Part shown: piece by piece, positions 1 to 55,052 of the stretch
How the letters are laid out: each line of letters opens with the position of its first letter
Position numbering within the stretch: position 1 is the first letter of the stretch
Virus record (IMG/VR): IMGVR_UViG_3300044546_001769
Coordinates: 1 to 55,052 of that record
From: a virus
Strand: one strand, 5' to 3'
Length of the DNA: 55,052 bases
The notes under the pieces: generated by a model
The model's input: only the letters and a program-made list of their open reading frames with translations
Database searches by the model: none
Told to the model about the DNA's origin: nothing
Position numbers and translations under genes: made by a program

Positions 1-1211
1 CGCATGGACCACAGGGTGATGTTGGACCGCAGGGACCAACCGGCGAAACTGGAGTACAAGGTCCTGCAGGTCCACAAGGAGAAAAAGGTGATATAGGTCC
101 ACAAGGACTTCAGGGACCCGCAGGAGAAACAGGACCAACTGGACTTCAAGGTATTCAAGGCGAACAAGGTCCTCAAGGTATTCAAGGCGAACAAGGTCCA
201 GTAGGAGAAACTGGTGCCCAAGGACCTCAAGGTATTCAAGGTATCGAGGGTCCACGCGGATCTACTGGTGATGTTGGTCCGCAGGGTCCAGTAGGAGAAA
301 CTGGTGCTCAAGGACCTCAAGGACTTCAAGGTCCTGCTGGTGAACGGGGAGAACGTGGAGAAAAGGGAGAACGTGGAAATGACGGCGCCAATATTATATT
401 AAAAGGATTGGTTGCACTAATTGAAAATTTACCGCAGGACGCGAATCCAGGTGACGTGTATATTGTTCAAGAAAACAACGAAGGATATGTGTTAAATGAA
501 AACTCTCAATGGATTAATGTTGGTCCGTTAGTAGGGTCAAAAGGTGATGTTGGACCAGAAGGCGAACAGGGACCAGCCGGAGTAGATGGTTTACAAGGTC
601 CTGCAGGACCACAAGGTGTAATGGGTCCAACCGGTGAAACAGGTCCTGCTGGAGTAGAAGGTCCACAAGGACCACAGGGACCTGCCGGTGACATTGGACC
701 ACAGGGACCTGCCGGTGACATTGGACCACAGGGACCTGCCGGTGAAAAGGGTGAAAAGGGTGAAAAGGGTGATATTGGACCACAGGGACCTGCCGGCGAA
801 AAGGGTGAAAAGGGTGAAGCAGGACAACAAGGTATTCAAGGTATCGAGGGTCCACAAGGACTTCAAGGCGAACGTGGACCCGCTGGTATAGAAGGAGCCG
901 CCGGACCTCAGGGTATCCAAGGTGAACAAGGTCCAGCTGGTGATGTTGGACCAGCCGGTCCTCAAGGTATCCAAGGTGAAACTGGACCACAAGGAGAAAA
1001 AGGTGAACCTGGACCACAAGGTATCCAAGGCGAACAAGGACTAGCTGGAGAAACAGGACCAGCTGGTCCGCAAGGAGATGTTGGACCAGCTGGTCCTCAA
1101 GGATTGCAAGGAGAAAAAGGAGAACCTGGACCCGATACACAGACTGCGCTAAACGAAATACGTCAACAACTTGCTGATATTCAGGCGATTCTTAACACTA
1201 TTGTAGGTTAA
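1..1211 (+). CDS. Collagen-like tail fibre/adhesin protein, 5'-truncated by the window edge
   Basis: The frame is open from the first bases of the window, so this is the C-terminal ~400 residues of a longer protein. It is almost entirely Gly-X-Y triplets (GPQ, GEK, GPA, GIQ), which fold as a collagen triple helix and form trimeric fibre shafts. A non-collagenous insert at about 385-540 (residues [10 protein letters not shown] through [11 protein letters not shown]) interrupts the shaft; this kind of small module recurs between collagen stretches in phage fibres. The protein ends in a short predicted coiled coil ([20 protein letters not shown]), a plausible trimerisation foot. An internal ATG at 408 would begin inside the insert and leave the upstream collagen frame unexplained, so I do not take it as the start. 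Structural role is inferred from composition and from the fibre genes that follow. Confidence 0.85.
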
Positions 1212-1215
1212 ATAT

Positions 1216-1377
1216 ATGACGATATTATACCAAAATCCACAAGAATTTTCTTTAAAACTTAAAGAATTGCTTGAAGGATTTAAAAAAATAAAAGATTCAA
1301 TGCAACAATCTGGTATCGATGTTACAAATAAAACACCATCGCAATATGCAGATTTAATTAGAAATTTTCAAAAATAA
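1216..1377 (+). CDS. Small fibre-linked protein, 53 aa
   Basis: A short ORF beginning 4 bases after the collagen gene stop, translating to MTILYQNPQEFSLKL and so on. Its C-terminal part (KIKDSMQQSGIDV, then YADLIRNF) has the pattern of a helix, a Gly, then an aromatic-plus-Ile helix. The 90-aa protein at 4497 shows the same pattern after another fibre gene. Such short modules often sit beside or at the end of phage fibre proteins. No enzyme motif is visible; a role in fibre assembly or attachment is inference from position and similarity to the 4497 protein. Confidence 0.6.
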   Translation: MTILYQNPQEFSLKLKELLEGFKKIKDSMQQSGIDVTNKTPSQYADLIRNFQK

Positions 1378-1386
1378 AGGTAAAAA

Positions 1387-2661
1387 ATGACCTCTGTAAA
1401 ATATTTCACCAATGTTATGGAAGGCGCACCCCAACTAACAAACTCTTGGGGTTGTATGGTAGACTTGTTAGATGCTTGTTTAGTCAATGGCTTTAACCAA
1501 CTCCCCGTTACTTCCATAACACGTACAGGATCTGTTGCAACTGTTACAATTGATGGTACGCACAAATATCAAGTCGGACAAGTCATATTAATAGATGGTG
1601 CAAATGAAACAGAATATAATGGTGAAGTAAGAGTAGTGTATACAACGACAAATACATTCACTTTTAATATTGCTGAATCCGCACCGAACGAGGCAACAGG
1701 TTTAATTTCTGCTAAAGTTGCTCCATTAGGATTTGAAAAGGTGTATGGTGAAACTCACAAAGGCGTGTACCGTAGCAAGAACGTGCTCAGTAACCGCCCA
1801 TATCTACGTGTAGATAACTCTTGCGCTCCTGCTTACAATACAACATATGCCAAAAAGGCTAAAGTTGGTTTGGCTCAAGGTATGAGTGATATCAATACTG
1901 TAATAGGTGCTCAAGCTCCATTTGATCCGTCTAATCCAGATAAAAACTGGTCAACGACTGGTGAAGGTGGTGATGTTGTAGATGGTTGGTATAAATGGTA
2001 CTATGCTAAATCTGCTTATATGTATCAATGGAGTGGTGATTTGGGTAATAACATACAAAACTATAACCGCCCATGGGTTTTGGTTGGCGATGACCGTGGA
2101 TTTTATTTGTTTAATGAATACGGCAGTGATGGAGGCGGCAATGGACGCGGTGGTTATTGCTTTACGGACTTTGAAAGTTATCGACAAGGCGATCCATTTA
2201 ATACAATGTTGGCTGCTTCTGATTTTTATACGACTGCAAATAGCGCAAGTTCTTGGGGTGATACTAACAACCAATTTAATCGCTCACTGGACTTTACTGG
2301 CAAGATTTTGATGCGTGACCACACATTACTTGGCGGAAATCAACGAGTTGGAATAACATCACTTAATACCAACAACGGGCAAACAATCAGCGGCAGGACT
2401 ACGGGAATCCCGTTTCCTAATCCGGTGGACTACTCCTTAATTCTGCATCCAACTTATTTGATGCAAGAAGGCAACAAGGGACTGCGCGGTAAGTTACCAG
2501 GTCTCATGTGGGTGCATAACGACAATCCATTACAAGATTTGACAATCGTAGAAAACGTTGTAGGATATGCAGGTCGCAAATTCATCATGGTCAAAATGAA
2601 CTATGATAGCACAGGCGCATCAGCAACAATGGCTGTGGATATTACTGGTCCTTGGTGGTAA
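1387..2661 (+). CDS. Putative virion structural protein, 424 aa
   Basis: Preceded by AAAGGTAAAAA, an acceptable ribosome binding site, and tightly packed between fibre genes. The protein is rich in Asn, Gly, Thr and aromatic residues with alternating polar/hydrophobic stretches, typical of beta-rich virion proteins. A small beta segment around residues 40-95 (SVATVTIDGTHKYQVGQVIL) resembles beta-sandwich modules found in phage tail and fibre proteins. No catalytic motif or signal peptide is visible. Likely a fibre or baseplate-associated component; the exact role is unknown. Confidence 0.7.
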   Translation: MTSVKYFTNVMEGAPQLTNSWGCMVDLLDACLVNGFNQLPVTSITRTGSVATVTIDGTHKYQVGQVILIDGANETEYNGEVRVVYTTTNTFTFNIAESAPNEATGLISAKVAPLGFEKVYGETHKGVYRSKNVLSNRPYLRVDNSCAPAYNTTYAKKAKVGLAQGMSDINTVIGAQAPFDPSNPDKNWSTTGEGGDVVDGWYKWYYAKSAYMYQWSGDLGNNIQNYNRPWVLVGDDRGFYLFNEYGSDGGGNGRGGYCFTDFESYRQGDPFNTMLAASDFYTTANSASSWGDTNNQFNRSLDFTGKILMRDHTLLGGNQRVGITSLNTNNGQTISGRTTGIPFPNPVDYSLILHPTYLMQEGNKGLRGKLPGLMWVHNDNPLQDLTIVENVVGYAGRKFIMVKMNYDSTGASATMAVDITGPWW

Positions 2662-2682
2662 AATTACACGGCGATATCTAAA

Positions 2683-4500
2683 ATGATTTTAACCAATGTA
2701 CAACCATCGCCAAAAGACCCGCGGGATTACAAATATCCAACGGCTACACCAGCAACAACTTCTTCGCTGCCATTTTCAGTTGATCTACGTGAATTTGCGG
2801 GTGATATAGAACAACAAGGACAAACTGGTTCGTGTGTCGCAAATGCTGCAGTAAGTGCATTGGAAATATTATTAACACGACAAGGTCAATTTGAAAACTT
2901 GTCGCGACTATTTCATTATTGGAATCTACGTCAAGGTTATCCTGATCTTGCTGGTGTAGACAGTGGTTCTTATCCACGTGATGCATTTAAACTTGCAAAT
3001 CAAATTGGTATCTGCGATGAAATAACATGGCCTTTTGATGAATCAAAAGTAAATGTACAACCATCACAAGCTGCATTTGATGATGCGTCATCAGTTAAGG
3101 CTTTTGGATATTATTCTATTGCAATGGGATGGACACAAGAACACAGGGCAACATCGCTTCTTACAATTAAACAAGCAGTATCAAGCGGTTATCCTGTTTT
3201 GATTGCTGCTCATATAAACGCAGAATTTCAACAGATTTATTCAACTAATCTTGAAGGAACTCAATCACAGTTTGTTAATGCACAATTTCCAATTGGAGCA
3301 CACGCTGTCTTGGTTGTAGGTTATGCTGGAAATTCATTATTGATTGAAAACTCATGGGGTACAAGCTGGGGATGCAACGGCTATGCATTAATACCAGGTC
3401 TTGCATTAATGTTGGATACATTTGAAGCTTGGGTATGTACTGGCGTAAACGGAAATCAAATACCAAAACTTGCCAGCGCAACTCCGCTTGGCAATCCCCC
3501 AAAGTGGTGGCAAGTTGCACCTAATTTAACACCAGTTGCAGCTTGGGATGCCAAACGTGTTAATGGAGCTCAACTAATTGACGGTGTAGGTAATAACAAC
3601 ATAACAGCAACAAGTGAATTGATTAAAACAGACTTCCTATTTTTAGGTGTTGCTGGAAACAGTGACCCAATGACGTTATCGACACCTGTACCAATTCCTA
3701 GTGTAGGCGTTGTTGCTGGATTCTGGAGTCCAAAACGGCGAAACGTTCTGTTGTCAAAAGAATATGGTAACACCAGCAGTTATGCATTACATCTTTCAAG
3801 TGACGGCAATGGTTGGTATTCTAATAATGAAAGTTCTTATGAATATTACGGTCAATATGGTGAACTTGGAGAGCGTTATTTTGTTGCAATGGTAACACGT
3901 GGAGACGACTCAATTTTGTACGTTGACGGAAATTTAGTTGGCAACCCAATTAGCAGTAGCAGAACAATGAGTCATGTCGGGCTAATTGGTTATGCAACAA
4001 ATGGCAACGAGTTCAACCTTGACTCGGATGAATTTCTCCATGCTGTGGGCATTTGGTCTGGAGCGGCAACTCAAGATGATATTAAAGTAATTGAAGCAGC
4101 AGCTCGACTTGAATTAAAAGGTGCTAACATGACAAGTCGGGGCTTTGCAGCCCGAACAGGTCGAATGGAGTTCCCCATTCCTCAGCACCTTCTGCTTACG
4201 CCCGCACAACCACGATTCGTAGGTTCAACACTTACACGCCGTGATTACCAATTTGGTGGAAACGGACGAATCACGGGTACTGTAAAAGAAAAGGGCACGA
4301 CTGACCAACCGATACAACGGCGGGTGCAGCTGTATGACGAAACCAGCAAGGTAATGACCCGCGAGGCGTGGAGCAACCCTGTTACGGGCGCTTACCTTTT
4401 CGAAAACATCGACCCGTTGCTGACCTACACCATTATAAGTTATGACTACACAGGCGCGTACAAGGCTGTTGTAGCAAATGGTATAAAAGCGACAATATGA
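2683..4500 (+). CDS. Papain-like (C1) cysteine protease fused to a lectin-like and a C-terminal beta domain
   Basis: Residues 1-240 form a papain-family peptidase. QQGQTGSC carries the oxyanion Gln45 and the catalytic Cys51 (six apart, as in papain), GAHAVLVVGY carries His207, and ENSWGTSWG carries Asn223. There is no signal peptide and no recognisable inhibitory propeptide. Residues ~265-470 look like a concanavalin/LamG-type sandwich (WDAKRVNGAQLIDG, GFWSPKRRNVLLSKEY, ILYVDGNLVGNP). Residues ~520-605 (GRITGTVKEKG, GAYLFENIDPLLTYTI) resemble a carboxypeptidase-regulatory-like beta sandwich, and this part is strikingly G+C-rich: 36 of 60 bases at 4321-4380. Placed among tail-fibre genes, it is probably a virion-borne protease that binds and cuts host surface protein. 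Protease assignment is firm; virion location is inference. Confidence 0.88.
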   Translation: MILTNVQPSPKDPRDYKYPTATPATTSSLPFSVDLREFAGDIEQQGQTGSCVANAAVSALEILLTRQGQFENLSRLFHYWNLRQGYPDLAGVDSGSYPRDAFKLANQIGICDEITWPFDESKVNVQPSQAAFDDASSVKAFGYYSIAMGWTQEHRATSLLTIKQAVSSGYPVLIAAHINAEFQQIYSTNLEGTQSQFVNAQFPIGAHAVLVVGYAGNSLLIENSWGTSWGCNGYALIPGLALMLDTFEAWVCTGVNGNQIPKLASATPLGNPPKWWQVAPNLTPVAAWDAKRVNGAQLIDGVGNNNITATSELIKTDFLFLGVAGNSDPMTLSTPVPIPSVGVVAGFWSPKRRNVLLSKEYGNTSSYALHLSSDGNGWYSNNESSYEYYGQYGELGERYFVAMVTRGDDSILYVDGNLVGNPISSSRTMSHVGLIGYATNGNEFNLDSDEFLHAVGIWSGAATQDDIKVIEAAARLELKGANMTSRGFAARTGRMEFPIPQHLLLTPAQPRFVGSTLTRRDYQFGGNGRITGTVKEKGTTDQPIQRRVQLYDETSKVMTREAWSNPVTGAYLFENIDPLLTYTIISYDYTGAYKAVVANGIKATI

Positions 4501-4769
4501 CAGATTTAATTTTTTCTTCTGTTCCAAATAGCAATCATTCACCGGTCGATATTGTATTTTCTTCTGGTGAAATGTTGCAGCCAGTTGACTGGAAATTGAC
4601 TTATAATACTATTATTGATTCAACAAATGAAATAAAAACGACGTTATATAATATTGAAACAATAAAAAATAATATCAAATCAGCAATCGAATCACGCGGC
4701 GGAAATTTGACTGGAATTGATTTTAAAAACTGGTCATTGGTAATTTCAACAATAGATTTTAGCAGTTAA
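4497..4769 (+). CDS. Small fibre-linked protein, 90 aa
   Basis: Starts in an ATGA overlap with the protease gene, so it is translationally coupled. The C-terminal half (IETIKNNIKSAIESRGGNL, then FKNWSLVISTI) matches the helix, Gly, aromatic, Ile pattern seen in the 53-aa protein at 1216. The N-terminal half (IFSSVPNSNHSPVDIVFSSGEM) is unlike it. Probably a companion of the preceding or following fibre protein; no function can be assigned. Confidence 0.6.
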   Translation: MTDLIFSSVPNSNHSPVDIVFSSGEMLQPVDWKLTYNTIIDSTNEIKTTLYNIETIKNNIKSAIESRGGNLTGIDFKNWSLVISTIDFSS

Positions 4770-4776
4770 ACACAAT

Positions 4777-7700
4777 ATGGCAATAATAACACCAAACGAG
4801 CCAACCGCAAACGAGTACCAATTCACTATCGACGGACAGTCTCCAGATGTTATGACAGGTATTGGCACATTTAATGAAGTTGAAGGTACTTTCACTGGGA
4901 ACTTATGGAACAGCCTCCTCCACGTTGCCGCCGAGAGTGCTCCCGTGCAATGGTGCGGGTCTGACGCTTCTCAGGCGTGGAACTTCGCCAACGCCACCTT
5001 CTACAATGGTGCCCACTACTCCTACGTAGTGGGCGTAGAGAATATTCCCGTCACTCTTTACTCCACAGTTGTGCCTATACCGGAGCCTCCAGCATTAGTG
5101 GATAATCTTGTCTACGAAGAAATACGAGCAGGCGATGATATTAGTTTTGATCTAACACAAGACTCGCCAGTCAACCCTTACTATGACGCAACGTATGCTG
5201 CAGGGTTTGTTTTGGTTTGGAATCCCGCTACTGATGGTGATCTTGTTGAGATACGCTTGGTGAGCGAGACCAAAACATATGTGCATATAGTTGATAGTAA
5301 TGGAGAAGTTGATGATTTAAGTAATGGACCAGAAGGTAGTAATACTTTCACGATTATTAGATTCAACCCTGCAGATTATGCTGCGCCAGTAAAAATTGTT
5401 GCAAGTACATGGGATGACCGAGCAGTTGGTTCGTTCCAGTTAAATTTGACAGCACCTAACGCAGTAGTGATCACTGAGCCAGAAATATTACCAACCAATA
5501 ATAACAATTCATCTAGACAGTTTTTAGCATCTGGCGGATTTTTACAAAGAAATTTTCTCGGTAATACACAAGAAGAATCGCTGTTAAAATTAATAGATCA
5601 GTCACAAAAATGGTGTGAATGGAATAAGTTTCCACTTTATTTTGAACGTGACGATTTTTCTTTAGTTGGAAAAAACGATCAACTTCCTTATTCGAATCAG
5701 AAATTAAGAGATTTGCAGAGTACGTTGCTGCAAAATGACAGACTTGCTGTACTAAAATCAGGTTATTATTTTGAAAAAACTACTGAGCCATTTGTTATAG
5801 GAATTAGAACATGGCATGGATCATCTTCTGGCGATAATGGTGGAGGTGGTAATAACACAGGTTTTGTTTTCGACGAAGATTACGATGTACGTTTCACCGA
5901 AATGTATAAAGAAATGCAAATTGAAAACATTCCAAGTGAAATGTTTGTTGCTGCTCTGTGGCGTACAACTGAAAAAACTGTAATAGAAAGGCCAGGAATA
6001 GGGATTGCATGGATTGGAAAAAGCGATGATGACGCACAACGTCCAGGATTTGATTTAGAAAGTTATGGCGAAATACCAAACAGACAAGGCAGCGTTAGAG
6101 TAGTTAGAGCTGGCAGATCGGACATAGATCCAATTAGTCTTTTTGTTTCTCCAGAAGTATTATATGAAGATTCATTTAAGTTTTGTACTTGGCCCGTTAT
6201 TGAAATCACGTTTGGAGAAACTTGGAAATTTCCAATAAACAAACGACTTAGTCTTATAATACATAATGTTCCAGTTGGAGACAATATTGATTTGTTGACT
6301 ACAGATTTTACAACAGGAATTGTTCCAATTTTTGCGACAAACATGGATGGAGATTCTGGGTATTCTAGTCCACAACTTGAATTAACTAGAACAATAAGCG
6401 ATGATCTGTCAAGAATAGTGTTCTCGTCGTATATTCCATTTGGTGGTAGTGCAAACGCTGTATCAATATTTTTAATTTTAGAAAGAATTGATGTTAGATC
6501 GTCTGTTGACATAGTTAAGTATGTTCCTCCGCCTGGTCTTTCGATTGACGGTCTTATACCCATTGCAATAGGGTTTCTTCCTAGTGTTCTACAGTTTGAC
6601 TTTACTGGTGAGGAAAGTAATGAGTGGTCACCATACACAGGTCCGCTGTTTACTGATCCACCTCCGCATACTGAGGCTAAACGTATGGCATGGATGGATG
6701 CTGTTGATAATAATCCAGAAGGTGTATGGGTAAGTTGGATTTTATGGAGTTATTCAGGAACAGGGAATCCTCCTTACACACCGACAGTAGGTATCTATAC
6801 TGACGAAGCTAGAGAAAATCAGATTACCCATGCTGTTTATTCAGATGGAAAATTTTATACGCTGGTAGATGTTTCAACTTACACAATCCAAGGTGGTAAT
6901 ACAGGATCTGTAGGACTTATTAAGTCGTCAGGCATATGCGCTCCAATTGCAGATTTATCTGCGCACTGGAATAACGTTATATCACCAAATTGGAATGCAT
7001 ATCCAGTGTATTGCTATGGGGATATTTTTGTAATGTGGGATGGTGAGCGTCTAAATATTGATTCTGCAGACAGATGCTCAATAGTTTCTCCAGATGAAAC
7101 TGATCCGCCTCCGTCCGGCGTGAATACACTTACATTAAACGACCCAATATTAAATCTTGCAGAAGGAACAATTGGTGGTAATAACGTAATAGTTATAAAC
7201 CGAGTTCTTACTCCAAATTCTACAAACTCTGAACTTGTTATATGGGTCGTTGAAAACGAAGGTTTTGGTTGGATGAATTATGATTTTGAACTAAATGCAT
7301 ATTATGATCAAGAGATGACACGTCCAATAGATCAAAATGGGGATGGCGGTTGGTATTATAATGGCGGAAGTGAATTTTATTTGGTTTTGACCTTTACAGG
7401 AGGAGGAAATGCATTCCTTGCTAGAGTTGTAGACGATAGTTATTATGATCAAGCAGATCCTCAACAACCAGCTGATGAAAACCAAATACTTAGAGCTGGA
7501 TCAAATTTCAATTTTGATTTAACAACTGCATCTACGCTAAATCCATATCGCGAAGGCCGCTTCTCAAAAGAATTTGAACTAGTTTGGAATCCCGCGTCAG
7601 ATGGCGACATTGCACTAATTCGTCTGCTGAGTCCAACTGATGCATATTTGCAATTAGTGGATGCATCTGGTCAAATAGTAATGTCCGATGATGACAGTGA

Positions 7701-8184
7701 TGGAAGTGGTAATTCTCGATTGCAATTTTTTATTGCTTCATACGCTGCTCCGCTAAAAGTAGTTGCAACTACATATTCTGCGAATGCAACCGGCAATTTC
7801 AATATAGTTGTTGATGCTCCTAATAAAATAACAACGACTTATCACTGGTCTGTTGGAATTCCAGATTCAGATATACCAGTAAAGTCATTAGACAATGCTG
7901 TGTGTGAAGCTGCATTGATGCAATGGGTGTTTCGTACTCATGGCATCGGTGCACCAAATATTGACGGCGCGCCAAACCACCTTGACAGGGTTAGAAATAT
8001 AACACGTACACCCGATTCGCTAGTTTCATCATATACACTTCGTTTAGAAGTATGGACTGACCCTGCAGATCCAACATACGATTCTGTATATCAACGTCCT
8101 CAATATAATGGCTTTAATTATCAGTACCAACTTAGCTATTCGTTTAGCGTAAATCGTGTTGAAGGGATGATACCAGCAGTATGA
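4777..8184 (+). CDS. Large mosaic tail-fibre/adhesin protein with duplicated PPC-like domain, 1135 aa
   Basis: A multi-domain beta-rich protein. Residues ~1-105 form a distinct cassette encoded by G+C-rich DNA (40 of 60 bases at 4921-4980). Residues ~108-229 and ~901-1017 are two copies of one domain: both run RAG, then FDL, then FELVWNPA or FVLVWNPATDGD, then IRL, then DSNGEV or DASGQIV, then YAAPVK or YAAPLK, and both end in APN. The pattern resembles bacterial pre-peptidase C-terminal (PPC) beta sandwiches. A Gly/Asn linker (DNGGGGNNTG, about residue 352) separates the modules. No catalytic residues are evident. Location among fibre genes suggests a receptor-binding or decoration protein; this is inference. 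Confidence 0.78.
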   Translation: MAIITPNEPTANEYQFTIDGQSPDVMTGIGTFNEVEGTFTGNLWNSLLHVAAESAPVQWCGSDASQAWNFANATFYNGAHYSYVVGVENIPVTLYSTVVPIPEPPALVDNLVYEEIRAGDDISFDLTQDSPVNPYYDATYAAGFVLVWNPATDGDLVEIRLVSETKTYVHIVDSNGEVDDLSNGPEGSNTFTIIRFNPADYAAPVKIVASTWDDRAVGSFQLNLTAPNAVVITEPEILPTNNNNSSRQFLASGGFLQRNFLGNTQEESLLKLIDQSQKWCEWNKFPLYFERDDFSLVGKNDQLPYSNQKLRDLQSTLLQNDRLAVLKSGYYFEKTTEPFVIGIRTWHGSSSGDNGGGGNNTGFVFDEDYDVRFTEMYKEMQIENIPSEMFVAALWRTTEKTVIERPGIGIAWIGKSDDDAQRPGFDLESYGEIPNRQGSVRVVRAGRSDIDPISLFVSPEVLYEDSFKFCTWPVIEITFGETWKFPINKRLSLIIHNVPVGDNIDLLTTDFTTGIVPIFATNMDGDSGYSSPQLELTRTISDDLSRIVFSSYIPFGGSANAVSIFLILERIDVRSSVDIVKYVPPPGLSIDGLIPIAIGFLPSVLQFDFTGEESNEWSPYTGPLFTDPPPHTEAKRMAWMDAVDNNPEGVWVSWILWSYSGTGNPPYTPTVGIYTDEARENQITHAVYSDGKFYTLVDVSTYTIQGGNTGSVGLIKSSGICAPIADLSAHWNNVISPNWNAYPVYCYGDIFVMWDGERLNIDSADRCSIVSPDETDPPPSGVNTLTLNDPILNLAEGTIGGNNVIVINRVLTPNSTNSELVIWVVENEGFGWMNYDFELNAYYDQEMTRPIDQNGDGGWYYNGGSEFYLVLTFTGGGNAFLARVVDDSYYDQADPQQPADENQILRAGSNFNFDLTTASTLNPYREGRFSKEFELVWNPASDGDIALIRLLSPTDAYLQLVDASGQIVMSDDDSDGSGNSRLQFFIASYAAPLKVVATTYSANATGNFNIVVDAPNKITTTYHWSVGIPDSDIPVKSLDNAVCEAALMQWVFRTHGIGAPNIDGAPNHLDRVRNITRTPDSLVSSYTLRLEVWTDPADPTYDSVYQRPQYNGFNYQYQLSYSFSVNRVEGMIPAV
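5011..5034. repeat. Perfect 9-bp inverted repeat inside the fibre gene
   Basis: GCCCACTAC, six bases, GTAGTGGGC. It lies near the 3' edge of the G+C-rich N-terminal cassette of the 4777 gene, close to where composition drops back to the phage norm. It may be chance within coding sequence or a trace of the cassette's insertion. Confidence 0.6.
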
Positions 8185-8206
8185 TTAGAATTAAAAAGGA
8201 GTCAAC

Positions 8207-9214
8207 ATGACTTATATGGTTGCAGCTATTCTCGATAATGACGCAAGCATCAATACAATAACTACACCAAGGGGAGAAATGGGAGCATTCATTGGTGAAG
8301 GGTTGTTAAATACTGGATCATTGTCAACGACTAATTTTGACAAAACGCAAACGTATAATCTTCAACCAGACGGCTATGCTGCAATACCGGTTGGCAGCAC
8401 TATCGATGATTTTTTTCAAATTTCTAGATCGTCTAATGTTGCAATTATAAACTCTGTGTCAATAGCGGTCAACCTTGAAACGTGCGTATCTTTACTGACT
8501 GGTTGGAGATTTGGTTTTGATAGTACTACAAACAGACAACGACAGGGAATGTTTGGAACTGTACGTGTAACTAATCAAACATCAACTACTAGTTATGACC
8601 TTGCAAGCGGTTGGGAATATCCAGCGTACAATTCTAACAGCTGGGATAGAATATTTTGTCCTATTAGTGTATTTTCTGGAAATGGAAAATTTTATATTTT
8701 TTATGTTGTACTTGGAAATACTACAGTAGTTCAAGATGCGTTTAGAAGACGCGTTTGGATAGGTTTAAAGGAGTCAGATGATGGTATCGATTGGCAGAAT
8801 GTCACTGAACAAGAAATAACTCAAGATCAAGTCATTTCTCCTTTTTTACACTTTGCGATCAGTGGGACTGAAAAGTTCGCGTTTCAGTCAACAAAAAGTT
8901 GGGTTGGAGACAAATACTTTATTGGTGATATAATTTTAGGTAAGTTGATATATTCAAACAACGGTCTTAGTGAATGGACAGATCATCCAATAGGTCGTTT
9001 TAACGGTCTACATTGGTATACTGAAAATGGAGCTCCCGTGTTATGCGCAGTTCGTATTGGCGATGACGGATGCTTTGGAACAAAAATTTGCGATGTCTAT
9101 GGCAATATGCTGCCAATTAGCTGGAAAAGATCTGCAACACCATGGGATTGGTCAATTAACAGGCTAGATGCCGGATATATAGCTCCTTCAAACAAACACG
9201 GCGGACTAAAATGA
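8207..9214 (+). CDS. Putative virion/fibre protein, 335 aa
   Basis: A strong ribosome binding site (AAAAAGGAG, 6 bases before ATG) fixes the start. The protein is beta-rich with repeated aromatic strands such as WDRIFCPISVFSGNGKFYIFYVV and ESDDGIDWQNV, reminiscent of the bladed beta-propeller folds used in carbohydrate-binding fibre tips. I see no sialidase Asp-box, so enzymatic activity is not claimed. It overlaps the next gene by 4 bases, which suggests they are made in similar amounts. Confidence 0.65.
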   Translation: MTYMVAAILDNDASINTITTPRGEMGAFIGEGLLNTGSLSTTNFDKTQTYNLQPDGYAAIPVGSTIDDFFQISRSSNVAIINSVSIAVNLETCVSLLTGWRFGFDSTTNRQRQGMFGTVRVTNQTSTTSYDLASGWEYPAYNSNSWDRIFCPISVFSGNGKFYIFYVVLGNTTVVQDAFRRRVWIGLKESDDGIDWQNVTEQEITQDQVISPFLHFAISGTEKFAFQSTKSWVGDKYFIGDIILGKLIYSNNGLSEWTDHPIGRFNGLHWYTENGAPVLCAVRIGDDGCFGTKICDVYGNMLPISWKRSATPWDWSINRLDAGYIAPSNKHGGLK

Positions 9215-12051
9215 CAACATTTACATTTTCATCTTACATTTCTGGTTCTGCTCCATCTACCAACGTTTTTGATTACGGATTTTTTAAAAATCATAAAATT
9301 TTACGATGGACCGAACTTGTTTATGGTTTAGAAATGACTGCTGCAGAAATAGCAAACTCTACAGAACTAAAATTTGTTATTCCTTCGATAGCGCCTGCAC
9401 AAAAAATGTTAAATCAGTTAATTCAAAATGAGAGTATTAGAGCAGCAGATGATGATTTAGATTTTTATTGCATGGGCGTTATAACAAAATCAAATAACAC
9501 TGTTGAATACTTTGACGTTGTTTCTAGCACAAAGGTTTATGGTATTAATGATCTTAATCTTTCAGTGTCATCAGAAACGCCACCGGCTGAATACGCGTTG
9601 ACGTATTTGTTACGAATGATCAACTATTCAAACAGCGACAATTATGATTATAAGTTTGAACGTCTAGCGAATCAAACCACATTTACGGTTAATATTCCTC
9701 CTAGTAAACTTTTGAATGCTGTACGCATAGGTATAGCTGTATATCCTAAATTCTGTCTTGATATTATTGCGCAAACGATTGGCGGCGGCGGAAATAATAA
9801 CGGAGGCGGTGGTGGCGAATCAATTGGAAACATGATTTGGGATTCTAATTCCAGCGCATATATTTCTCAAGAACCGGTTCAGACAAACGGAAAAAGTCAA
9901 TTCACATACACGTTTGACGTATCTCGACTCAAGAATGAAGTAGATCAATTAGTCATCGCGAATGAAACAGATCCAGAACTTCCAGAAAATCTTTTACAAA
10001 TTTTAACTGGGCCGCGTGCTTATGATTGTTGTGTTATTGCACTAGCAATAGAAGACATGGAAGCATTCAGTGGAATGTTTGGAGTTGCAACACATCAGTC
10101 AAGCGGTGCAGTTAATGATCCAAGAAATCTTAGTTTTGATCAAAATATCATTAAAATATTTGCGCAGCAAGTTCTCGCTGGAAATATACAACCAATGCCA
10201 ACCAATGATGGAATAAACACAATAAATGTTGTTTACGAAAGTGACGTGAATCAAGGCTCATTGTTATGTTGTTTCGTGTTCTCGTATGCTATGATGGCTG
10301 CGATGGAAGCCGAAGGCGGGTTTAATAATGATGGTGAGGATGAAACTCCTATTGAGTATGCTCCGTACAGATTTTTCGGGTATGAATCGAGTTTATATAT
10401 AAACATTAATCCAGAATATTGGAGAAATGCAAATGGATGGAGCAGTAATGTAGGCCAAACTAGCATAGCATTTATTGTTACTAATGTTTGGTTGCCAGGT
10501 CAAATAAAACCGGAACTGTTAAACTTCAGTTTAACGCCTGACTCGCAGTATGAACATGGTCCGTACAGACTTGAATTTTATTCGTACTGGGAAAATACAT
10601 TCCCTGACATGTCAGACAAAACAGAACAACAATGGAATGAGCTGCTGTCAGTTCCACTTGGCGAGCTTGATGGTTTTGGAAATATTGATATTAATATTCC
10701 AAGCGACTATGGAAATATTGTTATTGTGAAAGTTATAGCTTATAATTCTGGACCAGTAGAACACGTTCCTATGTTGACGGTTACTGCTAAAGAAATTCAA
10801 AACAACGTACCGTCGATGTTAGCTGGATATACTATAACAGATTTAGATTTTGCAAGTAATTGGTATGGATTTGCTTTGGATTCAAATTCTGAAACTACTG
10901 GCATAACTAACAGAACGACATACTGCAAAGTATTCAGAATAAACAATATAGACAATATGTCTGGAGCAGGATGGGTTCGCGTTACCACTCCAGATTCAAA
11001 TGCATGGATTTACAAATTCAATGCAGATTCACATGAGTTTGGTGATTTTGATCGTGATGGCGGTCGCAAGTTTTTATTGATCTCTGAAGAAGAATTACAA
11101 AAACCAGTTTATATAATGGTAACAACACCCAATGAATATCAAACTGGCTGGTTTAATATTTTATCTGGAAGTGAAGATTTTGCTGGTGATAGACGATACC
11201 AAATTTTTGACTCCTCATTTAATGAATTAATAACGCTAAATGATACATCTCCGACTTCTGCGTTTAACAGATATGATGGAAGAATAGTAGAAGAAAATAA
11301 TTGGTGCGACATTAATGATATTCAGCCAACAAAGCGTGCTACCGACGGCAATACATACAATAAAGAATTAATAGACGACCCTCGAGGAAACGGAAAAATC
11401 TGGAAAATAACTCCAATAATGAATCCTGGATCGTATTATGAAATGAATAGTACGATGCTCGGCGAAACTTTTTATGCGAATAGACCAACAGATTTGGGCC
11501 ATTATTATGTGTATTATAAAGGAACTTGGAACAATAATCATAAACCACTAACACCTAGCACTGTTCACGAGTTTATTGCTGATGCAGGACTTTCATCTGA
11601 CGATTACGATGATTTTATTATAACATATAATTCCTCTATTGGTGGCATTGTTACTAGAAAATATATCGGAGAAACCGCCGATATCTGGAGCAATCCCATT
11701 CCACAATATAGAACGAATTTTATTGATTTGTCGGGTTGGACTATTGTACTCATTGCTGAAATATATTTCAACGGCGTTCCAAATGGTTTGTTACAGGAAG
11801 TTGGCTATAATGGTACATACACAACAGCACTTGACAAATTATTTAGAGAAAGCTCACATTTTGAATATAGCGATTTAAAACAATATTTTACAGATCCATC
11901 AATCGCCGGAATAATAGGTTATTATAATCGAACGTATAATAACCAAACAGATCAAAACGATGAGTCATATACAATTGATTATATAAGAGAAGTACGAATT
12001 GGAGAAGATTATACCGGCACGTTCTATATCAAACCTCTTGAATATTTGTAA
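9211..12051 (+). CDS. Large tail-fibre/adhesin protein, 946 aa
   Basis: Starts in an ATGA overlap with the 8207 gene. The first ~190 residues form a separate domain that ends in a Gly/Asn linker (TIGGGGNNNGGGGG), the same kind of linker as in the 4777 protein, so the two fibres share a construction principle. A region around residues 525-675 (GYTITDLDFASNWYGF, then AWIYKFNADSHEFGDFD) may be another PPC-like sandwich. No enzyme motif is seen. Likely a virion surface protein; the ligand is unknown. Confidence 0.72.
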   Translation: MTTFTFSSYISGSAPSTNVFDYGFFKNHKILRWTELVYGLEMTAAEIANSTELKFVIPSIAPAQKMLNQLIQNESIRAADDDLDFYCMGVITKSNNTVEYFDVVSSTKVYGINDLNLSVSSETPPAEYALTYLLRMINYSNSDNYDYKFERLANQTTFTVNIPPSKLLNAVRIGIAVYPKFCLDIIAQTIGGGGNNNGGGGGESIGNMIWDSNSSAYISQEPVQTNGKSQFTYTFDVSRLKNEVDQLVIANETDPELPENLLQILTGPRAYDCCVIALAIEDMEAFSGMFGVATHQSSGAVNDPRNLSFDQNIIKIFAQQVLAGNIQPMPTNDGINTINVVYESDVNQGSLLCCFVFSYAMMAAMEAEGGFNNDGEDETPIEYAPYRFFGYESSLYININPEYWRNANGWSSNVGQTSIAFIVTNVWLPGQIKPELLNFSLTPDSQYEHGPYRLEFYSYWENTFPDMSDKTEQQWNELLSVPLGELDGFGNIDINIPSDYGNIVIVKVIAYNSGPVEHVPMLTVTAKEIQNNVPSMLAGYTITDLDFASNWYGFALDSNSETTGITNRTTYCKVFRINNIDNMSGAGWVRVTTPDSNAWIYKFNADSHEFGDFDRDGGRKFLLISEEELQKPVYIMVTTPNEYQTGWFNILSGSEDFAGDRRYQIFDSSFNELITLNDTSPTSAFNRYDGRIVEENNWCDINDIQPTKRATDGNTYNKELIDDPRGNGKIWKITPIMNPGSYYEMNSTMLGETFYANRPTDLGHYYVYYKGTWNNNHKPLTPSTVHEFIADAGLSSDDYDDFIITYNSSIGGIVTRKYIGETADIWSNPIPQYRTNFIDLSGWTIVLIAEIYFNGVPNGLLQEVGYNGTYTTALDKLFRESSHFEYSDLKQYFTDPSIAGIIGYYNRTYNNQTDQNDESYTIDYIREVRIGEDYTGTFYIKPLEYL

Positions 12052-12062
12052 AACATTATTTT

Positions 12063-12070
12063 TATAAATA
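12063..12070 (+). promoter_or_regulatory. Candidate T4-type late promoter (TATAAATA)
   Basis: An exact match to the T4 late -10 element TATAAATA, in the only sizeable gap between the fibre block and the following membrane-protein operon, 28 bases before its first ATG. T4-like late promoters need gp55 and the sliding clamp, both encoded in this window. Confidence 0.65.
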
Positions 12071-12098
12071 TGGTGTATCTTGAAACAACAACAAAAAA

Positions 12099-12542
12099 AT
12101 GAATCAACAAGTACAACCTCAAAAAGAAGAATTTCCACCCGAGTTTGACCGGCGTGGAGCTAATCGCGCCGCCAGTCAATGGATTCGTAATGCACTACAT
12201 GAGCAGGGCGAAAAAATAGACGGCATAAAGGCTGAAGTGCATGAAATAAAGGGAATTCTTGAAAAAACAATTCCAGAATCAGACTGGGACGGTCATCGCA
12301 AGAGTCATTTAATTTTTCTTCAACGTGAAGAAGAATTGAGAAAGCACGAAGCTGAGCACAAAAAACTACAAGAAGAACAACGACTTTTTTGGTCGGGTAT
12401 AAAACAAGATATAATAAAATATTCACTGAGAGCAGCAGGAATATTTTTAATTGGTATTTTTATACTAGGTGGTCAAGCAAAATTTAAAGAATGGATTCGT
12501 TTAGCAATGGCAGAACAACCTGCTATAGAGGTTAAAAAATGA
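12099..12542 (+). CDS. Membrane-anchored coiled-coil protein, 147 aa
   Basis: A hydrophilic, highly charged N-terminal region (residues 1-105, with Lys/Glu heptads predicting a coiled coil) is followed by one hydrophobic segment at about 111-125 (AAGIFLIGIFILGG) and a short tail. It begins an operon of three genes joined by ATGA-type overlaps (12539, 12973). The single C-terminal membrane segment could fit a tail-anchored lysis accessory protein, but there is no diagnostic motif. No clear ribosome binding site precedes the start. Confidence 0.65.
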   Translation: MNQQVQPQKEEFPPEFDRRGANRAASQWIRNALHEQGEKIDGIKAEVHEIKGILEKTIPESDWDGHRKSHLIFLQREEELRKHEAEHKKLQEEQRLFWSGIKQDIIKYSLRAAGIFLIGIFILGGQAKFKEWIRLAMAEQPAIEVKK

Positions 12543-12976
12543 AAGACGAACATATTCTAACACTGGTTGGATGGGTGGCATTTGTTATGACGTTGTTTTT
12601 TGGAACAATTGTATTTTATACATTTGACGGAACACCACCTTTTGAAATAAGCGACTCAGTTAGTAGCGTAACTAGAGAAGAAAATGGTAATTATGTACTA
12701 ACTGAAAGTCGCGGCTTTGTTGGGCATGATAGTCAAGTTCTTACGATATTTAGAACGTTGTATAAAAAGGAGGACGACAAGCACGTAAACAGCATTGAAG
12801 GCGGTTCTGTCATGAATCAAAATGATGATTATGTTGTTTTAAGAGCTATTCAAATTCCTCCACACTTGAATGGTTGGTGGTGTTCACGCGCTATTGTTTT
12901 TTGGAGACCGTCACTTTCACTTAAACAACACAGTTTAAATTTACCTGACCTTTGTTTTGAAATACCAAGAAAATGA
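12539..12976 (+). CDS. Membrane protein with one N-terminal TM segment, 145 aa
   Basis: A single hydrophobic segment at about residues 8-27 (LVGWVAFVMTLFFGTIVFYT) acts as an uncleaved anchor, leaving ~115 residues probably on the periplasmic side, where the next gene's product also works. It overlaps both neighbours by 4 bases. The soluble part carries two Cys (WWCSR, PDLCFE) that could pair. Function not recognised. Confidence 0.65.
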   Translation: MKDEHILTLVGWVAFVMTLFFGTIVFYTFDGTPPFEISDSVSSVTREENGNYVLTESRGFVGHDSQVLTIFRTLYKKEDDKHVNSIEGGSVMNQNDDYVVLRAIQIPPHLNGWWCSRAIVFWRPSLSLKQHSLNLPDLCFEIPRK

Positions 12977-13758
12977 AAAAAATATTTTTTGTATTAGTAT
13001 CATTGTTTATTTCTGTTTCTGTATTTGCACAATCTGCTAAAAAAATAAGAATAGTCACTGAAGACTTTCCTCCATTTCAAACATTACAAAATGGCGAAAT
13101 TGTTGGTCCAATGTACAGTGTAATGCAAGCAATTTGTAAAGAGGCAAAACTCTCGTGTAACATTGAATTGCTGGAATGGAAAGACGCATATAGACAAGCA
13201 CTAGATGGAAGTGCTGACGTTGTTTTCTCTATTTTATTGGAAGTGCCGGAGAGAGCTCAATTCTTTTACATGTCGCCGTCAATAGTAGATACAAGTTATT
13301 CATTGTTTGTTACAAGCCGAAACAAATGGAAATATACTGGATATGAATCACTTGAGGGCATGAAAATTGGAGCGTACGGTCCAAGTGGAACAAGTATTGT
13401 TGCTCAAGAATTAGTAAAAGGACGAGAAATTGCAGGCTTTTCTGTTGTTCCACTTACTATAGAACCAAGTATAGTCGAAAGTTTCCAGCAGCTGATTACT
13501 GGAAAGTATGGCGACAATGGAGCAGTCGTTGTCAATAAAGATGTTGGGCTAGCACTGTTGAAGAAACATTCTATTTTTGGACCCAAACCTGCCGGTGATA
13601 TTAAAAGCATAACGTACGGATTTGGTTTTTCTAAAAAGAGTCCAAATGCCGCAGAATTTCAAAAAATGGTAGACGCTCTTAGGCGTTTGCAAGATAATAA
13701 AACCATTGTTGAAACACTTCGCTGGCACGGCTTAAAAGCATCTCAACACAAAAGATAA
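12973..13758 (+). CDS. Periplasmic solute-binding protein, family 3 (amino-acid-binding type)
   Basis: A textbook signal peptide (MKK, hydrophobic core, SVFA then Q20) is followed by a complete SBP_bac_3 fold. The first lobe runs IRIVTEDFPPFQ, GEIVGPMYSVMQAICKEA and DGSADVVFSI. Then comes the ligand-pocket region ERAQFFYMSPSIVDTSYSLFV, then the hinge and second lobe LEGMKIGAYGPSGTS. Length (261 aa) is normal for the family. These proteins bind amino acids or similar small molecules in the periplasm and hand them to ABC importers or sensor proteins. No transporter genes are nearby; the neighbours are small membrane proteins, a holin candidate and a lipase. Family is near certain; what a phage gains from it is unknown. 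Confidence 0.9.
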   Translation: MKKIFFVLVSLFISVSVFAQSAKKIRIVTEDFPPFQTLQNGEIVGPMYSVMQAICKEAKLSCNIELLEWKDAYRQALDGSADVVFSILLEVPERAQFFYMSPSIVDTSYSLFVTSRNKWKYTGYESLEGMKIGAYGPSGTSIVAQELVKGREIAGFSVVPLTIEPSIVESFQQLITGKYGDNGAVVVNKDVGLALLKKHSIFGPKPAGDIKSITYGFGFSKKSPNAAEFQKMVDALRRLQDNKTIVETLRWHGLKASQHKR

Positions 13759-13846
13759 TTTATTTTCGTAAAACTGTTATTACTATGATTTGTTGTTATC
13801 AAATGAAATTGATTCTAAACTTAAATTTCGATAAACTAAGGAAATC

Positions 13847-14305
13847 ATGGAATTTTATAACTACACAAATGCGCGTCAAATACGTGATCTGACAAAAGAA
13901 CGTGAGGCAAATTTTTGTTTAAACCAAATCGCAGAAAAATTTAATGGTAAAATTGAAGCAATTCATTATGACTATATATATGAAGTAGGAAATTCATTAA
14001 GTGATTTTAAAACTGTATGCAGATATCAATATGCAGAGATTCTTAAAAAACAATGTGATGTTCCTGAATTAGTTATAAAAGAACTTATGGACATAATTAA
14101 AAAAGAAGATACATTATTTTTCTTCTTAGTCGATTTTCCAAAAGGACAGTTTAGAAAATGTTCAGCCGAAATTTTCTCTTGTGTGAAAAGTTTGGGTTAT
14201 GTTTCTATTACGTTAGATGATTATAATCGTTCTGGAAGAGACGTTTGGGGAAGTTATGGTTTTTCTGGAGATTATTTGACGGATGGCAGAATAAAAATTT
14301 TATGA
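13847..14305 (+). CDS. Hypothetical protein, 152 aa
   Basis: Preceded by CTAAGGAAATC, a good ribosome binding site 5 bases from the ATG. Soluble, with no signal peptide or membrane segment. The N-terminal half is helical and charged; the C-terminal half (CVKSLGYVSITLDDYNRSGRDVWGSYGFSGDYL) has a glycine/aromatic-rich pattern. No family recognised. The 88-base gap upstream has no clear promoter. Confidence 0.6.
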   Translation: MEFYNYTNARQIRDLTKEREANFCLNQIAEKFNGKIEAIHYDYIYEVGNSLSDFKTVCRYQYAEILKKQCDVPELVIKELMDIIKKEDTLFFFLVDFPKGQFRKCSAEIFSCVKSLGYVSITLDDYNRSGRDVWGSYGFSGDYLTDGRIKIL

Positions 14306-14315
14306 AAGGTTTGGT

Positions 14316-14759
14316 ATGGATAAAATTGAAGAACAAATTAAGCAGCTAATTTCCGAAAAATTAAATGTTGATTTAGAAACAGCAAATGTAATTATCGTTG
14401 CAGTAAAATCTGGCAACGGCACTGCTGAACAAATTGAAGCATTCAACAAAATTGAACAAGAAATTAAATCTAAAATGGTCGATGTTTTTGGAAATGCTGC
14501 GCATGTAGAAAATCAAATTTCAGCAAGAAATTTAGCTATTACAAATAAAAGCAAAATTCCAGAATTCTTATCTGTTGTTATAACGATTGGTTTTTTTGGA
14601 ATCTTGGGTTATATGCTGACTATGGAATCTAAACCAAACGACACTATTTTAGTTATGCTTGGTTCGCTTGGTACAGCATGGATTGCTATTGTAAATTATT
14701 GGTTTGGATCTTCGAGCGGAAGTGCATACAAATCTGAAATAATGGCAAGACAAAAATGA
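14316..14759 (+). CDS. Holin candidate (3TM-holin-like), 147 aa
   Basis: Two hydrophobic segments, about residues 81-101 (FLSVVITIGFFGILGYML) and 107-127 (ILVMLGSLGTAWIAIVNYW), run straight into NYWFGSSSGSAYKS. A Trp-Phe-Gly-Ser-Ser-x-Gly-Ser tail after the last membrane span is characteristic of the GTA-type/3TM holin family. The N-terminal ~70 residues are soluble and helical. It overlaps the lipase-like gene by 4 bases. Holins form the inner-membrane lesion that times lysis; the assignment rests on topology and the tail motif. Confidence 0.62.
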   Translation: MDKIEEQIKQLISEKLNVDLETANVIIVAVKSGNGTAEQIEAFNKIEQEIKSKMVDVFGNAAHVENQISARNLAITNKSKIPEFLSVVITIGFFGILGYMLTMESKPNDTILVMLGSLGTAWIAIVNYWFGSSSGSAYKSEIMARQK

Positions 14760-15559
14760 AAATAAAAAAAATAACAGTTGATTTATATAAATGCGTAAAA
14801 AATGTTTTTTACATAAAAAATGTTTTTACAGCTTCTAATTCAAGCGATCCAGTGTGGCGTAAAAACTTTGGCGAGTTTGAAACACTGGCTAATACTGTTC
14901 CAAAGTTTACTAAAACTGTTTTTAATTTGTTAACTGGCGAACTCTCAAAAAATAATGAATTAATTTTAAAAGATGTTGACGGAGATGAGCATTGGTTTTA
15001 CATCAATGGTATAATGACATCAAAAGAAGTTGCTGCATATAATGAATTGGCATTAGAAAATATTTTTGGAAAAGAGTTTCATACACTCTACAATCCTACA
15101 AATGGTTTCGCAGCAGATATGTTGGAAGTATTCTATGAAAGAACATTAGACAACATTGCACCAATCACACGACAGCTTTTTGACATTATAGACGAGCTGA
15201 TTTATAACGATAAAAAAGTTAGAATCATTTCATATTCTCAAGGCGGAATAATCACGAATAACTTCTTAAAAATGATAGCAAAACATTCGAAATGCGGAAA
15301 AAAGTATTCGAATTTGGAAATATATACTTTTGGTGGAGCTGCAGACGAAGAAGTATTAGTTAAAGGCGTATATCAAGAACATTTTGGAAACGAAAAAGAT
15401 TTTGTTGCACGAATTGGATTGATGTTTGAAAATACTCAAAGTAAATATTATACTTTAAATAATGCGGTTGGACATTTGTTAAATCAAGATTACCTTGAAC
15501 ATTTTAAAGCCGGCAGATATTGTAACGGAAAATCAAAATTATTTAGCTATACACAATGA
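14756..15559 (+). CDS. Lipase/esterase-like alpha/beta hydrolase, 267 aa
   Basis: The strand-then-loop HWFYINGIMTSKEVAAYN suits the oxyanion region of an alpha/beta hydrolase, and IISYSQGGIITNN is a nucleophile elbow of the (S/G)xSxG type with Ser161. Asp215 (NEKDFVARI) and His240 (NAVGHLLNQDYL) are in the right order for the acid and base. No signal peptide is present, so export would depend on the neighbouring holin candidate. Coupling to a holin suggests a lysis-time lipase acting on host lipid; a virion-associated esterase is the alternative. Fold assignment is moderately firm, substrate unknown. Confidence 0.7.
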   Translation: MKIKKITVDLYKCVKNVFYIKNVFTASNSSDPVWRKNFGEFETLANTVPKFTKTVFNLLTGELSKNNELILKDVDGDEHWFYINGIMTSKEVAAYNELALENIFGKEFHTLYNPTNGFAADMLEVFYERTLDNIAPITRQLFDIIDELIYNDKKVRIISYSQGGIITNNFLKMIAKHSKCGKKYSNLEIYTFGGAADEEVLVKGVYQEHFGNEKDFVARIGLMFENTQSKYYTLNNAVGHLLNQDYLEHFKAGRYCNGKSKLFSYTQ

Positions 15560-18150
15560 CCGCATTAACGATTACATCGAGTACTAATAAAGATAGCACA
15601 GTAGGGCGACTCGATGGTGAATCAGTAACAATTAATGAAGGAACTTTTTTAATTGACTCTGATACTCGATGGGCTCAAGATTCGACGGTTTTTGGAAATT
15701 TTAATTTTTCTTCTACGCAGAATGGCTCATTAGCAATTGATGCGTCAAAAACGTGGCAGATTAATTTTGCAAAAGTTTCTGGTACTGTGCCCGGTCTTGC
15801 TGCACTTGGTTCGAATACTGTAGTAGGACAAACTTCTGGCGCTACTGGAGAATTAATTCGAGTATGGGCAAACAATAACAAAGTTCCGCTGAGTGCAAAC
15901 GGTGATCTTCCTTCTGTCGGTTGGATAAAACTTCGTTATAAAAATGGAGATTTTATAACTGGTGAAAATTTAATTTTGCCAAATGGTGCAATCATTCGAG
16001 CGGAAGACTCTGGAAGACGCAGCTGGATTAATTTTGTCGTACAAGATACTGCAACTATAAGACCTACAAGGACGTGTAATTTAATTTCTAATGGTGATTG
16101 GTACGATTTGGGATTAACGTCCGGCAGTTTAAATCAACAAATTGAATATCCCATAGCCGATCAATGTCCAGCACTTCAGATTGAAACCGCTCCTGGTTCT
16201 GGACAGTTTCAATGGTGGCTAAATGCTGGCAGTCGTTGGGGTAGTCTAATAAAATTTGTTAGTACTGATGAACGTGGTCGCTACTTTGGATGTTCCGCAA
16301 CAGGAACAATTACACTTGCTCAAGGTGGAGTAAACGCATGCGGAAAACTTCCAGCTGCTAATTGCAGAATACGAATTCCCAATATACTTGTTTCTAATGC
16401 CACATTGATAAATTGGTCCCAGAATAGTCTAACAGCAGCAAAACCTACAATTTCTACTGCATCGCAGGGACGTGCATTTTTAAATTTTTTGTCTGGATCA
16501 TTTAATTTAGACTGTTCAAATTTTGATACTGTGGAAATTAAAAATACATCATTGCTTGGTTCAATTATTTGTTCAAATTTAAACTATCCAGTACTTTTAG
16601 AAAATATTGCCGTAGGTGTTCAAAATACTATTGACACAATACCTATTAAAATAACAAATCTTTTTGCTGGTGGAAAATTCAAAAAAATATTTTGTTCAAA
16701 ATTTTCGTCGCGATCTACTGATGCAACTCTTGTAATCACTGATTCTGAAAATTTAGAGTTCTCTGATGATTGTGAATTTCATATTTTTCCAAGTTTAACG
16801 TCTCTTTCACGCGGAAATTTACTGTGCAGTACAATCGATGTAAAACAATTGTACAAGTCTACATTCGATAATATTAAAATTGTTGGAGCCAGATTTGTAA
16901 ATTTCTATTGCGAAGATTTGGTTATTAGGAATACGCAGTATGCCGATGCAACGTCTGGTACAACTGGTCTGAATATTCAGCACAGCGCCTTAGACTTATC
17001 ATATTGTACTAATTGCAAAATAGACGGTGTTTCTTCTTACTATTCACTGAGTAATGTTCATCCGTATATATCAGTTGTTAATTTTGTAAATTCAAGAAAT
17101 ATTGATATTAGAAATATTGGAACACCGGTTCAGCCGTATAACTGTGGAACAGCTAATTCATGTGGATATGTTGTTAGTGGTTCTGCAACTAAAGGTATTA
17201 ATCTAATAAGAATTTATTCTATTAATACGCGTCTAAGCGTAACACAACTTGGAATACAATGTTCTGATGTCAATTTTATAAATGTTCAAGGCGATTATTC
17301 TGACTCTGGAACAGTAGATGCAAAAAACGCGGTCATTCGCGGAAGTAAGTGGATCTCTACTAATTTGACACGAGTTGGCAATACTGGAAAAATGTGGGAA
17401 GATGGATTTAATTCTGATATAACAGGATTTGTAACCATTGCATGTAATGAGCCGTATTCTTATCAAAATACCGAATTCGAAATTTTCGGAAAAGCTCGAT
17501 TTGACGCGGTTGGAAATATATTCTTGTCTGAAATCGGCGATAGCGTAGTATATACGCAACAATATTTCTGTTTAGGTCATGAATCGCTTGACTCATTTTT
17601 GTTTTTTGGAACTAACTCATCATATATTAAAAGACACTTTCAAATTGACACAGGTTCTGGATTTAACGGCACTTGGTTAGAAGTAACTACCGCAAATTTA
17701 CGTTCATTTATCATAAATCCTGTGGTTGGATTTAAATTAAAAATTAAATTTGCATGTGTTACTGCATCACCGAATAATCGTGTTTCTTTTTTAAGAATAA
17801 ATACAAAAACAAGTTTAGTATCCCAAAGAATACAATATACTGATTTACCGTCGTTTAACAATGGAAATACAGTTATAATTAAACCAGTAAACTTTGTATT
17901 GCGAATTTCAAATATTGTTGCTGGTTCTAAAATTGTTATTTTTAAATCAGCTGATGGAACAGATATCAATAAATCTGATTCTATTGATTCTGATTTTTAT
18001 GATTATAACTATACATATGAAAGTGACATTCCTGTAACAGTTGTAATCCATCATCAAGATTATAAAGAAGTGCGATTTAATGTGGTTTTATCAGAATCAA
18101 ACAATAACATTCCAATATTGCAACAGCTAGAACCGACGAGTTTAGAATAA
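15556..18150 (+). CDS. Tail-fibre/tailspike-like structural protein, 864 aa
   Basis: Overlaps the hydrolase gene by 4 bases. The N-terminus (SVTINEGTFLIDSDTRWAQDST) and the turn-rich GSGQFQWWLNAGSRWG region match a virion protein type common in large myophages. Residues ~270-600 contain short repeated strands with stacked Asn, Ile and Cys (LDCSNFDTVEIKNTSLLGSI, then FYCEDLVIRNTQY), consistent with a right-handed beta-helix as in phage tailspikes. No catalytic pair can be pinned down. Probably a surface-exposed fibre or spike. Confidence 0.7.
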   Translation: MTALTITSSTNKDSTVGRLDGESVTINEGTFLIDSDTRWAQDSTVFGNFNFSSTQNGSLAIDASKTWQINFAKVSGTVPGLAALGSNTVVGQTSGATGELIRVWANNNKVPLSANGDLPSVGWIKLRYKNGDFITGENLILPNGAIIRAEDSGRRSWINFVVQDTATIRPTRTCNLISNGDWYDLGLTSGSLNQQIEYPIADQCPALQIETAPGSGQFQWWLNAGSRWGSLIKFVSTDERGRYFGCSATGTITLAQGGVNACGKLPAANCRIRIPNILVSNATLINWSQNSLTAAKPTISTASQGRAFLNFLSGSFNLDCSNFDTVEIKNTSLLGSIICSNLNYPVLLENIAVGVQNTIDTIPIKITNLFAGGKFKKIFCSKFSSRSTDATLVITDSENLEFSDDCEFHIFPSLTSLSRGNLLCSTIDVKQLYKSTFDNIKIVGARFVNFYCEDLVIRNTQYADATSGTTGLNIQHSALDLSYCTNCKIDGVSSYYSLSNVHPYISVVNFVNSRNIDIRNIGTPVQPYNCGTANSCGYVVSGSATKGINLIRIYSINTRLSVTQLGIQCSDVNFINVQGDYSDSGTVDAKNAVIRGSKWISTNLTRVGNTGKMWEDGFNSDITGFVTIACNEPYSYQNTEFEIFGKARFDAVGNIFLSEIGDSVVYTQQYFCLGHESLDSFLFFGTNSSYIKRHFQIDTGSGFNGTWLEVTTANLRSFIINPVVGFKLKIKFACVTASPNNRVSFLRINTKTSLVSQRIQYTDLPSFNNGNTVIIKPVNFVLRISNIVAGSKIVIFKSADGTDINKSDSIDSDFYDYNYTYESDIPVTVVIHHQDYKEVRFNVVLSESNNNIPILQQLEPTSLE

Positions 18151-18164
18151 AAGAAAGTCAACAA

Positions 18165-18587
18165 ATGAAAACATATGAACAATTCATAGCGTTATTAGAA
18201 TCATCCTTCGTATCAGACAGTCCTAGTACAGGTGCTTCAGTCGGTGTTAAATTTGATGTAAAGAAAAACGCAGAAAAATCTGTTGGGACTCATGCAAATG
18301 ACGCGCCAAAAGAACATCATGATGTTTATCACGAAGGTAAGCATGTTGGACATGTTAGTTCTTATTCTGGGTATAAGGATAAGAAAGCAACAGGATCTCG
18401 TGTAGTTTCATCAAGAAAAGATGTAAAACTTTGGTCCGCTACTGTATATGGCAATGAGCACAACCGTCACGGTTCACATTGGAATGCAACACCAGCTGAA
18501 AGTCAATATACTAGCATGGAGTTTACGAACAAGAAAGAAGCATTACAGCATCTAGCAAACTCTCATAAATCAAATACTAACAGGTAA
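18165..18587 (+). CDS. Small virion-associated candidate, 140 aa
   Basis: Good ribosome binding site (AAAGAAAGTC). The N-terminus MKTYEQFIALLES is a short amphipathic helix ending in Leu-Leu-Glu, the (hydrophobic)-x-Glu pattern cut by T4 prohead proteases in packaged head proteins. The rest is hydrophilic and His-rich (HANDAPKEHHDVYHEGKHVGHV), with no membrane segment. An internal head protein is a guess from this pattern and the structural neighbourhood. Confidence 0.55.
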   Translation: MKTYEQFIALLESSFVSDSPSTGASVGVKFDVKKNAEKSVGTHANDAPKEHHDVYHEGKHVGHVSSYSGYKDKKATGSRVVSSRKDVKLWSATVYGNEHNRHGSHWNATPAESQYTSMEFTNKKEALQHLANSHKSNTNR

Positions 18588-18624
18588 TTAGAACGCATCA
18601 GCGAACTTATAAAAGGTAAAATAA

Positions 18625-20001
18625 ATGATAATAACAGATGCAGCTAGTTTAATTGATGGTGGTATAATTGGTCAACAATTCTTTGCACCTATTGTCATTA
18701 ACACTACACAGCGAACTATTACTATTACTCCAGGTTCTGGAATTTTACCAAAAACGTCAGATGGGGTAACTGGACAAGCGCTGTATTCTGCGCTAAAGTT
18801 GTTGTGGAAAAACAGTCCAAATCTAATCAAATTCAAATTTCCGATGGAATCTATTACTCCAGAACAATTTGAATTTATTAATGGCTGGTCACCGGCGGAT
18901 ATAACTACACGTAAAGCTCTTCGTAGTTGTGGCTGGGCAGAACGCAATGTTAATGGAAAAATTACATCTGCTTGGGCTGGTATTATTTCTCTTGGTGAAA
19001 TTTTACAAAGCGAACAGGCTTACTATCAACTAGTTAACGAAAATTCTCCGTCAGAAAATTTTGTTTTTGCTGGTCCGATTAATGAAGCTATTCAAATTTT
19101 GTCAGACCCAAATGGTGATGGAAACTATACAGATGGTTTTGACAGGCGACAACATTTAAAATTATTTGTTAGAACACAACAACGCACTTATGCAAGTTCA
19201 AGTATTGTTGAAATTGGCGTAAGTAAAATGACATATATTGCATACAGATTCTCGCTTACTACAAGCGTTGATTCAAATGTAATAGTCGCTGATTCAGTTA
19301 TTGAAAATGATGCTCAATATTCATCTGTTGCAGTAACATATTTTAGCCAAACTCAACAACGTTCCTTTAATGGAATTAATAGAAATTTCAACGTAATTAT
19401 CAATGGCGCTGGCTGTGGTATAAAGCAAATCTATACTAAATTGCAATATCTTTTGCGACAAAGTGGTGATATTGATCAAAGCACATCAACAAAATCTGGA
19501 AAAGTAGCAGATAGTCTGTGTCGTTTTGTTGGTGATAAGTTGTTTACATCACGTGGTGTGTTTATTGAAAATTTCAATCAAGCAGATATAAATCAGCTTG
19601 TTTTTACTGACACATCCGGAACAGAAGTTTCATATCCATTTGTTTCTACTTGCAGCATCAACTTCAATTCAAATCTTGTAAACGACACTGATGCAATATA
19701 CGGTGTATATTTTACAAGCACCCCAGCTGGAAACTATGGAAGCAGCTCTGCAGTATTATTAGAAGATATTACTGGAAGTGCAGTTTCCGGAAAAGTAAGT
19801 GGTAAATCTAACATAGTGTTCTCTTTTAATTACGATGCAAATACTCAGGGCGGAAGAACACCGTCAACGGATGCAGATATAACTCTTGTTGCTATTGGAT
19901 TAAATACAGGTCAATTCGTTTGTTCTACTGGAACAATTACTCGAGCAACAGGTCAGACTTTCTCGCTTGTAGCTGCTCTTGATCGTGTTTATACAGTTTG
20001 A
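18625..20001 (+). CDS. Virion structural protein, 458 aa
   Basis: The ribosome binding site AAAAGGTAAA precedes the ATG. The sequence has the features of a conserved large-phage structural protein: the N-terminal stretch MIITDAASLIDGGIIG, the segment FINGWSPADITTRKALRSCGW, and a long Ser/Thr/Asn-rich beta domain. It is followed closely by two smaller proteins of similar style (20036, 20658), and together they look like a structural operon. Precise virion location unknown. Confidence 0.65.
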   Translation: MIITDAASLIDGGIIGQQFFAPIVINTTQRTITITPGSGILPKTSDGVTGQALYSALKLLWKNSPNLIKFKFPMESITPEQFEFINGWSPADITTRKALRSCGWAERNVNGKITSAWAGIISLGEILQSEQAYYQLVNENSPSENFVFAGPINEAIQILSDPNGDGNYTDGFDRRQHLKLFVRTQQRTYASSSIVEIGVSKMTYIAYRFSLTTSVDSNVIVADSVIENDAQYSSVAVTYFSQTQQRSFNGINRNFNVIINGAGCGIKQIYTKLQYLLRQSGDIDQSTSTKSGKVADSLCRFVGDKLFTSRGVFIENFNQADINQLVFTDTSGTEVSYPFVSTCSINFNSNLVNDTDAIYGVYFTSTPAGNYGSSSAVLLEDITGSAVSGKVSGKSNIVFSFNYDANTQGGRTPSTDADITLVAIGLNTGQFVCSTGTITRATGQTFSLVAALDRVYTV

Positions 20002-20035
20002 AACTGATGTGTAATGCATCAAATAGAGGATTATA

Positions 20036-20656
20036 GTGGCAAAAGTTGTGTTCAGCGGTGTAGATAAAACTATCTCAGTACTTCCAGCGTATTCTGAGTT
20101 GAACACTCGTGCGGATGTATATTCAGAATGGAAACGCTGGGTCGCATCTGGAAATTTACAATTTTTGCCCGCATTTCGTTATTCTGGTGGCGATACTATT
20201 GTTGATAATCAAAAGTCAATTGAAATATTTGTACTGCTGAACGGCTGGAAAATTCAAATCAATCATGACTGTACAATTGACGGAACAATATTAAGCGATA
20301 ACAGTACTACACCATTTATATCGAGTAAAAATCTTGTTCTTATTGCAAATAGAACGTCAGATCACGCAACAGGCAATAATGTGGGTTCAGCTCCTTCAAC
20401 AGCTCAAATCGCAAGTGCAATTAGATCTGAATTGTCTCCTGAACTGTCTCGTATAGATGCTCCTATAAGTTCTCTACAAAGCGGCGCGAACGGTGGACTG
20501 ACGTCGGCTCAATCCCAAATGTTATTGGAAATGTATGAACTGCTAGGTCTAGATCCAACAAAGCCGCTCGTTGTAACGTCAACATCACGAACAGCTGGTT
20601 CAATTCATCAGACTATTAATTCTTCTTCAACTGAAACACTTGTAATGAGAACATAA
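20036..20656 (+). CDS. Virion structural protein, 206 aa (GTG start)
   Basis: Starts at GTG, supported by AGAGGATTATA just upstream. The segment EWKRWVASGNLQFLPAFRYSGGDTIVDNQKSIEIFVLLNGWKI belongs to a protein type often seen in phage structural clusters, where such a beta domain precedes a helical tail. Here the tail has AQIASAIRSELSPELSRIDAPISSLQ and a helix QSQMLLEMYELLGLDP. Likely a minor tail or neck protein. Confidence 0.65.
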   Translation: MAKVVFSGVDKTISVLPAYSELNTRADVYSEWKRWVASGNLQFLPAFRYSGGDTIVDNQKSIEIFVLLNGWKIQINHDCTIDGTILSDNSTTPFISSKNLVLIANRTSDHATGNNVGSAPSTAQIASAIRSELSPELSRIDAPISSLQSGANGGLTSAQSQMLLEMYELLGLDPTKPLVVTSTSRTAGSIHQTINSSSTETLVMRT

Positions 20657-20657
20657 A

Positions 20658-21035
20658 ATGTTCAATTTTACGAATTTTGCAGTTGACGGTCTAATGCCAG
20701 GACTTTTTTCAAAATTGTCTGCTGGAACTCTTGGTGCGTTCGATGTAGAAGTTATAATAGAACCAGTTGTTCAGACTGGCGGTGGTGGATACGCTGTCTG
20801 GACTCCAAAATCTGGTGGAAAACCCGATCGCTATAGAGTAACGGTTCGTATTAAATTCAACGGAAAAACATACACTGATTCGAAAATAGTAGATGATATA
20901 GAAGCACGCGTTATTGCAAAATTTAATGGGATAACTTGTTTTGATGAAAACTCTACTATGGTTTCAGTAAAAGGAATGCAAATTTTTGACGCGGCGGAAA
21001 TCAAAATCCGTGCTACATTAAATATTACAATATAA
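20658..21035 (+). CDS. Hypothetical structural-cluster protein, 125 aa
   Basis: Begins two bases after the previous stop. A small mixed alpha/beta protein with a Gly-rich turn (TGGGGYAVWTPKSGGKPDRYRVTVRIKF) and alternating strands to the C-terminus. No signal, membrane segment or enzyme motif. Its position suggests co-expression with the 18625-20656 structural genes. Confidence 0.6.
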   Translation: MFNFTNFAVDGLMPGLFSKLSAGTLGAFDVEVIIEPVVQTGGGGYAVWTPKSGGKPDRYRVTVRIKFNGKTYTDSKIVDDIEARVIAKFNGITCFDENSTMVSVKGMQIFDAAEIKIRATLNITI

Positions 21036-21051
21036 AATTAACGGGTCTATT

Positions 21052-22191
21052 ATGAGTATAGCAAAATTAAAACTCGACGAGTCTAATAAACTTAGCTTTA
21101 ATGTTGAAATCACTGGAGCAGTGGGACAGCCAGAAACACGATTTATTATTGAGGGAAAGAATTTTAATATTGCATTTCCATGTACACAGCATCAAAACGA
21201 AGCGGTTGTTGAAATTGCCGGTCTAAAGAATGTTCTGCAGGCAGGAGAATACCGAGCACGCCTTGAAGTGGTATTAGAGAATAAGATTTATACTCCTCTT
21301 GAAGACAGTATTGTATTTGAGCCAAGTATTGAAGTACATTCCGCAAAAACTGTTAAAAAACCAGTTTTGCGTGAAGCCGTAAAGGTCAATAAAGTTATTA
21401 TTCACAAGACTGAAATTAGCGAAAGCGAACTAGAAAAAACACGAATGAAAGCTGCACTCATTATAGCAGCAGGTGTTGGTTATATTCCAGAAAGTTTTGA
21501 ATCGCCAGAAAAAATAGTAAAATCCGCTCTTGGCAGTGTAACTGAGCTTTCTATTTCAGCTCATGACAAGCTAATCGAAATGCTGGAATTAGCTGAAGAG
21601 GTAGGAATTTCTATAGGCAATACTGCATTGCCCAAACGCAGTTTGGTTATTGAAGATCAAACTGCAGACGATGAAGAATTAGAAAAAATGTCTGATGAAT
21701 TGTCTGATGAAGAACTAGAAAAACTGGTCGATGAATTGTCTGATGAAGAACTAATTGCCCATGCATATGATGATGAAGAGCTCCGCGTAATTGATGCTGA
21801 TACAGGCGATGAAATCGATGATGATGAAATTGATGATATAAAAGAATTAGACGAGTCGTATCTTACTGAAATTTTATCGCGCGGTGCACGTCTTAGGATT
21901 GCTAAAAAAGCAAAAATTGCAATGAGTCATGGTAAATTACGCAGAAACATTCAAGTTTCTTTACACCGACACAGCAATAACGAAACATTTATGAAAAGAA
22001 GTCGTCGAGCCGCCGTTCAGACTATGAAGAATAAATTATCTCGAGGAGTTCCTTATAATAGTTTATCTGTTGCGCAAAAAGAACGAATTGAAAAAATCAT
22101 TTCAAAACGAAAATCCGCTATTGGTCGCATGGCAAATAAACTTTTAACTCGAGTAAGAAGTATTGAACAACATCGTTTAGCTAGAAAATGA
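21052..22191 (+). CDS. Conserved phage protein with acidic repeat and basic C-terminal domain, 379 aa
   Basis: Three parts are visible. Residues ~1-95 form a beta domain (LSFNVEITGAVGQPETRFI). Residues ~205-275 are extremely acidic, with a near-exact repeat (ELSDEELEK, then ELSDEELIA). The C-terminal ~90 residues are strongly basic (KRSRRAAVQTMKNKLSRGV, then KRKSAIGRMANKLLTRVRSIE), an arrangement seen in conserved proteins of many T4-like myophages, often next to head genes. LDESYLTEIL ahead of the basic part looks like a prohead-protease-type cleavage site (hydrophobic-x-Glu). A scaffold or head-core role is plausible but unproven. Confidence 0.62.
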   Translation: MSIAKLKLDESNKLSFNVEITGAVGQPETRFIIEGKNFNIAFPCTQHQNEAVVEIAGLKNVLQAGEYRARLEVVLENKIYTPLEDSIVFEPSIEVHSAKTVKKPVLREAVKVNKVIIHKTEISESELEKTRMKAALIIAAGVGYIPESFESPEKIVKSALGSVTELSISAHDKLIEMLELAEEVGISIGNTALPKRSLVIEDQTADDEELEKMSDELSDEELEKLVDELSDEELIAHAYDDEELRVIDADTGDEIDDDEIDDIKELDESYLTEILSRGARLRIAKKAKIAMSHGKLRRNIQVSLHRHSNNETFMKRSRRAAVQTMKNKLSRGVPYNSLSVAQKERIEKIISKRKSAIGRMANKLLTRVRSIEQHRLARK

Positions 22192-22222
22192 TTAACCTTT
22201 TAAAGAATTATACGGAGCAAAA

Positions 22223-23608
22223 ATGAAATTGCAAAACAACGAAGCACTTAGCGATAAACAAAAACAACTTGATCATAATAATGATGGCAAGATCGATTCA
22301 AAAGATCTTCATAAAGTTAGAAAACACGGTGCTAAAACAGTCGAAGAAGACGCTGAGAATTTAGATGAATTTGCTATTGGCACTAAGGTTCATCATCCAT
22401 TCCTTGGTTTAAAAGGTGGAGAAGTAGTAAAGCCAGAAGAAAATGGTTTTAATCATGATAAAGGTGTTAAATCACATGACAGTAATATTCATGTAAAAGC
22501 TTCTAACGGTAAAATTTATAAATTTGCTGCACACTCCGTCAAGCCTGTTCCAGATGATAAAGAAGTAGAAAAAATGAAACCGCTGTCTAGAAACGCATTA
22601 CGTAAAGAATCTATCGAAGCAGTATTGTCAGCTTGTATTGAAAACCACAAGCATGTTGAAGAGTCTTCAAAGGAAATCAAACTTGTTTCATTTTCTGATT
22701 ATTCAAAATTGTTTGAGGCAGTTACAGAATCAACAGAACAAATTGATGAACTTTCTAAAACTACCCTGGGTTCTTATATCAAAAAAGCAAGTGATAGCGG
22801 TATGAAGGATTCCGGGAATGCCGGAGCGTATGCGAGTAAATCAAGTCTTGCTGCCAGAGACGGTGATTTTAAAAAATCAGACGACGCAGCTAAACGTTTT
22901 TTCAAATACGACAACAGTATGAATAAACGTAAAGAAGGTATTGTTAAAGCTGTTAATCGTTTAACACGCGAGAGCAGCGATATTGAATTTGATGATGAAG
23001 GTTCTGACAAACTAGACGAAATCAGCAAAGATACAATTCGTGCATACAAGCATAAAGCTGAAATGTCAGTTCCAGAAGATGATCGTGAGTATAAGAACAG
23101 ATCAGCTGGTATTGAGCGTGCAGATAAAAGATTGAAAAATGAATCATCCGTTAACGAAAATATTTTCGGTGGAGCAGCTCAAAATTGGCTAACAAAGGGT
23201 GACTCGTCAATGAAATCTGCAACAGGTGAAAAACGTGGTCGTGGTAATCCTGGCACCGAACGCGGTGAGTATAAAATTGATGCAAAAAAACGCCAAGACC
23301 CATCGTATAAGGATGAACTGAGTAAAAAAGTTATGGCTGCAAAGGCAGATGGTTTTGCAGCACGCGATAATTTTAAAACTGCCATGAACAATGCAATTAA
23401 AGCACATCAAATTGCTTCAGCTGGAAACTCAGGAACCATTATCTACAAACGCGGTGATCAACATCATATAAGTGATATTGCCGACGTTTCCGGAAATGCG
23501 CATGAAACTGTTTATAAAACCATGAACGGACACTCTGTTCCAGTTAGTGATGTGGTTTCAACAGATTCGGCTGATTGGAAAAAATATCGCGATAAAAAAT
23601 CAAGTTAA
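22223..23608 (+). CDS. EF-hand-containing conserved phage protein, 461 aa
   Basis: Start supported by ACGGAGCAAAA. Near the N-terminus is a textbook EF-hand loop, D17-x-N19-x-D21-G-K-I-D25-x-x-D28, so calcium binding is likely. Further on, two copies of a motif appear: IDELSKTTLGSYIKKA at about residues 176-191 and LDEISKDTIRAYKHKA at about 263-278. These motifs are common in myophage structural proteins. The protein is hydrophilic and highly charged with no membrane segment. Virion or head-interior role is inferred from the neighbours. Confidence 0.62.
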   Translation: MKLQNNEALSDKQKQLDHNNDGKIDSKDLHKVRKHGAKTVEEDAENLDEFAIGTKVHHPFLGLKGGEVVKPEENGFNHDKGVKSHDSNIHVKASNGKIYKFAAHSVKPVPDDKEVEKMKPLSRNALRKESIEAVLSACIENHKHVEESSKEIKLVSFSDYSKLFEAVTESTEQIDELSKTTLGSYIKKASDSGMKDSGNAGAYASKSSLAARDGDFKKSDDAAKRFFKYDNSMNKRKEGIVKAVNRLTRESSDIEFDDEGSDKLDEISKDTIRAYKHKAEMSVPEDDREYKNRSAGIERADKRLKNESSVNENIFGGAAQNWLTKGDSSMKSATGEKRGRGNPGTERGEYKIDAKKRQDPSYKDELSKKVMAAKADGFAARDNFKTAMNNAIKAHQIASAGNSGTIIYKRGDQHHISDIADVSGNAHETVYKTMNGHSVPVSDVVSTDSADWKKYRDKKSS

Positions 23609-23622
23609 TAAGGAAAATCAAT

Positions 23623-23970
23623 ATGAAAACAAAAACTCTTTTTTATACTCCAGCAGATTTAAAACTTCCAGAAAACCGGGCTGCTGGAATTAGAACGCCT
23701 GGCTGGAACATTGTTCAAGAATGGACTGATTCTAATGGAAATGTACGTCGACGTGTAGAACCAGTTGTTGTTAATTCTGTTGTTGAAACTCCTGTAGAGC
23801 CAAAACCAGTAGAAGAGATTAAACAAGAACCAGTTGTTGTTAATTCTGTTGTTGAAACTCCTGTAGAAGAGATTAAACAAGAACCAGTTGTTGTTAATTC
23901 TGTTGTTGAAACTCCTGTAGAAGAGATTAAACAAGAACCAGTCAATAAAACAAAAGCAAAATCTAAATGA
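23623..23970 (+). CDS. Repeat-containing protein, 115 aa
   Basis: A short N-terminal domain (LFYTPADLKLPENRAAG, GWNIVQEWTDSNGNVRRR) is followed by three tandem units of EPVVVNSVVETPVEEIKQ; the first has a 5-residue insertion. The Pro/Val/Glu tail is probably an extended, flexible linker, as in TonB-like or decoration proteins. Upstream AAGGAAAATC is the ribosome binding site. Function unknown. Confidence 0.62.
   Translation: MKTKTLFYTPADLKLPENRAAGIRTPGWNIVQEWTDSNGNVRRRVEPVVVNSVVETPVEPKPVEEIKQEPVVVNSVVETPVEEIKQEPVVVNSVVETPVEEIKQEPVNKTKAKSK
23758..23934 (+). repeat. Three tandem 54-bp repeats within the 23623 gene
   Basis: Units begin at 23758 (69 bp because of a 15-bp insertion), 23827 (54 bp) and 23881 (54 bp). 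The second and third are base-for-base identical as read by eye, so the duplication is recent and copy number probably varies between isolates. Confidence 0.85.
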
Positions 23971-24326
23971 TAAAAAGCGATTCAGAATTTCTTCAACGTG
24001 CAATGAAAGCATATGATAATATCCAGTGCTCGTCTATGGATGAACTAAAAGAGGATCTGAATCGCTTTAATACAATAAAAAAGATGTTAAAACGCCATGA
24101 ACAAACTGGCGAAGTTAGCACACGTTTGTTATTGAATCATTTAGTTATAATTTTTAACGTATTTGGAAATTCTGCTTTTGATATGTTGTTGTTTAAAATA
24201 CCAAAGACGCTGTATCGCGATCTTATGCCATTTTTGGTATTGCTGAATAGAATAACAACTGAGCAGTTAAATTCTTTGTGTGTAATTCCAAATGAAAAAT
24301 TATTAAAAGAATTAAAGGAATTTTAA
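23967..24326 (+). CDS. Conserved phage protein, 119 aa
   Basis: ATGA overlap with the previous gene. The pattern LNRFNTIKKMLKRHEQTGEVSTRLLLNHLVIIFNVFG is that of a small all-helical protein found widely in T4-like myophages, normally paired with the protein encoded next (24328). No enzymatic motif. The paired conservation suggests a morphogenesis or packaging-related role, but none is established from sequence. Confidence 0.65.
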   Translation: MIKSDSEFLQRAMKAYDNIQCSSMDELKEDLNRFNTIKKMLKRHEQTGEVSTRLLLNHLVIIFNVFGNSAFDMLLFKIPKTLYRDLMPFLVLLNRITTEQLNSLCVIPNEKLLKELKEF

Positions 24327-24327
24327 A

Positions 24328-24861
24328 GTGGCAAACATTATTGATACAGTTATTGCTTTACGCGTATTGTGGATTCTTATTACGCCAATTGAAAACACTG
24401 ATGCATTTAAATTGGGTTTAATTGATGCAGATGGTAAAACAATTAAAAAAGCAAAAACTCCAGAAGAAAAAAATTCAACATCAGCACTGCATAGAATGGT
24501 GTGGAATCTTAAACGTCTAATAAGTATTGTTCCAGGAGGCAGCACTCGTATTGGAAGTCTGGCCGCAGGTTATTTGCTGATGAAGGAAGCAATTCAGAAT
24601 AATTGGACAGAAGAACAGCTCGCAGAACAAGTAGACATACAATTTAATGCATTGTGCGAACAAAACGAAACTAATGATGAAATAAAATCTCTTTTGCATG
24701 GTTTGCTTCAAATTAATGAGGATGCACCTGTTAATAGTTCGCAGACTGCATCTGGAGATTCAAATGTTTGCACGGACGTTCCAAAAAAGAGCTTAGGACT
24801 TGCTCGCCGACAATCTAAGAAAAATATTGTTGAAAAAATATTCAGCAATACAATTAATTAG
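24328..24861 (+). CDS. Conserved phage protein, 177 aa (GTG start)
   Basis: GTG start one base after the previous stop, with AAGGAATTT as ribosome binding site. The core ALRVLWILITPIENTDAFKLGLIDADGK and LHRMVWNLKRLISIVPGGSTRIGSLAAGYLL is a widely conserved myophage protein, helical with a Gly-rich turn. The C-terminal ~45 residues are low-complexity and basic (KKSLGLARRQSKKN). Function unknown; its partner is the 23967 protein. Confidence 0.65.
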   Translation: MANIIDTVIALRVLWILITPIENTDAFKLGLIDADGKTIKKAKTPEEKNSTSALHRMVWNLKRLISIVPGGSTRIGSLAAGYLLMKEAIQNNWTEEQLAEQVDIQFNALCEQNETNDEIKSLLHGLLQINEDAPVNSSQTASGDSNVCTDVPKKSLGLARRQSKKNIVEKIFSNTIN

Positions 24862-24862
24862 A

Positions 24863-25021
24863 ATGGAAATAATAGTATTGATTATTGCGTGTAGTTTTGT
24901 TTTATTATGTTTTTTCTATATTGTATCTTTTTTAAATAAAGAAAAAGAAAAAAAGAATAGTGTTTTAAGAACTCTCGATGAAAAGTTTGAAATAATGGAG
25001 AATAATAATGACGTTCGGTAA
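24863..25021 (+). CDS. Small membrane protein, 52 aa
   Basis: I take the ATG at 24863, directly after the previous stop. An upstream in-frame ATG at 24800 would overlap the preceding gene by over 60 bases. Residues ~2-24 (EIIVLIIACSFVLLCFFYIVSF) are one membrane span, followed by a Lys/Glu-rich tail. It begins a run of small membrane proteins ending in the spanins, so a lysis-related role is possible. Confidence 0.55.
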   Translation: MEIIVLIIACSFVLLCFFYIVSFLNKEKEKKNSVLRTLDEKFEIMENNNDVR

Positions 25022-25169
25022 TATAATTATAACTATTATTATTTTAACGATCGTTTTAACCGTTATTGTATTTTTTTTAGAAGATGACGGCTACCCAGAT
25101 AACTTCGAAGAAGAAGAAGAAGATTTGAAGAAAATGTATGACGAAATTTCTAACAAACGGAATTATTGA
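25008..25169 (+). CDS. Small membrane protein with acidic tail, 53 aa
   Basis: Starts at the ATG of AATAATAATGACG, overlapping the end of the previous gene. A single span (ITIIILTIVLTVIVFFL) is followed by an acidic stretch (DDGYPDNFEEEEEDLKK). Its 3' end overlaps the start of the 25138 gene by 32 bases in another frame. It is plausible from its gene-dense position, but coding is supported only by the intact frame and topology. Confidence 0.5.
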   Translation: MTFGNIIITIIILTIVLTVIVFFLEDDGYPDNFEEEEEDLKKMYDEISNKRNY

Positions 25170-25518
25170 TTATATTGTATACGCAGTAATAATTGCATGG
25201 TCTTCGCTTATTACATGGTTTGTAACAAAACGAAAAATAAAGCAAGAACAGCTTGAGATGACAAAAATAGATAATGAGCATGATTTTTTAAAACGCCAAA
25301 ATTCTTTGATTGATCATGCTCTAAATCAAAACGAAAAAATTACACATCTTATTAGGCATTTTCAAGATGAAATAGGTAAACTACATCAGGATGTAATTGA
25401 ACTGCGTGTAGAAAATAATTGTCTTAAATATGAAATAAGTCAACTCAATGACACTATAAAGTTACTTGTTCAGGTAAATGACGCAGAAAAAACATTCATA
25501 GGTGAAAAACATGTTTGA
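25138..25518 (+). CDS. Membrane-anchored coiled-coil protein, 126 aa
   Basis: One N-terminal span (IVYAVIIAWSSLITWFV, residues ~12-28), a basic stop-transfer (TKRKIKQ), then ~85 residues of heptad-patterned helix. This is inner-membrane spanin-like topology, but the next gene is a better i-spanin because it carries the embedded partner. TTGAAGAAA upstream can serve as ribosome binding site. Confidence 0.58.
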   Translation: MTKFLTNGIIDYIVYAVIIAWSSLITWFVTKRKIKQEQLEMTKIDNEHDFLKRQNSLIDHALNQNEKITHLIRHFQDEIGKLHQDVIELRVENNCLKYEISQLNDTIKLLVQVNDAEKTFIGEKHV

Positions 25519-26110
25519 CTTTTTATTAATTTTATTTTCTATTGATTGGAATACGCTTATAGTACCAATTATAGTAGCTGGAATAGTACTGTACTGTATT
25601 TCACACGTAAAAATTCTGCCTTTACCTTATAGGTTTATATCTGGAGTGGTTGGAGCAATTTTAGCAGTCGGCGGAATTTTTATGAGCGGAATGAATCATC
25701 AAGCTCAAAAAGAACTTGCAGCAGCTGAACAGTTTAAACTTCGTATTGCACAGCTTGAACTTGACGTTCGAGAAAAAAAGATTGAAATCGTAAATAAGTA
25801 TGTAGACAAAATCAAAACAATTGAAGTCGAGAAAAAAGTATATGTTGAGGCAGTCAATGAAATCTTTACACCTGAAATTATTAATCGTTTCCCTATCTCT
25901 AACGGGTTTGTTAGGTTGCACGACTCAAGTGCGTCGGGAAGTCTTTTGCCCAGCTCCGCCGAAAGAATTGATGGAGAAGCCTCATCAATTACAATTGCTA
26001 GAGCAACAGAAGTAATCGTTGAAAATTACACAAATTGTAGAGCCAATGTTGTTCAACTAGAAGCTTTACAAGAATGGATTAAGTCTGTTCAAGAATTAAC
26101 CAATAAGTAA
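25511..26110 (+). CDS. Inner-membrane spanin (Rz-like), 199 aa
   Basis: The ATG at 25511 has AGGTG six bases upstream; a GTG at 25502 in the same frame is less likely. Two hydrophobic segments lie near the N-terminus (~12-30 and ~40-60), then a long heptad helix (AAAEQFKLRIAQLELDVREKKIEI). The C-terminal ~75 residues (FVRLHDSSASGSLLP, then VIVENYTNCRANVVQLEALQEWI) are the pattern of phage Rz proteins. Spanins join inner and outer membranes in the last step of Gram-negative lysis. The outer-membrane partner lies inside this gene in another frame. Confidence 0.82.
   Translation: MFDFLLILFSIDWNTLIVPIIVAGIVLYCISHVKILPLPYRFISGVVGAILAVGGIFMSGMNHQAQKELAAAEQFKLRIAQLELDVREKKIEIVNKYVDKIKTIEVEKKVYVEAVNEIFTPEIINRFPISNGFVRLHDSSASGSLLPSSAERIDGEASSITIARATEVIVENYTNCRANVVQLEALQEWIKSVQELTNK
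25857..26015 (+). CDS. Outer-membrane spanin lipoprotein (Rz1-like), nested in the Rz gene, 52 aa
   Basis: Lies wholly inside the 25511 gene in a different frame. It begins MKSLHLKLLIVSLSLTGLLGC: a short lipoprotein signal with lipobox Leu-Leu-Gly-Cys and lipidated Cys21. The mature part is short and Pro-containing (CPAPPKELMEKP), as in Rz1. GTTGAGG lies upstream of the ATG. The frame is also open to an ATG at 25821, but that would put charged residues ahead of the signal. The nested arrangement is the classic lambda Rz/Rz1 layout. Confidence 0.83.
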   Translation: MKSLHLKLLIVSLSLTGLLGCTTQVRREVFCPAPPKELMEKPHQLQLLEQQK

Positions 26111-26117
26111 TCTTGAA

Positions 26118-26148
26118 CAGATGCTTCGCATCTGGTTTGCAAGCAAAC
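26118..26148. terminator. Two back-to-back perfect hairpins after the spanin genes
   Basis: CAGATGC-TTC-GCATCTG (26118-26134) is followed immediately by GTTTGC-AA-GCAAAC (26135-26148). They start 8 bases after the spanin stop and mark the end of the late block. Neither strand has a clear U-run after them, so a transcript-protecting structure is as likely as a true intrinsic terminator. Confidence 0.5.
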
Positions 26149-26203
26149 AGTACAATTTGTAATACAGTATTGATAACTAGAATAACTTAACGTTGTTAAT
26201 ACC

Positions 26204-26237
26204 ATTATACCATCTTTTTTACTAAAGAAAAATAAAC
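26204..26237 (-). promoter_or_regulatory. Leftward early-type promoter
   Basis: Read on the minus strand: GTTTATTTTTCTTT, then TATAAT 28 bases from the first base of the box. The box is identical over 14 bases to the rightward promoter at 26294. No minus-strand gene lies downstream, so the product would be an RNA antisense to the spanin region. Confidence 0.5.
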
Positions 26238-26293
26238 TGTCAAAAAATTTTGTTATGCATGACTTTTTGATCAAACAGTTGAAAAATTCATAA

Positions 26294-26328
26294 GTTTATT
26301 TTTCTTTTAACACTCTTTGTTGTATAAT
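26294..26328 (+). promoter_or_regulatory. Early promoter of the gene 55 operon
   Basis: GTTTATTTTTCTTTTAA, then TATAAT at 26323-26328, 35 bases before the gp55 ATG. A member of the promoter family repeated through the right half of the window, here with TTTATT in place of the usual TTTACT. Confidence 0.75.
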
Positions 26329-26362
26329 AGTTCTATCATTAATACAAATAAGAGTTTTCATT

Positions 26363-26959
26363 ATGACATCTCAGCTTAAAGTCGTTGATCCTGTAGATCC
26401 AGCCAACCCTCGATATTACTTAGACAAAGCAGCAATGCACGCAGCTTTGGCTCAATATAAAGAGGATTGTGAAAAAGCAACAGCTGAAGGAAAACCACAG
26501 CCTAATATCCCAAATTACATTGGTGAATGTTTTATGGGAATCGCCAAAGGCTATGCAATGAAGTACAATTTTCGATCGTATTCATTTGTAAATGATATGA
26601 TTGGTGATGCTGTAATGACTTGTATTAAGTATATTCGTTCATACGATCCAGACCGTCGAAATGAAAGTGGAACTGCAACATCACCTCTTGCGTATTTTAC
26701 TCAGTGTTGTCACTATGCGTTTTTAGGACGTATTGCTCTTGAGGCAAAGCAGAGTAAGATCAAACGATCGCTAATCATGAATGCGGATTTTGATACTTTC
26801 TCATTACAGGGTGATGATGATGCAAAAGATTTTCATATGCATCTTGTTGAGTTTACACAGTCGTTGGGTCCAGATACAGATGCTTCGCCAACAGAGTCAA
26901 AGAAAAAACGTGAAACAAAACAAAAAACCGTTGGACCACTTGATAACTTTTTAGAATGA
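26363..26959 (+). CDS. 55: Late-promoter sigma factor gp55
   Basis: Matches T4 gp55 in length (198 against 185 aa) and pattern: NPRYYLDKAAMHAALAQYKED, IPNYIGECFMGIAKGYAMKYNF, DMIGDAVMTCIKYIRSYDP and SPLAYFTQCCHYAFLGRI. In T4, gp55 replaces sigma70 on host RNA polymerase and recognises TATAAATA, with gp33 and the sliding clamp as partners. The C-terminus ends in a hydrophobic-acidic peptide (PLDNFLE) like the clamp-binding tail of T4 gp55. It heads an ATGA-coupled operon with genes 47 and 46. No gp33 was recognised in the window. Confidence 0.9.
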   Translation: MTSQLKVVDPVDPANPRYYLDKAAMHAALAQYKEDCEKATAEGKPQPNIPNYIGECFMGIAKGYAMKYNFRSYSFVNDMIGDAVMTCIKYIRSYDPDRRNESGTATSPLAYFTQCCHYAFLGRIALEAKQSKIKRSLIMNADFDTFSLQGDDDAKDFHMHLVEFTQSLGPDTDASPTESKKKRETKQKTVGPLDNFLE

Positions 26960-28011
26960 AAATAATATTTCTTGGCGACCTTCATCTTGGAGCCCGAAGC
27001 GGTAGTACTCATTTCTGTAACTACTTTAATAAATTCTTTTCTGATGTTCTCTATCCGTATATGGACGAGCATGGAATCAAACACATTGTTCAATTAGGTG
27101 ACTTTTTTGATTCACGAACAAATTTAAGTCTTAAGGCATTTCATTTTTGTAAACCGCAGTGGCTAGATCCACTTGTACAAAATGATTACAAAATGCACGT
27201 ATTAATTGGCAATCATGATATTTCACTGCGCGAATCGCTAGAGATCAATTCTCCTCAAAGTCTTCTTCAAGAATATGTTAAATCTGGTAATTTAATTATT
27301 CATGACAAACCTACTCAAATTGAATTTTCAAATACTACTATTGATGTGATTCCGTGGATTTGTCGTGATAATCACTCTGAGATAGAGGAATTTCTTAAAC
27401 GACCAAAAGTCGGTGATTTGTGTGTTGGTCATTTTGAAATTGCTGGTTTTGAAATGTATCGTGGTGTTGAGGGTCATGGTGGTCTAGACCCGGAAACATT
27501 TGAACGATATGAACGTACACTTTCTGGACACTATCATACGCGTAGCTATTCTGAACGATATAGCATAGAGTATATTGGAACACCGTACGAGATTACATGG
27601 AGTGATTGTAGTGATCCGCGAGGATTCACTGTGTTTGATACAGATACACGTGAATTCAGCTTTGTACAGAATCCAAATACAATGTTTAAACGGATCTACT
27701 ATAGAGATGGTAATCAAGATAATCTTGCAGAACTGCGTGGAAAATTCGTTAAATTAATAGTCGAAAGTAAGACGAGCTTATATCAATTTGATACATTCTT
27801 GACGCGGCTACGCGAAATTGAAATGTACGATTTGTCTATTGTAGAGAATATTGACAATCTAATTATTGCAGAAGAACTAGATGAAAATCTAAAAATTGAA
27901 GATACTCTAAGCATAATTGGTTCATACGTTGATAAACTTGAAACACAAACAGACAAAAATAAAATTAAGCAATATTTGCAATCTCTATACACTGAAGCTA
28001 TTTCATTATGA
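26956..28011 (+). CDS. 47: Recombination endonuclease subunit gp47 (Mre11/SbcD-like)
   Basis: Metallophosphoesterase motifs in order: GDLHLGARSG (Asp, His), QLGDFFDSR, IGNHDISLR, VGHFEIAGF and SGHYHTRS. Length 351 aa, close to T4 gp47 (339). With gp46 it processes DNA ends for recombination-dependent replication. ATGA overlaps with gene 55 upstream and gene 46 downstream tie the three together in one transcript, in the same order as T4 transcription. Confidence 0.95.
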   Translation: MKIIFLGDLHLGARSGSTHFCNYFNKFFSDVLYPYMDEHGIKHIVQLGDFFDSRTNLSLKAFHFCKPQWLDPLVQNDYKMHVLIGNHDISLRESLEINSPQSLLQEYVKSGNLIIHDKPTQIEFSNTTIDVIPWICRDNHSEIEEFLKRPKVGDLCVGHFEIAGFEMYRGVEGHGGLDPETFERYERTLSGHYHTRSYSERYSIEYIGTPYEITWSDCSDPRGFTVFDTDTREFSFVQNPNTMFKRIYYRDGNQDNLAELRGKFVKLIVESKTSLYQFDTFLTRLREIEMYDLSIVENIDNLIIAEELDENLKIEDTLSIIGSYVDKLETQTDKNKIKQYLQSLYTEAISL

Positions 28012-29717
28012 TCGTTTTTAATAAAATTACAGCAAAAAACTTTTTGAGTTTGGGTAATGTTCCAACAAGCATTCCTCTTAATAGACACAAAAATACACTT
28101 ATAGTTGGCACCAACGGGAGTGGCAAGTCAAGTCTGTGTACAGATTCTATTTGTTTTGCACTGTATGGAAAACCTTATCGAAATATTGTAAAGAATCAAC
28201 TTGTTAATTCTATCAACCAAAAAGGTCTTGAAGTTGAAATTGACTTCTCAGTTGGTCCTGTTGAATATAGAGTTAAACGTGGAATAAAACCAAATATTTT
28301 TGAGATCTATCAAGATGGAAAGTTGATTGATCAAGAGGCTGCAACAAAAGACTATCAACAGTATCTTGAGCGTCAGATCTTAAAGATTAATTTCAAAACA
28401 TTTTGCCAAGTCGTTATTCTTGGAACCGCATCCTTCGTACCTTTTATGAATCTTTCAGCGTCACAACGACGTGATGTTATTGAGGATGTTCTTGACATTG
28501 CTGTTTTTAGTGATATGAATACGGTATTGAAGAATCGTATGTCTGAACTACAAGAGGAAATAAAAGATACCAATCATCAGATTGATACAGCTAAAAAAGA
28601 AACGCTAACACAAAAGAAACTTATTCAAGTTTTAGAGGATGCTAAGAGTAGTCGCATTCAAGAGGAAGAGGTGAATATTGATACACTGATGTCTGTTATA
28701 GAACGACATCGTGAAAATATAAACGAATATAAATCCAAAATCGATCTATTGGAAAAGCCTGAGAGCGTTGACATTAAAATAATTCAACAGATTGAACGAT
28801 TAGCTGATTTGGCTGAAACTGAAATTCAATCAAATACACGAAAGTTAAATTCAATTGGCGCACTCAGCGACTGTCCAACATGCTTGCAGAGCGTTGGTAA
28901 ACAGCACAAAGCACTTCTTAAAAAGCAGTTTACGCAAATTGAAACTGAATTGACTACTCAACTATGTGATCACAAACATCAAATAAACGAACTAGATAAA
29001 AAATTATCTGCGCAAAGGGAATATGAAACAACAGTCAAATCTTATAATGATCAGATTATTCGCGAGTATGACAAGATAGCAATTCACGAAAATGAAGTTA
29101 ATAAAAAACAAAAATTAATTAATTCAATTCGCGCAGACGTTACCGATATTTCAAACGAAAAGAATAAATTAAGAACCATTGCTGATACAGCACTATCACT
29201 GCTGCAACAAAAGAATGATTTAATGGATATTCGCAATATTCAAGAACTCAGTCAAATGTTGCTAAAAGATACTGGAATTAAAGCAGCTATTATTAAAGAG
29301 TATGTGCCAATTCTAAATAAAATGATTAATAAATATCTGGCAATGTTTGGTTTTCATATTAATTTTATATTGGATGAAAATTTCAATGAGACCATTAGAT
29401 CACGCGGTCGCGATGAATTTTCATACAGCAGTTTCTCTGAAGGCGAGAAACGAAAAATCGACACTGCAATTCTTTTTGCTTTCCGTCAAATCAGCGAATT
29501 AAAGAATAGCGCTAACTGTAATTTGCTTGTACTAGATGAAGTTGGTAGCGAAAACTTTGACTTGAATGCAAAGGAATGTTTTCTTGAGATTCTTTCATCG
29601 ATAGAAGGCGGAAACAATTTTATTATTAGTCATTCATCTCCAAGTCATGAAGCATATGATTGCGTGTACAAGGTTGAAAAGCGTGGAGATTTTAGCAATA
29701 TGGAATTAATGAATTAA
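28008..29717 (+). CDS. 46: Recombination endonuclease subunit gp46 (Rad50/SbcC-like ATPase)
   Basis: Walker A GTNGSGKSS (Lys40), a long coiled coil interrupted by a zinc hook CPTC (Cys289, Cys292), an ABC signature SFSEGEKRK (about residue 475), and Walker B LLVLDEVGSE (about 505), then the His switch ISHSSPS. Length 569 aa against 560 in T4. Partners gp47 to resect DNA ends. All catalytic elements are intact. Confidence 0.95.
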   Translation: MIVFNKITAKNFLSLGNVPTSIPLNRHKNTLIVGTNGSGKSSLCTDSICFALYGKPYRNIVKNQLVNSINQKGLEVEIDFSVGPVEYRVKRGIKPNIFEIYQDGKLIDQEAATKDYQQYLERQILKINFKTFCQVVILGTASFVPFMNLSASQRRDVIEDVLDIAVFSDMNTVLKNRMSELQEEIKDTNHQIDTAKKETLTQKKLIQVLEDAKSSRIQEEEVNIDTLMSVIERHRENINEYKSKIDLLEKPESVDIKIIQQIERLADLAETEIQSNTRKLNSIGALSDCPTCLQSVGKQHKALLKKQFTQIETELTTQLCDHKHQINELDKKLSAQREYETTVKSYNDQIIREYDKIAIHENEVNKKQKLINSIRADVTDISNEKNKLRTIADTALSLLQQKNDLMDIRNIQELSQMLLKDTGIKAAIIKEYVPILNKMINKYLAMFGFHINFILDENFNETIRSRGRDEFSYSSFSEGEKRKIDTAILFAFRQISELKNSANCNLLVLDEVGSENFDLNAKECFLEILSSIEGGNNFIISHSSPSHEAYDCVYKVEKRGDFSNMELMN

Positions 29718-29730
29718 ACAAGAGGAAATT

Positions 29731-30126
29731 ATGCAGATAGAAGATTTGAAGTTTTTGCTGTCAGTAATAGATGGTTGTTATAAACTATCGTCTTCTGATA
29801 AAGAACAAATTGGCTCAGCAAGAAAATTGATTGTTGCTGAGATTGATGCGTTAATAGTAAAAACTACAACAAATAAAAAAACATTCAAAGATATACTTTC
29901 TGAACTAGAATCAAATTATCCAAAAGTCGCTGAAAAGATCAGCACGTTGTGGGGAACGTTACAATGTAGACAGTATCTTGATGACTTGTGCATTGATGAT
30001 AGATGTGATGCAAAACCACGTCTAGGTTTTCCTTTTGCAGTGCTAATGTCAATTGAAGATTTGCTAGATGCGCATGATAATGCATATCCAAATTTTGCTA
30101 TTCCAAAAAAACCATGGGATGAATGA
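29731..30126 (+). CDS. Conserved hypothetical phage protein, 131 aa
   Basis: Start supported by AAGAGGAAATT. Helical and soluble; the C-terminal half (RQYLDDLCIDDRCDAKPRLGFPFAVLMSIEDLLDAHD) has the look of a small conserved myophage protein. Not part of the T4 46-45 interval by any similarity I recognise. No motif indicates function. Confidence 0.6.
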   Translation: MQIEDLKFLLSVIDGCYKLSSSDKEQIGSARKLIVAEIDALIVKTTTNKKTFKDILSELESNYPKVAEKISTLWGTLQCRQYLDDLCIDDRCDAKPRLGFPFAVLMSIEDLLDAHDNAYPNFAIPKKPWDE

Positions 30127-30145
30127 TTAACTGGTTCTACATGCA

Positions 30146-30469
30146 ATGGAAACGTTTAAACATACACCCATCATTGAACACAATTTTCATTATACGCCGT
30201 CTGATTCTGAAATCGTTTTGAATGCAATAGATATTTTAGAAGAAGTTGCTTTTAAAAAAGAATTTCTAACAGATAAACATCAAAGCCAGTGTATTAAAAC
30301 ATTGCCTAGACTGTACGAACTTGTACAAGAAATTTCTGCATTGTACGAAATGACACCTCATGACTGCAAGATTAGCGAATACTTGCAGCAATTGATCGAG
30401 TTCAAGAATGAATCCTTAGAGATGTTACGTGATGTAAACTCTTCACAGAACCTAAAAAAGTTCGCTTGA
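30146..30469 (+). CDS. Hypothetical protein, 107 aa
   Basis: Small, soluble and mostly helical (NAIDILEEVAFKKEFL, KTLPRLYELVQEISALYEM). No good ribosome binding site precedes the ATG and an alternative ATG at 30141 is out of frame. The 3' end runs into the promoter at 30471. Function unknown. Confidence 0.55.
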   Translation: METFKHTPIIEHNFHYTPSDSEIVLNAIDILEEVAFKKEFLTDKHQSQCIKTLPRLYELVQEISALYEMTPHDCKISEYLQQLIEFKNESLEMLRDVNSSQNLKKFA

Positions 30470-30470
30470 G

Positions 30471-30501
30471 TTTTACTTTTAATCCAATTTCGTGTTATAA
30501 T
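30471..30501 (+). promoter_or_regulatory. Early promoter, conserved family
   Basis: TTTTACTTTTAAT, then TGTTATAAT (extended -10; TATAAT at 30496-30501). The leader contains ATATC/GATAT arms around the strong ribosome binding site GGAGG at 30511-30515. Confidence 0.8.
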
Positions 30502-30522
30502 ATCATTATTGGAGGATATGAC

Positions 30523-30702
30523 ATGTATAGTTTATTGTTTGTTTTTGCTGTTGCACTAATACTCGCAAAAGTTCTTGGACTAGTTCAAATAACTTGGACG
30601 GTTGCAGCGTTTCCGATGATTTTGTTCGTGACGCTTGTAGTTGTCATTTTTAGTGTGTTTTTCTTGATCTTCTTTATTAAATCTTTGAAAAATAAAAAAT
30701 AA
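30523..30702 (+). CDS. Small two-span membrane protein, 59 aa
   Basis: The ATG at 30523 follows GGAGG at ideal spacing; an in-frame TTG at 30466 would lie upstream of the promoter and is rejected. Nearly all hydrophobic: about residues 3-22 and 26-51 are two spans, ending in KSLKNKK. It overlaps the next start by one base. Possibly an early membrane protein affecting the host envelope; no homology recognised. Confidence 0.65.
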   Translation: MYSLLFVFAVALILAKVLGLVQITWTVAAFPMILFVTLVVVIFSVFFLIFFIKSLKNKK

Positions 30703-31493
30703 TGAAAATTGATTATTGTTCTGATTTGCATTTAGGCTTAGACGGAACATCGTCGCGAGTTCTTGAATGCTTTCCTGAACCACTTGGTGACGTATTAATT
30801 CTCGCAGGTGATATTGCAGAAGTCAGTGTATTAAAAAACAAGAACAAAGGAAAGAAAAAACAATTTTTGAATTTCTTTGAGTGGGTTAATAATAACTACA
30901 AACACGTACTGTATGTTTTTGGCAATCATGAGTTCTATGATGAATCGCTGTATCATTCTGTTAAAAATATGCGTGATATTTTTAGTAAAAAAGGATTCAA
31001 CAATGTCTATATTCTAGATAACGAATCGATTACTATTGATGGAAAGCAATTTTTTGGCGGAACAATGTGGACCAGTTGTCGAGATGGCAATCCACTTGTT
31101 TTGAATGAAGTTCAATCAAAGATGTCTGATTATCTGTATATTAAGGACAGTAATGGCGATAAAATATTGCCTGAACATACAGTTGCTCAGCACAGAACTT
31201 TTAGAAATGCTGTAGAAAAGTATCGAAGAGCAGACGTTGTTATTACACATCATGCTCCGCATAATCTTTCCATTTCTCCATTCTATAGATCGTGTAGTGG
31301 TATTAATGACGCATATTATGAAGAGCTGTTTGACTTTATTTTTGATTCAGAAATAAAAGTATGGCATCATGGTCATGTACACGACCCATGTGATTATATG
31401 ATTAAAAACACTCGTGTACTGTGCAATCCTCGTGGATACTATGGAATAGAACATGATGCATATTCATTCAAAGTAAAATCATATGAACTCTAA
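30702..31493 (+). CDS. Calcineurin-like metallophosphoesterase, 263 aa
   Basis: Shows the full motif series: CSDLHLGLDG (Asp, His), LILAGDIAEV, VFGNHEFYD, ITHHAPHNLS and WHHGHVHDPCDY. The family cuts phosphomono- and diesters with two metal ions. It differs from gp47 and from the second phosphoesterase at 50177, so this phage carries three members. The substrate cannot be read from sequence; a nuclease or a nucleotide phosphatase is possible. Confidence 0.85.
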   Translation: MKIDYCSDLHLGLDGTSSRVLECFPEPLGDVLILAGDIAEVSVLKNKNKGKKKQFLNFFEWVNNNYKHVLYVFGNHEFYDESLYHSVKNMRDIFSKKGFNNVYILDNESITIDGKQFFGGTMWTSCRDGNPLVLNEVQSKMSDYLYIKDSNGDKILPEHTVAQHRTFRNAVEKYRRADVVITHHAPHNLSISPFYRSCSGINDAYYEELFDFIFDSEIKVWHHGHVHDPCDYMIKNTRVLCNPRGYYGIEHDAYSFKVKSYEL

Positions 31494-31698
31494 AATCTAT
31501 TGCATTGTTTGTGATAAAGAATTAGATCATTTTGCCGAAGAAAAATGGCATCCAATAAATGCTGTTCATTTTCATTCTCATGGTCATTATGGTTCTGCTC
31601 ATTTTGATCCGATGGACGGTTCAACATTAAACATAGCAGTGTGTGACGAATGTCTTGATAAAAAGACAGAAAAAACCGAAGTAATAAAAATCATATAA
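31483..31698 (+). CDS. Small zinc-ribbon-like protein, 71 aa
   Basis: CIVC (residues 7-10) and CDEC (near 54-57) make a two-knuckle zinc ribbon, with a His-rich stretch between (HPINAVHFHSHGHYGSAH). Overlaps the phosphoesterase gene by 11 bases. Such small ribbons in phages often bind host proteins or nucleic acid; nothing more specific can be said. Confidence 0.62.
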   Translation: MNSKIYCIVCDKELDHFAEEKWHPINAVHFHSHGHYGSAHFDPMDGSTLNIAVCDECLDKKTEKTEVIKII

Positions 31699-31709
31699 GT
31701 TATTTCACG

Positions 31710-31746
31710 TTTCTTCTCTTTTTAATTGTTATTACTTTTTTATAAT
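31710..31746 (+). promoter_or_regulatory. Weak candidate promoter
   Basis: TATAAT at 31741-31746 preceded by a T-rich tract containing CTTTTTAAT, resembling the early family but with spacing about 3 bases longer. It would serve the 31777 gene. Confidence 0.4.
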
Positions 31747-31776
31747 TGTTTTCTTATTATTTGGAGCATTTTCGTT

Positions 31777-31971
31777 ATGACATCAGAAGCAACTCTTGAT
31801 TTAACACCGTCTGAACCAGCAGCTTTTCAGTTTCGCGTTTGCCACAAACAGCAAGACATTGAACTTTGGTCAGATTGGGTAGTGTGTTCAGAAATTCTTT
31901 ACAATCAGTTTAAAGCACATCAAAATAATGGAGAATTCATTTATCAAGTTCGTCGACTTTTTTCAGAATGA
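31777..31971 (+). CDS. Hypothetical protein, 64 aa
   Basis: ATG at 31777 chosen because the in-frame TTG at 31726 falls inside the promoter region; TTGGAG lies 11 bases upstream. Soluble, with aromatic strands (FQFRVCHKQQDIELWSDWVVC). No family recognised. Confidence 0.58.
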   Translation: MTSEATLDLTPSEPAAFQFRVCHKQQDIELWSDWVVCSEILYNQFKAHQNNGEFIYQVRRLFSE

Positions 31972-32003
31972 TTTTTACTTTTATTCAAAAGTTGTTGTAT
32001 AAT
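31972..32003 (+). promoter_or_regulatory. Early promoter, conserved family
   Basis: TTTTTACTTTTATT, then TATAAT at 31998-32003, directly after the preceding stop. ATAATAA and TTATTAT arms bracket the leader, which holds the ribosome binding site AGAGGAT. Confidence 0.8.
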
Positions 32004-32027
32004 AACTTTATTGATAGAGGATTTATT

Positions 32028-32198
32028 ATGAGAGTAGTAGAATTCAAGCAACTTGCTAGAGGATTGGATTTTGATTTTTACTATGATCGTGGACTACGTC
32101 TGTGGACTCTGCGAAAACATGAACGTACAGAGTATTTTACTCGACAAGTTCTACTTTCAATGACTGTAGAAAAATTTAAACAATCTTATTTGTACTGA
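32028..32198 (+). CDS. Hypothetical protein, 56 aa
   Basis: Start set by AGAGGATTTATTATG; the longer in-frame version from 31968 would cross the promoter. A basic small protein (GLDFDFYYDRGLRLWTLRKHERTEYF). Typical of short early phage genes that target host factors; function unknown. Confidence 0.6.
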   Translation: MRVVEFKQLARGLDFDFYYDRGLRLWTLRKHERTEYFTRQVLLSMTVEKFKQSYLY

Positions 32199-32216
32199 TT
32201 TTTAATTTGTTAAAAC

Positions 32217-32316
32217 GAGTTTGCTGTGTACGGGTGAAGCTTAATTGGATAAGCAGCTGGCTTCTACCCAGTCGATAGTGCAAGTTCGAATCTTGTCACC
32301 CGTACACAGCAAATTC
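32217..32316 (+). repeat. Long inverted repeat enclosing the tRNA-Arg
   Basis: Arms 32217-32237 and 32296-32316 pair over 21 positions with one G-U, extending the tRNA acceptor stem outward by over ten base pairs on the precursor. This is far longer than the normal 7-bp stem. Confidence 0.85.
32230..32304 (+). tRNA. tRNA-Arg (anticodon UCU)
   Basis: Cloverleaf: acceptor ACGGGTG/CACCCGT, D stem GCTT/AAGC with GG in the loop, anticodon stem GCTGG/CCAGT with loop CTTCTAC (anticodon TCT), T arm GCAAG-TTCGAAT-CTTGT. CCA is not encoded. Position 8 is A instead of U and the variable region is about 7 bases. It would decode AGA, used often in this A+T-rich genome. Exact ends are uncertain by a base or two because pairing continues outside the acceptor stem. 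Confidence 0.85.
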
Positions 32317-32336
32317 AAACACTTCTGTAAAATATC

Positions 32337-32648
32337 ATGAAATGTTACTCTGATCTTTCTCCTGCTCAACGTAAATGGGTAGATTTGGTTGAAATTCATT
32401 TTCCTGAAATTAATGATACAATAACTTATAAGAAATTATTGGAAATGTATAATTATTTTCTTGAGCTGCGCAAACAGAATAAAAATTACAAAGTATCAAA
32501 ACCACTATGGCTTATTACTAATAATGCAATCGAACGTGGGTTGTATAAATTTCCTGGAAGAAAAATAAAAATCAAAAAAGATTTTTCAGAAATGGAAATT
32601 TTATATCATAGTGAACTGGCAGAATTTGGTATAGAACCAATAATTTAA
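32337..32648 (+). CDS. Hypothetical protein, 103 aa
   Basis: A soluble, basic, helical protein (YSDLSPAQRKWVDLVEIHF, then RKIKIKKDFSEMEILYH). The LSPAQRKW phrase resembles small phage proteins that contact DNA or polymerase, but I would not assign a role. It follows the tRNA by about 30 bases with no good ribosome binding site. Confidence 0.58.
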   Translation: MKCYSDLSPAQRKWVDLVEIHFPEINDTITYKKLLEMYNYFLELRKQNKNYKVSKPLWLITNNAIERGLYKFPGRKIKIKKDFSEMEILYHSELAEFGIEPII

Positions 32649-32675
32649 TTTTATTTTTAATATAATGGAGTTATA

Positions 32676-32972
32676 ATGACTGTAGGTGTGAAATTTGATT
32701 CAGAAAAACCGATGATGAGTTTGTTGCCGCCTTTTGCAACTCTTGCCGTCGGTCGTGTTCTTACGATGGGTGCTAAAAAATACTCAGCTGGAAATTGGCG
32801 TCACGTTGAAAACGGACAACAACGGTATGCTGATGCAGCACTACGACATTTTTATGCATATATGTCCGGCGAAGAACGAGACCCAGAGTCTGGTGAAAAC
32901 CATATGGCACACGTAATATGTTGTGCTATGTTTATACTTGACGCCGCCGAAAGCGGCAATCCCTTGAAATGA
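32676..32972 (+). CDS. dATP/dGTP diphosphohydrolase N-terminal-type protein, 98 aa
   Basis: KFDSEKPMMSLLPPFATLAVGRVLTMGAKKYSAGNWRH, then ALRHFYAYMSGEERDPESGENHMAHVICCAMFILD, matches the domain named dATP/dGTP diphosphohydrolase N-terminal (formerly DUF5664), found in many phages. The metal ligands would be in the Glu/His-rich part. Its likely job is purine-nucleotide pool control; the name comes from the family and activity here is untested. Confidence 0.75.
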   Translation: MTVGVKFDSEKPMMSLLPPFATLAVGRVLTMGAKKYSAGNWRHVENGQQRYADAALRHFYAYMSGEERDPESGENHMAHVICCAMFILDAAESGNPLK

Positions 32973-33002
32973 TTCTCTTTAACTTAACTATGAAAGACGA
33001 CT

Positions 33003-33662
33003 ATGAAAATCTCTAAAGAAACTACATCCATCCTGAAAACTTTGGCTGGTATTAATACTAACCTGCTATTAAAAGCTGGCTCTAAGCTTTCAACAATTTC
33101 GCCGCTAAAAACCGTCGTTGCAGAGGTATCTGTACAAGAAACATTTTCTACAGAATTTGGCATTTACGATCTCAACGAATTTCTTGGTGTTCTTAGTCTG
33201 TTCAGCGAACCAGAACTAACGTTTAGTGATAAACAAGTCAAGATCTCAGAGAACGGCGTTAGCATTAAATATTTTGGTGCAGATCCTGGAATTCTGACTG
33301 TTCCTCAAAAAGAACTTAAATTTCCAACACCTGACGTTGAATTTGATATTCCTACATCAGTTCTTGCAATGGCAATCAAAACAGCTAGTGTATTGCGCAG
33401 TCCTGACATCAGCTTTATTGGTGATGGTACGGCTGTTACACTGCAAATTCAAGATTTAAAGAATCCTTCAAGTAATAGTTTTGATTTGAAAGTCGGTGAA
33501 ACTGATCGCACTTTTTCATCAAACTTAAAGGTCGAAAATCTCAAGATGATGAGCGGAGATTATTCTGTTGCAATTTCGGGTAAACGCATTTCACGATTCA
33601 CCAATAAAACAAATGGCGCAGTTTTTTATATTGCGCTTGAATCAACATCTTCGATTGAATAA
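33003..33662 (+). CDS. 45: Sliding clamp gp45
   Basis: Clear T4 gp45 pattern: start MKISKETTSILKTLAGINTNLLLK, then EFGIYDLNEFLGVLSLF, and the C-terminal VFYIALEST. Length 219 aa against 228 in T4. The trimeric ring tethers the polymerase to DNA and, with gp55, activates late transcription. Its own gene is followed by a promoter for gene 44. Confidence 0.93.
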   Translation: MKISKETTSILKTLAGINTNLLLKAGSKLSTISPLKTVVAEVSVQETFSTEFGIYDLNEFLGVLSLFSEPELTFSDKQVKISENGVSIKYFGADPGILTVPQKELKFPTPDVEFDIPTSVLAMAIKTASVLRSPDISFIGDGTAVTLQIQDLKNPSSNSFDLKVGETDRTFSSNLKVENLKMMSGDYSVAISGKRISRFTNKTNGAVFYIALESTSSIE

Positions 33663-33683
33663 GTTTGTTTTTTGTGTTATAAT
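33655..33683 (+). promoter_or_regulatory. Sigma70-type promoter before gene 44
   Basis: TTGAAT at 33655-33660 (overlapping the gene 45 stop), a 17-base spacer, then TGTTATAAT (TATAAT 33678-33683). A near-consensus extended -10 promoter that lacks the TTTTTACTTTTATT box of the other early promoters. Confidence 0.7.
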
Positions 33684-33735
33684 AGACAGTAGACTAAATT
33701 TTTAGTCAATTAATTTTTGTTATGAAAGAGCGCCT

Positions 33736-34677
33736 ATGTCCGAAGACTTAAATGCGATGGTATTCGCTGAGCATTATCGTCCTAAAACTATTGATGATTG
33801 TATTCTACCGTCTGCTACAAAGCAGATGATAAAGGATGCAGTAAGCAGCGGTTCTGTTCCACATTTTCTTTTTGCTGGAACCGCGGGCATAGGCAAGACC
33901 AGTTTGGCTAGAGCAATTTGTAATGAATTAAATGCTGATTTGCTCTACGTCAATGCTTCACTTGAGACAAGTATTGATGTAATTAGAACTAAAATTATTG
34001 GATTTTCTTCATCAGTTTCTTTGTCCGACAGCTTTAAAATTATTCTACTCGATGAGGCAGAGGGGCTGAGTCCACAAGCGTCAAATTCTCTTAAAGCTAT
34101 CTTTGAGGAATTTCCAAACGTCCGATACATTCTGACGACAAACAATCTTGCAAAGGTCATTGATCCAATAAAGAGCAGATGTGTTGTAATTGATTTTAAG
34201 ATTGATGCATCAGAAAAACCAGCTCTGGCTCTGCAAATGTTTAAACGAGTAAGCCTTATTTTAAAAGAGCGCGATATTGAATTTGATAAAAAAGTTGTTG
34301 CTGATGTAGTCAATAGGTTTTTTCCAGATTTTCGTAGAACACTTAATGAGATTCAGCGTTATTCGACTGGTGGTAAAATTGACAGCGGAATTCTATTAAG
34401 TCATAGCAAGACAAGTTATCGCGACTTGATTAAAATTCTAGCTGAAAAAGATTTTAAAGGTATGCGTCAGTGGGTTGGTGAAAATGCCGATTCTGATCCA
34501 GCAGTTCTTTTTAAAGATTTTTATGATAATGCATATGAATATTTTGAACCACAAACTATTCCAAATGTAATCTTATTGCTGTCCGATTATCAGTTTAAAG
34601 CAATTCATGCAGTTGATCCAAGTATTAATTTGGCAGCTTTTCTTGTTGAAATAATGATGCAGGTGAAATTTAAATGA
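33736..34677 (+). CDS. 44: Clamp loader ATPase gp44
   Basis: AAA+ protein: LFAGTAGIGKTSLARAIC (Walker A, about residues 45-60), IILLDEAEGLSPQA (Walker B) and the SRC sensor IKSRCVVIDF. Length 313 aa against 319 in T4. Opens the gp45 ring together with gp62. Followed at an ATGA overlap by a small gene and then gene 62. Confidence 0.95.
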   Translation: MSEDLNAMVFAEHYRPKTIDDCILPSATKQMIKDAVSSGSVPHFLFAGTAGIGKTSLARAICNELNADLLYVNASLETSIDVIRTKIIGFSSSVSLSDSFKIILLDEAEGLSPQASNSLKAIFEEFPNVRYILTTNNLAKVIDPIKSRCVVIDFKIDASEKPALALQMFKRVSLILKERDIEFDKKVVADVVNRFFPDFRRTLNEIQRYSTGGKIDSGILLSHSKTSYRDLIKILAEKDFKGMRQWVGENADSDPAVLFKDFYDNAYEYFEPQTIPNVILLLSDYQFKAIHAVDPSINLAAFLVEIMMQVKFK

Positions 34678-34961
34678 ACGAAATATTTTTATTATTGGTA
34701 ACCGCATTTGCTTCTTTTATTGGTGGTTGTTTTTATGGACTGAATATCAACGTCTGTAGTCAAGTGCGAGAAATTGCAAAATCTTTGCCTGTGAATATTG
34801 TTGCTGAAGAAATAAATTCAACGACCTGGGTTGGTCGACTTATGTCAACACATGAGTTTATATGCCAAGCAGGAGATTATGACACGCTTATTCAGATGTT
34901 GTATGAAAAGTTTCCTAACCGACAAATCGTTGTTACTGCTGTAGAGGTTGTGCAAGAATGA
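34674..34961 (+). CDS. Small membrane-anchored protein between genes 44 and 62, 95 aa
   Basis: Residues ~4-22 (IFLLLVTAFASFIGGCFYGL) form one N-terminal span; the rest is soluble (VAEEINSTTWVGRLMSTHEF). ATGA overlaps on both sides embed it in the clamp-loader operon, a place where T4 has no gene. Function unknown. Confidence 0.65.
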   Translation: MNEIFLLLVTAFASFIGGCFYGLNINVCSQVREIAKSLPVNIVAEEINSTTWVGRLMSTHEFICQAGDYDTLIQMLYEKFPNRQIVVTAVEVVQE

Positions 34962-35341
34962 GTTTTTTTGACATTCAAAACAATCTAACAAGCAGCAATG
35001 AATATATTTTCAACGATGAAACATCAAAGGATTATTTGCCTTTTATGATCAATCGCGGAATGAGTAATTTTATTGATTGTGTTATGCACGCGAATGAAAT
35101 GAATCTTCGTTCAAACTTGACGACTAAACAGCAATATGATTATTATCACCATGCTATAACGCCAAAGAAGAAGCGTTTTGCAAAATGGCACAAGCCAGCA
35201 AAGGACGAAACAACCTCACTGATAAGTGAGTACTATAAGTGCAGCATTTCCCTAGCTGAGCAGTATGCCGCACTGTTAAACACTGAGCAACTTGCGCTGA
35301 TTAAATCAAAGCTTGATAAAGGTGGAAAACGCAGTCAATAA
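34958..35341 (+). CDS. 62: Clamp loader small subunit gp62
   Basis: YLPFMINRGMSNFIDCVMHANEMNLRSNLTTKQQYDYYHHAI is the gp62 signature, followed by KKKRFAKWHKP. Shorter than T4 gp62 (127 against 187 aa), as in many relatives. Stabilises the gp44 tetramer. Position between gene 44 and regA is conserved with T4. Confidence 0.9.
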   Translation: MSFFDIQNNLTSSNEYIFNDETSKDYLPFMINRGMSNFIDCVMHANEMNLRSNLTTKQQYDYYHHAITPKKKRFAKWHKPAKDETTSLISEYYKCSISLAEQYAALLNTEQLALIKSKLDKGGKRSQ

Positions 35342-35378
35342 ATAAATCCGTCAAAACAAATTTAAAATAATAAAAATT

Positions 35379-35825
35379 ATGAACGGAAATATTGCTCTTC
35401 CAACTGATACATATAATTGGACAATTGATTCTATTCTTGAAATCAAATTGCCAAATCCTGATGCGTTTTTAAAAATACGTGAAACATTAACACGTATTGG
35501 AGTTGCTTCAAAACAAGAAAAAACTCTTTGGCAGTCCGTACATATTTTACACAAGCGTGGAAATTATTATCTACTCCATTTTAAAGAATTTTTTGGTATT
35601 GATAATAGGGATGCTTATATTACTGTAGAAGATATATGCAGACGTAATACTATTGCAAAATTACTAGAGCAATGGGGTCTTTGTACAATTGTTACAAAAG
35701 AAACATTAATGACAACAAACATGAACAATATTAAGATTGTTCCGTACAAAGAAAAAGGTGATTGGCAGCTAAAGGCAAAATATACTATGAGAAGCCAGCG
35801 TCAATCAGAACAGCATAGCAATTAA
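35379..35825 (+). CDS. regA: Translational repressor RegA
   Basis: The core ILEIKLPNPDAFLKIRETLTRIGVASKQEKTLWQSVHILHKRG and YYLLHFKEFFGID matches T4 RegA closely, including the C-terminal KGDWQLKAKYTM. It has about 17 extra N-terminal residues and a longer tail than T4 (148 against 122 aa). RegA binds A/U-rich start regions of early mRNAs and blocks translation. No strong ribosome binding site precedes it, consistent with low or self-limited translation. Confidence 0.9.
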   Translation: MNGNIALPTDTYNWTIDSILEIKLPNPDAFLKIRETLTRIGVASKQEKTLWQSVHILHKRGNYYLLHFKEFFGIDNRDAYITVEDICRRNTIAKLLEQWGLCTIVTKETLMTTNMNNIKIVPYKEKGDWQLKAKYTMRSQRQSEQHSN

Positions 35826-35843
35826 ACAGAAAGTTAAATACAG

Positions 35844-35945
35844 ATGAAAAAATTATTATCATTTTATGGTGATTTAAAAATGCTTGTAGAAGTTTTACGT
35901 AAACTTCCAAAAGCAATTTTTCTTCCAAATAAAGACGTAAAGTAA
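35844..35945 (+). CDS. Possible 33-aa peptide
   Basis: ATG AAA AAA TTA and onward to TAA encode MKKLLSFYGDLKMLVEVLRKLP and a short basic end. Between regA and a terminator-like hairpin. Only the intact frame and the helical, amphipathic character support it. Confidence 0.35.
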   Translation: MKKLLSFYGDLKMLVEVLRKLPKAIFLPNKDVK

Positions 35946-35981
35946 AATTTTTAGACTGCAGCATTTGCTGGGTCAAACTGA

Positions 35982-36036
35982 ATTTCCAGGCGGTCTGGAA
36001 ATAACAAGGTGCTTTTTGGCCTTGTTTTAATTTTGT
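35982..36036 (+). terminator. Two hairpins and U-rich tail: probable terminator after regA
   Basis: ATTTCCAG-GCGGT-CTGGAAAT (35982-36002) followed by AACAAGG-(10)-CCTTGTT (36003-36026) and then TTAATTTTG. The second is a reasonable intrinsic terminator separating the replication operon from hsp20. The first stem is perfect over 8 bp. Confidence 0.62.
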
Positions 36037-36062
36037 GTCGAAAGAGCAAATAGGAGCTTTAA

Positions 36063-36467
36063 ATGAGTTATATTCTTGATCAAATCTATCGCGATTTTTT
36101 TAATGTTGGCGGTAATATAAAGGATGGGTTTCCATTCTACAATCTTGTAAAAAAAGACGAAAAAACATTTGAAATTCGTCTTGCATTGGCTGGTTACAAT
36201 ATGTCTAACATCGAGGTATTGGTTGATGGAGAGCATCTTGTTATTTCTAGTGCAGGTATTGACGAACGTTCAGAAACATTTGTTCATAAAGGCTATACAG
36301 GAAAACCGTTTGTAAAAAAATTCATTTTGAATTCTGAAGCTGAAGTAAAAGGCGCAGATTTTCAAGACGGTGTTTTGACTGTTTTTGTAGAACGTATTGT
36401 ACCAGAAAAAAACAAAGTACGACAAATTAAAATTAACGGTTTAAAACCTGAAATTCTTAACGGATAA
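36063..36467 (+). CDS. Small heat-shock protein Hsp20
   Basis: An alpha-crystallin domain: FEIRLALAGYNMSNIEVLVDGEHLVISSAG, then KGYTGKPFVKKFILNSEAEVKGADFQDGVLTVFVER. The A-x-F-x-D-G-V-L turn is the family hallmark. 134 aa. Hsp20 homologues are well known in T4-like cyanophages; they may hold virion or replication proteins soluble. Ribosome binding site ATAGGAGC. Confidence 0.88.
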   Translation: MSYILDQIYRDFFNVGGNIKDGFPFYNLVKKDEKTFEIRLALAGYNMSNIEVLVDGEHLVISSAGIDERSETFVHKGYTGKPFVKKFILNSEAEVKGADFQDGVLTVFVERIVPEKNKVRQIKINGLKPEILNG

Positions 36468-36470
36468 ATT

Positions 36471-36686
36471 ATGACAACAATCGAACGCCTGGCAGTATTT
36501 CCTTTTATCGATTTGGGCGACTGGATATTCAGGTGTTCGATATCCAACAAAACAAATATTATGATATTAGCATTCTGCAAAGATACAAGTATCAAGAACA
36601 GAATGCTCTTGCGATTTTTTTCAGATGCCGAAATAGCAAATGCATGGGTTGAAGAATGCAATGCTGGCAAACACATCGAAGATTAA
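36471..36686 (+). CDS. Hypothetical protein, 71 aa
   Basis: Follows hsp20 by 3 bases. Small, with alternating strands (FIDLGDWIFRCSISNKTNIMILAF) and a helix ending in NAWVEECNAGKH. No family recognised. Confidence 0.58.
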   Translation: MTTIERLAVFPFIDLGDWIFRCSISNKTNIMILAFCKDTSIKNRMLLRFFSDAEIANAWVEECNAGKHIED

Positions 36687-36716
36687 TTTTACTTTTATTG
36701 TTTCTTGTGTTATAAT
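36687..36716 (+). promoter_or_regulatory. Early promoter, conserved family
   Basis: TTTTACTTTTATT, then TGTTATAAT (TATAAT 36711-36716). Leader inverted repeat AATTAC-TCTATC-GTAATT spans 36714-36731. Confidence 0.8.
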
Positions 36717-36747
36717 TACTCTATCGTAATTAATAACGGAATTGCAA

Positions 36748-37032
36748 ATGAACTTCCAAAAAATCGAGTGGACCTTAGAAAAAATCGTATCTAACAACGG
36801 ACATGTTTGGATGTACGAGCTTTCGAAAGAAGTACAGTCGTTGGTTGGTAGAAATGTGGCGACTGTTAGTGGTCCACCACCCGAATATGGGAATACTGTA
36901 CCAACAGAGAATAATTCCAAAACTGGTATAATAGAGTTGGTAGAATACAGGAATTCGGAAACATATTTCCTTGTACGTCGCTCAAATGGACAAGCTGATT
37001 GGCGTGCTTCTTACAACACATATTTGGTTTAA
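36748..37032 (+). CDS. Hypothetical protein, 94 aa
   Basis: ATG at 36748 preferred over an in-frame TTG at 36742; ACGGAA is the likely ribosome binding site. The C-terminal part (GIIELVEYRNSETYFLVRRSNGQADWRASYNTYLV) looks like a small beta domain. Unrecognised. Confidence 0.58.
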   Translation: MNFQKIEWTLEKIVSNNGHVWMYELSKEVQSLVGRNVATVSGPPPEYGNTVPTENNSKTGIIELVEYRNSETYFLVRRSNGQADWRASYNTYLV

Positions 37033-37062
37033 TAACCAAACGTCAAAAGTTAGAGAACAATT

Positions 37063-37150
37063 GCGGCGTTAACTCAGCTGGCCGAGAGTAGCAGACTCAT
37101 AATCTGCCGGAGTAATCCCACCGTTGGTTCAAATCCAACACGCCGCACCA
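37063..37150 (+). tRNA. Class II tRNA with CAU anticodon
   Basis: Acceptor GCGGCGT/ACGCCGC, discriminator A and encoded CCA; T8; D stem ACTC/GAGT with GG in the loop; anticodon stem GCAGA/TCTGC with loop CTCATAA (anticodon CAT); T arm GTTGG-TTCAAAT-CCAAC. Between anticodon and T arms is a 15-base variable arm (GGA-GTAA-TCC core), so this is a class II tRNA. CAU would normally mean Met or Ile2, which are class I. Charging identity is therefore unclear: Met, Ile2 or a Leu/Tyr-like identity are all possible. Confidence 0.85.
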
Positions 37151-37157
37151 AAAATTA

Positions 37158-37187
37158 ATTTACTTTTATTCCATTCTAGTGTATAAT
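37158..37187 (+). promoter_or_regulatory. Early promoter of the dexA-43 operon
   Basis: ATTTACTTTTATT, then TATAAT at 37182-37187. The leader has the tight hairpin TTATCG-CAA-CGATAA (37191-37205) just before the ribosome binding site AAGGAT. Confidence 0.82.
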
Positions 37188-37214
37188 AGTTTATCGCAAC
37201 GATAAGGATTTGTT

Positions 37215-37799
37215 ATGTTTTGTTTGGACATCGAAACAGTCGGATTAGAATCAAATTCGGCTGTGCTAAGTTTAGCTATGGCTTATTATGATCCATCAAC
37301 TAAAATCGATTATAAAAAGATTCTTTCTGAAACATTTTTTGTAAAATTTGATCTGAATATTCAATTAAAAGAGTTTGGTCGTACATACACTCAAAGCTCA
37401 TTAGATTGGTGGCGTAAACAATCTGAAGCAGCAAAAATATGTAGTCTGATTCCGTCTGATGAAGATGTTCATCCAAAGCAAGGAATTGCCGATTTGCGAA
37501 AATGGTTTAATGGTTTTCCAGATGCAAAAAAGCAGCTTGTTTGGGTTCGTGGATCTCTTGATCAGCCTGTTGTTGAATCTCTTTTTCGTTCACTTGACGA
37601 AGAACCGCTAGTAATGTACAATGCATGGCGCGATGTTCGAACAGCACTAGATTGCTTTTATCCAAATTCAACGAATGGATATGTCGAAGTAGATCCAGCA
37701 AAATGTTTGAATTATGATCATTATGCTGTTGTAAAACACGATCCACGTCATGATGTTGTTTTTGACTTGTGCCAACTATTTGCAGGAAAAAGTGAATGA
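37215..37799 (+). CDS. dexA: DexA-like 3'-5' exonuclease
   Basis: DnaQ-fold exonuclease: FCLDIETVGLESNSAVLSLAMA holds the DxE motif, and KFDLNIQLKEFGRTYTQSSLDWWRKQSEAAK closely follows T4 DexA. The end VKHDPRHDVVFDLC supplies the last His/Asp of the DEDDh site. 194 aa against 227 in T4. Degrades DNA from 3' ends. ATGA overlap with gene 43. Confidence 0.85.
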   Translation: MFCLDIETVGLESNSAVLSLAMAYYDPSTKIDYKKILSETFFVKFDLNIQLKEFGRTYTQSSLDWWRKQSEAAKICSLIPSDEDVHPKQGIADLRKWFNGFPDAKKQLVWVRGSLDQPVVESLFRSLDEEPLVMYNAWRDVRTALDCFYPNSTNGYVEVDPAKCLNYDHYAVVKHDPRHDVVFDLCQLFAGKSE

Positions 37800-40306
37800 A
37801 ATTTTATACAAACGTAGCAATAATGGGATCTGACGTTCTCGTCAGAGAAATAGTTGACGGAATTCCATCCTTGCGTAAAGACCGTTGGTTCCCAGCAATC
37901 TACGTCAAGGGTCAACCTAAAGATCCGCAAGCATTGTCTGTAAAAACACTGTACGGTGATGATGCATATGAGATGCTTCCTGGTTCTATTCGCGAAACAA
38001 AAGATTTTGTAGAGCAGTACAAAGGTGTTTCTGGTTTTGACATTTACGGACAGTTGAATTATTCATTGCAGTATATGAATCGATATCAGTGTACTGGTTG
38101 GGATTATAAAAAAATCTCAGCATGGTCAATTGACATTGAAACCGCTGTACCAGTAGATGAATCAGGCAAGACATATTTTCCAGATCCAGAAAATGCAGAT
38201 GGAGAGATCCTGCTTATTACACTGTGCAATATGCACAGTGGTCAGTGCTTTACTTGGGGCACAAAGGAATATTCTGGTAAAGATACACATTATACGCTCT
38301 GCGCATCAGAATCACAACTAATACGACTCTTTCTAGAATTTTGGCAGCAGCGACGTCCTGATATTATTACTGGCTGGAACATTTGTGGGTTTGACTTGCC
38401 GTACATTATTAACCGTGCAACACGTATAATTGGAGCTGAATCGATTCAAAAGCTGTCTCCATGGGGCAAAGCTGGTACAAAATCAAAACAGTTTAACGGT
38501 CAAACTGAATGGGATACTCAAATTCTTGGTGTATCTATTCTTGATTATATTGATCTCTACAAAAAATACATTTTCACAAAGCAGGAAAGCTATTCACTAG
38601 GTCATATTGCTCAAGAGGAATTAGGTCATTCTAAAGTTGATCATTCTGAATATGGATCGTTTACGGACTTTTATTCAAAAGCCTGGCCAAAGTTCGTTTT
38701 CTACAACATAATTGATACACTGCTGGTAAAACAGCTAGACGATAAGTTAAAGTTAATTGAATTGGTTTTGACAATTGCATATGAGGCAAAAATCAATTAT
38801 GAGGACGTTGCTTCTCCAGTAAAAACATGGGATGCTATTATAAGCAACTATTGTCTGCAGCAAGGAATTGTTTTACCGCAGCAACGTCGTGAACTTCAAT
38901 CACCACTTGATGGCGCGTATGTTAAAGAACCTAAACCTGGATGGTATAAGAATGTTGTAAGTTTGGACGCTACGTCACTTTATCCAAGTATTATTATGAC
39001 TAACAACATTTCTCCAGAAACATATGTTGGTAAAATTGAAGATTTGGACATTGAAAGTTTTCTAAAGAAACCACAATTAGACGCGTCTGATTCAGTTTGC
39101 ATTACACCTGTTGGTGCAATGTACAGCAAATCTCAACGTGGAATTCTTCCTGTTTTAGTAGAGCATTTTATGACTTCTCGTAAACAGGCAAAAACTGAAA
39201 TGCTACGATTAGAGCAAGAAATAGAAAATACGTCTGATGAAGCATTAAAGAATCAACTCGATCAACGTCGTTCTGCATTTGATAATAAGCAGATGGCAAT
39301 AAAAACGTTGTTAAATTCGCTCTACGGAGCCACGGCAAATCAATATTTTCGATTCTTTAAATGGGAACATGCAGCATCTATTACCCTAACTGGTCAGTTC
39401 GTATTGAGAACTATTGAAAAATTAATTGACGCTGAACTAAATCAGCTGTTTAAAACTGGTTCAGAAAAGTACTTGGTTTATATTGACACGGACTCCCTTT
39501 ATTTTTCGCTTGAACCAGTTATTAAAAAATTCAATATAGATGACAGCAATGCCATTAAAACAATGGAAAGACTTGCAAAGGATAAAATTACTCCAATCGT
39601 TAATAAAATCTGTACAGAATGTTGTGATTACATGCAGTCGTATCAGAATAAGCTCAGCTTTAAACTTGAAGTTGCAGCAAGCAAAGCAGTGTTTTTGGCA
39701 AAAAAGAAGTATGTTCTCAAGGTATTTTCGTCAGAAGGCGTTTCATATACAAAACCAAAATTCAAGGCAAAAGGTCTTGAAATGGTTCGGTCATCAACTC
39801 CACGATATGTACGTGATAAGTTGAAACTTGCATTGGACGTTATATTTGACACAGATGAAAAAGGTGTTCAACAATTTATTAAATCCGTAAAGGATGAATT
39901 CCTTGTGCTGCCTCATGAACAGGTTGCTTTTCCACGTGGCGCTAATAATCTTGCAGAATACTCACACAGTCAGACAATTTATGACAAATCCAAAAGTGTA
40001 CCAATTCAAGTTCGCGCCGCACTTCTTTATAATCACTATCTGAAAAAACACGACGTTGATGGGCAGTATCCGTCTATTGGTGAAGGCGATAAGTTAAAAT
40101 TCATGTACCTAAAGGTGCCTAATAAAATTCGTGAGAATGTTATTGCATTTCCTGCTGATGGCAAGTTGCCCCAAGAATTTGGACTAGAACAGTACATTGA
40201 TTATGAACTGCAATTTGAAAAAACTTTTCTTTCAGCTATGCAATTAATTCTTACATCTATTGGTTGGAAGGCAGAAGAAATTTCAGATCTTTCTGAATTC
40301 TTTTAA
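37796..40306 (+). CDS. 43: DNA polymerase gp43 (family B)
   Basis: Exonuclease motifs SIDIETAVP (about residue 111), GWNICGFDLPYI and YNIIDTLLVKQ. Polymerase motif A SLDATSLYPSIIMTNNISPET (about 388), motif B KTLLNSLYGATANQYFRF (about 502) and motif C VYIDTDSLYF (about 562). 836 aa against 898 in T4. The C-terminal SDLSEFF resembles the clamp-binding peptide. All catalytic Asp residues are present. Confidence 0.97.
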   Translation: MKFYTNVAIMGSDVLVREIVDGIPSLRKDRWFPAIYVKGQPKDPQALSVKTLYGDDAYEMLPGSIRETKDFVEQYKGVSGFDIYGQLNYSLQYMNRYQCTGWDYKKISAWSIDIETAVPVDESGKTYFPDPENADGEILLITLCNMHSGQCFTWGTKEYSGKDTHYTLCASESQLIRLFLEFWQQRRPDIITGWNICGFDLPYIINRATRIIGAESIQKLSPWGKAGTKSKQFNGQTEWDTQILGVSILDYIDLYKKYIFTKQESYSLGHIAQEELGHSKVDHSEYGSFTDFYSKAWPKFVFYNIIDTLLVKQLDDKLKLIELVLTIAYEAKINYEDVASPVKTWDAIISNYCLQQGIVLPQQRRELQSPLDGAYVKEPKPGWYKNVVSLDATSLYPSIIMTNNISPETYVGKIEDLDIESFLKKPQLDASDSVCITPVGAMYSKSQRGILPVLVEHFMTSRKQAKTEMLRLEQEIENTSDEALKNQLDQRRSAFDNKQMAIKTLLNSLYGATANQYFRFFKWEHAASITLTGQFVLRTIEKLIDAELNQLFKTGSEKYLVYIDTDSLYFSLEPVIKKFNIDDSNAIKTMERLAKDKITPIVNKICTECCDYMQSYQNKLSFKLEVAASKAVFLAKKKYVLKVFSSEGVSYTKPKFKAKGLEMVRSSTPRYVRDKLKLALDVIFDTDEKGVQQFIKSVKDEFLVLPHEQVAFPRGANNLAEYSHSQTIYDKSKSVPIQVRAALLYNHYLKKHDVDGQYPSIGEGDKLKFMYLKVPNKIRENVIAFPADGKLPQEFGLEQYIDYELQFEKTFLSAMQLILTSIGWKAEEISDLSEFF

Positions 40307-40341
40307 GTTTATTTTTAGTTTTAATGTGCATAGTGTATAAT
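40307..40341 (+). promoter_or_regulatory. Early promoter of uvsX
   Basis: GTTTATTTTTAGTTTTAAT, then TATAAT at 40336-40341, starting right at the gene 43 stop. TTAAT/ATTAA arms flank the leader containing GTGAGGT. Confidence 0.7.
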
Positions 40342-40366
40342 TAATTTTTTAACGTGAGGTATTAAT

Positions 40367-41440
40367 ATGAGTTTAATGGACAAATTAAAACAGAATTCTA
40401 CTATTAAGGAGACTGCTGTTCTTCAAGAAAGTAAGTTATTTTCAGAAAAGGATTTTTATACTACAGAAATTCCAGCGCTGAACATTGCTTTTTCTGGCCG
40501 TATTGATGGTGGATTTACTTCAGGTCTTACAACAATCAGCGGGCCCAGTAAGCATTTTAAAACGTCCTTTGCACTAATGATGATTAAAACATATCTTAGC
40601 AAATATAAAGACGCGATCTGCTTATTTTATGATAGCGAATTTGGTGCACCCGCAAGTTATTTTTCATCGTTTGGAATTGACAGTTCGCGAATTCTTCATA
40701 CACCTATTACTGACATTGAACAGTTAAAATTTGACTGCATGAAACAGCTTGAAGCAATCAAGCGGTCTGACAGAGTTATTGTTGCAATTGACTCAATCGG
40801 CAATCTTGCTAGTAAAAAAGAAGTTGATGATGCTATGGATGGACGATCTGTTGCAGATATGAGCCGTGCAAAGCAATTAAAATCATTTTTTCGCATGGTG
40901 ACACCACACTTGAATTTAAAAGATATTCCGATGGTGACTGTAAACCATACATATCAGACTCAGGAAATTTATTCCAAAGCAGTTGTAAGTGGCGGAACCG
41001 GAATTTACTATTCAAGTGATACCATCTTCATTATCGGTCGTCAGCAAGAAAAAGACGGAACAGACGTTATTGGATACAACTTTGTTATCAACGTCGAAAA
41101 ATCACGCTTTTCTCGTGAAAAATCCAAAATTCCAGTTACAGTTTATCACAAAGGTGGTATTTCTAAGTGGAGTGGATTAATGGACATTGCTCTCGAAAGC
41201 AAACATGTAATTAAACCGTCAAACGGCTGGTATTCACGTGTTGATGAAAATACTGGCGAAGTTGAAGGTAAAAAATGGCGGCTGGCTGATACAGATACAG
41301 CAGATTTTTGGATGCCAGTACTAAAGAATGTAACATTTCAACAATTCGTAAAAGACCGTTATCAGGTTGCTTCGGGCAGCATTACTAATTTTGAAGATAT
41401 TGACAAAGAAATGGCTGAACTGGAAACTGAGGAAGAATAA
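40367..41440 (+). CDS. uvsX: Recombinase UvsX (RecA-like)
   Basis: Walker A GPSKHFKTSFALM (about residues 59-70), Walker B VIVAIDSIGNLA, then the loop region MSRAKQLKSFFRMVTPHLN and VTVNHTY. 357 aa against 391 in T4. Ends with an acidic tail (EMAELETEEE). Strand exchange for recombination-dependent replication. The next gene starts 1 base after the stop. Confidence 0.95.
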   Translation: MSLMDKLKQNSTIKETAVLQESKLFSEKDFYTTEIPALNIAFSGRIDGGFTSGLTTISGPSKHFKTSFALMMIKTYLSKYKDAICLFYDSEFGAPASYFSSFGIDSSRILHTPITDIEQLKFDCMKQLEAIKRSDRVIVAIDSIGNLASKKEVDDAMDGRSVADMSRAKQLKSFFRMVTPHLNLKDIPMVTVNHTYQTQEIYSKAVVSGGTGIYYSSDTIFIIGRQQEKDGTDVIGYNFVINVEKSRFSREKSKIPVTVYHKGGISKWSGLMDIALESKHVIKPSNGWYSRVDENTGEVEGKKWRLADTDTADFWMPVLKNVTFQQFVKDRYQVASGSITNFEDIDKEMAELETEEE

Positions 41441-41441
41441 A

Positions 41442-41729
41442 ATGATTACATTAAACGACATTAAAGTAGAGCCATATGAAGATAATGAGTATTCTATTAC
41501 GCTGCTGTCAACTGACGACGTTGGTATAAAATACAAATATGGCAAAGTTTCATTTGACGATGCAGAAGACGGCAGTGGTGAAGCCATCATGAATTTTGAT
41601 TATGATATTATTTCTGGAACACCTCGTGATCTTGAAGTTTTCCATAACACAATTGGCAGTGTTTTACAATTAATGATTGAAAATATGATCAAAGACAACT
41701 CAGTTGTATTCGCAGGTGGAACAGATTAA
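41442..41729 (+). CDS. Conserved small protein between uvsX and 41, 95 aa
   Basis: ATG at 41442 rather than the in-frame upstream ATG at 41367, which would sit inside uvsX. Acidic small protein with an aromatic core (GEAIMNFDYDIISGTPRDLEVF) and a C-terminal helix ending KDNSVVFAGGTD. It occupies the T4 gene 40 position; I do not see gp40 similarity. Overlaps gene 41 by one base. Confidence 0.65.
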   Translation: MITLNDIKVEPYEDNEYSITLLSTDDVGIKYKYGKVSFDDAEDGSGEAIMNFDYDIISGTPRDLEVFHNTIGSVLQLMIENMIKDNSVVFAGGTD

Positions 41730-43132
41730 TGAGTCGTATTGAAACTACAATTCTTGGTAATTTGCTGGTTTCAGAAAAGTTTAGTCGAGCAGCACTGCCT
41801 TTCTTAAAGCCTGAATTTTTTCAGGACAAAAGCGATGCAGTGCTGTTTGAAGAAATCACACGATTTTTTCAACGACATAATAAACCAGCAACACGTGAAA
41901 TTCTAAATATTGAAGTATCCAACAGAACAGATCTCTCTGATAAGGAACTTGAAAATACCGAAGCATCTATAAGAGATCTGCCAGACGAGCAAACAAACTT
42001 TGATTGGCTTATTGAGCAAACAGAAGCATTTTGTAAAAAACGAAGTCTCTATCTTGCTATTCTTGACAGCATTAAAATTATCGAAGGTGATAAAAAATCT
42101 TCTTTAACTGAGGAAGCAATTCCTAAACTGTTGCAGGATGCATTGGCTGTTAGTTTCAATAGTGAGGTAGGACATAATTATCTTGAAGATGCTGATGCTC
42201 GTTTTGATGCATATTCACTAGCTGAAGATAAAATACCGTTTGATCTTGATGAACTAAATGAAACTACAAAAGGTGGTATGAGTCGTAAAGCGCTCTATTG
42301 TGTAGCTGCTCAAAGCGGTGGAGGCAAATCTATTTTCATGACTCATACTGCTGCAAGTACTCTACGTCTTGGTAAAAATGTTCTCTACATTACTATGGAA
42401 ATGAGCGAGAATAAAATTGCTGAACGTATTGATGCAAATTTAATGAATATCAAAGTCGATGAAATTAAGAATTTGACAAAAAATGAGTTTGTAAGTCGTG
42501 TTGATCGTATTGCTAAGAAGACTCATGGCAAACTCTACATCAAGGAATATCCAACAGGTGGAGCTCATTCCGGTCATTTTCGCGGTTTGCTTGAAGAGTT
42601 AAAAACAAAACAAAATTTTATTCCTGATCTTGTTATTGTTGACTATCTTGGTATCTGTGCTAGTGCTCGTGTTCGTATGGGCGGAACAGTGAATACATAT
42701 TCATATCTGAAAGCGGTTGCTGAAGAACTTCGCGCGCTAGCCGTTGAGCATAATGTGGCAATTTTAACTGGAGCTCAGTTAAATCGCGGTGGTTATTCTA
42801 ATAGTGATGCTGATATGAGTAGCGTTGCAGATTCAATGGGTATTGTAATGACGTTGGATTTTTTCTTTGCGCTTATAGCAACAGATGAACTTTCAGAAAT
42901 GGATCAAGTACTTGTAAAGGTATTGAAAAATCGTGGTGGAGACTTGCCTAAATTTTTATTGGGTCTAAATAAGTCAAAAATGACTTTCTTCAATCTTGAA
43001 TCTTCAGCTCAAAAAGGACTGTTGCCAATCGCTAACAGTGGAAGTAAGAAACAAAAGCCTGAACCAGACGTTCCTCTATTCGATAAAACACGAACCGGAC
43101 GAGCAGTTTCTGCAGAAGGCTTTAAATTTTAA
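41729..43132 (+). CDS. 41: Replicative helicase gp41 (DnaB-like)
   Basis: N-terminal helical domain, then CVAAQSGGGKSIFMTH (Walker A, Lys200), LYITMEMSENKIAERIDANLM, Walker B DLVIVDYLGIC and the DnaB-type GAQLNRGGYSNSDADMSSVADS. 467 aa against 475 in T4. Unwinds the fork 5' to 3' as a hexamer. No gp61 primase or gp59 loader is visible downstream; instead an accessory island starts. Confidence 0.94.
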   Translation: MSRIETTILGNLLVSEKFSRAALPFLKPEFFQDKSDAVLFEEITRFFQRHNKPATREILNIEVSNRTDLSDKELENTEASIRDLPDEQTNFDWLIEQTEAFCKKRSLYLAILDSIKIIEGDKKSSLTEEAIPKLLQDALAVSFNSEVGHNYLEDADARFDAYSLAEDKIPFDLDELNETTKGGMSRKALYCVAAQSGGGKSIFMTHTAASTLRLGKNVLYITMEMSENKIAERIDANLMNIKVDEIKNLTKNEFVSRVDRIAKKTHGKLYIKEYPTGGAHSGHFRGLLEELKTKQNFIPDLVIVDYLGICASARVRMGGTVNTYSYLKAVAEELRALAVEHNVAILTGAQLNRGGYSNSDADMSSVADSMGIVMTLDFFFALIATDELSEMDQVLVKVLKNRGGDLPKFLLGLNKSKMTFFNLESSAQKGLLPIANSGSKKQKPEPDVPLFDKTRTGRAVSAEGFKF

Positions 43133-43144
43133 AGGAAATTAACA

Positions 43145-43204
43145 ATGATCAGACATTTTTTACGAAAATATATTTTTGGTTGTTTTGATACTACACACTG
43201 TTGA
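43145..43204 (+). CDS. Possible 19-aa peptide
   Basis: AAAGGAAATTAACA precedes ATG, encoding MIRHFLRKYIFGCFDTTHC and TGA. The ribosome binding site is convincing but the frame is too short to judge by itself. Confidence 0.3.
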   Translation: MIRHFLRKYIFGCFDTTHC

Positions 43205-43237
43205 TTTTGTTAAATAGTAAAAACTAAGGAGAAGAAA

Positions 43238-44113
43238 ATGATAAAGAAAATTGTCACATTTATTTGTTTTTCATTATTGACAACCGCGGTTTTTGCTGCA
43301 AACTACACTTTGTGGGTCAACGGTCGTGGAGGTGGTGGTCAGGACGGCAACTACGCAGACTTCAAATATTGGGGTCCTGCAACTACAGATGCCGGCGTAA
43401 ACAAAAAGGCCGTTAACTGGAATGGTTACGACCGTGTTGCCACCAAAAACTACCAAATTCGTGATGCCCTCGACTGCTTCTGCACTGGCACCAACTGGTG
43501 CTACATTGGAGCACACAGTGCAGGCAATCTGCAAACAGGTTACGCGCTTTCTTTGTTTGGCGGAACAACCCGTCAAGTTAAAAATGCCACACCCAATGCT
43601 TCAGGCGTGTGCGGCAACGTAGCAGGCAACACCACCCAAACCGGCTGGAATATCAAGTGGGTAAACGTAGCTTCTGGCGCCGCAGGTGGCAGCGAGTTGT
43701 CTGACTTAGGCAGCTGGGCTATGTCAGAACCTTTAGTTTCTGACCTGAAAACCACCACCTCACGCGCTATGTACGACCACAACCAAACCCGTGGTAAATG
43801 GTTCAACATGTATGCAGGCGCTAAAGGCACAGTCTATGCAGCTGTATTGTCCGGACAAGATGACCAAGCTGTGTCTTACCACTCCACTGGTGGAGTATCC
43901 GGTAGCGGCGGCACAGCACTGTGCAACCCATCCGACTGGTGGTGCAATGACCTGACTATGGGCACAGCATCCAACGAAGGCGGTAGCCGTAAATGGAGCT
44001 TCCATACCGTTAAACTGCGCGACGACAAAGAGCAATTTGACCACTATGCCCGCAGCAACTGGCAAGGCATTATTGATCCGGTTCGTAAAGATGTTGTTCT
44101 AATGGCACGATAA
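43238..44113 (+). CDS. Secreted AHSAG-motif protein, possible alpha/beta hydrolase, 291 aa
   Basis: A signal peptide (MIKK, hydrophobic core, TAVFA then A21) targets it outside the cytoplasm. The mature part opens with NYTLWVNGRGGGG, and CYIGAHSAGNLQTGYAL offers a nucleophile elbow of the AxSxG type at Ser94. The C-terminal RDDKEQFDHYAR could supply acid and base. Several Cys suggest disulfides. Base composition is odd: the mature region is G+C-rich (32/60 at 43681-43740, 34/60 at 43921-43980), whereas the signal peptide DNA is A+T-rich like the phage. Start supported by CTAAGGAGAAG. Hydrolase call is tentative. Confidence 0.68.
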   Translation: MIKKIVTFICFSLLTTAVFAANYTLWVNGRGGGGQDGNYADFKYWGPATTDAGVNKKAVNWNGYDRVATKNYQIRDALDCFCTGTNWCYIGAHSAGNLQTGYALSLFGGTTRQVKNATPNASGVCGNVAGNTTQTGWNIKWVNVASGAAGGSELSDLGSWAMSEPLVSDLKTTTSRAMYDHNQTRGKWFNMYAGAKGTVYAAVLSGQDDQAVSYHSTGGVSGSGGTALCNPSDWWCNDLTMGTASNEGGSRKWSFHTVKLRDDKEQFDHYARSNWQGIIDPVRKDVVLMAR

Positions 44114-44130
44114 ATATTGCTTGTTATAAT
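44109..44130 (+). promoter_or_regulatory. Candidate promoter(s) before the histidine kinase gene
   Basis: GATAAATA at 44109-44116 fits the late NATAAATA element and overlaps the preceding stop codon; TGTTATAAT (TATAAT 44125-44130) just after is an extended -10. Either could drive the kinase gene at 44202. Confidence 0.45.
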
Positions 44131-44201
44131 ATTAGAAAAATTAAAATGTTAAAAAAATCAGTATTGTTTTGGAGTTACCGACACAATTTTAGGCATTAAA
44201 A

Positions 44202-46460
44202 ATGTTAAGAGCCTTTATTTTAGCACTAATGTTGTGCGGCTCTGCTCACGCTTTACCGATATCGGTAAACAACAACTTTACTTCCAAGTCAATTGGCGGC
44301 GTTGTAGAGGTCTTTGAAGACAAATCGGGTGAAATTGAGATAGCTGACGTTTTAAGCAGTTCTCACATTCAAAACCAATTTGCTAGCATGCATAGTGAAA
44401 CGCCTAACTTTGGCTATACAGACAGCAGTTTTTGGGCACGTATCAACCTGAACGATTCTCGCAAGAGCGCGTTCTCAGCTTATGCAGAACCACTATACTT
44501 AAAGTACGGGTATGCACAGACTGACTACGTTGCTATCTGGTGCTATAACGACTTTAAATCAGAAGTCATGCACCAAAAAGCGGGAGATCATGTGCCTCGT
44601 GCTGAGTGGTCTAGTAGCTATAGAGAGCCGGTATTTGTTATTCCTAGCGATGCCAGAGTTTGTTACCTCAACGTCAAGACGACTTCTGCAGTTCAGCTCT
44701 CCCTCGTACTCTATTCAGAAAAAGAGTTCAATAAGTTCTTTGTTTTAGATAGTGCGCTGCAAGCAATGTACTTTGGCGCACTGCTAATCTCTGCCGCATA
44801 CAACCTGCTGATAGCTTTCTCATTACGCTCTAAAGCATACTTTGCCTACACCGTATTTTTACTGACGTACGGTACTTTTCAGATTTCCTACAACGGCTAT
44901 GGCTATGCCTTATTTTGGACTGACATGATTGGTTTTGCGGACAAGATTCTACCTTTTATGATTCTGACGATTGGCGTAACTTCATGTACTTTCACTTCGC
45001 TGCTCTTGAATCTGAAAAAAGAGTCACCACGATTTCATAGGCTAGGCTTTGCCTTGATGATAATAATTGGAACTCTTGCAGTAATAACACTGTTTGCCGA
45101 TTACAAGATAGCTCTAATGTCCACTTTTATATACAGTCCGGTTTGGGCTTTCTTCCTGCTGGGTTCTGGCTGTTACTTGGCTTACAAAGGTATGCGCGTA
45201 GCTAAGATTTACCTAATGGGTTGGTGGATGTTTGTCATCGGGACTATGGTTATTATTTGTAGTCGAATAGGCTACCTACCAGTAAATGACATAACCACTA
45301 ATGCAACGCAGATAGCTACAGTGCTTGAGTTTTTGCTATTTTCCTTTGCGCTTTCAGATCGTATCAATACAACTCAAAGTGACCTAATCAAAGCTCAAAA
45401 GAAGATTGCAGAAAATCTTAAAGCGTCAGAGCAAGAGCTTGAAACCAAGGTTGAGCAACGCACCAAAGAGCTATCAGATACCCTTGAAGAATTGCAGTCC
45501 ACGCAAACACAACTCGTCCAAGCTGAGAAGTTGGCGTCGCTAGGCTTGCTGGTGAGTAACGTAGCCCATGAACTTAATTCACCTATTGCTTCTATCATGT
45601 CAAGCGGAGATTCTATTGCATCGTCGGTCAATGAGATGGTAGATAACTTGCCTGAGATTATTCGACAGTTAGAAGGTGGTGACAGGGAATTGTTCTTTGA
45701 CTTGATAATGCACCCTAAAGTGCAACGTGACTTTGTGCCAAAAGAGGAACGACAACAAACACGCGAGGTTACTGCAAAGCTCAACGAACGCGGTATTGAT
45801 GGTGCAATGCGCAAAGCCCGTCTGCTAGTGCGACTAGGTGTGTACAAGGAGGTTGATAAGTTTATGCCATTACTCCAATCCAAGGACAGCGATTTTGCTC
45901 TGAACGTAGCAGCGGGGATTGGAGATGTTTTAAGTGGTACACACAACATCAACTCCGCGGTTGAACGTGTAAACCGCATCATCTTTGCGCTCAAAGAACT
46001 TGCAGGCACGGAGCGTGTCATGGCAATGGAAACAACCTACCTTCACGTAACGATAGAAAAGGCGCTGAACTCGTACCGACACCTGATGAAAGACGTTAAG
46101 GTAGTTTTCAATCACGCGCCAATAGAAGCTATACAGTGCGACCCCGAAGCCATGCAGCAAGTGTGGACACATTTAATCATCAATGCACTTCATGCCATGA
46201 AGTACAAAGGTACGTTAGCAATTGACCTATCATGTATAGACAACCAAGCAAGAGTGTCTGTAAAGGACGAAGGTACCGGCATAGGACTTGACGTGCAAGC
46301 AAAGATGTTTGATGCTTTCTACACAACGAAAACATCAGGCGAAGGTGGTGGAATGGGACTGGCGATTGTTAAGAAAGTTGTAGAGCAGCACCGAGGACGC
46401 ATACAGGTGACTTCTGAAATTGGCGTTGGTACAACCTTTGTTGTCTTTTTACCTTTATGA
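44202..46460 (+). CDS. 7TM-DISM sensor histidine kinase, 752 aa
   Basis: Signal peptide (1-18), a periplasmic beta domain of 7TMR-DISMED2 type (about 25-170, with GYTDSSFWARINL), seven membrane spans (about 185-385) and a coiled coil (390-445). Then a dimerisation domain with the phospho-acceptor NVAHELNSP (His456) and an ATPase domain: N box LIINALHAMKYKG (Asn661), G1 KDEGTGIG (Asp689), F box FDAFYTTK, G2 GGGMGLAI. All catalytic motifs are intact. A ~110-residue insertion splits the dimerisation domain, as in some proteobacterial kinases. G+C content is higher than the phage core (30/60 at 45961-46020). No response regulator is nearby, so a host regulator may be the target. Confidence 0.92.
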   Translation: MLRAFILALMLCGSAHALPISVNNNFTSKSIGGVVEVFEDKSGEIEIADVLSSSHIQNQFASMHSETPNFGYTDSSFWARINLNDSRKSAFSAYAEPLYLKYGYAQTDYVAIWCYNDFKSEVMHQKAGDHVPRAEWSSSYREPVFVIPSDARVCYLNVKTTSAVQLSLVLYSEKEFNKFFVLDSALQAMYFGALLISAAYNLLIAFSLRSKAYFAYTVFLLTYGTFQISYNGYGYALFWTDMIGFADKILPFMILTIGVTSCTFTSLLLNLKKESPRFHRLGFALMIIIGTLAVITLFADYKIALMSTFIYSPVWAFFLLGSGCYLAYKGMRVAKIYLMGWWMFVIGTMVIICSRIGYLPVNDITTNATQIATVLEFLLFSFALSDRINTTQSDLIKAQKKIAENLKASEQELETKVEQRTKELSDTLEELQSTQTQLVQAEKLASLGLLVSNVAHELNSPIASIMSSGDSIASSVNEMVDNLPEIIRQLEGGDRELFFDLIMHPKVQRDFVPKEERQQTREVTAKLNERGIDGAMRKARLLVRLGVYKEVDKFMPLLQSKDSDFALNVAAGIGDVLSGTHNINSAVERVNRIIFALKELAGTERVMAMETTYLHVTIEKALNSYRHLMKDVKVVFNHAPIEAIQCDPEAMQQVWTHLIINALHAMKYKGTLAIDLSCIDNQARVSVKDEGTGIGLDVQAKMFDAFYTTKTSGEGGGMGLAIVKKVVEQHRGRIQVTSEIGVGTTFVVFLPL

Positions 46461-46473
46461 GTTAGTGATTAAA

Positions 46474-47064
46474 ATGAATACAAATAAAATCGATTGTCAT
46501 GTAATAAATTCAAACGAGCCAGACGAATGGAAGCGACAATGTCTAGACAGCATAGAAACTGCACCAATTATTCTACACGAGGTCTCTGGAATTCCTGGAA
46601 AAGTTGGTGCAGCACGACATGCTGGATTTTCTAAAGGCAACAAACCGTTTGTATCTTTTGTTGATTTTGACGATTTTTATAATTCATTTGCATTTAATGC
46701 TCTGCAGAACTGTTTAGAAAATAATCCTTCAGTAGTTCTTGCATATACTAATGAGGTATATGTTAATGAGCAAGGTCACGTCATGTGCGAACGAAACCTT
46801 TCATACAGCAGAAAAAAACACATCTCTTATGGCGATCATGTTCATGGTTTAATGCTTATTAGACGCTCTGCATTGTCAACAGTTCTTGATTCAATCGTTG
46901 ACGTTGAAAATTATTCAGAATGGTTCTTAACACTTCAACTCTCAAAGCTTGGAGAAATACGACACTTGCCGATCATAGGTCGATTCTGGCGACAGCACTC
47001 GCGGCAATCGCATTTGAAAGCTGATCCTGTTACTGTTAAAAAAATAAAAAATCTTTTCACGTAG
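46474..47064 (+). CDS. Family-2-like glycosyltransferase, 196 aa
   Basis: ATG at 46474, 14 bases after the kinase stop; a frame start at 46420 would lie inside the kinase gene. GKVGAARHAGFSKGNKPFVSFVDFDDFYNS is a GT-A nucleotide-binding core with a DxD-like metal site (DFDD), and NYSEWFLTLQLSKLGEIRHLPIIGRFWRQHSRQSH suits the acceptor side. Composition is A+T-rich, like the phage. It could modify LPS, pili or DNA; nothing in the sequence decides between them. Confidence 0.8.
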   Translation: MNTNKIDCHVINSNEPDEWKRQCLDSIETAPIILHEVSGIPGKVGAARHAGFSKGNKPFVSFVDFDDFYNSFAFNALQNCLENNPSVVLAYTNEVYVNEQGHVMCERNLSYSRKKHISYGDHVHGLMLIRRSALSTVLDSIVDVENYSEWFLTLQLSKLGEIRHLPIIGRFWRQHSRQSHLKADPVTVKKIKNLFT

Positions 47065-47095
47065 TTTTTACTTTTAATGGTTTTTATTGTATAAT
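47065..47095 (+). promoter_or_regulatory. Early promoter before the pilin operon
   Basis: TTTTTACTTTTAAT, then TATAAT at 47090-47095. Leader arms TATTC/GAATA enclose the start of the ribosome binding site GAAGGAAT. Confidence 0.8.
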
Positions 47096-47115
47096 TATTC
47101 TTTTGAAGGAATATT

Positions 47116-47346
47116 ATGAGCATCGATTTGCCAAATATGAGTACTAAAGAGATCATTTTATTAAATAAAATATGGTCGTGCGATTCACTAGATGAATTTA
47201 AAACTTGGAAAGAGAGTTTATGTGAATCTGACCAGCTTCTTGCAAATGATCTGCTTTTTGCACTCTCTGCAGAAATAGAACTTCAAGAAGAACAATCGTA
47301 CAGTGAAGCTCAACAACTAATAGAAAAAATAAAAAGGAAGATATGA
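47116..47346 (+). CDS. Hypothetical protein upstream of the pilin-like gene, 76 aa
   Basis: GAAGGAATATTATG sets the start. Acidic and helical (LSAEIELQEEQSYSEAQQLIEKIKRKI). It overlaps the pilin-like gene by 4 bases (ATGA), so the two are translated together. Function unknown. Confidence 0.62.
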   Translation: MSIDLPNMSTKEIILLNKIWSCDSLDEFKTWKESLCESDQLLANDLLFALSAEIELQEEQSYSEAQQLIEKIKRKI

Positions 47347-47999
47347 AAAATCAAAAAGGTTTTACACTAGTAGAAATAGCCATCGTAATGGTCATTATTG
47401 GCTTGCTCTTGGGCGGTGTTCTAAAGGGTCAGGAAATGATTGAAAATGCGCGGGTAAAAGATACAGTGAATGTTATGAAAGGTGTTCAGACTGCGTATAA
47501 TGCATATCAAGACCGATTTAAAGCAATTCCCGGTGATGAAACTGCTACTGTCATGACAAATCGTGGTTGGGCTGGTAACACTGGTCCGGGTGTTTCAAAC
47601 GGTTCGTTGGCAATTCCACTCGCACAAACATTTACTAATGGCGGTGATCAAGCGGGTTTTTGGCGCGCTCTGCGTGCTAGTGGCTTTATGACTGGCGATC
47701 CAGCTGCTCCAGCAACAGCTGCAGGTTTGCCTACTTTGAGCACCGGTGGCTTGGTTGGAATCAATTCTGGTCCATCATATGGATTGCCTGGTCCTGTTGT
47801 ATGTGCTAGTGGTCTTTCGACAAAGCAAGTTGCTGCTATGGATCTAATGATTGACGGAACAGGTGCTGCAAACAATACTGGTTCATTTAGAGCAGCTACA
47901 GGCGCAGCAACTCCGCTTGTTCCTGTTGCAGTAGCACCAGCTGCAACATTCTATTCTGACAACGTTCTCACTAAATGGACTGCTTGTATTACTATCTAA
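47343..47999 (+). CDS. Type IV pilin-like (prepilin) protein, 218 aa
   Basis: A class III signal peptide: MKNQKG, then FTLVEIAIVMVIIGLLLGGVLKGQEMI. Cleavage by prepilin peptidase would fall after Gly6, with N-methylated Phe at +1 and the conserved Glu at +5. The following KDTVNVMKGVQTAYNAYQDRFKAIPGDE is the usual pilin/pseudopilin helix and turn. A globular domain with two Cys (VVCASGL, TACITI) follows. The 47701-47760 stretch is 34/60 G+C, unlike the phage core. It would need host pilus machinery to be matured and assembled; none is encoded here. Confidence 0.92.
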   Translation: MKNQKGFTLVEIAIVMVIIGLLLGGVLKGQEMIENARVKDTVNVMKGVQTAYNAYQDRFKAIPGDETATVMTNRGWAGNTGPGVSNGSLAIPLAQTFTNGGDQAGFWRALRASGFMTGDPAAPATAAGLPTLSTGGLVGINSGPSYGLPGPVVCASGLSTKQVAAMDLMIDGTGAANNTGSFRAATGAATPLVPVAVAPAATFYSDNVLTKWTACITI

Positions 48000-48054
48000 A
48001 TCTAAAAGGTTTGACTGGAGAAAACAACGTGCGGTAATGATCGATTATCAAGAC

Positions 48055-48062
48055 CATAAATA
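48055..48062 (+). promoter_or_regulatory. Candidate late promoter (CATAAATA)
   Basis: CATAAATA fits the NATAAATA late element of T4-like phages, 20 bases before the next small gene, in a 60-base gap after the pilin-like gene. Confidence 0.5.
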
Positions 48063-48082
48063 ATACATTTTAGGGAAATTAA

Positions 48083-48187
48083 ATGCATAAAATGGTCTTG
48101 ATTTGTGTATTGATGTGCGTTGTTTCTGGCTTTGCACTACCATCTTTGTACTATAAAACGAATGAGTCTGATATGGAGATCGCTTAA
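48083..48187 (+). CDS. Tiny secreted or membrane peptide, 34 aa
   Basis: TAGGGAAATTAA precedes ATG. MHKMVLICVLMCVVSGFALPSL is a near-perfect signal-peptide shape, leaving a mature piece of about 15 residues (YYKTNESDMEIA at its end). Its stop overlaps the next ATG by one base. A small envelope peptide is plausible. Confidence 0.55.
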   Translation: MHKMVLICVLMCVVSGFALPSLYYKTNESDMEIA

Positions 48188-48561
48188 TGAGCACTTCTAG
48201 ACACACCGTTTATTCTTGGAAATACGACTCCCCTGGAATTTTTTTAAAAGCAGGACAGTCTGTTAGTATTATAGCTGATCCACATGATCGTTGGAAAGAT
48301 TTAAACATTGAATGCGACGCCGATGGTTGGTGGAGTTACAATCCTCTTTATAATCTTAATTTTATAAAGAAGAGCATGGATTTTCCATATGAAAATTTCA
48401 TGAAGCTGTGTGCAAGAGTCGGTAATGAAAAATTTGTAATAGGAAAATTTTCAAACTTTACTCCAAAGACATCTGGATATCTTGAACTTTTTGCAAATGA
48501 TGTTTCGTGGTTGAGATGGAATAATACCGGTTCAATTACAGTTACAATTGCAAAAGAATAA
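48187..48561 (+). CDS. LecA/PA-IL-like lectin-fold protein, 124 aa
   Basis: Pattern of the galactose-binding PA-IL (LecA) family: LKAGQSVSIIADPHDRW, then FMKLCARVGNEKFVIG, then TPKTSGYLELFANDVSWLRWNNTGSITVTI. LecA binds sugar through calcium held by Asp100, Asn107 and Asn108; here ND-V with Asp105 and NN at 112-113 keep the same spacing of seven and eight. Length equals LecA (about 121). It has no signal peptide itself. Likely a carbohydrate-binding protein in the virion or released at lysis. Confidence 0.75.
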   Translation: MSTSRHTVYSWKYDSPGIFLKAGQSVSIIADPHDRWKDLNIECDADGWWSYNPLYNLNFIKKSMDFPYENFMKLCARVGNEKFVIGKFSNFTPKTSGYLELFANDVSWLRWNNTGSITVTIAKE

Positions 48562-48574
48562 AACTGGTTTAAAC

Positions 48575-48769
48575 ATGACTGAAACTAAAGCATCTTCTTT
48601 TGGTAATGGATTTTCTGATGCACTCAGCGGAAGATTGCCAAATAAAAACATTCAACTTCCTGAAGCACAGCGTTCGTATCTTCTTGGTTATAACGCCGGA
48701 AAAGTACGAAAGGCTGATTTTTTTAAAACTATTGCTGAAGAAGAAAAAAGATCACAAAACACGCAATAG
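48575..48769 (+). CDS. Hypothetical protein, 64 aa
   Basis: ATG at 48575 chosen over an in-frame TTG at 48548. Small and polar (FGNGFSDALSGRLPNKNIQLPEAQRSYLLGYNAGK). The FxDxLxGR and YxxGYxAG pattern is a small domain found in short phage and plasmid proteins. Function unknown. Confidence 0.58.
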   Translation: MTETKASSFGNGFSDALSGRLPNKNIQLPEAQRSYLLGYNAGKVRKADFFKTIAEEEKRSQNTQ

Positions 48770-48801
48770 TTTTACTTTTATTGATCGTTGTATAGTATAA
48801 T
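48770..48801 (+). promoter_or_regulatory. Early promoter, conserved family
   Basis: TTTTACTTTTATTG, then TATAAT at 48796-48801. Leader hairpin TCAAT-CAA-ATTGA at 48810-48822. Confidence 0.8.
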
Positions 48802-48828
48802 TACATATATCAATCAAATTGAGTAAAA

Positions 48829-48927
48829 ATGAAAACTGTATTTGAATTCATTCTAGCATTTATTATATCAGCTATTTTAGCTGTTCCTTTTGTAATCTAT
48901 TTTTGTAGAATGGTACCGTCGCCATGA
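48829..48927 (+). CDS. Small membrane peptide, 32 aa
   Basis: First gene after the promoter. One span (EFILAFIISAILAVPFVIYF). ATGA overlap with the next frame. Supported by promoter position and topology only. Confidence 0.5.
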   Translation: MKTVFEFILAFIISAILAVPFVIYFCRMVPSP

Positions 48928-49037
48928 AAATAAAAATTCCAAAAATTCGAAATAAGTTAGTAGTTCCTTGTTTGTTTAAACGAGCAGGCAAACACCGCGA
49001 TAAAAAACGCGAATCTAAAAATTCTCATCAACCTTAA
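48924..49037 (+). CDS. Small basic protein, 37 aa
   Basis: MKIKIPKIRNKLVVPCLFKRAGKHRDKKR and a short tail: a very basic peptide of a type common in T4-like early regions, often near such clusters. ATGA coupling to the previous gene supports it. Confidence 0.55.
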   Translation: MKIKIPKIRNKLVVPCLFKRAGKHRDKKRESKNSHQP

Positions 49038-49060
49038 ATTTTTACTACTGGAGTTTTATT

Positions 49061-49333
49061 ATGGATAGCAGAGCATTGTACAGCAATGAGGCGGCACGTG
49101 AAAAAGTTAACAATATTTTTGATATTGTATTGATTGCCAGTTGCAGATATAGAGAACTTAAACGCGGTTATATCCCGATGGTCAGCGTAAAAGGCGGTCC
49201 AGTTCAAACGGTACTTGAAGAAATTGAACGTGGAATTGTTGGACAAGACTATGTAGTAAAAAACGTTGAAAATAATCGTAAACAGCGTTATGAAAATTTT
49301 AAACGGGATCAGCGCCGAAATGGAAACAATTAA
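49061..49333 (+). CDS. RNA polymerase omega subunit-like protein (RpoZ-like), 90 aa
   Basis: AAREKVNNIFDIVLIASCRYRELKRG aligns with bacterial omega ([20 protein letters not shown] in E. coli) along the conserved helix, and VQTVLEEIERGIVG corresponds to the ALREIEEGLI helix. Length equals host omega (91 aa). Omega folds around the beta' subunit's C-terminal end and stabilises the enzyme. A phage copy could replace host omega to alter the polymerase, in line with the gp55 programme. CTGGAG is the ribosome binding site. Confidence 0.8.
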   Translation: MDSRALYSNEAAREKVNNIFDIVLIASCRYRELKRGYIPMVSVKGGPVQTVLEEIERGIVGQDYVVKNVENNRKQRYENFKRDQRRNGNN

Positions 49334-49736
49334 AATTACTGATTGTATTGGCGATCAAACGCCAAATCAACAGCAGATTCAAGATCCAAACTACTCAATA
49401 CATTTTATTGAACCAATAATTTCTGGTAGTGGACTGTTGATTAATATGGCGCTGCGACGTGTTATTTGTAGAAATGTTAAAGCTTATTATTCTATTGATG
49501 AAATTTTAGAAGATTCATTTCTGCTACCAGCAAATCCTGGTTTTTCTGCTGAACAACTCAATAGATATATTTCTGCTGATACCCGTCGTGGTTTTGGTAA
49601 AGCAGTAGAAGGTTATGGCATTATTGCTTACACTGGCAAAAGTAATCACGACAGACCTATTGCAAGTGTTACTTATAATGATACAGTTAGGTATTATGCC
49701 AATCCAAATTTTTCAAAAATGGTGAAACGAATATGA
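49320..49736 (+). CDS. Hypothetical protein, 138 aa
   Basis: ATG at 49320 overlaps the omega-like gene by 14 bases; a frame start at 49266 would overlap further. Soluble, mixed strands (YSIHFIEPIISGSGLLINMALRRVI, then RRGFGKAVEGYGIIAYTG). Coupled to its neighbours on both sides. Function unknown. Confidence 0.6.
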   Translation: METIKITDCIGDQTPNQQQIQDPNYSIHFIEPIISGSGLLINMALRRVICRNVKAYYSIDEILEDSFLLPANPGFSAEQLNRYISADTRRGFGKAVEGYGIIAYTGKSNHDRPIASVTYNDTVRYYANPNFSKMVKRI

Positions 49737-49852
49737 GTGATGGCGGTAAGGGTAGTGCTCCCCGAAAGCAGCAAGATCAAGACGCATACAGCAAGAACTG
49801 GGATGCTATCTTTGGCAAGAAAGAACAGAACAAAGATTCTGGCAAAAAATAG
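49733..49852 (+). CDS. Short conserved phage protein, 39 aa
   Basis: MSDGGKGSAPRKQQDQDAYS, then NWDAIFGKKE: a short, basic protein recognisable in many phages by its GGKGS start and WDxIFG end. ATGA overlap with the previous gene. Function unknown, but conservation supports a real gene. Confidence 0.68.
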   Translation: MSDGGKGSAPRKQQDQDAYSKNWDAIFGKKEQNKDSGKK

Positions 49853-49863
49853 ATCCACATAAA

Positions 49864-49894
49864 TTTACTTTTATTCTTGGTTCTGTGTTATAAT
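49864..49894 (+). promoter_or_regulatory. Early promoter with strong leader hairpin
   Basis: TTTACTTTTATT, then TGTTATAAT (TATAAT 49889-49894). An 11-bp perfect inverted repeat, AATAACTCTAT (49892-49902) and ATAGAGTTATT (49914-49924), ends at the base before the ATG. It includes the only possible ribosome binding site (GAG). Confidence 0.85.
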
Positions 49895-49924
49895 AACTCT
49901 ATACTGAAATTGAATAGAGTTATT

Positions 49925-50116
49925 ATGAAAAATACAAAGTACGTTGCATGGTGTTATTATGGAGATCCACGTGAAGAGGTTGATTGCTGGATTGTTAGCG
50001 AAGTATTGTCAGCTAATGCGCGTGCTAAAATAATCAAAAAGTTCTATTATGATTGTGAAGATTCAGAACGATCGGCAAAGGAACTTGCTGATAAATTAAA
50101 CGCGGAAGCAGAATAA
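49925..50116 (+). CDS. Hypothetical protein, 63 aa
   Basis: ATG at 49925 follows the leader hairpin. Acidic, helical C-terminus (DCEDSERSAKELADKLNAEAE), aromatic N-terminus (VAWCYYGDPREEVDCWIV). Expression may be limited by the hairpin that hides the ribosome binding site. Confidence 0.6.
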   Translation: MKNTKYVAWCYYGDPREEVDCWIVSEVLSANARAKIIKKFYYDCEDSERSAKELADKLNAEAE

Positions 50117-50176
50117 TTGTTGCTAATCCAAACAACATTTCTAAAAAGAATTGTCTGCAATTTATGATGGAATTTT

Positions 50177-50698
50177 ATGACTAAGCAATTTATTACAAGC
50201 GATATTCATTTTTCGCACGAACGAATTCTGGAATACAATTCAGAAACTCGCGGCGCGTTTAAAGATACACAAGAGATGAATGAAGAAATCATTCGCCGCT
50301 GGAATACGACGATTGGTACTGACGATCATGTATTTGTTCTTGGTGACATGTTCATGGGTAATGTTCAGCAGCATGCTGTCCCTATTCTCAATAGACTTAA
50401 TGGTTCAAAGACTCTTATTCTTGGAAATCACGACCGCAGTCTAATGAAGATCCCTGGAATCGAATCATTTTTTCATGGCGTGTTTGACTATTTGTGTTAT
50501 GAATATAGTCATAAGCAAGCAGTTATCATGTTTCACTATCCTATTCAAAATTGGGATGGAAAATACCGCGGGTCTATTCATCTTCACGGTCATTGCCATG
50601 GAGCGCCGACTGGAATCCAGGGTAAAATAAAGGATATTGGAATGGATTGCAATAATCTATATCCATTTTGTTTGGACGATCTTGTTAAAACCTTTTAA
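50177..50698 (+). CDS. Calcineurin-like metallophosphoesterase, 173 aa
   Basis: Motifs ITSDIHFSHERI, FVLGDMFMGN, LILGNHDRSL, MFHYPI and LHGHCHG are all present. Short, single-domain type seen in many phages. GATGGAATT serves as ribosome binding site. Substrate unknown; the compact form suggests a nucleotide or nucleic-acid phosphodiesterase. Confidence 0.85.
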   Translation: MTKQFITSDIHFSHERILEYNSETRGAFKDTQEMNEEIIRRWNTTIGTDDHVFVLGDMFMGNVQQHAVPILNRLNGSKTLILGNHDRSLMKIPGIESFFHGVFDYLCYEYSHKQAVIMFHYPIQNWDGKYRGSIHLHGHCHGAPTGIQGKIKDIGMDCNNLYPFCLDDLVKTF

Positions 50699-50708
50699 GG
50701 AGAAATTT

Positions 50709-50909
50709 ATGGACGAGTATGATTATGAAAGAGAAGCACGCGACTTTAAAACAATTGTGTTTGAAATGCGATCAAATAACGGTGAAAAAGTCAGACTAGA
50801 AAAAACCTTTCCAGAGCATGCAACGTGGATGGAAGTTTCAAACTATTATTATAACTTCTTAGCTGGAATTGGCTATCATTTACAACCAGCCGATGTAGGT
50901 GCAGAATGA
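50709..50909 (+). CDS. Hypothetical protein upstream of thyX, 66 aa
   Basis: AAGGAGAAATTT gives a near-perfect ribosome binding site; the longer frame from 50637 overlaps the phosphoesterase gene and is rejected. Acidic, beta-strand-like (FKTIVFEMRSNNGEKVRLEKTF). ATGA overlap with thyX. A small accessory protein of unknown function. Confidence 0.62.
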   Translation: MDEYDYEREARDFKTIVFEMRSNNGEKVRLEKTFPEHATWMEVSNYYYNFLAGIGYHLQPADVGAE

Positions 50910-51799
50910 TTGGAGCAACTATTGTTGCAGACAGTATTAGTTGCACGGGCAAACGGATTACTACATTTGAGATTGAACTGCCCAAGGTGCTTCTTGCGGA
51001 GTTTAATACTCATCGTATGATCTCAAAGAACTTTTCTAGTTCTCGTGCTATACCAAATGCTTCTGCGGTTCAAGTTGAATCTTTTGAGCCTGTTTTTTGG
51101 GGTAAAAACCAAAGCGGCATGGTAGCTAAAGATGAGGAAATTCAAGAGAAGCAATATGCTCGAGCAATTTGGTTATCTCATATTGATGCATGTAAGCAAA
51201 TTTCAATTAAATTAGCAGATCTTGGTCTCCACAAACAATGGTCAAACCGACCAAACGATTGGCATACAATGGCTCGAGGAGTAGCAACTGCAACTGAGTG
51301 GCAGAACTTCTTCAATTTACGTGCTCATCAGGATGCTCAACCAGAAATTGCAGTTCTAGCAAAATCTATGCATGAAGCAATGATGGTTTCGCAGCCAATG
51401 ACGTTGAACTCAAATGAATGGCATCTGCCTTATATTGAACGCTCGCGTGATTCAAAAGGAGTAATGATCTATTCAACTGAGTCCGATGGAGAAATTGACT
51501 TGGAAACTGCTAAAATTATTAGTGCGTCGTGCTGTGCACAGGTAAGTTATAGAAAAGCAGATACAAGTTTAGAAAAAGCAATGCGTGTATTTTCAATGTT
51601 GAATATAAACAATCCTGACACTATTCCACATTTTAGTCCGCTAGAACATCAGGCAACGCCAATGTCTGAAATTATGGGATTTACGCAGGGTGTTACGCAT
51701 ATGGATAAACACGCTAAATTTTGGTCTGGTAATTTTCAAGGATGGATTCAGCATCGCCAGCTTGTTATGAATTTAAACTCAATAGAATGTATGGGGTAA
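50906..51799 (+). CDS. thyX: Flavin-dependent thymidylate synthase ThyX
   Basis: The ThyX motif is THRMISKNFSSSR (His36, Arg37, Ser40, Asn42, Ser46, Arg47), matching RHRxxSxNxxSxR, and the second signature FFNLRAHQDAQPEIAVLAK holds the dUMP/FAD contacts. Makes dTMP from dUMP using methylene-THF and FAD. 297 aa is a normal length. With dCMP deaminase downstream it supplies dTTP. Confidence 0.94.
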   Translation: MIGATIVADSISCTGKRITTFEIELPKVLLAEFNTHRMISKNFSSSRAIPNASAVQVESFEPVFWGKNQSGMVAKDEEIQEKQYARAIWLSHIDACKQISIKLADLGLHKQWSNRPNDWHTMARGVATATEWQNFFNLRAHQDAQPEIAVLAKSMHEAMMVSQPMTLNSNEWHLPYIERSRDSKGVMIYSTESDGEIDLETAKIISASCCAQVSYRKADTSLEKAMRVFSMLNINNPDTIPHFSPLEHQATPMSEIMGFTQGVTHMDKHAKFWSGNFQGWIQHRQLVMNLNSIECMG

Positions 51800-51802
51800 A
51801 AA

Positions 51803-51988
51803 ATGACTGAAAATCAAGACAACACAATACACGAAATCGATGACGAAGGTTATCAATTTACGTATATTAAGCATGATGGAATTCTAGTTTTACATAATGA
51901 ATATGGTCCAGCCGTAGTTCATCCTGATGGATATTTTGCATGGTATGAATTTGGACGCCGACTTAGCTTTGGGTTTAAAAATGTTTAG
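51803..51988 (+). CDS. Hypothetical protein, 61 aa
   Basis: Starts four bases after thyX. The string DGILVLHNEYGPAVVHPDGYFAWYEFGR resembles the MORN-like short repeats in phage proteins (NEYGPAVxxPDGxxxWYxxG). It overlaps the start of the next gene by 8 bases. Confidence 0.6.
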   Translation: MTENQDNTIHEIDDEGYQFTYIKHDGILVLHNEYGPAVVHPDGYFAWYEFGRRLSFGFKNV

Positions 51989-52349
51989 ATATGCAATTTC
52001 AGTAAATCAAGATGGAAAATTTTTAACATGTTTTGTTGAAAATGCTGATTATGAAAATGTTAAAAGAATTCTTATTCAGCACTATACAACAACAGAAAAA
52101 GTTGTAGATCTTGTTTCTCAGGGGAATATTTCTGAACTTGGAAAATCGATCGAACTGAGTAAATTCTTTCAAAGAGATATTGGACATCTTAGAAGTAGAT
52201 TTAACATTTCTTCAAACATTGCAACAATGATGAAATATGTAGAAAAAAATAATGCAGCGCGTTATTTTGTATTCTACAAGACGTCTTGGTTTACAAGTGT
52301 CATAGCAGATATGGATAAAAATTACAAAGGTTTTCAACCACTACTGTAA
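51981..52349 (+). CDS. Hypothetical protein, 122 aa
   Basis: ATG at 51981 preferred; the frame from 51927 would cover much of the previous gene. Helical with basic patches (FQRDIGHLRSRFNISSNIATMMKYVEKN). No family recognised. Confidence 0.58.
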   Translation: MFRYAISVNQDGKFLTCFVENADYENVKRILIQHYTTTEKVVDLVSQGNISELGKSIELSKFFQRDIGHLRSRFNISSNIATMMKYVEKNNAARYFVFYKTSWFTSVIADMDKNYKGFQPLL

Positions 52350-52380
52350 TTTTTACTTTTAATAAAATATGTAGTATAAT
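52350..52380 (+). promoter_or_regulatory. Early promoter, conserved family
   Basis: TTTTTACTTTTAAT, then TATAAT at 52375-52380, immediately after the preceding stop. Ribosome binding site AAAGGAAAG follows. Confidence 0.8.
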
Positions 52381-52404
52381 TAAATTTTAACGAAAGGAAA
52401 GATT

Positions 52405-52578
52405 ATGATGATGCCACAATGTGTTCTGCAGAGTATTAAACCACCTTCAGAGCTAGCTGAACGAAATGCTCAGCGTCTTGCTGAAGCTAAAGAAAAATTG
52501 GGTGAAACTTGGCTTCTTCATCCAAACAACAAACGCGTCCGGGTGTCCAATACAAACTTGAATAAGGCATTAAAATGA
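52405..52578 (+). CDS. Hypothetical protein, 57 aa
   Basis: First gene after the promoter; AAAGGAAAGATT before ATG ATG ATG. Basic, helical (PPSELAERNAQRLAEAKEKLGETWLLHPNNKRVR). ATGA overlap with the next small membrane gene. Confidence 0.62.
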   Translation: MMMPQCVLQSIKPPSELAERNAQRLAEAKEKLGETWLLHPNNKRVRVSNTNLNKALK

Positions 52579-52748
52579 AATTTGTACTTTTAATTTTATT
52601 TTTGCTGTTGATTGGTTTTGTGTGTTATCAGTGTAGTAAACGAGTTTCATTAGATTGGGTTATTCGTGTAACTCAAACTGGAATACGTATTACATTTATT
52701 GCTGTCTGGATTCTTATTGCAATCGTAGCAACGCTGTTAGTATTATGA
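52575..52748 (+). CDS. Small two-span membrane protein, 57 aa
   Basis: Spans at about residues 3-18 (FVLLILFLLLIGFVCY) and 37-57 (GIRITFIAVWILIAIVATLLVL), joined by a short basic loop. ATGA overlaps on both sides link it to the dCMP deaminase. Function unknown. Confidence 0.58.
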   Translation: MKFVLLILFLLLIGFVCYQCSKRVSLDWVIRVTQTGIRITFIAVWILIAIVATLLVL

Positions 52749-53203
52749 AGTGGAAAACACGTTACCTCCTACTAGCAAAGCAAGTTTCGTCGTGGAGCAA
52801 GGATCCTTCACGAAAAATAGGATGTGTTGCAATTGGCGCAAAAGGTCAAGTACTCTCGCAAGGCTTTAATGGTTTTGCACGTGGAGTACACGACCACGCT
52901 GAGCGATTAAATGACAGACAGGAAAAATACAAATTTATCATTCACGCTGAAATGAATGCTATTTTTAATGCCACGCTAAATGGCGTTTCTTTGTGTGATT
53001 CTGATATGTACGTATATGGTTTGCCTGTTTGTAATGAATGCGCTAAAGGTATTATACAAGTTGGAGTTAAACGTGTTTTTATTTCCACTGATGGTGAGAC
53101 TGTTCCCGAAAATTGGTTAGAATCTTGGGAATTTAGTCGAAGGATGATGCAAGAGGCTGGTGTAGAAATTGAATTGTTAACTGAAAAATTAAAGGAAATT
53201 TAA
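52745..53203 (+). CDS. dCMP deaminase, 152 aa
   Basis: ATG at 52745 is at the coupling overlap; an in-frame upstream start at 52655 would overlap the membrane gene. Zinc site HAEMNAIFN (His67, Glu69) and VCNEC (Cys96, Cys99), preceded by DPSRKIGCVAIGAKG. Converts dCMP to dUMP for ThyX. Confidence 0.92.
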   Translation: MKWKTRYLLLAKQVSSWSKDPSRKIGCVAIGAKGQVLSQGFNGFARGVHDHAERLNDRQEKYKFIIHAEMNAIFNATLNGVSLCDSDMYVYGLPVCNECAKGIIQVGVKRVFISTDGETVPENWLESWEFSRRMMQEAGVEIELLTEKLKEI

Positions 53204-53204
53204 A

Positions 53205-53453
53205 ATGGAAATCGCCGATCAAAAGAAAAAAGCTATTGCTGATTTTTGTACTGAAATGTCAGCTTCTATGACTCGTGCAGAAGGCGAACGTGAGTTTCAA
53301 CGTGAAGCTGTTAAGAATATTGCAGAACAGCATCAAATTGATAAAAAGATGCTTAAACGTATTGCACGCATCTATCATACAGGAAAATTTTCTAGTACTC
53401 AAGAAGAGAATACTGAACTTGAGAACACATACACTACTATTTTTGGAGCGTAA
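53205..53453 (+). CDS. DsbA-like DNA-binding protein, 82 aa
   Basis: Pattern AIADFCTEMSASMTRAEGEREFQREAVKNIAEQHQIDKKMLKRIARIYHTGKF matches a family found in most T4-like phages and usually annotated DsbA or transcriptional regulator; T4 DsbA binds near late promoters. Mostly helical, 82 aa against 89 in T4. Follows the deaminase by one base. Confidence 0.7.
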   Translation: MEIADQKKKAIADFCTEMSASMTRAEGEREFQREAVKNIAEQHQIDKKMLKRIARIYHTGKFSSTQEENTELENTYTTIFGA

Positions 53454-53455
53454 AA

Positions 53456-53881
53456 TTGAAAGACAATACACTACAAAATACTGTAGATTGGTTTGCTGAG
53501 GCAGTCCGTACTCCAACTGATAAAAATAAAGTTGTTCAGATCGGCGTACACATTGAAGAATTTTCAGAGATGTTGGCATCTATTGGTTTGGCAGAATGCG
53601 CGGACAGTATGTCTCACGCTGCTGATTTTTTTAAGGCAGGACAGGTCAGTTACTCTGACCTCAAAATAGATCGGCAGGAATTACTAGACAGTCTTGCCGA
53701 TCAGATAGTAACATCATGTGGAATTGCACACCTTTTTGGAATGGACATTATTGGTGCGCTCAATGAAGTTAATCGGTCTAACTGGAGCAAGTTTGAAAAC
53801 GGTCGGGCAATTTTTGATGAAAATGGCAAGATCAAAAAAGGTGTTAACTACTCAAAACCAAAACTAGAGTCATTTATATGA
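53456..53881 (+). CDS. MazG-like nucleotide pyrophosphohydrolase, 141 aa (TTG start)
   Basis: TTG at 53456 with GGAGCGTAAAA upstream. The core is HIEEFSEMLASIG, then ELLDSLADQIVTSCGIAHLFGMDIIGALNEVNRSNWSKF, then GRAIFDENGKIKKGVNY. Glu/Asp pairs on two helices fit the all-alpha NTP-PPase (MazG) fold. It would hydrolyse dNTPs or aberrant NTPs, or alarmone precursors as suggested for phage MazG. ATGA overlap with the next gene. Confidence 0.82.
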   Translation: MKDNTLQNTVDWFAEAVRTPTDKNKVVQIGVHIEEFSEMLASIGLAECADSMSHAADFFKAGQVSYSDLKIDRQELLDSLADQIVTSCGIAHLFGMDIIGALNEVNRSNWSKFENGRAIFDENGKIKKGVNYSKPKLESFI

Positions 53882-54066
53882 GCGTTGCAAAAATCAAACG
53901 ATCTTACTCAAAATTTTCCGAGCAAATTGATGAGTGTGTGATTAGCACAGCAAGGAAGTTTGCTATTTGTATTTTCATTGTACTTACAAATGTTTCTCCG
54001 CTTGTAAATAATGTTTTTACTCTACGATTACAACATGACAATAAGCGAAATACAGTCTCTTCTTAA
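53878..54066 (+). CDS. Hypothetical protein, 62 aa
   Basis: ATGA overlap with the MazG-like gene. Basic N-terminus, hydrophobic middle (KFAICIFIVLTNVSPLVNNVF) that could be one span. Overlaps the next gene in another frame; which of the two dominates is unclear. Confidence 0.45.
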   Translation: MSVAKIKRSYSKFSEQIDECVISTARKFAICIFIVLTNVSPLVNNVFTLRLQHDNKRNTVSS

Positions 54067-54208
54067 AAAAGACGATTATTCTGAAGATTTATTTGCAGTA
54101 ATTGCACTAAATCTTCTTTCTGAACAAATCAAAAGAAGATTGGCTGAATTGGAAAATCAACTGATCGGCGTAGAAGACGTTTCTCCAACTTCCACTTGCG
54201 AAAAATAA
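54011..54208 (+). CDS. Hypothetical protein, 65 aa
   Basis: ATG at 54011, or 54035 (MTISEIQSLLKKDD), both without a good ribosome binding site. Helical, acidic (FAVIALNLLSEQIKRRLAELENQLIGVEDV). Overlaps the preceding gene by 56 bases from the first start, 32 from the second. Confidence 0.52.
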   Translation: MFLLYDYNMTISEIQSLLKKDDYSEDLFAVIALNLLSEQIKRRLAELENQLIGVEDVSPTSTCEK

Positions 54209-54226
54209 ACCCGTAAAAATACACAA

Positions 54227-54259
54227 TTTTTACTTTTATTCCTGTTTTTGTTGTATAAT
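54227..54259 (+). promoter_or_regulatory. Early promoter flanked by a 13-bp inverted repeat
   Basis: TTTTTACTTTTATT, then TATAAT at 54254-54259. The -10 box lies between the arms CCTGTTTTTGTTG (54241-54253) and CAACAAAAACAGG (54268-54280), a perfect palindrome that looks like an operator. Confidence 0.85.
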
Positions 54260-54287
54260 AACTCTATCAACAAAAACAGGTTTTATT

Positions 54288-54419
54288 ATGTACACACTGA
54301 TCTTAAACAACGGACGAGTAATGGTTTTTTCTGTTAAAGAATGTGCTGAACTGTATCAAACCATCCACACCGGCAGTACTCTTGTTTGTAATGAAATCTT
54401 CGAAAAGGAAGTTGCATAA
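54288..54419 (+). CDS. Hypothetical protein, 43 aa
   Basis: First gene after the 54227 promoter: MYTLILNNGRVMVFSVKECAELY, then STLVCNEIFEKEVA. A small alpha/beta peptide. Its stop overlaps the next ATG by one base, supporting co-translation. Confidence 0.58.
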   Translation: MYTLILNNGRVMVFSVKECAELYQTIHTGSTLVCNEIFEKEVA

Positions 54420-55052
54420 TGGCTACAATGAAAAAAGAACTCGCAAAGGTTCGTTCTAAAGTAAACTTGGAACCAGTAATAGATCAAGATAATTATACAA
54501 TTAGTCTCATGCATGCAACTAACTGGTACAATACAAATAACCAGTCGTCAGAGTATAGAAGCTGGTTTGTACAGCACTTTAAAAAGCGTATTGATTTTCA
54601 GACTAGTGTACTCAGCGATTTTGAGTACAGAATAGCTGGTGTCATTGCTCGTATTCTTGCAAATGGCAATGAATTACGCCAAGTTCATCATGATCGTCTT
54701 GAATCAGAATTTCAACTTGTTCGTGCAAAAGCTTTAAAAAATACTGAAAAGTTTTTAAAGCAGCAAGAAGAATCAGAAAAGCAACAGAACAAAAAACCAG
54801 TACTGTCTGCTCAAGAGAAAATTGACGAAAAAGTCAAAGACTTTCTTGGTGAATTCAGCGGTCTTGTTGATCAATTCGCAATTGATGGAACAGTTCCAAA
54901 TACAACAGCTCTTGTTAGAACAATGAAAATTGCTGGTCCAGCAATCTCAAAAATATCAGATAAAATCCAGCGTCCAATTGCAGAATTGCAAGAAGCGCTT
55001 GAAGGAAATGACAAGCAGCTGAATGAAGGTTATAGTCAGTACAAGAAAAGCG
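54419..55052 (+). CDS. Conserved phage protein, 3'-truncated by the window end
   Basis: Opens MATMKKELAKVRSKVNLEPVI, and NYTISLMHATNWYNTNNQSSEYRSWFVQHFKK is a pattern I associate with a conserved protein of T4-like myophages. The middle is a charged coiled coil (ALKNTEKFLKQQEESEKQQ). The remaining 3' end lies outside the window. No catalytic motif visible so far; function unknown. Confidence 0.7.
   Translation, partial: MATMKKELAKVRSKVNLEPVIDQDNYTISLMHATNWYNTNNQSSEYRSWFVQHFKKRIDFQTSVLSDFEYRIAGVIARILANGNELRQVHHDRLESEFQLVRAKALKNTEKFLKQQEESEKQQNKKPVLSAQEKIDEKVKDFLGEFSGLVDQFAIDGTVPNTTALVRTMKIAGPAISKISDKIQRPIAELQEALEGNDKQLNEGYSQYKKS

Follow-up and report, generated by a model that had tools for sequence, protein, structure and literature searches.

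Why would a phage carry a solute-binding protein (SBP) in the middle of a lysis cassette? The question is raised by a 55-kb viral record (IMG/VR IMGVR_UViG_3300044546_001769, positions 1–55,052; hereafter the window), which has a T4-type replication set with a polymerase at most 42% identical to those of marine T4-type phages, and also encodes a DnaB-type helicase. The gene at issue (12973–13758, plus strand) is a complete ORF of 261 codons for amino acids, which we predict to specify a secreted family-3 SBP. Its product matched the SBP_bac_3 profile PF00497 (E = 2.8e-12; bit score 47, cut-off 26.4), and an AlphaFold2 model of moderate confidence (mean pLDDT 78) matched amino-acid SBPs with Z-scores of ~22–23 across 219–231 residues; profile and model, which has the full bilobed fold, thus place the protein in this family. 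Residues 1–23 are hydrophobic and are followed by an AxA-like site (VFA/Q), a lipobox is absent, and a cysteine pair of the disulfide type (C55/C62) is present. Judged by hydropathy and motif, the protein carries a putative periplasmic export signal. An earlier note on this DNA had described a complete family-3 SBP with a signal peptide, and the profile match, the fold match and the hydrophobic N-terminus bear out that description.

Two small membrane proteins are encoded immediately upstream on the same strand. The first, fam1 (12099–12542; 147 aa), combines a coiled coil, placed in the cytoplasm, with a C-terminal transmembrane (TM) segment assigned by hydropathy (residues 105–124); it is conserved in 12 loci, as is its C-terminal (E)xKK. 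Window fam1 had no match in Pfam, and a single homologue, that of the related locus L069, hit phrog_937 “hemolysin” weakly (E = 0.007); fam1 may be weakly XhlA/“hemolysin”-like. The second, fam2 (12539–12976; 145 aa), was modeled by AlphaFold2 (pLDDT 81) as an N-terminal TM anchor followed by a periplasmic Ig-like β-sandwich, and two of its cysteines, C115 and C139, are invariant in 12 homologues. The Ig-like domain gave structural matches at Z ~11, from which a function was not read because the fold is too common to tell; the idea that the long N-terminal helix is more than a TM anchor was likewise rejected. ATGA overlaps of 4 nt join fam2 to both fam1 and the SBP gene, and the three genes are translationally coupled.

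Downstream of the SBP, the plus strand encodes fam24 (13847–14305), a 152-aa protein with no assigned function, which is 44% identical to its counterpart in the related locus L039 and, by gene clustering, common to the cassettes of the window, L039 and L074. It is followed by fam3 (14316–14759), a holin-like membrane protein (phrog_1544, E = 2.4e-6) that clusters with the phrog_3427 holins of L039 and L069 and so bridges to that holin family, and by fam18 (14756–15559), a lipase/esterase-like α/β hydrolase with a SYSQGG motif and 38% identity to L039. fam18 neighbors the cassette in four loci, and its L074 homologue gave weak DUF676/Abhydrolase_1 matches. Genes for lipase/esterase-like proteins and patatin phospholipases are found repeatedly within the cassettes or next to them, as fam18 in the window and at 8744–9682 and 11096–11965 of locus L066; they might serve outer-membrane disruption. 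The two small membrane proteins before the SBP, which the earlier note reported, and the holin-like gene after it are real, and of the “lysis genes” placed 3′ of the SBP the holin-like and lipase-like ones stand, whereas no endolysin was identified in the window, though relatives have one at that place.

The earlier note had also put a late promoter before the SBP. The possible element, TATAAATA (12063–12070, plus strand, exact match), precedes the whole operon, 36 nt before the ATG of the first gene at 12099 and ~900 nt before the SBP, and it is weak evidence for a T4-type late promoter because the window has a single exact match, whereas chance alone would give 4.8. A spanin role for the SBP or fam2 was set aside, given the lack of a lipobox and a separate Rz-like inner-membrane spanin candidate, recognized by eye from its TMs and periplasmic coiled coil at 25502–26110, far from the SBP cassette.

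Is this arrangement peculiar to one genome? Profile scans of IMG/VR found the SBP family in 12 contigs, and a profile scan of bacterial genomes led to L039, a contig of an Oxalobacteraceae metagenome-assembled genome (MAG) with an SBP 64% identical to that of the window; together, the 13 further copies are 64–71% identical to it. Gene order was examined in 11 of the 12 IMG/VR contigs, the MAG contig and the window. The order fam1–fam2–SBP, with overlaps of 4–8 nt, was found in 12 of 12 examined loci with upstream sequence (window included), a count inflated by near-copies: the records are mostly fragments, many of them from metagenomes whose identifiers are neighbors, and the independent evidence amounts to ~5 cassette lineages (the window; L039/L066; L074/L076; L067/L068; and L069–L073 with L075). 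L039 itself keeps both upstream membrane-protein homologues in order, and one end of its contig carries an integrase-like gene. After the SBP, relatives encode a holin and/or an endolysin (GH108 or M15). In L039, L074 and L076 the SBP stop codon lies in a 4-nt overlap with a GH108 endolysin gene, and in other loci a phrog_3427 holin and an M15_3 endolysin adjoin the SBP; with such neighbors the SBP belongs to a lysis cassette. Separate scans with the SBP, fam2 and fam1 recovered the same contigs with two exceptions, both of them cut at the module (L067 begins at the SBP and 3300035703_000698 stops at fam1). The three genes therefore travel as one unit, and the SBP is part of a fixed module, not a lone auxiliary gene.

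The close junction with the endolysin gene brings up a direct part for the SBP fold in lysis, either as a peptidoglycan-fragment-binding cofactor or as an SBP-derived enzyme aiding the endolysin. The stop/start overlap with GH108 endolysins speaks for such a part, as do the regulatory N-terminal domain of MltF, which answers to muropeptides, and the existence of SBP-derived enzymes, the AncCDT/cyclohexadienyl dehydratase lineage being among the fold matches. However, the same SBP is paired with unrelated endolysins (GH108 or M15), the window copy has no identified adjoining endolysin, and no catalytic signature was recognized; we regard a direct lytic role as improbable.

The cassette occurs in at least four phage backbones. 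Behind it, the head proteins vary (phrog_283, phrog_29 and phrog_267 in G314, G319 and the MAG contig), as do the portals (phrog_156, phrog_113 and phrog_332/1216 in the same three), and the window adds a T4-type backbone by its polymerase. G314 is probably P22-type, as we judge from its genes for coat, portal and tail. In loci of the P22-type group, L069 (2390–2803) and its relatives, a small GDCEDFALT-motif protein is encoded directly 5′ of fam1; it recalls transglutaminase-like proteases and matches no family. Carriers also have tail-fibre-region genes in common, for example a 424-aa family (window 1387–2661; L066 1178–2455; L076 2–187), and host-recognition and lysis regions may therefore move together. 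The tail/fibre region of the window further encodes, at 2683–4500, a protein in which a concanavalin-like region is joined to a cysteine protease domain of the papain family (C1). Judging from the MAG and the bacterial kin of the SBP, the hosts are probably Burkholderiales, and within these probably Oxalobacteraceae.

None of the 50,697 records of a phage collection encodes the SBP family, and searches of INPHARED with the SBP, fam1 and fam2 met only a stretch of host DNA; this sole match, Escherichia phage vB_EcoM-813R9, was rejected as a carrier, as it lies at the record end, where art and ybj genes of the host adjoin it. When viral contigs were searched directly, neither the SBP nor the lipase-like protein turned up a relative, a polymerase scan of viral contigs returned distant T4-type contigs only, and the SBP was found in 0 of 8 records with related polymerases.

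A phylogeny had been proposed earlier as a check, and it united the 13 phage SBPs in one clade (support 99/100), near orphan Burkholderiales SBPs and apart from these bacterial kin. The phage SBPs are thus of single origin. They are also under strong purifying selection: the median pairwise dN/dS was 0.062 for the SBP (13 pairs), and values were higher for its partners (0.125 for fam2 and 0.12 for fam1). Pairwise identities of the SBP and fam2 were correlated, with an r of 0.94 that is inflated by near-copies. The nearest bacterial relatives found (L088, L106 and L120–L123) are ~30–32% identical to the phage SBPs and stand as orphan SBPs in the short stretches inspected; L106 alone encodes an ABC system, which lies ~2.3 kb off, is separate and includes an SBP of its own.

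What might the protein bind? We read the pocket by alignment to AncQR, at ~20–25% identity to solved SBPs, and assigned its sites from the ligand-binding residues of LAO. In the phage SBPs the carboxylate-binding Arg94 is kept and invariant; also retained are the aromatic residues F32 and W69 and the GT-loop Thr. The ammonium-binding Asp position is Asn188 in all 13 phage copies that were aligned, as it is in the bacterial orphans nearest to them, so that the Arg-plus-Asp pocket canonical for α-amino acids is lacking; M47 is invariant where the GFD aspartate is expected, and L89 stands where Ser/Thr is expected. Because Arg94 and F32/W69 are kept, a carboxylate ligand is predicted, and because Asn188 and Met47 replace the usual Asp, one other than a standard free basic α-amino acid, a prediction that we make with modest confidence. 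Peptidoglycan peptides and blocked amino acids would be candidates.

The earlier note suggested that the SBP may boost host nutrient uptake late in infection. It would dock on a host amino-acid ABC permease and sustain late nutrient import, much like cyanophage PstS. The typical amino-acid SBP fold agrees with this, and phage PstS offers a precedent, its absence accompanying delayed lysis in phosphate starvation (PMC10976474). Nevertheless, no synteny was found for cyanophage pstS (PMC10976474); an auxiliary SBP of that type is a lone gene of variable place close to a host gene, whereas here a three-gene operon is fixed in lysis cassettes on several backbones and the kin are distant (~30–32%). 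An ABC permease (PF00528) was absent from the window and the 12 other SBP-bearing viral records, a host permease being possible, and the permease partner expected beside an ABC-transporter substrate-binding subunit is thus lacking in these records. Moreover, the nearest bacterial kin are orphans of the Asn188/YGPSGTS type, and uptake leaves fam1 and fam2 unexplained. We consider it unlikely.

A second suggestion was that the SBP feeds a sensor such as the phage's own kinase. The window encodes a full 7TMR-DISM histidine kinase at 44202–46460 (7TMR-DISMED2, 7TM and HATPase_c; H-box HELN), within a T4-type phage, so that both genes are present in this genome and the kinase has a periplasmic 7TMR-DISMED2 domain. 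The kinase, however, has a sensor domain of its own, lies 30 kb away in a separate block of higher GC (0.41–0.43 versus ~0.35), and is missing from the 12 other SBP-bearing viral records: in the proposed co-occurrence check over 13 records, the window alone had HATPase_c, the 12 others being fragments of 7–47 kb. In these records histidine kinases thus do not accompany the SBP family, and feeding the kinase is very improbable as a shared role. Elsewhere in this part of the window, a prepilin-type protein with an N_methyl motif (E = 3.3e-9) is encoded at 47343–47999, near genes for an exported 291-aa protein (43238–44113) and a glycosyltransferase-like ORF (46456–47064); a small heat-shock protein of the Hsp20/alpha-crystallin family (PF00011, E = 1.7e-13) is encoded at 36063–36467.

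Because no ABC permease was found, the kinase occurs in the window only, and fam2 and fam1 are constant partners, we favor, with a probability of about 0.45, the reading that the phage-specific SBP is the periplasmic sensor of a fam1–fam2–SBP module within the lysis cassette. Ligand binding would close the SBP, the closed (or open) form would dock on the fam2 domain, and fam2 and fam1 would relay the state of the SBP to the holin/endolysin step, such that lysis would be delayed or released according to a periplasmic small molecule. Our guess is that the module would act as a brake like T4 RI rather than as a trigger. There are precedents for the parts: T4 RI is a soluble periplasmic antiholin with a cleavable signal peptide (PMC8385771), and muropeptides switch the N-terminal regulatory domain of MltF (PMC10746161). 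The earlier note gave three options, of which the last, with its reuse of a binding module in lysis, is the best fit, since every relative has its SBP within the lysis cassette. It is conceivable, if somewhat doubtful, that a mobile small-molecule-gated lysis module with a captured bacterial SBP is common to T4-type, P22-type and other Burkholderiales phages.

Neighbors of lysis genes may also be unrelated cargo (“morons”). The three envelope-located proteins, which adjoin late genes, could provide superinfection exclusion or envelope protection by altering the periplasm late in infection and blocking incoming DNA or protecting the cell up to lysis; the products of exclusion genes are in many cases small proteins of the membrane or periplasm. 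Such a role predicts neither a conserved ligand cleft nor an invariant place by the holin/endolysin, and defense models, which cover exclusion genes poorly, gave no match; it appears to us hardly probable. Membership in a defense system was rejected, as PADLOC gave no match.

Phages are known to sense superinfection, as in the lysis inhibition of T4 and N4. A limited search of the open-access literature turned up no published lysis cassette equipped with a dedicated small-molecule-binding protein. Should the sensor reading be true, phage lysis would come under direct control of nutrients or cell-wall fragments. A module tuning lysis to a periplasmic ligand would tie burst timing to host physiology in Burkholderiales phages in a genetically tractable way, and a standard binding screen could identify its ligand. 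Should the timing idea prove wrong, the fixed presence of a phage-specific SBP family in the lysis cassettes of several lineages, and its absence from the isolated phages searched, would still need explaining.

Finally, we compared the module with known systems. With the family-3 amino-acid SBPs GlnH, ArtJ, LAO and AncQR, the phage SBP shares the bilobed fold, the export signal, the Arg94 clamp, the aromatic cleft residues and the C55/C62 pair, but it differs in Asn188 for Asp, GPM for GFD, a three-residue KYGxNG insertion, the lack of a permease partner in the genome and its lysis-cassette location. The orphan Burkholderiales SBPs have the same YGPSGTS loop, (K/R)(Y/F)G insertion and VNxD motif, but are bacterial and have no fam1 or fam2 alongside in the retrieved loci. 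Cyanophage PstS is likewise a periplasmic binding protein encoded by a phage; it is, however, a mobile single auxiliary gene serving the host PstABC, with no conserved synteny, whereas the phage SBP belongs to a lysis-linked module. T4 RI is soluble, periplasmic, processed at a signal peptide and tied to holin control, all of which is a prediction for the phage SBP; the two have no sequence relation, and RI is a small protein that makes direct contact with the T holin, whereas the phage SBP is a ligand-binding fold of ~260 residues with two extra membrane proteins. The regulatory N-terminal domain of MltF has the SBP_bac_3 fold; MltF was not among the matches listed in the SBP fold search, and the two may still be kin. 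In MltF, muropeptide binding to this periplasmic domain switches peptidoglycan-lytic activity; the bacterial domain is fused to its enzyme, and the phage SBP is free-standing.
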